The notes under the pieces were generated by a model, which saw only the letters and a list, made by a program, of their open reading frames with translations, searched no databases and had not been told where the DNA came from. This document shows positions 1 to 36,034 of a DNA stretch of 36,034 bases, in pieces. Both the position numbers and the translations under genes were made by a program. How positions within the stretch are numbered: the first letter of the stretch is position 1; every line of letters starts with the position of its first letter. This stretch comes from Clostridiales bacterium (GTDB lineage Bacteria; Bacillota; Clostridia; Saccharofermentanales; Saccharofermentanaceae), in contig JAGCGK010000183.1 of assembly GCA_017649645.1 (NCBI GenBank), forward strand, positions 1-36,034, read 5' to 3'.

Positions 1-686
1 AAGACGACGAGGATGACGACGACGAGGACGATGAGGACGAGCCGGAGGAAACCAAGAAGCCTAAGGAAACTGAAGAAACTACAGAAGAGACAACTGAGGA
101 GACTACAGAAGAGACTACTGAGGAGTCTAAGAAGCCAAGTAAGCCTGCTTCCGGTTCTCTTTCATCAGATGAGCTCATCGATTTTGACAGCATGGACTTC
201 TACGTTGAAGGTACAAAGTACACATTGGGTCAGTCAACTATTAACGAGATGATCGCTGACGGTGTTGTTTTCGATGATTACAACATCGATGATCTCGAAG
301 AGTCACTTGACGGCGAGACACAGCTTTTCGAGTCATTTTCTATCGAACTTGCAGATTACATTTCCATGCGTTTGATGGTTGCTAACTTTACTGAGGATTC
401 CATGAAGGTTGGCGATTGCACGATCGTATCTCTTACATTCGAGTACACAGAAGAGATGGAAGAAGGTTTTGTAAGCTTTGACTTCCCGATCCCGTTCACA
501 GAGGACGAGTTCCTTGCAAGTGTTGATGTAGAGGCTGATGACTTCTACGAGTATGAGGGAAGCTCTTATACAACACATACATATTCTTACAGAAAATCTG
601 CTGAGGTTTACTTCGGTTCCTGCTACTATGAGTACACATTTAAAGACGGTGAACTCTACGAGATCAGTATGGATTACACACCGTAA
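1..686 (+). CDS. Acidic surface lipoprotein, C-terminal part (5' end outside window)
   Basis: An open frame enters from the left edge (first full codon at position 3) and ends with TAA at 684-686, so the start and any signal peptide are missing. The visible protein opens with an Asp/Glu tract, then a Glu-Glu-Thr-Thr repeat linker with Lys-Pro segments (to about residue 55), then a globular region of about 165 residues beginning near DFYVEGTKYTLG. The acidic Glu/Thr linker resembles those after the lipid-anchor cysteine in the genes at 17722, 18785 and 23682, so I infer a membrane-anchored lipoprotein. The globular part does not look like theirs and I do not recognise it. A first in-frame ATG at 192 lies inside the conserved region and is not the true start. 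An intrinsic terminator follows. Confidence 0.8.
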   Translation, partial: DDEDDDDEDDEDEPEETKKPKETEETTEETTEETTEETTEESKKPSKPASGSLSSDELIDFDSMDFYVEGTKYTLGQSTINEMIADGVVFDDYNIDDLEESLDGETQLFESFSIELADYISMRLMVANFTEDSMKVGDCTIVSLTFEYTEEMEEGFVSFDFPIPFTEDEFLASVDVEADDFYEYEGSSYTTHTYSYRKSAEVYFGSCYYEYTFKDGELYEISMDYTP

Positions 687-710
687 TCGGATATGAATTA
701 AATATCAATG

Positions 711-747
711 GAGCTGCATTCCTTTGGAAGGCAGCTCTTTTCTTTTT
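711..747 (+). terminator. Intrinsic terminator after the first gene
   Basis: GAGCTGC (711-717) pairs with GCAGCTC (731-737). An inner TTCC/GGAA extension closes a 3-nt loop, and a T-rich tract TTTTCTTTTT follows. It separates the partial first gene from the lipoprotein array. Confidence 0.9.
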
Positions 748-816
748 CGAAAATGTCGCTATTTTGACACGACAATATCTCTATTTGGTTTTTGACGTGC
801 TCTATATTTCAGTATT

Positions 817-880
817 GTAAGGTTTACCGGCCATTTCGTAATGTAGATAAATAGAATGGTCTCTCCCGCAGGGCTAAAAT
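817..880 (+). promoter_or_regulatory. Promoter with paired GTAA direct repeats (copy 1)
   Basis: GTAA cores start at 817 (context ATTGTAAGGTTTA) and 838 (TCGTAATGTA), 21 bp apart. A -35-like TAGAAT lies at 852-857 and a -10 TAAAAT at 875-880, with a 17-bp spacer. The second GTAA starts 14 bp before the -35 element, as in the three related promoters at 3271, 5700 and 10458. Upstream direct repeats two helical turns apart suggest an activator dimer site. The expected start of transcription is about 887, giving a 23-nt leader. Confidence 0.7.
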
Positions 881-909
881 CAAATCATCAACTAAAAGGA
901 GAGATTATT

Positions 910-3213
910 ATGAAATCCAAGAAAATCATGGCTGTCGCTTTAGCTGCTCTTATGCTCATGGGCAGTTCTTTTGCTATTGCAGGATGCAATTCCAAAAGCA
1001 ATAAAAAAGTAGTAACTATCAGTAAAGATGATCCGTGGTACAAGGTTAAGGAGATCGATCTTGATGAAATAGTCGGTGTTTCAGAATACACCAGTGCATA
1101 TTTCAACGGTATTGAGTATGCGGGAGATTATATCATCGCTAACTACGAGACATATAAATACGATCCGAAGAACATGCTCAGTACGAATGAGACTTTGATC
1201 GCTATATTTGATAAAGAAGGAAACTTCGTAAATAAGTTCGGTACAGCAGGTCTTATCGACGTCGATCAGAATTCTTATTGTCAGGCTCTCGGATGCATCG
1301 TTGAGAACGGTCAGATATATTGTTATTCAGCCGTGACGAATTGGATGGAAGGAAGCAGCAAGGTATATAAGGTTAAGATTGATGCCGAGACCGGAACGGG
1401 TGAAGCCGAGGAAGTCGATCTGGGTCTTGAAAATGGAGAGCAGATCAGCAGCATGACAGTTTGTGACGGATATGGTTTTATATTTAAGAATGCACAGGGT
1501 TCAGGTTACCTCTACGTTATCAAAGATGGTGAGATCGTCCATGAACAGGATCTTAAGAATATTATTCAATCCGATTACATCTATGTCTCCAATGCTATTT
1601 CTGACGGAGAAAAGATCAAATTGTATTCTTTCGACAATAACGGTCAGTGTGAATGTGAGTATGACACCAAGACCAATGAATTTAAGAATAACGGAGAGTC
1701 CAGTTACTACAGCAATTCCGGATCAATAGAGGGATTTGACGGAAAGTATTATACAGTCAAGGCTGACGGTGTATATGCTGATGACGATACGCTGTTCTGT
1801 GCTTTCGGTGATACTGACGGAAATTTGAACAGACTTTCTAATGCCAAGATCGGTTCCGTTCTGGAAGACAAAGTGATCCTTTTCGGAAATGATTATGATC
1901 CGTATACATATATGCCGAAGCCGTCCATTATCATTCTCGATAAGCAGGATGAGAACCCTAATGCAGGCAAGACATTACTTACTGCTTCCGCCCCATTTAT
2001 GATGGTAACCGAGATGACGGCTGAAGGTATAAGAAAGTTCAATAATGAGAACGATAAGTATTATATCAGGACGACCAGTGATGATCTGTTCAATGATCCG
2101 GATTACGATTATCAAGATGAAGATTTCATACAGAAATACCAGGATGAGTTTAAGATGAAAGTCTTGGCTGATGACGGTCCTGATATCATCTTCGATGTTA
2201 ATAACATAAACGGTCTGGAAAATGAGGATTGTCTTCTCGATCTTTCCAAGGATATTACTTTTGATCCGGATCTTTACTACACCAATATTACCGATTCAAT
2301 GGCCAAGGACGGCAAGCTCTTTGCAATCCCGCTCAGTTTCTCTGTTGAAGGTCTGCTTGTTGAGAAAGAGTGCATTAAGGATGGAGCAAAGGGATTCACT
2401 CTTGATGAGTATAAGAAACTGGTAAGTGAAGCTTGTAACGGTGAAGACCCGATCACTGAAATGTATTCAAAGGAATCATTGTTCTTCTACTTCCTCAGCA
2501 GTTCCTACAATACATGGATCCAGGATGGAAAAGTTAACTTTAACCAGGACGAGTTCAAGGCAATGGCAGAGTACATCAAGGACAATATGCCTGATAATCC
2601 TACCTTGATGGATGAAGACGGAGTAATCTATTACGACGAAACCTATATGCAGTCACAGATGAATAAGAAAGCAAGACAGATATATCTTTATTCTGTTTCT
2701 GACTTCTTTAGAGAAGTGGCATATATGGAAGATCCCGAATTCCTCGGATTCCCTTCAACGGACGGAAGAGGTCCTGCTGCTTCAACACAGCAGACAGTCG
2801 GTATCAGCGCATCAACAGCAAGCAAAGATGCTTGTGTAGAGTTCGTTAAAGCGTTACTTTCGCCTGAAGTTCAGAAGCTGTGTGATACCAATCCGATAAG
2901 CAAAGAAGCAGCTGAAAGTATAGTAGACGAAGCTCTTACCTCGTTGAATGAAGAATACAGGAAAAATGTTGAAGAATATGGATACAGCGATGAAGAAGCT
3001 ATAATGATGGGCTATTCCAAGCCTAAGGATAACGCGAAGGAAATCTACCTGAATTCGCTTGATAAGGTTGATTCGGTATATATGTTTGATACTTCGATAG
3101 AGACCATCGTATCGGAAGAAGCTCAGGCTTACTTCTCAGGTCAGAAGAGTGTAGACGAATTCATCGCCAATCTCGAAAACAGAGTTCAGACAGTACTCAA
3201 CGAACAAGGATAA
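910..3213 (+). CDS. Large lipoprotein: propeller-like half plus family-1-like solute-binding half (paralogue A1)
   Basis: Predicted 767-aa lipoprotein. The start is ATG 910 because AGGAGAG lies about 6 nt upstream, the predicted transcription start is near 887, and it gives a clean signal peptide with lipobox AIAGC (Cys26). The longer frame from 856 has no such support. The mature protein begins with a conserved DDPWY motif (about 40-44). A region to about residue 348 is rich in short beta-type repeats and Gly-Asp turns and looks propeller-like. NPNAGK follows at 349-354. The remaining about 410 residues carry marks typical of extracellular family-1 solute-binding proteins: a GPDIIFD segment near 422, GFTLDEY near 495, a DACVEFVKALLSPE segment, and a C-terminal helix region YFSGQKSVDEF. 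It heads a tandem run with 3361 and 5818. No sugar-type permease is nearby, so ligand and partner are unknown; sensing or substrate capture at the outer face of the membrane is inferred. Confidence 0.9.
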   Translation: MKSKKIMAVALAALMLMGSSFAIAGCNSKSNKKVVTISKDDPWYKVKEIDLDEIVGVSEYTSAYFNGIEYAGDYIIANYETYKYDPKNMLSTNETLIAIFDKEGNFVNKFGTAGLIDVDQNSYCQALGCIVENGQIYCYSAVTNWMEGSSKVYKVKIDAETGTGEAEEVDLGLENGEQISSMTVCDGYGFIFKNAQGSGYLYVIKDGEIVHEQDLKNIIQSDYIYVSNAISDGEKIKLYSFDNNGQCECEYDTKTNEFKNNGESSYYSNSGSIEGFDGKYYTVKADGVYADDDTLFCAFGDTDGNLNRLSNAKIGSVLEDKVILFGNDYDPYTYMPKPSIIILDKQDENPNAGKTLLTASAPFMMVTEMTAEGIRKFNNENDKYYIRTTSDDLFNDPDYDYQDEDFIQKYQDEFKMKVLADDGPDIIFDVNNINGLENEDCLLDLSKDITFDPDLYYTNITDSMAKDGKLFAIPLSFSVEGLLVEKECIKDGAKGFTLDEYKKLVSEACNGEDPITEMYSKESLFFYFLSSSYNTWIQDGKVNFNQDEFKAMAEYIKDNMPDNPTLMDEDGVIYYDETYMQSQMNKKARQIYLYSVSDFFREVAYMEDPEFLGFPSTDGRGPAASTQQTVGISASTASKDACVEFVKALLSPEVQKLCDTNPISKEAAESIVDEALTSLNEEYRKNVEEYGYSDEEAIMMGYSKPKDNAKEIYLNSLDKVDSVYMFDTSIETIVSEEAQAYFSGQKSVDEFIANLENRVQTVLNEQG

Positions 3214-3225
3214 GATGATCTTCAA

Positions 3226-3253
3226 AGGAGGCCGCAAGGCCTCCTGTTTTTTT
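3226..3253 (+). terminator. Intrinsic terminator, GCAA loop
   Basis: AGGAGGCC (3226-3233), GCAA tetraloop, GGCCTCCT (3238-3245), then a G and seven T. The hairpin core recurs at 5657 after the next paralogue, indicating that gene and terminator were duplicated as a unit. Confidence 0.95.
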
Positions 3254-3270
3254 GCCTTTCTTTCTTATTT

Positions 3271-3333
3271 GTAAGGTTTCCTTTATATTTGTAATCCAAA
3301 GCAATAGTTGTTTATCTATGGCAGGGATATAAT
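3271..3333 (+). promoter_or_regulatory. Promoter with paired GTAA direct repeats (copy 2)
   Basis: GTAA cores at 3271 (TTTGTAAGGTTT) and 3291 (TTTGTAATCC), 20 bp apart. The -35 element TAGTTG is at 3305-3310 and a perfect -10 TATAAT at 3328-3333, with a 17-bp spacer. The leader is about 21 nt before ATG 3361. Geometry matches copies 1, 3 and 4. Confidence 0.75.
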
Positions 3334-3360
3334 GTAATTACAAAATGAAGGAGAAAACTT

Positions 3361-5643
3361 ATGAACACTAGAAAGATCATTGCATCTTTCCTTACGCCTT
3401 TGATGCTGATTGGAAGCGCTTTTGCTTTCGCGGGATGTAAAGGAAAGTCAACAGGGGAAGGTCAGATCATCAGTAAGGATGATCCGTGGTTTACGACAAA
3501 GGAAGTACATTTCAATGACATCTGTGACGCCGGAGATTATTCGGAGATCGCATTTGAGGGTTTTCAGTTTGAAGGCGATTATATCCTGGTCAACTGTGAG
3601 GCGCACAATTTTTCGGATGAAGGTTATATAACGATCGGGGATTATATTACCTGCATCTTGGATCAGGACGGCGAACTGATAAGCCGTTTGTCTTCGACTG
3701 ACATCGTCGGTGAATCTGATAAAGCTTTTACCACACTTTTAGGATGTATCGCTGAGAATGGAGACCTGTATTGTTATCTCAATCATGGAGGTCTTTGTAA
3801 GGCCAAGATAGATCCTGAGACTGGGAAGCCCGGAAGCGTAGAGAAAGTTGAACTTGGTTCAGGCAATATATCTTATATCGAATGTATGTCTGTCTATGGA
3901 GATTATGGTTTTATCTTCGCAGAATCCGGAAGTTCATACGAAGTCCTTGTTATCAAGGACGGAGAACTCGTTCTCGAGAAGGATCTTAAGAGTGAATTTG
4001 CGACTGATTATGTTTATGTAAGCGGGATCAGCGGAAATGACAGTAAGGTCACTTTATATATCTCATATTCAGGCGGCCTTGCCGAATGCGAATATGATAT
4101 TAAGAGTAATGACTTTAAGAAGGTCGGCGACTCCATATTCAGCAGGCCCGGAAATGTGGTTCAGGGCTTTGACGGCAGATACTATTCCGATGAAGGTGAC
4201 GGAGTCTATGTCGATGGTGAACCGTTCTGTTTGTTCGGAGATTCTGACGGGAATCTGAAAAGACTTTCCGATGCTAAATTAGGTTCCGTAATGGAAGACC
4301 GGGTCATTCTTTACGGAGATGCGTCAGATACGATCTCTCTGGATCAGGATCCTGTTCTTTATATTCTTGTAAAACAGGCTGAGAATCCTAATGCAGGCAA
4401 GACTTTGATCAAAGCATATTCTTCATATTCCATGGTGGATGAGATGATAGCAGAGGGAATAAAGCAGTTTAATGCCGGAAGCGACAAATACTACATAAGG
4501 ACCCAGGCTGACGATGCGTATAACGATCCTGATTTCGACATGTTTGATTCAGAAAGTTATCAGAAATACGAAGATGAGTTTAAACTGAAGGTCCTGTCGG
4601 ATGATGGTCCTGACATCATCTTTAATGCCGATAACATAAGCGGATTGGAAAATGATAATTGTCTTATTGACCTGAGTAAAGATATCAAGCTCGATCCTGA
4701 CAAGTATTATGCTACGGTTGAAGAATGTGCTGTAACAAACGGCAAACTTTATTCTCTTCCTTTGAACTTCTATTTTGAAGGTATCATTACAGATAAGTCA
4801 TATGTTAAGGAAGGAACCAAGGGATTTACTTTTGACGAATATGAGGAATTCGTAAGTACTACCTGTAACGGAGAGAATCCTTTGTGTGAGGAATACTCCA
4901 AGGAAGATCTTCTTGTCCATTTTGTGTGCAGTTCATATAACTCATGGATAAAAGACGGCAAGGTGGATTTCGACCATGATGAATTCAGGAAAATGGCTTC
5001 GTACACGAAGGATAACATTCCGGATCAGGCTAATCTCGAAGATGAAAACGGCGTTGTCACTTTTGACGACGGGTATCTGATGAACCAGGCAAAAAAGAAA
5101 GCATCCTGCATGTCGGTCTATGATCTTTCGTTCTTAATAAGATTTATGCCTGACATGAAAGATCCGGTTCTTCTTGGATTGCCTTCTACTGAAGGAAAAG
5201 GACTGACTGCACACATTGAAACGACTGTATCATTAACCGCATCCTGCAAGAACAAGGATGCCTGTCTGGAACTCATAAACATATTGCTTAGTCCTGAGAT
5301 CCAGAAACTGAGTTCCTGCAGTCCGATGAACAAGGAGGCAGCAGAATACCTGATAGATAAGACCATAAGTGCATTAAATGCCGAGTATGAGAAAAGACGC
5401 GATCAAATGGGTTATACCAATGAAATGCTGGGAATGATGGGATTATCCGAGGTTCCTTATGAGTTAAGAAAAGTATACCTTGATGCTCTCGAAAACATTG
5501 ACGGAGTGGGCCATTATGATCTGTCGGTAACAACGATCCTTCGTGAAGAATCAAGAGCATATTTCTCAGGTCAGAAAGACATTGATTCTTTTATCGGTAA
5601 TCTCGAAAACCGTGTTCAGACAGTGATCAACGAACAAGGATAA
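3361..5643 (+). CDS. Large lipoprotein: propeller-like half plus solute-binding half (paralogue A2)
   Basis: Predicted 760-aa lipoprotein starting at ATG 3361, with AAGGAG 7 nt upstream. Signal peptide and lipobox FAGC place the lipidated residue at Cys26, as in five of its relatives. DDPWF at about 40-44 replaces the usual DDPWY. The N-terminal beta-repeat region ends in NPNAGK at 342-347. The solute-binding half contains GPDIIFN near 416, GFTFDEY, and a C-terminus almost identical to paralogue A1 (AYFSGQKDIDSF, then NRVQTVINEQG). It is closest to 910-3213 over its whole length, and the shared terminator and promoter support recent tandem duplication. It has its own promoter and terminator, so it is probably transcribed alone. 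The ligand is unknown. Confidence 0.9.
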   Translation: MNTRKIIASFLTPLMLIGSAFAFAGCKGKSTGEGQIISKDDPWFTTKEVHFNDICDAGDYSEIAFEGFQFEGDYILVNCEAHNFSDEGYITIGDYITCILDQDGELISRLSSTDIVGESDKAFTTLLGCIAENGDLYCYLNHGGLCKAKIDPETGKPGSVEKVELGSGNISYIECMSVYGDYGFIFAESGSSYEVLVIKDGELVLEKDLKSEFATDYVYVSGISGNDSKVTLYISYSGGLAECEYDIKSNDFKKVGDSIFSRPGNVVQGFDGRYYSDEGDGVYVDGEPFCLFGDSDGNLKRLSDAKLGSVMEDRVILYGDASDTISLDQDPVLYILVKQAENPNAGKTLIKAYSSYSMVDEMIAEGIKQFNAGSDKYYIRTQADDAYNDPDFDMFDSESYQKYEDEFKLKVLSDDGPDIIFNADNISGLENDNCLIDLSKDIKLDPDKYYATVEECAVTNGKLYSLPLNFYFEGIITDKSYVKEGTKGFTFDEYEEFVSTTCNGENPLCEEYSKEDLLVHFVCSSYNSWIKDGKVDFDHDEFRKMASYTKDNIPDQANLEDENGVVTFDDGYLMNQAKKKASCMSVYDLSFLIRFMPDMKDPVLLGLPSTEGKGLTAHIETTVSLTASCKNKDACLELINILLSPEIQKLSSCSPMNKEAAEYLIDKTISALNAEYEKRRDQMGYTNEMLGMMGLSEVPYELRKVYLDALENIDGVGHYDLSVTTILREESRAYFSGQKDIDSFIGNLENRVQTVINEQG

Positions 5644-5656
5644 GATGAAATCTCAG

Positions 5657-5682
5657 GGAGGCCGCAAGGCCTCCTGTTTTTT
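5657..5682 (+). terminator. Intrinsic terminator, GCAA loop (duplicate of 3226)
   Basis: GGAGGCC (5657-5663), GCAA loop, GGCCTCC (5668-5674), then TG and six T. The core from GGAGGCC through the T-run is nearly the same as at 3226-3253. Confidence 0.95.
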
Positions 5683-5699
5683 GTCTTTCTTACATCATT

Positions 5700-5762
5700 G
5701 TAATGTTAATCCCTGATATGTAATGTAAAAAAATAGTTGTCGAATATAGACAAGAATAAAAT
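5700..5762 (+). promoter_or_regulatory. Promoter with paired GTAA direct repeats (copy 3)
   Basis: GTAA cores at 5700 (ATTGTAATGTTAA) and 5720 (ATGTAATGTAA), 20 bp apart. The -35 element TAGTTG is at 5734-5739 and the -10 TAAAAT at 5757-5762, with a 17-bp spacer. The leader before ATG 5818 is about 49 nt, longer than in the sister genes. Confidence 0.7.
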
Positions 5763-5817
5763 TGTATTGGGAAGTAAAGACACATCACTATTTCTTCATG
5801 GAGTTGGGGGATATTAT

Positions 5818-8112
5818 ATGGAAACAAAAAGGGAAGCTGCTGCTATTCTTGCAGTCCTGATGATCGCTGGATCCTTATCGGTTCTCGGGGGATGCAAGAA
5901 GAATAATGAAGAGGTCATACGCGAAGAAGATACATGGTATTACGCCAAAGAGATTGATCTGAATACGGCGTGTGATATATCGGGATATGACTCGGTGTCT
6001 GTCGATGATCACAGGATCCTCGGTGATTATATACTCGTATCATATACACTTTTCAAATACGATAATGAAACAGTATCAGACGATAAGATCACATGCATAT
6101 TCGATTCGGAAGGAGAACTGATCAACAGTGTGGATCTTAAGGCTATCTCCGGAGACTACGATGAGGAAGCATATATGGAGGTCCTCGGTTGTTCGCAGGA
6201 AAATGATGTTCTCTATTGCTATTATTCCGAGAATAATTGGGAAAAGGATATCAACCTGATAAAGAGATTCAGCGTGGATCCTTCGTCCGGCAATGTAGGT
6301 GAACCGGAGGATGTGGATTTTGCTCTTGCCCCGGGTGAGCGTGTGGAGGAAATGGCATTTTGTGATGATTACACTTATATATTCAAGTGTTCCGGAATGG
6401 CTGTCATCCTATATGCGTATAAGGATGGTGAACTGCTCATGGAGAAAGAAGTCAGAGGTTTTCTGAGTTATGAAGGTTTCGCTGTGGATGGCATAAGCCG
6501 TGACGGAGATATGATCAGGTTTTATATCTCCAACGCATCAGGAACTATCGAATATGAATATGATGTCAATACTAATGATTTTAAAAGGTCCGGTTCGGAA
6601 AAGTTTTATTCCGGAAACGGTACGGTAAGAGGATTTGACGGCAGGTATTATACGACCAAATCAGGCGGTATCTATGTCGATGACGAACTGTATCTGTCTT
6701 TCGGAGATACGGACGGGAATCTATATAAACTTGCATGTTCCAAACTGGAAAGAGTGCAGGAAGACAGGATCTATCTGTATTACTGGGATCTTGATTTTGA
6801 TACATATAAGCTGATAAATAATATGACGATCCTCAAAAAGGCTGATAAGAATCCTAATGCAGGAAAGATACTCATCAATGCCGAATCTGCATTTTCGACT
6901 GTGGATGAGATGACAGCCGAAGGAATAAGAAAATATAACTCCGAAGACAACGGATATTATATCAGGACTATGAGTGAAGATTACTACTATGGTCATCCAC
7001 TCAATTATTCCGATGAAGAAGAATGGAAAAAATACGAGGATGATTTTAAGATGAGGATCCTTTCAGATGACGGTCCGGATATAATATTCCAGCCTGCAAA
7101 AGTCAGCGGTTTGAATTCAGGACAATATCTTATGGATCTGAGTGAAGATATAGTGCTCGATACCGGATCCTACTACACAAACATAATAGACAAGTTGAAG
7201 GTGGATGATAAGCTATATAGCATACCGCTGAGCTTCAGAGTGGAGGGCATCCTTACGGACAGATCCCTTGTCAAAGACGGAGCGAAGGGATTTACTTTCG
7301 AAGAGTATAAGGAACTGGTAAGTACTATTTGTAACGGTGATGATCCGATGAATGATATTTATTCAAAAGAGGATTACCTTTTGCAGTGCCTGAGTACATC
7401 AGGAGATCTCTGGTTCAAAGACGGCAAGGTGGATTTTGATCAGGAGGCGTTCAGGGAAACAGCAGAATATATAAAGGATAATGTTCCTGATAAAGCAAAC
7501 ATGGAAACAGAAGAAGGTTCGGTCGTGATAGGTACCGATTATCTCAGAGAACAGACAACGAGAAAAGCCAGAGCATTCTACATGCTCTTTACAAGCGATC
7601 TGTTAAGAGAAACCTCGGATCTCGATGAACCGGTAATCCTCGGATTTCCTTCGTCCGACGGCAGAGGCTGTATGGCTAAGATAACAGAGAGTGTTGCAAT
7701 ATGTTCGTCAGCCAAGCATAAGGATGCGTGTATTGATTTTATTAAGATGCTGCTGTCACCGGAAATCCAGGAACTGAATCTGTATAATCCGGTCAACAGG
7801 GAAGCAGCGGAATTCCTCATAGATAAAGCTGTAAGTTCTATGGATGAATACTATGAAAGATGCATCGCGGATCCGAATCTGACTCAGTATGATCTGCATC
7901 TGATGGGCGTCGTGAAGGCGCCTGAAGGAGCCAGGGAGAATTATCTCAAGACTTTGGATAGCGTGGAATGTGTCTATACATTTGATACCGCGATGTCGAC
8001 GATCGTATCGGAAGAAGCAAGAGCATATTTCTCCGGTCAGATGGACATAGATACTTTCATCAAAAATCTTGAAGACAGAGTACAGACAGTGCTTGATGAG
8101 AAGAAGGAATAA
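5818..8112 (+). CDS. Large lipoprotein: propeller-like half plus solute-binding half (paralogue A3)
   Basis: Predicted 764-aa lipoprotein. ATG 5818 is chosen because GGGGGA ends 6 nt before it and the -10 box at 5757-5762 places the longer frame's start upstream of the transcript. The lipobox VLGGC gives Cys26. The conserved entry motif is altered to EDTWYYAKE. The NPNAGK junction is at about 345-350, after a beta-repeat N-terminal half that includes the family motif GFDGRYYTTKSGGIY. The solute-binding half has GPDIIFQ, GFTFEEY, a DACIDFIKMLLSPE segment, and ends with ARAYFSGQMDIDTF. It is more diverged from A1 and A2 than they are from each other. No clear terminator follows; the amino-acid ABC operon begins 85 bp downstream with its own promoter. 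Confidence 0.9.
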   Translation: METKREAAAILAVLMIAGSLSVLGGCKKNNEEVIREEDTWYYAKEIDLNTACDISGYDSVSVDDHRILGDYILVSYTLFKYDNETVSDDKITCIFDSEGELINSVDLKAISGDYDEEAYMEVLGCSQENDVLYCYYSENNWEKDINLIKRFSVDPSSGNVGEPEDVDFALAPGERVEEMAFCDDYTYIFKCSGMAVILYAYKDGELLMEKEVRGFLSYEGFAVDGISRDGDMIRFYISNASGTIEYEYDVNTNDFKRSGSEKFYSGNGTVRGFDGRYYTTKSGGIYVDDELYLSFGDTDGNLYKLACSKLERVQEDRIYLYYWDLDFDTYKLINNMTILKKADKNPNAGKILINAESAFSTVDEMTAEGIRKYNSEDNGYYIRTMSEDYYYGHPLNYSDEEEWKKYEDDFKMRILSDDGPDIIFQPAKVSGLNSGQYLMDLSEDIVLDTGSYYTNIIDKLKVDDKLYSIPLSFRVEGILTDRSLVKDGAKGFTFEEYKELVSTICNGDDPMNDIYSKEDYLLQCLSTSGDLWFKDGKVDFDQEAFRETAEYIKDNVPDKANMETEEGSVVIGTDYLREQTTRKARAFYMLFTSDLLRETSDLDEPVILGFPSSDGRGCMAKITESVAICSSAKHKDACIDFIKMLLSPEIQELNLYNPVNREAAEFLIDKAVSSMDEYYERCIADPNLTQYDLHLMGVVKAPEGARENYLKTLDSVECVYTFDTAMSTIVSEEARAYFSGQMDIDTFIKNLEDRVQTVLDEKKE

Positions 8113-8135
8113 ACCCGCATAAGATATGCCTCGCC

Positions 8136-8164
8136 TTTACTTTGATTTATGCGAACATTATAAT
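8136..8164 (+). promoter_or_regulatory. Promoter of the amino-acid ABC transporter operon
   Basis: TTTACT (8136-8141) and TATAAT (8159-8164) are separated by 17 bp. The promoter lacks the GTAA direct repeats of its neighbours, so the transporter is likely controlled separately. Confidence 0.6.
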
Positions 8165-8196
8165 TACGTTGTAAATCAGTTAATGAGGTGATCTTT

Positions 8197-8991
8197 ATGA
8201 AGAAAATAGTTGCTATCGCGCTTGCATCAGTCATGATGCTCGGTCTTTTCTCTTCCTGTTCAGGAAAAGATTCCAATGGCGGAAACGGTGATTCCAAGAA
8301 GGAATTCGTAGTAGGTTTTGATGCTGATTTCCCGCCTATGGGTTTTAAGGACGACAGCGGTAACTATGTAGGTTTTGACCTTGATCTTGCTAAGGAAGCA
8401 GCAGAGCGTATGGGCCTCGAGTTCGTAGCTCAGCCGATCAACTGGGACAGCAAGGATCAGGAATTAAGTTCAGGAAATATCGATTGTATCTGGAACGGTT
8501 TTACCATCAGCGGACGTGAAGACAAGTACGCTTGGACAGATGCATATATGGAAAATAAGCAGGTCGTAGTAGTTAATTCTGACTCCGACATCAGTAAGCT
8601 TACTGACCTTGCAGGAAAGACAGTCGCAGTTCAGAAGGATTCCTCGGGACTTGCAGCAGTTAACGATAATGCAGAACTTAAGGATTCGTTCGGAAGCCTT
8701 CTCGAAGAAGACAACTACCTTAACGCTATGATGGAACTCGAGTCCGGAGCGGTTGACGCCATCGTAATGGATGAGATCGTAGCCCGTTACCAGATCCAGA
8801 CATCCGGCAAGAACTTCAAGATCCTCGATGAGTCAGTTGCGAGCGAGACATACGGTGTGGGTTTTGAACTCGGCAACACCGAACTTCGTGATCAGGTCCA
8901 GAAGACCCTCGAAGATATGGCTTCTGACGGTACAATGACCAAGATCTCCAACGAGTGGTTCGGAACAGACGTAACCATTATCGGCAAGTAA
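8197..8991 (+). CDS. Amino-acid ABC transporter, substrate-binding lipoprotein (family 3)
   Basis: Predicted 264-aa lipoprotein that captures a polar amino acid outside the membrane and hands it to the permease encoded next. ATG 8197 is preferred over GTG 8188 because GAGGTG lies 6 nt before it. Lipobox LFSSC places the anchor at Cys21. The mature part starts with a family-3 pattern, FVVGFDADFPPMGFKDD, followed by VGFDLDLAKEAAERMGLE. An SGRED segment carries the arginine that usually holds the substrate carboxylate. Length and order are typical of the cystine/glutamine/histidine class, but the substrate cannot be fixed from sequence. It is the first gene of a three-gene operon (20 bp to the permease) that sits between two groups of unrelated large lipoproteins. 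Confidence 0.95.
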   Translation: MKKIVAIALASVMMLGLFSSCSGKDSNGGNGDSKKEFVVGFDADFPPMGFKDDSGNYVGFDLDLAKEAAERMGLEFVAQPINWDSKDQELSSGNIDCIWNGFTISGREDKYAWTDAYMENKQVVVVNSDSDISKLTDLAGKTVAVQKDSSGLAAVNDNAELKDSFGSLLEEDNYLNAMMELESGAVDAIVMDEIVARYQIQTSGKNFKILDESVASETYGVGFELGNTELRDQVQKTLEDMASDGTMTKISNEWFGTDVTIIGK

Positions 8992-9010
8992 TCTTTGTAG
9001 GCAGGTTTTA

Positions 9011-9682
9011 ATGGACAAGTTAATCAGTATCCTGACCCAACTCGGGTCAGGATTTCTTACTTCGATAGCGCTCTTCTTTTTGACCCTGATCTTCTCTATC
9101 CCGCTCGGCCTTCTGGTCGCGAAGGGAAGGATGTCCAAGAACAAGGTCATAAGTTCATTGGTGCGCTTTTATATCTCGGTCATGCGAGGAACTCCTCTCA
9201 TGCTCCAGCTGCTCCTTGTCTATTTCGGACCGTACTACCTTTTCAATATCAACTTAAGAAGCCTTAAACTCGGCCCGATCGACTACCGTAACATCGCAGC
9301 CGTCATCGGTTTTTCCATAAACTACGCGGCATACTTCGGCGAGATCTTCAGGTCCGGCATACAGTCCATGTCCAAGGGCCAGTATGAAGCAGCCACAGTC
9401 CTTGGCTTCTCGAAAACACAGACCTACTTCAGGATCATCCTGCCGCAGGTCATCAAACGCGTTTTGCCTGCAGTTACAAACGAGATAATCACTCTCGTAA
9501 AAGATACGTCACTTGCGCAGGCTATCTCAGTCATAGAAATGTTTACGGTTGCAAAGCAGATCTCCGCAGCACAGGCATCCGTTATTCCGCTTTTTGTAGC
9601 GGGCGTGTTCTACTACGTATTCAACGGTCTTGTCGAGATCGTCATGAACCGGTTCGAAAAGAAAATGAATTACTATCAGTGA
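9011..9682 (+). CDS. Amino-acid ABC transporter, permease (HisM/GlnP type)
   Basis: Predicted 223-aa integral membrane protein forming, as a dimer, the channel of a polar amino-acid importer. Hydrophobic spans are visible at about residues 13-37, 58-78, 93-110 and near the C-terminus around 190-210. The cytoplasmic EAA loop that contacts the ATPase is clear at about 110-147 (QYEAATVLGFSKTQTYFRI). MRGTPLMLQL is a hallmark of the family. ATG 9011 has only a weak ribosome site (AGGCAGG). A strong perfect hairpin covers codons 7-15, which may reduce translation relative to the binding protein. A single permease gene implies a homodimer. Confidence 0.95.
   Translation: MDKLISILTQLGSGFLTSIALFFLTLIFSIPLGLLVAKGRMSKNKVISSLVRFYISVMRGTPLMLQLLLVYFGPYYLFNINLRSLKLGPIDYRNIAAVIGFSINYAAYFGEIFRSGIQSMSKGQYEAATVLGFSKTQTYFRIILPQVIKRVLPAVTNEIITLVKDTSLAQAISVIEMFTVAKQISAAQASVIPLFVAGVFYYVFNGLVEIVMNRFEKKMNYYQ
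9029..9053 (+). promoter_or_regulatory. Perfect 10-bp hairpin just inside the permease gene
   Basis: ATCCTGACCC (9029-9038) and GGGTCAGGAT (9044-9053) are perfect inverted repeats around a 5-nt loop, starting 18 nt into the permease coding region. It could slow translation, stabilise the upstream message, or cause partial termination. It is seen directly; any role is inferred. Confidence 0.6.
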
Positions 9683-9694
9683 TCGGAGGATAAT

Positions 9695-10447
9695 ATGAGC
9701 GTTCTTGAGATGAAAAACATACATAAATCCTTCGGTTCCCTTGAAGTACTCAAAGGTATAGATCTTACTGTCGAAAAAGGTGAGGTCGTAGCGGTAATAG
9801 GTCCTTCGGGTGGCGGTAAATCAACGCTCCTTCGCTGTGCCACGACTCTTGAGACTATCGATAAAGGAGATATCATCATAGGCGGTGATACCCTCGTTAC
9901 GACCAAAGACGATAAGGCAGTCTATTGCGACAAGAAGATGCTCCAGGAAGTAAGATCCAAGTTCGGACTCGTATTCCAGGGTTTTAATCTTTTCCCGCAT
10001 TTTTCGGTAAGACGCAACATCACCGAAGCACTTATCCATGTGCATAAAAAGAGCAAGGAGGAAGCAGATAAGATCTGCGACCAGCTTCTTACTAAGATGG
10101 GAATGCTAGATAAGGCAGAAGCTTATCCGTGCAATCTTTCAGGCGGACAGCAACAGAGAGTAGGTATCGCGAGAGCACTCGCGACGAACCCTGACATCAT
10201 CTTTTTTGATGAGCCTACATCGGCATTGGATCCTGAACTTACGGCAGGCATTCTCAAGGTAATAAGAGATCTCGCGGAAGAGAAGATGACGATGGTCATC
10301 GTTACTCACGAGATGAGTTTTGCAAGGGACGTTGCTGACCGCATCATCTTCATGGACGGCGGCGTTATTGTTGAGCAGGGCCCTGCGAAGGACATTATCA
10401 ATAATCCGAAAAGCGAGAGGACCAAGTCTTTTCTTGCCGGTTATTGA
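9695..10447 (+). CDS. Amino-acid ABC transporter, ATPase (GlnQ type)
   Basis: Predicted 250-aa cytoplasmic ATPase that powers the importer. Walker [10 protein letters not shown] is at 36-44, the signature [15 protein letters not shown] near 148-162, Walker [14 protein letters not shown] near 168-180, and the switch histidine in VTHEM near 204. The Q-loop is [10 protein letters not shown]. The protein is slightly longer than the usual about 240 residues because of a short insertion around [16 protein letters not shown] before the Q-loop. ATG 9695 has GGAGG close upstream and starts 12 bp after the permease stop, so the three genes are translationally close and co-transcribed. No obvious terminator follows before the next promoter at 10458. 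Confidence 0.97.
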
Positions 10448-10457
10448 TTACATCATT

Positions 10458-10520
10458 GTAAGATTAACTGACAAATCGTAATGTAATCAAATAGTTTTTA
10501 TCTGCCTTTAATCGTAATAT
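10458..10520 (+). promoter_or_regulatory. Promoter with paired GTAA direct repeats (copy 4)
   Basis: GTAA cores at 10458 (ATTGTAAGATTAA) and 10478 (TCGTAATGTAA), 20 bp apart. The -35 element TAGTTT is at 10492-10497 and a weaker -10 TAATAT at 10515-10520, with a 17-bp spacer. Spacing is the same as copies 2 and 3, although this gene belongs to the other subfamily. This argues for conservation by function and not only by recent duplication. Confidence 0.7.
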
Positions 10521-10555
10521 GTATCTGTGAGAAAACTGATACGGGGAGAACATAT

Positions 10556-12874
10556 ATGAAATCAAGAAAACTGGTATCCATGATGTTGGTCGTGTTTGTC
10601 ATGGCGGGAACTTTTATGCTGTTCTCGGGATGCAACAAAAACAATAAACCGCGTGAGACCAATGTCACCATCAAAGAAGACGATCCGTGGTATTCTGCGG
10701 TGTTTTTCAAACCTGACGAGATCATAGATCCTTACACTGAGATCCTTAACGGAACAAGTTTTCCGTTTGTTGTCGGAGATAATCTTTTGATAGCAAAGAC
10801 CGGCTCTTATTACAATGAGGATTCAGGTACATACGGAAACGGACAGAAGTTCGGACTTTTCACTATGGACGGAGATCTGATCTGCGATAACATCATGACC
10901 CGTGAGTCGGATTTTGGTCTTGTGACAATTCTCGGAGCTTTTCCTGACGGAGATAACGTTAAGATACTTTTCACAGGACAATCTAAGGACCTTGGAACAG
11001 TTGCTCTTTATTCGATGGCCTGGGATACCGCAGCTAATACTTTCAGCGAGCCTGTTGCTCAGGATATCGGACTTGATGCAGGTTCTTATATTTCCAATCA
11101 CTTCATGTATGGTGATTATCTCGTCATCGAAGAGATGGATTATGACGACTTTAGCGAGAGCATCACTTTCCTTAAGAACAGTGATGTTATCGGAATATGT
11201 GATCTCTCCGAGACGGAATACCAAAGTTTTATGACCAGCGCAGTATATATGAAGAACGGTAACCTGATCCTTGAAGGAAGAGGCGGAATACTCTCATCAG
11301 GAGATACCAATTATTCCGGTGATACATTAAGACTTACTTTCGATCCGAATAACGGTAATCTGATAAGCGGTGAAGAAGCAGGTACAATAGCTACTCATAA
11401 CGAGATCATCGGTTTTGACGGAAGAGCCTACAGTGCTAAATCAGACGGAATCTATACAGGTGATGAGTTATATATCTCATATGCTGACTGTGATGTGAAC
11501 ATGAACAACATGAGCATGGTATCGCTTCTTTCCGTAGATCCTGATAAGGTAGTTATCTCAGGATATGAGATCAACATCCTCATGAGCACAGTCGAAGTAA
11601 GACTTGTAGTTCTCGAGAAGGCAGGAAGAAATCCGAATGCAGGTAAGACGGTCATTAATGCAGTCTCACCGATTCCTCTTAGCACTGAACTCATGGAAGG
11701 CGTTCTAAGATATAACAGAGCTGATCACGAGTACTTCATCAAGCCAACCGTAAGAAGCCTATATGAAGTTGATCTTAACAATGAATCTGAAGTTAAAAAG
11801 TTCTATAACGATTTCGCGCTTGATATCATATCGAGCACCAGTCCTGATATCGTCTTCAATGCCAACATGCTCTCGGGTATGATGACAGACGAGTATTTCC
11901 TGGATCTTGCTAAAGACGTTGAACTTGATGACAGCAAGTTTTATTCCAATATTTATGATATGTCAGCTGTTGACGGAAAATACTACATGGTTCCGATAAG
12001 TTTTTCTCTAAGCGGTATTCTTGTTGAGAAAGAAAATCTAAGTGAAGGACAGAGAGGATTTACTTTCGATGAGTATGTAAAATTCGTAAGTGATTCCTGT
12101 AACGGAGTAGATCCGATGGCAGCGCATATCTCCAGAAACGAGTATTTCATGTCATGTTATCAGGCCATGGGTGATTTCTGGATAGAGGACGGAAAGGCTG
12201 ACTTTGATAATGAAGCTTTCAGGGATCTTATGAAATACATAAAGGAAAATGTTCCTCCAACCGTATTTGAAGATTCGATGAACAGATATGTCGAGATATA
12301 TTACCTGGACGGCAGTGCGCAGAATAGTCCTACAAAATGCAAGTATCTCAATAGCGTTTCATACGACGGATATGAGTATCAGGCCAGAGGTTTTAAGGAT
12401 CCTGTGTTCTGCGGTCTTCCGTCAGCTGACAGAAAGGGACCTTCTGCATCCATAATTTCTTCCGTATCAGTCACTGCGAATACGGGCGTTAAAAAGGGGT
12501 GCATCGAGTTTATAGAAACTCTTATCGATACCGAGGTTCAGCTGAACTGTGAATACTTCTGCATCAACAAGGAAGCACAGGGCATGCTGCTGAGCGATAA
12601 GTATCAGGAGGAACTTAAGCAGTACGAAGATACGCTCGCTAAGTTTCAATTTGAAGCGCAGGCCCGCAAGGAAGGATACTATGCTCCTGATGAGAAAACA
12701 CAGGCACAGCTTTTAGACATCATCGAGAACATCGGTTCGGTAACCGCAGTCGATGAAGCGGTCTACGACATCCTAAGCGAGGAGGTCAGGACCTATTTTG
12801 ACGGGGATAAAGATATCGATGCCGTAATAGATACGATCAATAACAGAGTTCAGACATATCTGAACGAGAAATAA
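10556..12874 (+). CDS. Large lipoprotein: propeller-like half plus solute-binding half (paralogue B1)
   Basis: Predicted 772-aa lipoprotein from ATG 10556, with GGGGAGA 7 nt upstream. Lipobox LFSGC gives Cys26, followed by KNNKPRE, a signature of subfamily B. DDPWY appears about 20 residues later. The N-terminal beta-repeat half contains GFDGRAYSAKSDGIY and ends with NPNAGK at about 359-364. The solute-binding half includes SPDIVFN, GFTFDEY, GPSASIISSVSVTANTG and a GCIEFIETLIDTEVQ segment, and ends with EVRTYFDGDKDIDAV. Subfamily B differs from A by the sequence NCEYFCINKEAQGML, which replaces the SKEAAE region. It carries the shared GTAA promoter and its own terminator. The ligand is unknown. 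Confidence 0.9.
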   Translation: MKSRKLVSMMLVVFVMAGTFMLFSGCNKNNKPRETNVTIKEDDPWYSAVFFKPDEIIDPYTEILNGTSFPFVVGDNLLIAKTGSYYNEDSGTYGNGQKFGLFTMDGDLICDNIMTRESDFGLVTILGAFPDGDNVKILFTGQSKDLGTVALYSMAWDTAANTFSEPVAQDIGLDAGSYISNHFMYGDYLVIEEMDYDDFSESITFLKNSDVIGICDLSETEYQSFMTSAVYMKNGNLILEGRGGILSSGDTNYSGDTLRLTFDPNNGNLISGEEAGTIATHNEIIGFDGRAYSAKSDGIYTGDELYISYADCDVNMNNMSMVSLLSVDPDKVVISGYEINILMSTVEVRLVVLEKAGRNPNAGKTVINAVSPIPLSTELMEGVLRYNRADHEYFIKPTVRSLYEVDLNNESEVKKFYNDFALDIISSTSPDIVFNANMLSGMMTDEYFLDLAKDVELDDSKFYSNIYDMSAVDGKYYMVPISFSLSGILVEKENLSEGQRGFTFDEYVKFVSDSCNGVDPMAAHISRNEYFMSCYQAMGDFWIEDGKADFDNEAFRDLMKYIKENVPPTVFEDSMNRYVEIYYLDGSAQNSPTKCKYLNSVSYDGYEYQARGFKDPVFCGLPSADRKGPSASIISSVSVTANTGVKKGCIEFIETLIDTEVQLNCEYFCINKEAQGMLLSDKYQEELKQYEDTLAKFQFEAQARKEGYYAPDEKTQAQLLDIIENIGSVTAVDEAVYDILSEEVRTYFDGDKDIDAVIDTINNRVQTYLNEK

Positions 12875-12880
12875 CATAGG

Positions 12881-12919
12881 AAAAGCCGGCTGCATCACAT
12901 ACGATGCAGTTGGTTTTTC
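12881..12919 (+). terminator. Intrinsic terminator
   Basis: CCGGCTGCATC (12886-12896) pairs with GATGCAGTTGG (12903-12913), 11 bp with two G-U pairs, around a 6-nt loop and followed by five T. It separates paralogue B1 from the B2-B3 operon. Confidence 0.9.
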
Positions 12920-12923
12920 GTTC

Positions 12924-12952
12924 TTGAGTAATGCTCGAAAACTATGTATAGT
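12924..12952 (+). promoter_or_regulatory. Promoter of the B2-B3 lipoprotein pair
   Basis: TTGAGT (12924-12929) and TATAGT (12947-12952) are 17 bp apart. Transcription would start near 12959, which excludes the GTG at 12958 as a start codon. The GTAA repeats are absent, so this operon is not under the same upstream control as B1. Confidence 0.65.
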
Positions 12953-12984
12953 GTGAAGTGAGAATAAGAGAAATGAGAATACAA

Positions 12985-15273
12985 ATGAACTTCAAAAAAA
13001 TAGTTTCAGTAATCCTGATATCATCCGTTGTGTTTGGAATGACTCTCGCTTTTTCGGCGTGCAAGAAAAACAACAAACCCAGAGAGGGCAACTATATAAT
13101 CCAGGAAGACGATCCGTGGTATACGGGACGGTCTTTCAATCCGTCTGATTACACTAATTCTAAAGGAGCTTCATACAATCTTGAAGATAGTATTTTCTCA
13201 GTTGGAAATGATCTGCTTGTAGCAAGTTCAGGGTTTACATATGATGAAGGCGGACTGATGAAAGATAATGAGATGTTCATGCTTTTCGATTCCTACGGTG
13301 ATCCATTGATCGAGAATACAATGTGCGTCGGTAATGAATACAGCAGTGCCAGGTATATCTGTGCATTTCGTGAAGATGATAACATCGATATCTACTTCAG
13401 TATGGAAGACTATGATTTGATAAAAGATGTCATTTACAAAGTTACGTGGGATGTTAACAGTAACTCATTAAGTGAGCCTGTTGAGGAGTACGGTGATTTT
13501 AAAGAGAATAGCTATTTCTACAGTTCATATTCATCGGATAACTATTTTGCTGTTGTTGAGACGGGATATGATGATATGATTCAGAGATTATTTGTATACA
13601 ACAGAGAAGACAATGTTGGAGTAATAGATCTGAGTGAGATGGATATGGGAAACTCATGGCTCCGTGGTATCCGTGAAGAAGACGGCATCCTGGTTCTCAA
13701 CTGTATGAGATATGTGTCAGATATCACGGATACATATTCGACAGAGATCATTTTTGATGTTCAGACGGGAACCGTTACAGACGTCAAAGAAGCTGGTCCT
13801 TCATATTCTAAGCAAAGTGTAAGAGGTTTTGACGGCAGATTATATAGCGCAAAGAATGATGGAATATATGTAGAAGATGAGCTTTATATCTCATATGCAG
13901 ATTGCGATTACAATCTGAGTTCTTTTATGGATGTAACCGTCCTGTCCGTTGAGGAGGACCGCGTTGTGCTGTCCGGATATGAAGTCGATCAGTATAACGT
14001 CAGTTTTGGAAAAGAAGTAATCTTCCTTGAAAAGCAGAAGAGAAATCCGAATGCCGGTAAGATGGTCATAAATGCACTTTCTCCGTCACTTCTGAGTTAT
14101 GGACTGACAGAAGGGATCATAAGATTCAACAGAGGAGACAGTAAGTACTTCATAAGACCAGAGATCATGAATATACGTGATATAAACATGGATTCTGAAA
14201 CAGAGATCAAAGAGTACTATAAAGAGTTCACGGAAGCGATCCGATCTGACAATGGTCCGGATATAGTCTTTAATGCAAGTGAGTTATCAGGTGTTTTGAC
14301 TGATGAGATGTTCCTTGATCTGAGCGAAGACATTGATTTGGATGAGGAGAAATACTACACGAATATATATGACCTTACAGCTTCCGGTGATAAGCATTTT
14401 GTTATTCCGTTGGAATATGGAATAAGCGGCCTTTTGATCGAGGGTAAAAATATTGATCAGGGGAAGAAGGGATTTACTTTTGAAGAGTATTCAAAGTTTG
14501 TAAGTGAAGTTTGTGATAATACGGATCCGCTGTCACTTAACACATCAAGAGTATACTATTTTCTTTCGATGTTCGATGCTATGGGTGATTATTGGATCAA
14601 GGACAAAACCGTAGATTTTGGAAGCGATTCATTTAATGCTCTTCTTCAGTATGTGAAGGATGTGCCGGAGGATGTTTTCGCGAACAACATATCTTATTAT
14701 GGGGATCACTATAGTGTCGGTTCTCCTACGAATAAGATCGCACTCATATGTAAGTATGTCGAATGTATAGGAGCATCAGCTTATGCAACGGCTGCCTCTA
14801 AATATTTAGAGCCTGTACTGTGCGGACTTCCATCTTTGGACGGAACAGGACCTGTGGCTTATCTCGAGTCTAGTGCATCGGTCACTTCCAATACCGGAGT
14901 AAAGGAAGGATGCATCGATTTTATAAGAACGCTCCTAAGTACGGAGATCCAGCTTAACTGCGAAGGATTCTGCATGAATAAAGAAGCTCAGGGTATGCTG
15001 ATGAGTGATAAGTATAAATCAGAACTGTCGGAGTTCTCGGGTAATATTGCCAAGTTCCAGGCTGAAGCTCATGAAAATGGATACTATGAACCTGATGCGA
15101 AGAAAATGGAATGTGTAGAAGATGCGATCGAGAGTGTAAGCTGCGTTACTCACTATAATTATGTTGTGCTTGTTGTCGTCAACAACTATGTTACCGGGTA
15201 TCTGCTCGGATATAATGATGATGAAGGTATTGTTGACTCGATAAACAACAAAGTACAATCACTTATTGGTTGA
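12985..15273 (+). CDS. Large lipoprotein: propeller-like half plus solute-binding half (paralogue B2, altered C-terminus)
   Basis: Predicted 762-aa lipoprotein. ATG 12985 is preferred because it gives MNFKKIVSV with Cys26 in lipobox FSAC, matching its sisters; ATG 12973 is possible. KKNNKPRE and DDPWY follow the cysteine. NPNAGK is at about 354-359, GPDIVFN and GFTFEEY mark the solute-binding half. The extreme C-terminus is unusual: the family's acidic helix (EEVRTYFDGDKD-like) is replaced by a hydrophobic VVLVVVNNYVTGYLLGY stretch before the final NNKVQSL, with the reading frame intact. This may be drift after duplication. It is the first gene of a two-gene operon; the next start is 28 bp downstream. 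Confidence 0.88.
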   Translation: MNFKKIVSVILISSVVFGMTLAFSACKKNNKPREGNYIIQEDDPWYTGRSFNPSDYTNSKGASYNLEDSIFSVGNDLLVASSGFTYDEGGLMKDNEMFMLFDSYGDPLIENTMCVGNEYSSARYICAFREDDNIDIYFSMEDYDLIKDVIYKVTWDVNSNSLSEPVEEYGDFKENSYFYSSYSSDNYFAVVETGYDDMIQRLFVYNREDNVGVIDLSEMDMGNSWLRGIREEDGILVLNCMRYVSDITDTYSTEIIFDVQTGTVTDVKEAGPSYSKQSVRGFDGRLYSAKNDGIYVEDELYISYADCDYNLSSFMDVTVLSVEEDRVVLSGYEVDQYNVSFGKEVIFLEKQKRNPNAGKMVINALSPSLLSYGLTEGIIRFNRGDSKYFIRPEIMNIRDINMDSETEIKEYYKEFTEAIRSDNGPDIVFNASELSGVLTDEMFLDLSEDIDLDEEKYYTNIYDLTASGDKHFVIPLEYGISGLLIEGKNIDQGKKGFTFEEYSKFVSEVCDNTDPLSLNTSRVYYFLSMFDAMGDYWIKDKTVDFGSDSFNALLQYVKDVPEDVFANNISYYGDHYSVGSPTNKIALICKYVECIGASAYATAASKYLEPVLCGLPSLDGTGPVAYLESSASVTSNTGVKEGCIDFIRTLLSTEIQLNCEGFCMNKEAQGMLMSDKYKSELSEFSGNIAKFQAEAHENGYYEPDAKKMECVEDAIESVSCVTHYNYVVLVVVNNYVTGYLLGYNDDEGIVDSINNKVQSLIG

Positions 15274-15301
15274 TAGTAAAGGAAAAAGGGGAACAGGATA
15301 C

Positions 15302-17617
15302 ATGTATTTCAGAAGAGTAGCGGCAACGATACTGTTATCGTCAATGCTTACGGGAATGGCATTGAGTTTTTCTTCGTGTAAAAAGAAAAAGAATAACGAG
15401 CCGCGTTCGTCCAACGTGATCATCAAAGAAGATGACCCATGGTACAAGGCGGATATTTATAATCCGTGCGATTTCTTGGATCCGTATAATGAGATCGAAA
15501 GCTTTGACTACTATACAGCTGTTTTTGGAGATAAACTGTTTGTTGAAAAATCAGGCGGTATAGATTATGGCGACGATACTTATAGTTACTATAACAGGAT
15601 GTTTGGCCTTTTTGATCTGGAAGGAAATCTTATCTGCCAAAATGAGTACAGTTATAATCTTTCGATCGTGGATCAGATATTTTTGGGAGTTACGGCTGAA
15701 GGTGATGACTTTAGGATTTCTCTTTTAACGCACTCATCTGCTAAAGAAGGCTATGTATTGAACTACATAATTTGGGACACAGACAGTAATACGCTTAGTG
15801 AGCCTGTACCGACAGATCTGATAGTACCGGGAGATTATCTTATTCAGGCTGTTCAGTCAGACAATATTCTGGTAACCAGTTCCAACGTTTATGGTGAAGA
15901 TTATTATACTTCCAGCATGACTATAGATGTTTTCGAGGATTCGGAACATATAGGCAGTTTGGATCTTTCAGAGACTGAGTGCGAGGCAATGTATTTGGAC
16001 TATATCTATGATACAGGCGACACGATCGTTATTGAAGGTGAGAGTTGGGAAACCTATGCTTACTATTCGGGTGAGAGAGTAAGGATCACATTCGATAAAG
16101 CATCACGCTCTTTTGGAGATTTCAGCAGTTACTATTCTGATGGTGTGACTAATGAAATCGAGGGTTTTGACGGAAGGCGTTACATGCCAAAATCCGACGG
16201 AATCTATTGCGGAGACGAACTATATCTCTCGTATGTGGAATGCGATGTTAATCTTTTGAATATGTATGACGTGACGCTTTTAAGCGTTGAAGAAGACAGG
16301 GTTATCCTTGCAGGAAAAGATTTGATGGAAAATTTCACCTTGGGACTTAGGATCATTACTCTTGAGAAGCAAAGCAGAAATCCGAACGCAGGCAAGATGC
16401 TCATCAATGCACTGGCCGTTACCGAACTTAAAAATGATCAGTATGAGGCTATCCTTCGATATAACAGAGCTGACAATAAATACTTCATAAAGCCTGTTGT
16501 AAGATCAGTAACCGAGCTCGATCTTTTCACGTCTGAACAGCTTCAGCAATACTATGATTCCGTTTCTCAGGAGATCAAGTCTGAGACCGGCCCTGATCTG
16601 GTATTTAATTCGTATGTGCTGTCTGCTTTCATGAACGACGATTACTTCCTGGATATGAGTGAAGATATCGAAATGAAATACGACGAATATTACTCCGAGA
16701 TCTATGACTTTACTGCCACAGGCGACAATCATTATATTATCCCGTCGGGCTTTCTCATTAACGGTGTCATGATTCCAAAAGATTATATGGATAAAGAAGG
16801 TTTCACGTTCGATAAGTACAGAGAGTTTGTTACTTCATCCTGCGAGGATAACGATCCTATCTCTTATTCTTATACTCGAAAAAGATATCTGGAGCTCCTA
16901 TTAAACTCGATGAGCAGTTCCTGGCTCAAAGACGGAAAGGCTGACTTTAATACAGAGGAATTCCGTTCGCTATTAACCTTTGTAAAAGAATTTGTCCCTG
17001 CTACCGATTTCGAAAATGATCAGGGATATTTCACGGAGTTCCTGTATCCGTATCCATATGAGAGAAAGACCCCTCCGTACACTTTTATATCAGGAGGATT
17101 TTTCGGAACTTATACATCGGCATTGGTCAGTGATTCGAATCTGAAACTTTGCGGTATTCCTTCGTATGACGGAGCAGGTCCTGATGCACAGATCATATCT
17201 TCCGTATCCGTTTGTGCCAATACGGGAGTTAAGGATGCCTGCATCGATTTCACAAAATATCTTCTGAGTACTGAAGTCCAGCTTAATAATGACTACATCT
17301 CAGTTAATAGAAAAGCGATGAGTATGCTCCAAAGCAACAACTACCAAAACGATGCCAAGGAGTTTAAGGATAATCTCGCTAAGTTCCAGTCAGAAGCTAT
17401 AGACAGAAACGACAATCTATATGATCCGTTAGAGAGAACCCAGAACCAGCTCGACTCGCTTACTGACGATTTTGAAAGAGCAGATGTCTACGATATGACA
17501 GTTGTCTACATTATTCTCGAAGAGTCACGCGGCTATCTTGACGGAGAAAAAGATCTCGATACTGTCATCTCTTCCATTAACACAAAAGTTCAATCTTATC
17601 TGGACAGTCTGGGATAA
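15302..17617 (+). CDS. Large lipoprotein: propeller-like half plus solute-binding half (paralogue B3)
   Basis: Predicted 771-aa lipoprotein. ATG 15302 is chosen over the upstream TTG at 15266 because AAGGGGA lies 9 nt before it and it gives a signal peptide with Cys26 in lipobox FSSC. Lysine-rich KKKKNNEPR, then DDPWY, open the mature protein. GFDGRRYMPKSDGIY precedes NPNAGK at about 360-365. The solute-binding half has GPDLVFN, GFTFDKY, and the family block SSVSVCANTGVKDACIDF, and ends with SRGYLDGEKDLDTV. It is closest to B2 and B1. It lies 28 bp after B2 with no promoter or terminator between, so the two are co-transcribed. The ligand is unknown. Confidence 0.9.
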   Translation: MYFRRVAATILLSSMLTGMALSFSSCKKKKNNEPRSSNVIIKEDDPWYKADIYNPCDFLDPYNEIESFDYYTAVFGDKLFVEKSGGIDYGDDTYSYYNRMFGLFDLEGNLICQNEYSYNLSIVDQIFLGVTAEGDDFRISLLTHSSAKEGYVLNYIIWDTDSNTLSEPVPTDLIVPGDYLIQAVQSDNILVTSSNVYGEDYYTSSMTIDVFEDSEHIGSLDLSETECEAMYLDYIYDTGDTIVIEGESWETYAYYSGERVRITFDKASRSFGDFSSYYSDGVTNEIEGFDGRRYMPKSDGIYCGDELYLSYVECDVNLLNMYDVTLLSVEEDRVILAGKDLMENFTLGLRIITLEKQSRNPNAGKMLINALAVTELKNDQYEAILRYNRADNKYFIKPVVRSVTELDLFTSEQLQQYYDSVSQEIKSETGPDLVFNSYVLSAFMNDDYFLDMSEDIEMKYDEYYSEIYDFTATGDNHYIIPSGFLINGVMIPKDYMDKEGFTFDKYREFVTSSCEDNDPISYSYTRKRYLELLLNSMSSSWLKDGKADFNTEEFRSLLTFVKEFVPATDFENDQGYFTEFLYPYPYERKTPPYTFISGGFFGTYTSALVSDSNLKLCGIPSYDGAGPDAQIISSVSVCANTGVKDACIDFTKYLLSTEVQLNNDYISVNRKAMSMLQSNNYQNDAKEFKDNLAKFQSEAIDRNDNLYDPLERTQNQLDSLTDDFERADVYDMTVVYIILEESRGYLDGEKDLDTVISSINTKVQSYLDSLG

Positions 17618-17645
17618 CCCGTGCCATAAAATTGCCGATAGTTTT

Positions 17646-17675
17646 AGGACATGATCTTAATTCTTTGTGTAAAAT
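17646..17675 (+). promoter_or_regulatory. Possible promoter of the 17722 lipoprotein gene
   Basis: AGGACA (17646-17651) and TAAAAT (17670-17675) are spaced by 18 bp. The -35 box is weak. No terminator was seen after the preceding gene, so read-through is also possible. Confidence 0.35.
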
Positions 17676-17721
17676 AAGTTTGATGAATATTTAGGAAGAT
17701 ATTTTTCGAAGGAGAAATGAA

Positions 17722-18657
17722 ATGAAGGATTTAAGAAAAGTATTGGCCGTTATCATTGCGGCTGCAATGGTGTTTGGCATTGCTTCTTGCGCTCAGCCGC
17801 TTGACGATCAAAAGGCAAACAAGAGATCCGAGACCGAAGAGGATGAAGGCGAAGACGAGGCAACAGAGGAGTCCGAAGAATCGGAAGAGACTGAGGAATC
17901 TGAGGAGTCCGTGGAAACAGAATCTACGGAAGAGACTGAGGAAACAGAAGAGACCTTTGTTGATGATGTAGATGATGCGAGACTTTTAGGCGGTATCTCG
18001 GGTGTAGATGTTTTGAACGCGGATGAGTTTAACGAGAACTATTGCGATCCCGATTATATGAGTAAGGGAATTCTTGTTTATGCCGAGGGAGATGAGATCA
18101 ACAATGTTCTGATGATAGTAACGTCGCTTAGTGACGACACTTCCCCTTATAGTGATAACTGTATCTCATTAACGAGCTTTGAACGTAACGTCTGGGATGA
18201 TGAATCGAGTCTTTACGAGAAGGTGGTTGTTTTCGAGTATGAAGATGAGGACAGCGCATCCAAAGTCTTTCAGGCTATGGTCGGCATTGCTCCTGATCTT
18301 AGTGTGAGTAAGCTGAGCGAAGAAGAATACGGAAAAGACGGATCGACAGGACATCTGGTAGTTCACTTTGACAGGGATGAAACTGTTGAGGCCATGTTGG
18401 AGTTCTGGGGTGATCTTGCAAACGAAGAAGTCACATCTGCGATAGAAGGATTGAACGAAGCGGATAACGTTATCTCTTTCTATCAGGTCGGTAATAAAGC
18501 GTTCTTGGTTCAGTTCTCCAGTGATGGAGCATGTGGCAGTTCCGTCGTTCTTGATTATCTTGCCGAGAGAGGATTAGGAAACCCGTTGGAGGTTGATAGT
18601 TCCGATGAAGCGGTTGAGTGCTTCAAGAGTTTCATATTGGGCAGCGTGCTCATGTGA
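17722..18657 (+). CDS. Glu/Thr-rich lipoprotein, family E member 1
   Basis: Predicted 311-aa lipoprotein from ATG 17722, with AAGGAG 7 nt upstream. MKDLRKVLAVIIAAAMVFG ends in lipobox IASC (Cys23). An extended acidic linker of Glu, Ser and Thr repeats runs to about residue 77. The C-terminal domain of about 230 residues contains FEYEDEDSASKVFQ, LSEEEYGKDGSTGHLVVHF and a late FYQVGNKAFLVQF motif. The same order occurs in the proteins at 18785 and 23682, so the three form one family. The domain is not one I recognise. The linker probably holds the domain off the membrane through the cell wall. A strong terminator follows. Confidence 0.9.
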   Translation: MKDLRKVLAVIIAAAMVFGIASCAQPLDDQKANKRSETEEDEGEDEATEESEESEETEESEESVETESTEETEETEETFVDDVDDARLLGGISGVDVLNADEFNENYCDPDYMSKGILVYAEGDEINNVLMIVTSLSDDTSPYSDNCISLTSFERNVWDDESSLYEKVVVFEYEDEDSASKVFQAMVGIAPDLSVSKLSEEEYGKDGSTGHLVVHFDRDETVEAMLEFWGDLANEEVTSAIEGLNEADNVISFYQVGNKAFLVQFSSDGACGSSVVLDYLAERGLGNPLEVDSSDEAVECFKSFILGSVLM

Positions 18658-18676
18658 CAAGGAAAAAGATCATACT

Positions 18677-18703
18677 AAAGAGGCTTTCGAAAGCCTCTTT
18701 TTT
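18677..18703 (+). terminator. Intrinsic terminator, perfect 24-bp palindrome
   Basis: AAAGAGGC (18677-18684) and GCCTCTTT (18693-18700) form the stem of a fully palindromic sequence with TTCGAA at its centre, followed by further T. It can also act on the opposite strand. Confidence 0.93.
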
Positions 18704-18784
18704 ATCCCTCGATTATTTGATAGAGTAACACTAAGGTTGAAGTAAGAAATGTACAGGACCTTATTGGAAAGAGAGGGAACACAA

Positions 18785-19750
18785 GTGAAAGATGCAAGAA
18801 GAGTTTTGGCTTTGATCATCGCTTTCGCGATGCTTTTCGGAATGGTTTCATGTTCATCATCTTCAAAGAGCAAAAAGAGTAAGTCTGACAAGAAGACCGA
18901 AAAGGAAGAAGATGAAGATGACGAGGATGTAACTGAGAAAACAGAGGATCAGGAGGAAACTGAGATATCTGAAGAGACCGAAGATACCGAAGAGTCAGAG
19001 ACTTCCGAAGAAACTGAAGAGACGGAGGAAACAGGAGATTCTTCAGGTACGCAGGTTTTCAGTGTGAATGCCGACTTCGATAGGATCAAGGAAATCACCG
19101 GTGCAGAAGAGATCGAGATTAATTCATATTATTATTCTCTGAATAAAGAAGATGTGATCGTCGATGGCGTTATCGCCTGTGCAGAGGGAGATGAGGTTAA
19201 GGATATACTTGATGATATGCTCTATCTGGGCTCATCCATGATCCCTGACGATGTTGCTGAAGAGATGAACTTGTACGAATGCGAGTCCGTGATCAGCTAT
19301 GTTAAGGAGAAGAGGAATGATGTCGGAGGCAGTCATGAATGTTTGTCGGTATTCGAGTACGAGGATGAAGCGGCTGCAAATGCAGCATTTGAATCCTTTA
19401 AGACATCAACAGTCGGTAATTTGTCTCTTAACGAAGATGAATATATGAATACAGGTTCTCAGGGATATCTTGTATTCAATCTCGGAACTGATACGTTGAT
19501 GCAGATGCTTTTAGGCGAGATGACTGATGAGGAGATCGAAGAATACAAGGAACTCCTGGGAGACATGAGTTTTTTGATCGGATTTTACCAGAGCGGTAAC
19601 AGGATTATCGAGATCGACTATATTACCGTTGCCGGCGAATTTGAATATGTGTCTTTGTCTTTTATCCTGGAAGAGGGCTTCAGTGATCCGTATCTCGTAG
19701 AGAATTCCGAGGCTATGGTCGCGGCTTATGAAGAGGTTTTCGAAGAATAA
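18785..19750 (+). CDS. Glu/Thr-rich lipoprotein, family E member 2
   Basis: Predicted 321-aa lipoprotein. GTG 18785 is the likely start: GAGGGA lies 6 nt before it, and the resulting (V/M)KDARRVLALIIAFAMLFG with Cys23 in lipobox MVSC aligns residue for residue with member 1. The upstream ATG at 18749 would add 12 residues before the signal peptide. A Ser/Lys-rich patch and a long Glu/Thr/Ser linker reach to about residue 85. The C-terminal domain repeats the family pattern: FEYEDEAAANAAFES, LNEDEYMNTGSQGYLVFNL and FYQSGNRIIEIDY. Its function is unknown. The gene is flanked by strong terminators on both sides, so it is transcribed alone. Confidence 0.9.
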   Translation: MKDARRVLALIIAFAMLFGMVSCSSSSKSKKSKSDKKTEKEEDEDDEDVTEKTEDQEETEISEETEDTEESETSEETEETEETGDSSGTQVFSVNADFDRIKEITGAEEIEINSYYYSLNKEDVIVDGVIACAEGDEVKDILDDMLYLGSSMIPDDVAEEMNLYECESVISYVKEKRNDVGGSHECLSVFEYEDEAAANAAFESFKTSTVGNLSLNEDEYMNTGSQGYLVFNLGTDTLMQMLLGEMTDEEIEEYKELLGDMSFLIGFYQSGNRIIEIDYITVAGEFEYVSLSFILEEGFSDPYLVENSEAMVAAYEEVFEE

Positions 19751-19774
19751 GAAGACCTTTTGATCATGTGTTTT

Positions 19775-19810
19775 AAGTCAGCTGTTCTTTTGGGGCAGCT
19801 GATTTTTTTC
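19775..19810 (+). terminator. Intrinsic terminator
   Basis: TCAGCTG (19778-19784) pairs with CAGCTGA (19796-19802), with flanking A-T and G-U extension, and seven T follow. Confidence 0.9.
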
Positions 19811-19890
19811 GAAAAAACTTTCTTTGTGAGTAAAGATGTGCTATATAATCGGGTAGGGAAAGGGTTAGTTATGCTTAGGAGGTGAAACCT

Positions 19891-21021
19891 TTGGTTTCAA
19901 GACGAACATATCTGACCGTAGCAGCCGTGCTTTGCTGTTTGTTGCTGCTGAATGTTTTTGGCCTTTATAAGGGCTACAATGTCCGCGCTGACGGCAATAC
20001 AACGGTAAGCGTTGGCGGCAACGGTTCAGACAATTGCGCGAGCTTCTCGTGCACGGTCAGAGCTTCTGATTACTCCGCCATGGACAATTTTGAGATCTAT
20101 TCCGTATGGGCTTACGAGACTTCGGGAAAAGCTAATGCCTTCTGTGAGAAAAGCGGCAGTACCGCATATATTACTGTTAAGTCCAAGGACGGATCGCCGC
20201 TTTCGGATTGTGAGATCTATGTCGGAGTATCTTCAAACAGTGACGCGGCCGTTGACCTGAACCGAGTCGGTATCTCGTATTATTCCGAGGAGATCACTAC
20301 GCCGACACCAACGGCAACTTCGACACCGATCCCGACGCCTACAGCAACCTCGTCGCCGACTCCTACTCCAAAGCCGACAGCAACGCCGACTCCGAAGGCG
20401 ACGGAAACTCCTGTTCCTATCGCCACGGCTGCACCTACCGCTACACCTCTTCCGACGGCAACTCCTGAACCGACAGCGGTTCCTGATGATAATGCGGGCA
20501 CGGAAGATACTCCCACACCGACACCTACATCAACACCTACTCCTACACCGACAGAGACTCCTACGCCGACGCCAACTTCAACGCCGACCCCGACGCCTGT
20601 TCCTGTAACTGAAGAGAGCGTGGCTGAGGCATTAGTTGAGGAGACTATTGAAGAAACAGAAGATCCCGATCATATCCCGACAAAGCCTCCGACGAAGCTT
20701 GGCGCCATTATGGGAAATAATGACGGCAAAGGTCCGGGCGCGGGCTCGATCATCCTGGGATTACTCAAGTATCTCATCATTATCCTCGCGGTCCTCATCG
20801 TCGGAAGACTGATATATCTGAAGCTGAAGGGTACGTATAATGAGGACCTTCTTAAGGAGTTTATCCCGTTCAAGAAGAAAAAGACTGAAGACAATCCCGA
20901 GGCACAGGCTGTTAACGGATTTCTTCAGAAGTCCAATACACAAGCTGTAAGACCTGTATATTCAAACGCTGCCTATGAAGCATCCAGGAATAAGGCTGAG
21001 CAGGAAAAAGAGGATGAATGA
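19891..21021 (+). CDS. Thr/Pro-rich single-span membrane surface protein
   Basis: Predicted 376-aa envelope protein. I choose TTG 19891 as the start because AGGAGG (19877-19882) ends 8 nt before it; the GTG at 19882 overlaps that ribosome site and is too close to use. Residues about 5-24 form a hydrophobic signal segment. An ectodomain of about 100 residues with several cysteines follows, then a Thr/Pro repeat linker (about 135-240), an acidic Glu-rich stretch, a transmembrane helix near 284-309 (LLKYLIIILAVLIVGRLIYL), and a charged cytoplasmic tail of about 65 residues starting KLKGTYNEDL. Such stalk architecture presents a small domain outside the wall. The tail, with a KKKK patch, could bind a cytoplasmic partner. 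The family is unrecognised. It converges on the minus-strand gene at 21036 with only 14 bp between. Confidence 0.85.
   Translation: MVSRRTYLTVAAVLCCLLLLNVFGLYKGYNVRADGNTTVSVGGNGSDNCASFSCTVRASDYSAMDNFEIYSVWAYETSGKANAFCEKSGSTAYITVKSKDGSPLSDCEIYVGVSSNSDAAVDLNRVGISYYSEEITTPTPTATSTPIPTPTATSSPTPTPKPTATPTPKATETPVPIATAAPTATPLPTATPEPTAVPDDNAGTEDTPTPTPTSTPTPTPTETPTPTPTSTPTPTPVPVTEESVAEALVEETIEETEDPDHIPTKPPTKLGAIMGNNDGKGPGAGSIILGLLKYLIIILAVLIVGRLIYLKLKGTYNEDLLKEFIPFKKKKTEDNPEAQAVNGFLQKSNTQAVRPVYSNAAYEASRNKAEQEKEDE
20296..20610 (+). repeat. Low-complexity Thr-Pro coding repeat
   Basis: Irregular short repeats of ACN-CCN codons encode a Thr/Pro/Ala linker, interrupted by a non-repetitive acidic segment around 20476-20511. 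Such tracts change length by slippage. The long open frame on the opposite strand here is a by-product of the repeat. Confidence 0.85.
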
Positions 21022-21035
21022 CCCCGCGAGGGTAA

Positions 21036-23468
21036 TTATTTCCTCTCGTCCATGATCTTTTGGGCTTTATCATTGATGACGCTGATCACTTCGTCCAGAG
21101 GTTTGTCTCCGTTGAAGTACGAGTCCATTTCCTCTATCAGGATCAAAGTCAGTTCGGGGTCTGTATGGGAATAATATGACAGATCCGAAAGAGACTTGAT
21201 AAACTGTTCTATCATTAGGTCAGTTGTTACCCTGAAACCTAAATCACTTATAACTTCCGGAGGTTCATAGTGATCTATGAGGAGACTGTAATTTCTCATG
21301 CAGATCTGATTCAGTATCGGAAGGTCGTATGCCAATACATCTTTATTTATCGGAATAGAAGTGAAGACCTCACCATCCTTGAATTCGCCCTTAAAAAGGT
21401 AGTCTATGAATATCTTTACTCCGTCTTTGACTTCGGAAGCACTTGATACTGATATTGATTCCTCAACATCAAAACTAGGTCCTGTCGCATCGACGGAGGG
21501 TGCTCCCATTATGCGATAAGGTTTTGAGACCTTGGTATAAGCTGCGATAAAGTCGTTGTACGTATCTATGCAAGTATATTTGGCACACGGAGCCGGGAGA
21601 TTGCAATAGTCCAGATACGAGATTTCTTCTCCCGTATATGTGGTGATATATTCATTTTTTGCATATTCAGCGGCTTTGATGAATTGTTCCGTTCCGAAGT
21701 CAATCTTGTCGTTTGAACTGATGGAATTGATATCCACACAAGCCAGGAGAAATTTAGTGCGCTCCCTGCTGTTATAGTATTCGGCAAATGGTTCGATTCC
21801 GTTGCTCGGACCTTTGACAAAATCCGAATATTCTTCAAAGGTGAATCCACTATTCCCTTCACTAACCGCATCTTCCGGACAGATGATCCCGTTGATGCTT
21901 ATGGTTACGGGCAGGAAATAGTTTTTTCCTTCATACTTTGTTGCTTCTATGACATTCTCGAAAAGCATAGCTCTGACCTCCGGAGCCAGATAATCTGAAA
22001 TGTCCTCAAGACAATCATCGTTATAGGCTCTGGTGTTCTGAAGATCAAGTATTAAATCGGGAACGTCAGTCCCTTTAAGATCTTCGATGAGTTTTTGCTC
22101 ATAAGAATATATGCTCTCTTTATCCTTGTTAAGAGCATGTATCATGTTTTCCGAACTGTCTGTATCAAAACTTGTATAATTTCTTCCGTTCGGGATGATC
22201 AGCAGATCATCTTTATCTTCCCAAAGTCTTATCAGGTACTCCTCATTGGTCTTGTTGAAGTTATAGATCGCAGATGACATATAGTCTGAGCAATCATCCC
22301 TAAATGTCAGATCGATCACTTTTTTTCCGACATTAGGATTTTTCTCTGTTTTGTTAAGAATGGTGATGTTATAAACAGGATTCTCATAACCACTCTGAAA
22401 TCCCAAGTCTAAAAATGATAATACTGCCTGATCGTCCGTGTGTGACAATACACTTATATCATCAAAGTTTCTTGCCTCGGAATAATCGTAAAAGTAAGGA
22501 GAATACTGATTGTTGTCTATGGCAAGTTGCAGTGAATCGTCTTCTCCGTTAAAACTGTATATATTTCCCACATGATCACAGCACATCAGTTCGCCTTCTG
22601 CCGTTCGGTTCAACGCAGACATATCGGCATTATCCATGCTGAAAGAACTGTTACGGATCTCCTCCATGCTTTGCTTCTGATTATCTAATACGTTTCCGGT
22701 CGCAGGATCGATCAACATATGCGTCTTGCCCGTTTCACTGAAATAACTGACATAGACAAGATCTGTCTCTTCCTGAGGATAGATGGTCTCCATATCATAA
22801 AGCATTTCGCCTCCTGACAAATCTTTAACATCTATTCTTGAAACGAATCTATCTCCTTCGTAAAACATCAATATGTCATTTCCGGCTCCGTCACCGCACT
22901 TTAAACAGATATAGTCTCCCACAACAAGTATTTTTCTGTAGCCGAGAAAAACACCATCTTCGCTGACTTCTTTGATCTTACGGAATTCTCCCGCTTCGCC
23001 TGTAGCCAGATCTATAGTGGAGAAATAGTACGTATAATCTATCGACCCCGAACGGCTTCTCCATACAAATGCCGTAGCGGTCTGACCATCTTTATTTGGT
23101 ACAATGGACAAGGTAGACATCCAGATATCCGGATCCTCCGGATACTTGATGATCCTTGAAACACAACTTCCATCCATATCGTATATGTTGAGATAAGTAT
23201 CGACGATGTCTTCGCCGTCTTCAGTTCGGTCGACTATGAACGGTGCGTACAACTTTCCGTCTTTATATATGACATCGAGACATTCAGCTTCCTGATTGGA
23301 ATGCTCGTCGTCTGTCAATTCAACCTTGAACCTTATGGAGTCATACCAGATGTCATCTTCTTTTACGAGAACTTCTTCTGATAACTTGCGGGAATTGCCG
23401 CAAGCACAAAAAACGGAAACCAAAAAACAAACTGCCAGAGCAGCTGCCCATAATCTTTTGAATTTCAT
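21036..23468 (-). CDS. Large lipoprotein: propeller-like half plus solute-binding half (divergent paralogue C)
   Basis: Predicted 810-aa lipoprotein on the minus strand. The start is the ATG at 23468-23466, preceded by GAGGAGG; the longer frame to 23588 begins upstream of the predicted promoter. The lipobox VFCAC gives Cys23. The entry motif is DDIWY where the others have DDPWY. The junction is NPNVGK at about 377-382 instead of NPNAGK. The N-terminal half is longer than in the array members, accounting for most of the extra length. The solute-binding half retains VPDLILD, GFTFEEY, GPSFDVEESISVSSASE and a C-terminal SYFNGDKPLDEV. It is clearly the same family but the most diverged member, separated by four other genes and inverted. 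It has its own promoter and converges on the Thr/Pro protein gene. Confidence 0.9.
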   Translation of the reverse strand: MKFKRLWAAALAVCFLVSVFCACGNSRKLSEEVLVKEDDIWYDSIRFKVELTDDEHSNQEAECLDVIYKDGKLYAPFIVDRTEDGEDIVDTYLNIYDMDGSCVSRIIKYPEDPDIWMSTLSIVPNKDGQTATAFVWRSRSGSIDYTYYFSTIDLATGEAGEFRKIKEVSEDGVFLGYRKILVVGDYICLKCGDGAGNDILMFYEGDRFVSRIDVKDLSGGEMLYDMETIYPQEETDLVYVSYFSETGKTHMLIDPATGNVLDNQKQSMEEIRNSSFSMDNADMSALNRTAEGELMCCDHVGNIYSFNGEDDSLQLAIDNNQYSPYFYDYSEARNFDDISVLSHTDDQAVLSFLDLGFQSGYENPVYNITILNKTEKNPNVGKKVIDLTFRDDCSDYMSSAIYNFNKTNEEYLIRLWEDKDDLLIIPNGRNYTSFDTDSSENMIHALNKDKESIYSYEQKLIEDLKGTDVPDLILDLQNTRAYNDDCLEDISDYLAPEVRAMLFENVIEATKYEGKNYFLPVTISINGIICPEDAVSEGNSGFTFEEYSDFVKGPSNGIEPFAEYYNSRERTKFLLACVDINSISSNDKIDFGTEQFIKAAEYAKNEYITTYTGEEISYLDYCNLPAPCAKYTCIDTYNDFIAAYTKVSKPYRIMGAPSVDATGPSFDVEESISVSSASEVKDGVKIFIDYLFKGEFKDGEVFTSIPINKDVLAYDLPILNQICMRNYSLLIDHYEPPEVISDLGFRVTTDLMIEQFIKSLSDLSYYSHTDPELTLILIEEMDSYFNGDKPLDEVISVINDKAQKIMDERK

Positions 23469-23516
23469 ATTATCCTCCTCAATAAATTGAATCGGTATTA
23501 AAGTTTTCTCAAATCT

Positions 23517-23545
23517 AGTATATATATTTCGTCTTTTAGAGTAAA
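23517..23545 (-). promoter_or_regulatory. Promoter of paralogue C (minus strand)
   Basis: Reading the minus strand, TTTACT (23545-23540) and TATACT (23522-23517) are spaced by 17 bp. The leader to ATG 23468 is about 43 nt. The GTAA repeats are absent. Confidence 0.6.
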
Positions 23546-23681
23546 GAAAACAAATAACGGTAGAGGATGCAGAATAGTTAATCTGCATATTCGGGCAACA
23601 GTTTTCGAAAACAGGTGCAAATGTCAGTATTTTCTGATAAAGTGCATAGGGAAATACAAATCGTGTTTGGGGGAAACAAAT

Positions 23682-24677
23682 ATGAAGGGCCTGAGAAAAA
23701 TGCTGGCAGTGTCGCTTGCAGTGGCAACAGTTATGTGTGCTGCTTCCTGTGATTCGGTAAAAGAAAAAGATAAGGACGAGCCTGAAACAGAAGTTTCACA
23801 AGAGGAAACTGAAGTATCCGAGGAAGTGAAAAATCCTGAGACCAGCATTTCTGAAGAAACGGAACCGAGTATCACGCCGGGTGGAAATGCAGCCCGCAGA
23901 CGTGTAGGTGTAGACGAGGATGACGACATGCTCCTGGAGATTTCCGGAGGATATAAATTTACAGAGGACTGTACAGATTACATCCTAAATAAAGATGATC
24001 CTGAAGTAGTCAGCAATGGAATGATCTGCAATGTGTCGGGCGATGAGGCCGCATTTTTCGAAGAATATCTGGAAACTGAATTTTTGGCTCCTTTTAAAGA
24101 GGGAGACGGTAAGACCCTGCATATTGATGATTGCAAATTATTAACGGAGTTCCTCAGGATCCGGGAGACCAAATTCGATGAACCAAGCACATTGACCACG
24201 GATGATGACGGAAACATGAAGATTGTTACGGAATCTGCTTATGACTTCTATCACGAAGAACTGGCAATTCTGTCGTACGAAGATGAGGAAACTGCTGCAG
24301 CTGCTTTTGAGGAATATGTCACTGTTAACTTCGGAAGCGTGGAGTTGAGCGAAGATGAGTACCAGTTTGACGGTACACAGGGTTATCTGGTAGCAAATTT
24401 CGATTTCAAGAATTACTTAAAGTATCTTTGGAATAAAGAGCCGACTGATGAAACTATTGAGGCATACAAAGCAGAGATCGGAGAGTTCATTTTTGTTGAT
24501 GCGATCTATCTTAGCGAAAATAAGATCATAAAACTTCAGTATATGAACACTATAGGAAGCACGGATTATTGTACTGTGGAACTTTTAGAGAGCAAGGGCT
24601 TTGGTAATCCGTTTGAAGTAGTAAATTCAGAAGAGTTTTTGGAATATTATTCTGCCTACAGCATGAAATTGGCATAA
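23682..24677 (+). CDS. Glu/Thr-rich lipoprotein, family E member 3
   Basis: Predicted 331-aa lipoprotein. ATG 23682 is chosen over the in-frame TTG at 23667 because GGGGGAA lies 7 nt before it and the signal MKGLRKMLAVSLAVA aligns with members 1 and 2, with Cys23 in lipobox AASC. The acidic Glu/Thr/Val linker is shorter (to about residue 70) and contains a basic ARRRVG patch. The C-terminal domain follows the family pattern: LSYEDEETAAAAFEE, LSEDEYQFDGTQGYLVANF and IYLSENKIIKLQYM. It is divergently oriented from paralogue C. No convincing terminator follows before the asnS promoter. Confidence 0.9.
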   Translation: MKGLRKMLAVSLAVATVMCAASCDSVKEKDKDEPETEVSQEETEVSEEVKNPETSISEETEPSITPGGNAARRRVGVDEDDDMLLEISGGYKFTEDCTDYILNKDDPEVVSNGMICNVSGDEAAFFEEYLETEFLAPFKEGDGKTLHIDDCKLLTEFLRIRETKFDEPSTLTTDDDGNMKIVTESAYDFYHEELAILSYEDEETAAAAFEEYVTVNFGSVELSEDEYQFDGTQGYLVANFDFKNYLKYLWNKEPTDETIEAYKAEIGEFIFVDAIYLSENKIIKLQYMNTIGSTDYCTVELLESKGFGNPFEVVNSEEFLEYYSAYSMKLA

Positions 24678-24741
24678 AGTACTTCTGTTGATTTGACGGC
24701 TGACCAACGTTTTCGATAAGAAAATACTATGATTTTCTCCT

Positions 24742-24769
24742 TTGAATTATCAGGAACTGATATTATAAT
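24742..24769 (+). promoter_or_regulatory. Promoter of the asnS-asnA operon
   Basis: TTGAAT (24742-24747) and a perfect TATAAT (24764-24769) are spaced by 16 bp. The predicted leader is only about 46 nt, too short for a T-box. An AT-rich inverted repeat AGAAAAT/ATTTTCT (24719-24738) lies just upstream. Confidence 0.65.
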
Positions 24770-24776
24770 TACTTGG

Positions 24777-24794
24777 TACTTATTGTTATAAGTA
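24777..24794 (+). promoter_or_regulatory. Palindrome at the asnS transcription start, possible operator
   Basis: TACTTATTGTTATAAGTA has perfect 7-bp arms around TGTT and begins at about +1 of the predicted transcript. A repressor bound here would block the operon. The binding protein is not identifiable. Confidence 0.4.
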
Positions 24795-24821
24795 AAGTTC
24801 TATGCATGAAAGGAGATCATT

Positions 24822-26195
24822 ATGCAACACATTGACATCAAAGAGATTTTTGAGAATCAGGGGCTGCTCAATAATAATGTGACCGTATGCGGTTGGGTTA
24901 GAACAGCAAGAGATTCCAAGAATGTTGCATTTATCGAATTAAATGATGGAACAAGCTTGAAACACCTACAGATCGTAATTGAAAAGGATTCCGGCATCGA
25001 GCTCGAGCAGTGCCTCAAGCTCGGAACTGCCCTTAAGGTTGAAGGCAAGCTTGTTCCTTCAGCCAATAATATCGTTGAGATAAATGCATCAAGTATCGAG
25101 GTACTGGGAACAGCACCTGCAGATTATCCGCTCCAGAAGAAGAGGCACACACTCGAGTTCTTGAGAACCATGCCTCATCTTCGTCTTCGTACGAATACCT
25201 TTAACGCAGTATTCAGAGTACGTTCCGTTATGGCTGCGGCTATCCACGAGTTCTTCCAGAGCAAGAACTTCGTATACGTTAACCCGCCGCTCATTACGGG
25301 CAGCGACTGCGAGGGAGCAGGTGAGATGTTCCAGGTAACAACTATCGGTTACCAGAACGGCAAGTACGAGAGTGCAGAAGACTACTATGCTGACGACTTC
25401 TTCGGTAAGAAGGCAGGTCTTTCCGTTTCCGCACAGCTCGAAGGCGAGACAGCAGCGCTTGCCATGGGTAAGATCTACACATTCGGACCTTCATTCAGAG
25501 CTGAGAACAGTAACACACCTAAGCACCTTGCAGAGTTCTGGCACGTTGAGCCTGAGGTGGCTTTCGCTGAACTTCCTGACGTTATCGCACTTGCAGAAGA
25601 GATGGTCAAGTTCGTTATCGGACGTGTTCTCGAGAAGTGCCCTAAGGAGATGGAGTTCTTCGACAAGTTCATGGAGAACGGTCTTATCGAGCGTCTCACA
25701 AAGCTCATCAGCGAAGACTTCGGAACTATCACATATACTGAGGCTATCGAGCTTCTTAAGAAGGCAGATGTTGACTTCCAGTATCCTGTTGAGTGGGGCT
25801 GCGACCTCCAGACAGAGCATGAGAGATACATCTCCGAGAAGATCTTCAACAAGGCTGTATTTGTTACCAACTATCCTAAGGAGATCAAGTCCTTCTACAT
25901 GAAGCAGAACGCTGACGGCAAGACAGTTGCAGCTGTTGACCTTCTTGTTCCGGGTGTCGGTGAGATCATCGGAGGCTCCGAGCGTGAGGCTGACTACGAC
26001 AAGCTCCTCGAGGCTATGAAGGTTCGTAACATGCCTTTGGATCCATATGCTGATTATCTTGACCTTCGTAAGTACGGTTCCGTTCCGCACGGCGGATTCG
26101 GCCTCGGCTTCGAGCGTCTGATCATGTACGTAACAGGTATGGCAAACATCAGAGATGTAGTGCTCTACCCAAGAACAGTTAACAACATCCGATAA
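24822..26195 (+). CDS. asnS: Asparaginyl-tRNA synthetase
   Basis: Predicted 457-aa cytoplasmic class II enzyme that charges tRNA-Asn with asparagine using ATP. The N-terminal OB-fold tRNA-binding domain is visible at about 16-100 (VCGWVRTARDSKNVAFIELN). The catalytic core carries the region PLITGSDCEGAGEMFQVT, motif 2 with GPSFRAENSNTPKHLAEFW near 222-240, and motif 3 GGFGLGFERL near 424-433. Length matches the family. ATG 24822 has AAGGAG 6 nt upstream. asnA follows after 17 bp, so the enzyme that makes asparagine and the one that uses it are co-expressed. A direct AsnRS means this organism need not depend on tRNA-dependent amidation for Asn-tRNA. Confidence 0.98.
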   Translation: MQHIDIKEIFENQGLLNNNVTVCGWVRTARDSKNVAFIELNDGTSLKHLQIVIEKDSGIELEQCLKLGTALKVEGKLVPSANNIVEINASSIEVLGTAPADYPLQKKRHTLEFLRTMPHLRLRTNTFNAVFRVRSVMAAAIHEFFQSKNFVYVNPPLITGSDCEGAGEMFQVTTIGYQNGKYESAEDYYADDFFGKKAGLSVSAQLEGETAALAMGKIYTFGPSFRAENSNTPKHLAEFWHVEPEVAFAELPDVIALAEEMVKFVIGRVLEKCPKEMEFFDKFMENGLIERLTKLISEDFGTITYTEAIELLKKADVDFQYPVEWGCDLQTEHERYISEKIFNKAVFVTNYPKEIKSFYMKQNADGKTVAAVDLLVPGVGEIIGGSEREADYDKLLEAMKVRNMPLDPYADYLDLRKYGSVPHGGFGLGFERLIMYVTGMANIRDVVLYPRTVNNIR

Positions 26196-26212
26196 TCTAC
26201 GAGGTAATATAT

Positions 26213-27223
26213 ATGTCCAGATCAGTAAACATTCCGGAGGGCTACAAGTCACATCTTTCCCTTCGTGAGACACAGCATGCTATAAAGCAGATCAAAGACA
26301 CTTTCCAACAGTCATTGTCATTTGCTCTCACTCTCGACCGTGTAACAGCACCTTTGATCGTTCCTAAGGACAGCGGTATCAACGACGACCTTAACGGCGT
26401 TGAGCGTAAGGTCGAGTTCTCCATCAAGGAGATCGAGACTAATGCAGAGGTCGTTCAGTCCCTCGCCAAGTGGAAGCGTATGGCTCTCTACCGTTACGGC
26501 TATAAGCCGGGTGAAGGCATCTACACAGACATGAACGCCATCCGCCGCGACGATAACGTAGACAACATCCACAGCATCTTCGTAGATCAGTGGGACTGGG
26601 AAAAAGTCATCACAGCTGAAGACCGTAACATCGAGTTCCTCAAGGACACGGTAAGAAGCATCGTTAAGGCTATCGTTTATACAAAGCGTCAGGTTACGCT
26701 TCGTTATCCTCATATCAAGAATCCGATCAACGAGAATGTATTCTTCATCACGACTCAGGAACTTCTCGACAAGTATCCTGATCTCGACACAAAGGCTCGT
26801 GAGGACGCTATTGTCAAAGAGCACGGCACCGTATTCATCATGGGTATCGGCGCACCTCTCAGTAACGGCGAGCCGCATGACGGAAGAGCTCCTGACTACG
26901 ACGACTGGTCCCTCAACGGCGACCTGATGGTATGGAACGAAGTCCTCGGACACGCTCTCGAGATCTCCTCCATGGGTATTCGTGTTGACTCCAAGTCTCT
27001 CGCATCCCAGCTCAAGGCCGCAAACGCAGAGGACCGCATGAAGTTTGAGTTCCATAAGCTCATCGCAGAAGGCACTATGCCTCTTACGATCGGCGGCGGT
27101 ATCGGCCAGTCACGTCTTTGCATGTTCCTTCTCGAAAAAGCTCACATCGGCGAAGTTCAGGCATCCGTCTGGACAGAAGACATGTACAAGGAATTCGAGG
27201 CAAAGGGAATCACCCTCCTCTGA
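26213..27223 (+). CDS. asnA: Aspartate-ammonia ligase (asparagine synthetase A)
   Basis: Predicted 336-aa cytoplasmic enzyme making asparagine from aspartate, ammonia and ATP. It is the ammonia-dependent type, itself derived from a class II synthetase catalytic core. Recognisable blocks are YGYKPGEGIYTDMNAIRRDD (about 100-119), FVDQWDWEKVI, GIGAPLSNGEPHDGRAPDYD and the C-terminal GGGIGQSRLCMFLLEK near 293-308, which corresponds to synthetase motif 3. The length is typical of bacterial AsnA. ATG 26213 has GAGG 8 nt upstream and lies 17 bp after asnS. Use of free ammonia fits an ammonia-rich gut or rumen setting. A good terminator follows. Confidence 0.98.
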   Translation: MSRSVNIPEGYKSHLSLRETQHAIKQIKDTFQQSLSFALTLDRVTAPLIVPKDSGINDDLNGVERKVEFSIKEIETNAEVVQSLAKWKRMALYRYGYKPGEGIYTDMNAIRRDDNVDNIHSIFVDQWDWEKVITAEDRNIEFLKDTVRSIVKAIVYTKRQVTLRYPHIKNPINENVFFITTQELLDKYPDLDTKAREDAIVKEHGTVFIMGIGAPLSNGEPHDGRAPDYDDWSLNGDLMVWNEVLGHALEISSMGIRVDSKSLASQLKAANAEDRMKFEFHKLIAEGTMPLTIGGGIGQSRLCMFLLEKAHIGEVQASVWTEDMYKEFEAKGITLL

Positions 27224-27247
27224 TAAACCGCATTTCCTAAAAAACTT

Positions 27248-27284
27248 AAAAACCGATTTCCTGTTGCGGGAAGTCGGTTTTTTG
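27248..27284 (+). terminator. Intrinsic terminator of asnS-asnA
   Basis: CCGATTTCC (27253-27261) pairs with GGAAGTCGG (27269-27277) with one G-U pair around a 7-nt loop. A-rich flank and six T follow. Confidence 0.92.
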
Positions 27285-27317
27285 TCGTTTGTATTGTTAT
27301 TTAATAAACAATATAAA

Positions 27318-27346
27318 TTGACATTTACACTTCTAAATTTTATACT
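27318..27346 (+). promoter_or_regulatory. Promoter of the first esterase-DUF4214 gene
   Basis: Perfect TTGACA (27318-27323), 17-bp spacer, TATACT (27341-27346). The spacer begins TTTACACTTCTAAA, which is the reverse complement, with one mismatch, of the segment in the same place in the promoter at 29542. A TACATATGTT box (27346-27355) overlaps the -10 end and resembles a TACANNTGTA operator with one mismatch. Confidence 0.85.
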
Positions 27347-27352
27347 ACATAT

Positions 27353-27434
27353 GTTTCTGAACATTTTGAGTTTGTATGGTCAGAAGCAGGAAGATTATGA
27401 GAAAACTGGGCTGCTAGTGTTCCCGGTATTTTTT
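27353..27434 (+). promoter_or_regulatory. Candidate structured RNA leader with terminator-like hairpin (copy R1)
   Basis: The transcript should begin near 27353. GTTTCTGA (27353-27360) pairs with TCAGAAGC (27380-27387), 8 bp with one G-U, enclosing a 19-nt loop containing GAGTTTG (27368-27374). AACATT (27360-27365) can also pair with AGTGTT (27416-27421). ACTGGG (27405-27410) and CCCGGT (27422-27427) form a hairpin followed by A and six T, as in attenuation. The same stem geometry and GAGTTTG core recur twice before the related gene at 29803, with different stem sequence. I recognise no known riboswitch class. Confidence 0.55.
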
Positions 27435-27472
27435 CACATTAACAATTTAATACCAGAGTTTGGGAGAATCTT

Positions 27473-29476
27473 ATGGGAAAGAGATTAATAAGACTCCTTT
27501 CTGCCGTTATCGCTGTTGTTATCACAATGGCGTCTTTTGTATTCGCGCAAGATACAAAAGCAGCTGTTGCGTACACGTATGACGGCACAGTAAAGGATTA
27601 TACGATCGAGAAAACATATAATTACGGAAAATATTTCGAACCTTCGGAAGACGGCAAATATCAGGTCCTTATCTATGTGCACGGCTCAGGTGAAACCGGC
27701 GGATGCGGCCAGGGCAATATGCCTTCAGGTCTTTTGAATCTGATGAACAAATGGATATTTAATGGTTACTGCGAACCTTTTGTTGTAATATGTCCAAGGA
27801 TCGAACAGATCAAGGAAAAGAAATGGGGCATCACCGATTTCGGAGAGTTTGTTACCGAAGGTTATCTCGAGAAACTCGTCGAGGAGATCAAGGCAGGAAA
27901 TATCTCTTCCAAGGTGGATACCAGTAAGCCGATCGCTATCGCTGGTTATTCAATGGGCGGGGCAGTGGCTTTGTGTGCAGGTGCCAAGTTTTCCGATACC
28001 TTCTACAACGTCGGATCTATCAGCCCGTCCTGGTGCTGCTATAACGGAAGTTCGCAATCATATCTTAAGTCGGCATCGGAACTTGTTTTCAATCAGGATC
28101 TGGAAGGACACTATCTTATGTCCTACGGCGAAGGAGAGGATGCACAGTTTGGCCAAAATGTTGAGAGATATAAAGGTTATATAGAAGGCAACAAAGAAAA
28201 CAAAGAAGGCCTTTTCAAATTCCGCTCCTATGATAAAAGTTACGGAGCCCACGGCTGGAAAGTCTTCATGATGGGCACCTTCGAGTTCCTATTCTATATG
28301 AGAAATGACTGCCTGCCGACCCCTGAGATGATCGATACTGCTTGTAACGGTGCAAAAACAGGACTATACGGCAATGCATATATAAAGGGAACAGCTACTC
28401 CGGGTAACACTCTTACCGCATATGTCGGCTCCAGTAATGCTGATAATTTCAATTACCAGTGGCTCCGTAATAACGAGCCGGTCGACGGCGCGACATCAAA
28501 GACCTATACCCTGACAAGTGCTGATTCAGGAGCGAAGATAAGATGCAAGCTTACCGATAAAGATGGTGTTTACAAAGGTTATTTCTTTACCGAAAAAGTT
28601 GAGGTAAGTGCTCCGAGTGCCGTGCCTACCATAACTACCAGCCCGACTGTAACGACAAAGCCTACAGGCGGTGCTTCTTCGGGAAGCGGTAATGTTCCTA
28701 CACCTGGCGGAAGCAGAGGTGCATCATCCAAGGAGGATATCTCCAAGTTTGTAGATAATATCTATACCAGTGTTCTCGGCCGAGATGCCGAACCGGAAGG
28801 TGCCGAGTTCTGGTTTAACGAGTTGTGGAACTTCAAATGTTCCGGTGACGAAGTAGCATTGGGATTCATTAACAGTAAAGAATTCAGAGACCGTAATCTC
28901 TCTGATGAGGATTATGTGAAGGTTTTATATAAGGCTTTCTTCGACCGTGATCCTGATGACAGCGGCATGAAGTTCTGGCTCGACTCACTGTCTAATGGAA
29001 CTCTTGACCGTAAGGCAGTCGCCAATAATTTCGTATACTCACAGGAGTGGGCTGACACCTGTGCCACATACGGCATAAGATGCGGTGGAAGTATCAAAGC
29101 CAAGGTTAATATCACTCCTTCAGATTCGACATATGCATTCGTAGAGAGAATGTATGTAACTGCTCTCGGAAGAGCATCTGATGAGGGCGGTAAAGAGTTC
29201 TGGGCTAATGAACTTTCTAACTACAGATGCACGGGTGAGGAGTTGGGCGTACAGTTCTTCCTGAGTAAAGAGATGGAGGATCTCAATATCTCGGACGAAG
29301 AGTTCGTTGACCGTCTTTATAAGACGTTTATGGACCGTGATGCAGAGCCTGACGGCAAGACATTCTGGCTTAAGAGCCTGGCGGACGGGGCTTCCAGAAA
29401 ATCCGTTGTCCTGGGCTTTACGAGAAGCGAAGAATTTGTCGGAAGATGTATAACAGAAAGAATACTTCCTTATTGA
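27473..29476 (+). CDS. Secreted esterase-like alpha/beta hydrolase with Ig-like and DUF4214 domains
   Basis: Predicted 667-aa exported protein from ATG 27473 (GGGAGA upstream). The signal peptide covers about 1-31. The hydrolase domain (about 35-290) resembles secreted carbohydrate-esterase or peptidase-like alpha/beta hydrolases: oxyanion-loop segment YVHGSGETGG (68-77), nucleophile Ser160 in GYSMGG, and likely catalytic His260 in YGAHGW. An Ig-like module spans about 300-380 (YQWLRNNEPVDGATSKTYTL), then a Thr/Pro/Gly linker to about 420. DUF4214-type repeats follow (about 424-665), with recurring FVDNIYTSVLGRD and FWFNEL patterns. There is no sortase motif or lipobox, so surface attachment, if any, would be through DUF4214. 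The substrate is unknown; a plant-polymer ester is plausible but inferred. Paralogue of 29803-33450. Confidence 0.9.
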   Translation: MGKRLIRLLSAVIAVVITMASFVFAQDTKAAVAYTYDGTVKDYTIEKTYNYGKYFEPSEDGKYQVLIYVHGSGETGGCGQGNMPSGLLNLMNKWIFNGYCEPFVVICPRIEQIKEKKWGITDFGEFVTEGYLEKLVEEIKAGNISSKVDTSKPIAIAGYSMGGAVALCAGAKFSDTFYNVGSISPSWCCYNGSSQSYLKSASELVFNQDLEGHYLMSYGEGEDAQFGQNVERYKGYIEGNKENKEGLFKFRSYDKSYGAHGWKVFMMGTFEFLFYMRNDCLPTPEMIDTACNGAKTGLYGNAYIKGTATPGNTLTAYVGSSNADNFNYQWLRNNEPVDGATSKTYTLTSADSGAKIRCKLTDKDGVYKGYFFTEKVEVSAPSAVPTITTSPTVTTKPTGGASSGSGNVPTPGGSRGASSKEDISKFVDNIYTSVLGRDAEPEGAEFWFNELWNFKCSGDEVALGFINSKEFRDRNLSDEDYVKVLYKAFFDRDPDDSGMKFWLDSLSNGTLDRKAVANNFVYSQEWADTCATYGIRCGGSIKAKVNITPSDSTYAFVERMYVTALGRASDEGGKEFWANELSNYRCTGEELGVQFFLSKEMEDLNISDEEFVDRLYKTFMDRDAEPDGKTFWLKSLADGASRKSVVLGFTRSEEFVGRCITERILPY

Positions 29477-29494
29477 TAATAGCCTTTAACATTT

Positions 29495-29530
29495 TAAAGT
29501 CGTCGCATCAAAAATGCGGCGACTTTTTTA
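29495..29530 (+). terminator. Intrinsic terminator
   Basis: AAGTCGTCGCAT (29497-29508) pairs with ATGCGGCGACTT (29514-29525), 12 bp with one G-U, around a 5-nt loop and followed by a T-run. It is the first element in the 326-bp gap between the two esterase genes. Confidence 0.93.
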
Positions 29531-29541
29531 TTCAAACAGAA

Positions 29542-29570
29542 TTGACATTTAGAAGTGCAAAAACTATACT
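29542..29570 (+). promoter_or_regulatory. Promoter of the second esterase-DUF4214 gene
   Basis: Perfect TTGACA (29542-29547), 17-bp spacer, TATACT (29565-29570), the same as at 27318. The spacer begins TTTAGAAGTGCAAA, the inverted form of the spacer element of the first promoter. The transcript should start near 29577, giving a leader of about 226 nt. Confidence 0.85.
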
Positions 29571-29575
29571 ACAAG

Positions 29576-29755
29576 CGTCTGCAGTTACTTACGAGTTTGG
29601 GTGATTGTAGACGGGAAGAAATGAGATGCTGAGTAACTAGAGTTATTTAGTTTTTTCACCGTACAATTTTATATTGAGAACGTTTTCGAGCATTTTAGAG
29701 TTTGTGTGAACGAATACGGGGATCTGTGAGACTGAGTGACAAGAGTTATTTAGTT
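29576..29755 (+). promoter_or_regulatory. Candidate tandem structured RNA leader (copies R2 and R3)
   Basis: Two units about 105 bp apart. In R2, CGTCTGCA (29576-29583) pairs with TGTAGACG (29606-29613), with GAGTTTG at 29593. In R3, CGTTTTCG (29681-29688) pairs with CGAATACG (29711-29718, one mismatch), with GAGTTTG at 29698. GAGTTTG starts 17 nt after the stem start in both. Each 3' arm is followed by a G-rich GGRA segment and later by AGAGTTATTTAGTT (29639 and 29742). In R2, AGTTACT (29583-29589) can pair with AGTAACT (29632-29638), a pseudoknot-like arrangement. The latter overlaps the 5' arm of a small hairpin (AACTA/TAGTT, 29635-29652) followed by T, suggesting alternative folds. The rest of the gap to 29802 holds only the ribosome site. 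Confidence 0.55.
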
Positions 29756-29802
29756 CTGTTCTTGGTAATTATTTAATGGTTAGTATTTAGGAGACGTTTT
29801 TT

Positions 29803-32800
29803 ATGAAAGGAAGACTATTGAGAATTCTGTCTGCCGTTGTTGCCGTACCGATAATCGCGACCTCGATGATTTTCGCGAATGATGTAAAGGCAGCACCGAA
29901 GACATATAACGGTACGATCGAGACGTACACACGTGATGAGCATGTAGTTGTAAACAAAGGCAAATACTTTGAACCTGCAGCTGACGGTAAGTATCAAGCA
30001 ATGATCTATTTCCATGGTGCATCAGATCAAGTCAATGGTACGGATTTGCAAAATCTGCCGGAAAGATTGATGAACGACATGAACAAGTGGATCAATATGG
30101 GATATTGCGACCCTATGGTAGTAATAACTCCTTCGATCTTTAACACAGCTGCATGGGGAATCGAAGATTTTAAAAGCTTTGTAAAAGATGGAAATTTAGA
30201 ATCATTGATCAAAGAAATCCAGTCAGGCGAGGGCTTAGGTAAAAAGGTAGATACTAGTAAGCCTATCATCGTAGCCGGATATTCTATGGGTGCTTCAGCA
30301 GCCCTTTATACAGGTACTTTGTTTAGGAATGGTGATCCTAATGGTGATGGAATTGCTGATGTTGCTCCAATTTACAATGTTGGCGCATTCAGTCCATCCT
30401 ACTGCTACTACTCTGAGGAGTCACCCAGTTGGATTAAAGATCCATCAGATTGTATCTTCTCGACAAGGACAGACGGACACTTTTTGTTAACCGGTGGTGC
30501 AGGTGAAAATTCTTACTTCAATACCTGCTATAACACAGATAAGCGTGTTTTAGAAAAGAATGGTACTCTATTTAAATTTCACAAATACAATTCCGAATGG
30601 GGTCCGCACGGATGGGCTTGCGTATTTGAACTCGGTACTTTTGAATATCTGTATTACCTGAAATTCAATGAACTTCCGTCTGAAGAGATCATGACAAATG
30701 CAGTCTGGGGTGAGGTAACAATCTCAGGAACGACGACTGTCGGAAGCACACTGACAGCATCATTAAACACATATTACGATGTCGGAGCGAGCTATCGCGG
30801 TTATCAGTGGTATCGAGAGAACACTTCGACGGGAGCTTTTACCGCTATTTCCGGTGCGACTTCAAGTACTTATACTCTGACTTCTGCTGATGCAGGTTGT
30901 AAGGTCAGATGCAAGATCTGGGATACCAGAGAACCAAAAACACCGCAAGGAAGCGGCAAGTGGGGTTATTCATACCGTACCACAGCTACGATCTCTTCAG
31001 GCCAGCAGCAGCCGCAGGCGATCAAAGGAACGGTAACATTATCCGCTGATTATTACCGTTACGGTTATAAAGTCAGAGCTACTGTATCAGGCAGTAATGC
31101 AACAAACCTCAAGTATCAGTGGAAGAGAGGCGACTCTGTTATAAGCGGTGCAACCTCTTATGAGTATGTACTCACAGAGAGCGATATCGGTAAGCAGATA
31201 AGCTGCATTGTAACAGATAAGGACGGTAAGTACACAGGCAGCATCAGCAGTTCAAAGACAGCTACCATAGGTAAGGCATTTGGTCCTAATCCGCCGAGCG
31301 GTGTTTCCGCAGTTAACTGTTCCTCCAAGGGAGCAAAAGACGGAAAGATCACAGGCGTATCTGACAAGATGGAATATGCAGTCCAGACAAATGGTAACCC
31401 TGGTACATTTAATAGTATTTCAGGAACAACAGTCACAGGACTTGCTGCAGGAACATACTACGTCAGATATAAGGCTACATCCACGGCAGATGCGGGCGGA
31501 ATGGCAGAAGTTTATATCAAAGAGAACAGTGCTCAGGCGATCAAGGGAACGGTAACATTGTCTGCTGATCATTACCGTTACGGTTATGAAATCAGTGCCA
31601 CTGTATCAGGAAATAATGCAACAAACCTCAGTTATCAGTGGAAGAGAGGCGACTCAAATATCAGTGGCGCCACAGGCAATAAGTACAAACTTACTGAGAG
31701 TGATATCGGTAAGCAGATCAGCTGTGTAGTAACTGATAAGGATGGTAAGTACACAGGCAGCATTAGCAGTTCAAAGACAACTACTATAGGTAAGGCTTTT
31801 GGTCCTAACCCACCGAGTGGTGTTTCCGCAGTTAACTGTTCTTCTAAGGGAGCAAAAGACGGAAAGATCACAGGCGTATCTGACAAGATGGAATATGCAG
31901 TCCAGACAAATGGTAACCCTGGTACATTCAAGAGTATTTCCGGTACTTCGGTTACGGGACTTGCAGCCGGAACATACTATGTAAGATATAAGACTACTTC
32001 AACGGCAGATGCAGGTGGAATGGCTGAAGTTTACATCAAAGACGGTGCTGCTCAGTCGATCAATGGAACGGTAACATTATCCGCTGACCACTACCGTTAC
32101 GGTTATAAGGTAAGTGCAACTGTATCAGGCAGTAATGCAACAAACCTCAAGTATCAGTGGAAGAGAGGCGACTCAGTTATCTCTGGTGCAACCTCTTATG
32201 AGTATGTGCTCACAGAGAGTGATATCGGTAAGCAGATCAGCTGTGTTGTAACTGATAAAGATGGTAAGTACACAGGCAGCATCAGCAGCTCAAAGACAAC
32301 TACTATAGGTAAGGCTTTCGGTGCTAAAGCTCCTACAGGTCTTGCAGGTATTAACTGTTCCTCTAATGGCGCTAAGGACGGAAAGATCCTGAATGTGTCA
32401 GATAAGATGGAATACACAGTTCTTACTAACGGTAAGCCGGGTACATATACAAGTATTTCCGGATCTTCGATCACAGGACTTGCTGCGGGAACTTACTATA
32501 TCAGATATAAGGAGACTTCCACAGCTGATGCCGGTGCTAATGCCGAGATAACTATCAATGTAAAGGCTTCAAATGTAACAGCTACACCAACAGTAACAGC
32601 AGCACCTACTACAACTGCTACTGATACTGCAGTACAGACAGTTACAACTGCTCCTACAGCTACAACAACTACTGCTACGAGTACATCACCTAATGACCAG
32701 ATCTCTGCTTTCGTAGATCGTCTCTATTTGAGCGTTCTCGGAAGAGAGGCTGATGAAGATGGTGCTAAATATTGGACAAACGAGCTCGTTTCATTCAGGA

Positions 32801-33450
32801 TGTCAGGTGCACAGGTTGCAGAGAAGTTTGTTCTCAGCCCTGAGTTCCTTGGTTCCGTTGAAAATGATACTCAATTCGTAACTGTTCTTTACAAGGCATT
32901 CTTCAATCGTGATCCTGACGATGACGGACTTGCTTATTGGACAAAAGCACTTAGTGACAAGACAATGACAAGAGAAGAAGTAGAAAGAAACTTCGTATAT
33001 TCTCAGGAGTGGGCAGATACATGTGCTGAATACGGAATCCTTTCGGGAAGCACAGTTAAGCCTTCCAAATCCATTGATCCGACTGAAGCAACTCTTGCTT
33101 TCGTTGAGAGAATGTACACTAAGGCAATGAATCGTGAATCTGATCCTGAAGGTAAGGCATATTGGGCTAATAGACTTGCTAACTACGAGTGCACAGGTGA
33201 GACTATCGGTCTCGAGTTCTTTACCAGCGCAGAGATGAAGGGCTATAACCTTGATAACGAAGAATTCGTAAAGAGACTTTATAGCACATTCATGGATCGT
33301 GATGCTGATTCAACAGGTCTTTCATTCTGGATAAATGAACTTGAGAACGGCGCTGATCGTGCAGAGGTCGTAAAGGGATTTGCAAAGAGCGCTGAGTTTG
33401 AGCAGAGATGTATCGAAGCAAGGATCCTTCCTTGCGAGGGTTTATTCTAA
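29803..33450 (+). CDS. Large secreted esterase-like hydrolase with repeated Ig-like modules and DUF4214 domains
   Basis: Predicted 1215-aa exported protein from ATG 29803 (AGGAG 9 nt upstream). The signal peptide is about 1-31. The hydrolase domain (about 35-300) has IYFHGASDQ as oxyanion segment, Ser161 in GYSMGA and His269 in WGPHGW. The final Gly of the GYSMGG box in its paralogue is Ala here. One Ig-like module (about 303-398) is followed by three tandem 173-residue units (about 407-925). Each unit pairs an Ig-like part (YQWKRGDSVISGATSYEY) with a second part ending GLAAGTYYVRYK. A Thr/Ala linker leads to DUF4214-type repeats (about 968-1205; FVDRLYLSVLGREADEDG). It is twice the length of its neighbour mainly through these units. 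No wall anchor motif is seen. It may act on or bind extracellular polymers. Confidence 0.9.
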   Translation: MKGRLLRILSAVVAVPIIATSMIFANDVKAAPKTYNGTIETYTRDEHVVVNKGKYFEPAADGKYQAMIYFHGASDQVNGTDLQNLPERLMNDMNKWINMGYCDPMVVITPSIFNTAAWGIEDFKSFVKDGNLESLIKEIQSGEGLGKKVDTSKPIIVAGYSMGASAALYTGTLFRNGDPNGDGIADVAPIYNVGAFSPSYCYYSEESPSWIKDPSDCIFSTRTDGHFLLTGGAGENSYFNTCYNTDKRVLEKNGTLFKFHKYNSEWGPHGWACVFELGTFEYLYYLKFNELPSEEIMTNAVWGEVTISGTTTVGSTLTASLNTYYDVGASYRGYQWYRENTSTGAFTAISGATSSTYTLTSADAGCKVRCKIWDTREPKTPQGSGKWGYSYRTTATISSGQQQPQAIKGTVTLSADYYRYGYKVRATVSGSNATNLKYQWKRGDSVISGATSYEYVLTESDIGKQISCIVTDKDGKYTGSISSSKTATIGKAFGPNPPSGVSAVNCSSKGAKDGKITGVSDKMEYAVQTNGNPGTFNSISGTTVTGLAAGTYYVRYKATSTADAGGMAEVYIKENSAQAIKGTVTLSADHYRYGYEISATVSGNNATNLSYQWKRGDSNISGATGNKYKLTESDIGKQISCVVTDKDGKYTGSISSSKTTTIGKAFGPNPPSGVSAVNCSSKGAKDGKITGVSDKMEYAVQTNGNPGTFKSISGTSVTGLAAGTYYVRYKTTSTADAGGMAEVYIKDGAAQSINGTVTLSADHYRYGYKVSATVSGSNATNLKYQWKRGDSVISGATSYEYVLTESDIGKQISCVVTDKDGKYTGSISSSKTTTIGKAFGAKAPTGLAGINCSSNGAKDGKILNVSDKMEYTVLTNGKPGTYTSISGSSITGLAAGTYYIRYKETSTADAGANAEITINVKASNVTATPTVTAAPTTTATDTAVQTVTTAPTATTTTATSTSPNDQISAFVDRLYLSVLGREADEDGAKYWTNELVSFRMSGAQVAEKFVLSPEFLGSVENDTQFVTVLYKAFFNRDPDDDGLAYWTKALSDKTMTREEVERNFVYSQEWADTCAEYGILSGSTVKPSKSIDPTEATLAFVERMYTKAMNRESDPEGKAYWANRLANYECTGETIGLEFFTSAEMKGYNLDNEEFVKRLYSTFMDRDADSTGLSFWINELENGADRAEVVKGFAKSAEFEQRCIEARILPCEGLF
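31021..32577 (+). repeat. Three tandem 519-bp in-frame repeats
   Basis: Units start at 31021, 31540 and 32059, each exactly 519 bp (173 codons). Units 1 and 2 share an uninterrupted block of more than 80 identical bases in their second half, while units 1 and 3 are more alike in the first half. The mosaic indicates exchange between units. Confidence 0.9.
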
Positions 33451-33480
33451 TTAGATAATCCGGATAACTCCATTACGTGT

Positions 33481-33518
33481 TGACCCCTGAAGTTTGAGAC
33501 AACTTCAGGGGTCAGTTT
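33481..33518 (+). terminator. Strong hairpin between convergent genes, probably bidirectional
   Basis: TGACCCCTGAAGTT (33481-33494) and AACTTCAGGGGTCA (33501-33514) are perfect 14-bp arms around a 6-nt loop. Only short T-rich sequence follows on the plus strand. Its place between two convergent genes supports a terminator role. Confidence 0.75.
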
Positions 33519-33532
33519 ATTATCTGTAATTA

Positions 33533-34801
33533 TCAGCCTACTGCATTAAAGTAATCTACATAGAAGATGGAATCTTTTACACAGGCCAGGATCGCGTTAT
33601 GAACATAGAACGGATCATTATGGTCAAACTGTGAGTAGATACCTGTCATGCCGATCCTTACGGTATAGCCGTTTACAGTCTCAACATCGAGATAAGTCTC
33701 ACCATCTGTAGCCTTGAGGAAAACATAATCATCTTCAAAACCTACAAAGATGTTGTTTGTCTTCTCGCCGTCCTCATAGATGAAGCCGGAGAAACCGCCG
33801 TTGAAGGTTACCATGTTTGTCAGAGAGTCGAACTCTCTGTAGTTTGTGAGTGGCTGAGGCATACCGTCTGTTCCGACGCAGTATTCTCTTACGACGTTGA
33901 TGCTTGCTGCTTCGTCAAAGCACTCTACTGCAGTGAAGCGGGAAGTGTTGCCGAAATGAATTCTGCTTAATCCTTCGATCGAACCATAATAGATAAACTG
34001 TTCGTTCTCGAACTTATATACGTTAAGGTCATGACGGAGACCATGATTGTCAGGGCTTACCGAGCTTATAACCCAGAAGAAAGTGTTGCCGTTGACTCTG
34101 ATCATATATGTATTTGCTGTGACTACGCCAAGGTAATCGTTATATGAGATCGGAAGTTCTGAAACTTTTCCATCATATGTAGCTACTACGCATCCGTCAC
34201 CATTCTCGAAAGAGAATGAACCCATATCACAATCTAATGTCCATTTGCTTGTGTAGTTATAATTAATGAAATCTATTACGCAGTCATCAGGAAGTTCTGT
34301 AGTCTTCTTAACTTCTGCTGTAGGCTCCGGTGTTACTTCAGGAGTTGTCTCTGCAGGCTTCTTAACTTCCTCTGTGGCCTTTGGTGCTTCGGTTACCACT
34401 GGTGCCTCTGTAACAGCAGCTGTTGTTTCTGTTGTTGTAGTTGCTTCTGTGATCTCGGTTGATGTTGCACTTGTCTCTGTTGTGAGATCCTTTTTGTCAT
34501 TGATATCGAAAACGATAGCGCTTGTATCTGCTGTCTGCTCAGTTGTCTCAGTCACTGCTTCTGTTGAAGAAGGAACATTATTTCCCAACTGGATCTTCTT
34601 AGTTGAAGAAGAATTAGAAGTTGTTGTTGCAACTGTTCCGATCTGCTGGTCGTTGACCTTAACGTCGATTCCTTTATCTGCAACTGCCTGGATTACCTTA
34701 TCGACTGTGTTACCCTGATCCTTGATCTCGATCGTGCAGGCTGATGCTGTAAATGCGATTGATGCTGTAAGAAGAAGTGATGCTATTTTTGTTGCTTTCA
34801 T
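33533..34801 (-). CDS. Thr/Glu-rich lipoprotein with C-terminal domain shared with the next gene
   Basis: Predicted 422-aa minus-strand lipoprotein. The ATG at 34801-34799 is preceded by GGAGGG 7 nt upstream; the longer frame from 34816 would use a TTG that overlaps this site. MKATKIASLLLTASIAFTAS leads to lipobox ASAC (Cys22). A short segment of about 70 residues precedes a Thr/Glu/Ala/Val linker (to about residue 170). The C-terminal domain of about 250 residues contains DMGSFSFENGDGCVVATYDG, ELPISYNDYLGVVTANTYMI and TDGETYLDVE. The same segments occur in the partial gene at 35042. The domain is unrecognised. Its promoter carries two perfect BlaI/MecI/CopY-type palindromes, so expression is probably repressed until a signal appears, possibly cell-wall or metal stress. 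Confidence 0.9.
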   Translation of the reverse strand: MKATKIASLLLTASIAFTASACTIEIKDQGNTVDKVIQAVADKGIDVKVNDQQIGTVATTTSNSSSTKKIQLGNNVPSSTEAVTETTEQTADTSAIVFDINDKKDLTTETSATSTEITEATTTTETTAAVTEAPVVTEAPKATEEVKKPAETTPEVTPEPTAEVKKTTELPDDCVIDFINYNYTSKWTLDCDMGSFSFENGDGCVVATYDGKVSELPISYNDYLGVVTANTYMIRVNGNTFFWVISSVSPDNHGLRHDLNVYKFENEQFIYYGSIEGLSRIHFGNTSRFTAVECFDEAASINVVREYCVGTDGMPQPLTNYREFDSLTNMVTFNGGFSGFIYEDGEKTNNIFVGFEDDYVFLKATDGETYLDVETVNGYTVRIGMTGIYSQFDHNDPFYVHNAILACVKDSIFYVDYFNAVG

Positions 34802-34882
34802 TTTATTACCCTCCAAGATGAAAGTTCATTTATAAGTTATTGCTTGTTCCGGAATAAGCATCTTTTTCTGACTTACAAGGCA

Positions 34883-34911
34883 ATTCTACAAGTGTAGAAA
34901 ACATTTGTCAA
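34883..34911 (-). promoter_or_regulatory. Promoter of the 33533-34801 lipoprotein gene (minus strand)
   Basis: On the minus strand, perfect TTGACA (34911-34906), 17-bp spacer and TAGAAT (34888-34883). The leader is about 75 nt. A perfect palindrome overlaps the -10 box and spacer. Confidence 0.85.
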
Positions 34912-34934
34912 TACTTTTTTCTACATTTGTAGAA
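34884..34934 (-). promoter_or_regulatory. Pair of TACANNTGTA palindromic operators (BlaI/MecI/CopY type)
   Basis: TTCTACAAGTGTAGAA (34884-34899) overlaps the -10 box and spacer. TTCTACATTTGTAGAA (34919-34934) lies just upstream of the -35 box. Both are perfect 16-bp palindromes with the core TACANNTGTA, the known core of BlaI/MecI and CopY operators, and their centres are 35 bp apart. The repressor gene is not in the window. Confidence 0.75.
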
Positions 34935-34954
34935 AATATTTTTCGAAAACGCGA

Positions 34955-34979
34955 AAAGCCCGATAAACAGGGCCTTTTT
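34955..34979. terminator. Small hairpin with T-runs on both strands
   Basis: AAAAGCCC (34955-34962) and GGGCCTTTTT (34970-34979) form a short stem with one bulge around an 8-nt loop. Both ends are A/T-rich, so it could stop transcription in either direction. It backs up the stronger terminator at 34985. Confidence 0.55.
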
Positions 34980-34984
34980 GAACA

Positions 34985-35013
34985 TATAAAAAGGAGGGCC
35001 GAAGCCCTCCTTT
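34985..35013 (-). terminator. Intrinsic terminator of the last gene (minus strand)
   Basis: On the minus strand, AAAGGAGGGC (35013-35004) and GCCCTCCTTT (34999-34990) form a perfect 10-bp stem around a TTCG tetraloop, followed by further T. It lies 29 bp beyond the stop codon at 35042. Confidence 0.93.
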
Positions 35014-35041
35014 CTGTGAAAACAGATATGAAGTGATCAGA

Positions 35042-36034
35042 TCAAAGCCATGGTTCCTTCCAATCGAGAACGAGTTCCATGATTCCCTCGTAGAAGATAT
35101 CTTCAACAAAATACTTATAATGGTTAGCGTATGTTTCTGAAATATCGACTCTGATGAGATTGTCATCAGCATCCTTAACGTCGAGGTATGTGTTTCCGTC
35201 TGTCTCGACCAAAGTGACGAATGTGTTGTAAGGGATGACTGCTGTCTCTTCTGTGACTTTGCCGTTCTTGATGATGTTGCCCTCGAGCTCTTTCCAGAAA
35301 GAGAGTTTATATGTAATGCTCTCAAAAGTACGGATATCGTTCAAAGGCAAAGGCATCCCGTCGTCGCCTACTTTGTATTCTCTTGTGGCATACATGATTC
35401 CCATTCCGCCCCACTCGGAACCGTTTATTACCTCGGTTGTCTTGATCTGAGCGAAGGAGACACTTTTTGCTACACCAACCAGAGTGATATCGTTATCACC
35501 GATCTTGTAAACGTTTGTGTCGTGCATGTCGTTTCCGACTGTGTCACATACCCAGAGGTACTTTGTGCCGTTGCGGTCGATGAGGAAGGTGTCTGCGAGG
35601 ACTACGCCTAACTCGTCGCTATATGTTATAGGAAGATCGAACGTGTTTCCGTTATATGTGATATGGACTACCTTGTCGCCCGGAGTAATATCAAAAGAAC
35701 CGAGTTCGCTGTAGAGGTACCAGCCTTCTTTGCCGTCCTTATAGAAATCGAAACGCTTAGCGTAGTTCTTCTTTGTATCTGCCTTAAGTGCTGCAAAGAT
35801 GTCTTCAGGTGCTTTTGTAGGAGCAGCTGTAGGTGTTGTTGTAGGAGTAGTTGTCTGAGCTTGTGAGACATTTGTCTCACTTGCTGTTGTCTCTGCGACA
35901 GCTGTCTCAGATGGTTTTGTCTTATTCTCGAGAAGGTTTTCTGTTGTAGTCGGCTCGATCGTGATAAATGTCTTGTCCTTGTTATCGATCTCTACAACGC
36001 CCTTGGATGTTTCTTCGGTCTGTACATTCTTTTC
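35042..36034 (-). CDS. Lipoprotein paralogue of 33533-34801, 5' end outside window
   Basis: The minus-strand frame is open from the stop at 35042 to the right edge, giving 331 residues without the N-terminus. An internal ATG at 35527 is not the start, because the frame upstream encodes sequence homologous to the neighbouring protein. The visible part begins with an acidic segment and a Thr/Pro/Ala/Glu linker. A C-terminal domain of about 240 residues follows, with LGSFDITPGDKVVHITYNG, DLPITYSDELGVVLADTFLI and ETDGNTYLDVKDADDN. These align with the equivalent blocks of the gene at 33533, so the two are tandem duplicates. By analogy it should be a lipoprotein. Its function is unknown. Confidence 0.88.
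   Translation of the reverse strand, partial: EKNVQTEETSKGVVEIDNKDKTFITIEPTTTENLLENKTKPSETAVAETTASETNVSQAQTTTPTTTPTAAPTKAPEDIFAALKADTKKNYAKRFDFYKDGKEGWYLYSELGSFDITPGDKVVHITYNGNTFDLPITYSDELGVVLADTFLIDRNGTKYLWVCDTVGNDMHDTNVYKIGDNDITLVGVAKSVSFAQIKTTEVINGSEWGGMGIMYATREYKVGDDGMPLPLNDIRTFESITYKLSFWKELEGNIIKNGKVTEETAVIPYNTFVTLVETDGNTYLDVKDADDNLIRVDISETYANHYKYFVEDIFYEGIMELVLDWKEPWL

Follow-up and report, generated by a model that had tools for sequence, protein, structure and literature searches.

A candidate structured RNA leader, single and in tandem, upstream of paralogous secreted esterase-like genes in uncultured Clostridia

The window analysed here is the whole stretch of 36,034 nucleotides from a Clostridiales bacterium (assembly GCA_017649645.1, contig JAGCGK010000183.1). 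It carries a gene for a secreted esterase-like protein (gene 1), the product of which matches the Pfam Esterase family, followed by a longer paralogue (gene 2). Identity between the two amounts to 44% across 388 aligned N-terminal positions and to 54% across 246 positions of the C-terminal part, and DUF4214 repeats are present in both. One leader segment (R1) lies upstream of gene 1, and two others (R2 and R3) lie in tandem upstream of gene 2, each with a hairpin P1 and a downstream hairpin P2:

27318–27346, forward strand: promoter of the R1 leader, TTGACA-17-TATACT, 11 of 12 consensus bases
27352–27388, forward strand: R1 P1 hairpin, loop motif GAGTTTG at 27368–27374
27397–27417, forward strand: R1 putative short upstream frame, ATG AGA AAA CTG GGC TGC TAG, with a GGAAG ribosome-binding-like site
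27398–27436, forward strand: R1 P2 terminator-like hairpin, T-run 27429–27434, 4 of 300 shuffles folding as well
27473–29476, forward strand: gene 1, secreted esterase-like protein with DUF4214 repeats, 667 aa
29542–29570, forward strand: promoter of the R2 leader, TTGACA-17-TATACT, 11 of 12 consensus bases
29576–29613, forward strand: R2 P1 hairpin, loop motif GAGTTTG at 29593–29599
29621–29632, forward strand: R2 putative short upstream frame, ATG AGA TGC TGA, its ATG kept in genome G084
29622–29658, forward strand: R2 P2 terminator-like hairpin, T-run 29651–29656, 0 of 300 shuffles folding as well
29681–29718, forward strand: R3 P1 hairpin, loop motif GAGTTTG at 29698–29704, weak alone
29726–29776, forward strand: R3 GTG frame, weak candidate read from the sequence
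29732–29753, forward strand: R3 P2 hairpin core, T-run interrupted, 53 of 300 shuffles folding as well
29803–33450, forward strand: gene 2, longer paralogue of gene 1, 1215 aa

R1 and R2 stand directly downstream of near-consensus promoters that are alike in both cases, in agreement with the first-pass annotation of this DNA, which had placed the beginning of these two copies at a predicted transcription start. As the promoters adjoin the leaders and terminators predicted by a terminator scan (27248–27282 and 29496–29526) precede them, R1 and R2 each probably constitute the start of a separate transcript. R3 has no promoter of the TTGACA-17-TATACT type of its own and is located within the R2 transcript.

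The arms of the P1 stem are formed by 27353–27360 with 27380–27387 in R1, by 29576–29583 with 29606–29613 in R2, and by 29681–29688 with 29711–29718 in R3 (the last with one T-T mismatch), which are the positions at which the first-pass annotation had drawn three stems with complementary arms sharing a GAGTTTG loop. By itself, GAGTTTG is not rare (seven occurrences on both strands of the window versus 5.35 expected), and the evidence is the stem around the motif. This hairpin comprises 12 pairs with an invariant GAGUUUG loop, and is kept in seven copies from three genomes: the three copies of the window, three in G084 and one in G038. Over these copies, 89.3% of 84 cells are paired versus 79.6% in shuffles (0 of 500 as high), and 7 of the 12 pairs are altered on both sides with pairing kept, versus 3.6 in shuffles (2 of 500), these figures representing three genomes and three paralogous copies rather than seven independent tests, and a structure read from the same sequences. 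Control stems slid along the alignment reached at most 50% of paired cells, and 75 of 82 cells pair once R3 of G084 is gapped by hand.

Individual copies differ in strength. The RNAfold energy of P1 is equalled by 0 of 300 shuffles in five copies, and by 54 (window) and 108 (G084) of 300 in the two R3 copies; for the window, the proposed P1 is missing from the lowest-energy fold of the complete R3 unit. With a simple stem score, shuffled flanks were as good in 3 (R1), 0 (R2) and 230 (R3) of 2000 cases for the window, and in 3 (R1 of G084), 0 (R1 of G038), 306 (R2 of G084) and 82 (R3 of G084) of 2000 for the orthologues.

The substitutions are unevenly distributed between loop and stem. Between R1 and R3, 1 of the 14 loop positions is changed and 11 of the 24 in the stem; between R1 and R2, the counts are 4 of 14 and 15 of 24, respectively. 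Among orthologues, R1 of the window differs from R1 of G084 and G038 by 4 and 6 of the 24 stem letters and by none of the 14 loop letters, and the R2 and R3 pairs each differ by 6 of 24 stem and 1 of 14 loop letters. On these sequence comparisons, the P1 loop evolves more slowly than the P1 stem. The earlier proposal of conserved pairing with changed sequence is borne out by the seven doubly altered pairs, and at this level the P1-hairpin leader is confirmed as a real element, conserved through paired changes.

Concerning P2, no more than 4 of 300 shuffles equal the fold of the hairpin in five of the seven copies, and 55 of 300 do so for R1 of G038, where the segment ended two bases short of TCA. 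The five inner positions of this hairpin are all paired in six of the seven aligned copies, with a G-C/A-U double change between R1 and R2/R3; only one of the five is paired in R1 of G038, for which RNAfold still predicts a bulged hairpin. By eye, an uninterrupted run of five or six T follows P2 in R1 (three copies) and R2 (two copies), and the run is interrupted in both R3 copies, such that the combination of hairpin and T-run resembling an intrinsic terminator is found in R1 and R2 and not in R3. A simple terminator scan of the window listed neither the R1 nor the R2 hairpin. The position given in the first-pass annotation for the R1 terminator-like hairpin (27405–27434) is correct; its R2 counterpart is present as well, but is larger than the 29635–29656 initially assigned to it.

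Between P1 and P2, we noted a short reading frame with a ribosome-binding-like site, which is a new observation here. This site and an ATG are found in five of the five copies with an intact T-run. GTG replaces ATG in R3 of the window, and R3 of G084 shows neither a start codon nor a ribosome-binding-like site. The frames comprise six codons in R1 (equal length in the window, G084 and G038) and three in R2, with stop codons inside P2; P1 abuts the ribosome-binding-like site, and P2 as folded in R1 begins with pairs made by the U and G of the AUG. The putative peptide shows no conservation, and the frame differs between R1 and R2; as the bases concerned also serve P2 pairing, translation of this frame is offered as a hypothesis.

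To determine the distribution of the leader, a first covariance model was built from the three window segments together with the leader preceding a homologue of 66% identity in G038. Among 85 genomes of the genus, the seven strong copies in three genomes had E-values of 1.6e-12 to 0.0012, the next match stood at 0.035, and 10 genomes gave a match at E ≤ 1. The tandem copies before the longer gene, already remarked upon in the window, are likewise present in G084. In the family and order sets, within which the genus set is nested, strong matches were obtained in 3 of 115 and 3 of 188 genomes, respectively, the order being searched with a seven-sequence model, and no copy beyond the seven was retrieved; stricter filters applied whenever more than 40 genomes were searched, and only part of the first-look candidates was then scored. 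A more permissive search of 30 genomes yielded the same seven copies, followed by a gap from 50.6 to 22.2 bits. All strong matches precede one paralogous esterase-like gene family. The covariance search suggested at first pass thereby revealed compensatory changes, but no strong copy before an unrelated gene in the 188 genomes of the order, under strict filters and with part of the candidates scored.

Weaker matches did not enlarge this set. The order search gave eight further matches (E from 0.0017 to 0.038), most of which look coding by eye, and among the five with an alignment shown, a single one, located in repeated sequence, retains a loop like that of P1, with a mismatch. More generally, the weak covariance matches displayed (E from 0.0017 to 3) were mostly coding-like by eye, loop-less or in repeats, and were rejected. 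The best covariance score within 200,817 bases of G000, made up of 20 stretches surrounding DUF4214 genes, was 14.3 bits. A pattern scan of genome contigs returned five stretches, two of them matching the G084 and G038 loci (G084:C3 and G038:C31; CAMYXL010000003.1 and CAMVBS010000031.1), and the other three, from Pyrinomonadaceae, Planctomycetota and Limnobacter records, are taken as chance; no match to the leader pattern was found in viral contigs. The full element thus appears narrow in distribution, with three genomes and a single gene family carrying it to date.

The loop motif was also followed beyond the strong copies, in a set of 28 homologous genes (E ≤ 1e-10) from 18 of the 85 genomes, with gene starts chosen by script. 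GAGTTTG occurs within 130 nt upstream of 10 of these 28 genes and its reverse complement upstream of one; among 91 background open frames of at least 300 codons (window and G000 stretches), six carry the sense motif, including both window genes, and two the antisense one. Five of the ten GAGTTTG-bearing homologues are strong copies, the others being G028:C101, G075:C1 and the mutually related G001:C7, G017:C6 and G075:C29. With related genes counted once, this amounts to 3 of about 14 lineages besides that of the window, which is suggestive (p of about 0.02 by hand estimate). A stem of 7 to 8 pairs surrounds the loop in G075:C1 (72 of 2000 shuffles as good), and stems no better than shuffles do so in G028:C101 (728 of 2000), G017 (954), G001 (1691) and G075:C29 (1656). 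In G017, G001 and G075:C29, GAGTTTG lies 6 to 7 nt behind a TATACT box. Looser relatives with the same loop stand before other secreted-esterase genes of the genus, namely G075:C1 and G028:C101.

Several broader versions of the motif were rejected. Over the 85 genomes, a promoter motif in which GAGTTTG follows TATANT after 5 to 8 nt was about as frequent as its reversed control (about 126 versus about 126, hand tally). The wider loop motif CATTN{2,3}GAGTTTGTR gave 20 sites in 17 of these genomes versus 7 for the control (hand tally), 5 of the 20 sites being the present element and most others looking coding by eye. As for a genus-wide loop hairpin, among 91 distinct TGAGTTTGTR sites of the retrieved loci (duplicates and sites near an end dropped), stems reached p ≤ 0.05 at five and p ≤ 0.01 at four, R1 being one of these four. 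TGAGTTTGTR is not enriched genome-wide (105 sites in seven genomes versus about 12 expected per genome under a Markov model), its excess over the reversed pattern (17) being owing to depletion of the latter. A broad genus-wide loop family is therefore not supported. A hairpin with the same loop in a TetR leader (G075:C9 and G001:C6) was also set aside, as it is more likely the operator of the repressor.

We tentatively propose, with confidence somewhat short of even, that this lineage-restricted cis-acting RNA leader is a transcription attenuator. RNA polymerase would often stop at P2 behind R1 and R2, and a ribosome starting on the short frame would open the P2 5' arm and allow transcription to continue. 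P1 may act as the sensor, its loop being recognized in trans by a factor, either a protein or a small RNA, which would alter initiation on the short frame or the folding of P2. R3, a duplicated copy with both hairpins and without a good T-run, would tune rather than terminate. The proposal thereby adds termination, translation and a factor, which we infer, to the P1 pairing, loop constancy, P2 pairing and positions seen in the alignments and folds. It is favoured by P1 covariation, the slow loop, P2 folding, promoter positions, start codons and the occurrence of GAGTTTG before homologues, and weakened by the unconserved peptide, the imperfect P2 of G038, the absence of P2 from the terminator scan list, the coexistence of P1 and P2, the narrow range and the unenriched motif. 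If true, large secreted surface enzymes of these uncultured Clostridia would be under leader-RNA control, and a compact tandem element with orthologues would be available for testing control of a terminator by an RNA loop.

The competing explanations, ranked from most to least probable, are a passive leader, a pseudoknot riboswitch, mere descent and pairing in trans. A passive leader, in which P1 protects the mRNA 5' end and P2 is a leaky constitutive terminator or a spacer, with no regulation involved, is possible, if doubtful. Indeed, the transcripts of R1 and R2 are predicted to start with P1, the distribution is narrow, and nested folds reveal no conserved switch: in transcripts cut before the P2 3' arm, nested folding of the seven copies gave no shared alternative helix of the 5' arm (mean pairing between 0.03 and 0.37 for six copies; upstream pairing of the arm is confined to the window R3, at 0.53) and no conserved nested antiterminator, and P1 and P2 can coexist. 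Stabilization of the mRNA, however, does not require seven invariant loop bases, and the P1 loop nevertheless evolves more slowly than its stem. These folds also bear on the attenuating riboswitch put forward in the first-pass annotation, of which the structured leader and the terminator-like P2 hold, but not the riboswitch as such. The long-range R2 pairing reported with it does exist in the window; in R2 of G084, however, two of the nine pairs are lost (hand count), and by our reading R1 and R3 have no counterpart. With one gene family only, no nested antiterminator and an unconserved R2 pairing, a riboswitch is not supported. In one such reading, an H-type pseudoknot between the loop AGUUU and an AAACU of the P2 5' arm, with U-rich and A-rich loops, would be stabilized by a metabolite against the terminator, which we consider unlikely. 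Over the seven copies, 34 of 35 cells of this pairing are paired, the P2 arm is used, implying competition with P2, and no Rfam class matches. However, there is no covariation, the loop being invariant; R2 of the window has a U-U mismatch; and AAACU lies in the arm that pairs with the T-run side of P2, which might by itself preserve it. The pairing is moreover weak evidence because AAACU-like partners are common by chance: of 25-nt intergenic stretches taken from the window, 9% contain AAACT and 39% a partner when G-U pairs are allowed. Riboswitches are usually found before metabolic or transport genes, in many lineages, unlike this esterase context. A related and quite improbable reading is a small tandem switch of a new class, with the U-rich loop UUUUnGAGUUUGU in a triplex-type pseudoknot with the A-rich stretch; the latter would be leader-peptide start and terminator 5' arm at once, and one fold would govern both short-frame translation and termination.

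The leaders might also be alike merely through gene paralogy, with no RNA function, as the 44% identical paralogues, the like promoters and the restriction to three genomes could suggest. Descent leaves unexplained the paired changes in P1, which exceed both shuffles and slid controls, and this improbable explanation is already disfavoured by the sequence pairing. Lastly, and very improbably, the P1 loop could be a site of pairing in trans, one candidate partner being ACAAACUCAA, complementary to the R1 loop, in the 5' leader of prepilin-like genes: the complement lies upstream of GFTL(I/V)EM prepilin-like genes in the five loci with a gene given, of seven, with 11 contiguous pairs with R1 in G000 (hand count). 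This complement was found by searching with the loop itself, so that chance is likely, and for the loops of R2 and R3 the match is limited to 7 to 8 bases (hand count).

Several known leader systems can be compared with this architecture. Ribosome-mediated attenuators carry a short reading frame together with a terminator in the leader of the main gene, the preQ1-I riboswitch is a loop-tail H-type pseudoknot, and the BglG/SacY RAT antiterminator is a protein-bound hairpin overlapping the terminator 5' arm. Unlike in the RAT system, P1 and P2 do not overlap in the consensus and most predicted folds. Comparison with Rfam 15 agrees with the initial impression that the element matches no known class: no family reached the gathering cut-off in the window, and at E ≤ 5 in 27200–29850 six sub-threshold matches were obtained, none over P1 on the forward strand. 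The preQ1 covariance model was neither among the window matches nor in this sub-threshold list. Compared with class I preQ1 riboswitches (review: PMC11625349), the leader is similar in that the loop of a small hairpin could reach an A-rich tail further downstream and pair with it in competition with a terminator, and differs by its lack of an Rfam match, a loop pairing without covariation and its secreted-esterase context. Likewise, the multi-gene spread typical of riboswitches, usual though not strictly required, was not seen in the 188 genomes. In the literature on DUF4214, leaders and terminators, structured RNAs, attenuation and preQ1, nothing on this element appeared among the matches listed, a result too narrow to show that it is undescribed. 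At present it constitutes a sound candidate RNA family of narrow distribution, comparable with the orphan structured-RNA motifs derived from comparative genomics (for example PMC2864571, PMC8632094, PMC11109978) in being a covarying orphan leader RNA; unlike them, it is seen in three genomes of one genus and has no Rfam 15 match. Ribosome-mediated attenuators have a short translated frame overlapping the control hairpin; in the present leaders, a putative frame is seen with ATG in five of seven copies and with GTG in one. Set against the attenuators of the Firmicutes genes bmrCD (PMC4191407) and vmlR (PMC9226507), the leader is similar in placing a short frame and a terminator-like hairpin before the main gene; it differs in that no conserved antiterminator was found, the peptide is unconserved and the genes are esterase-like rather than drug-response genes, and in carrying a conserved-loop hairpin before the short frame.

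DUF4214 domains, which gene 1 encodes as repeats, are greatly expanded in the genus genome G000, where at least 150 candidates exceed the family cut-off (150 of the 253 first-look candidates scored); many of these matches lie within long open frames that cluster. Two further DUF4214-gene leaders of this genome carry GTGAGTTTG a short way 3' of a -10-like box:

First leader: L182, near 4807
Second leader: L184, near 3284, and L228, near 1502

The second is matched in G084 by an almost identical counterpart. A clear stem of the type of P1, the conserved leader hairpin with the GAGTTTG loop, was sought in both leaders and not found, 95 and 1275 of 2000 shuffles, respectively, scoring as good.

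At gene 1 itself, an additional GAGTTTG occupies the ribosome-binding site (window 27456-27462); at this position, it is absent from the G084 and G038 leaders, the two compared with the window. Elsewhere in G084, TTTTGAGTTTGT lies in the loop of a hairpin that resembles a terminator, AGGCACCC..GGGTGCCT with a T-run behind it (L242, near 1501; G084:C2:74244).

Within the genus, ACAAACTCAATAA is found directly 3' of a promoter-like stretch in leaders of prepilin-like genes (MKKI..GFTL(I/V)EM):

Leaders carrying it: L266, L241, L282, L236 and L290
Likely also: L277 and L289

By hand count, its complementarity to the loop of R1, the leader copy preceding gene 1, extends over 11 bases in G000.

Leaders of TetR-like genes display an AAGTCG..CGACTT-type palindrome with TTTTGAGTTTGTG between its arms:

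L224 and L226, near 1501, in genomes G075 and G001

This palindrome is probably an operator.
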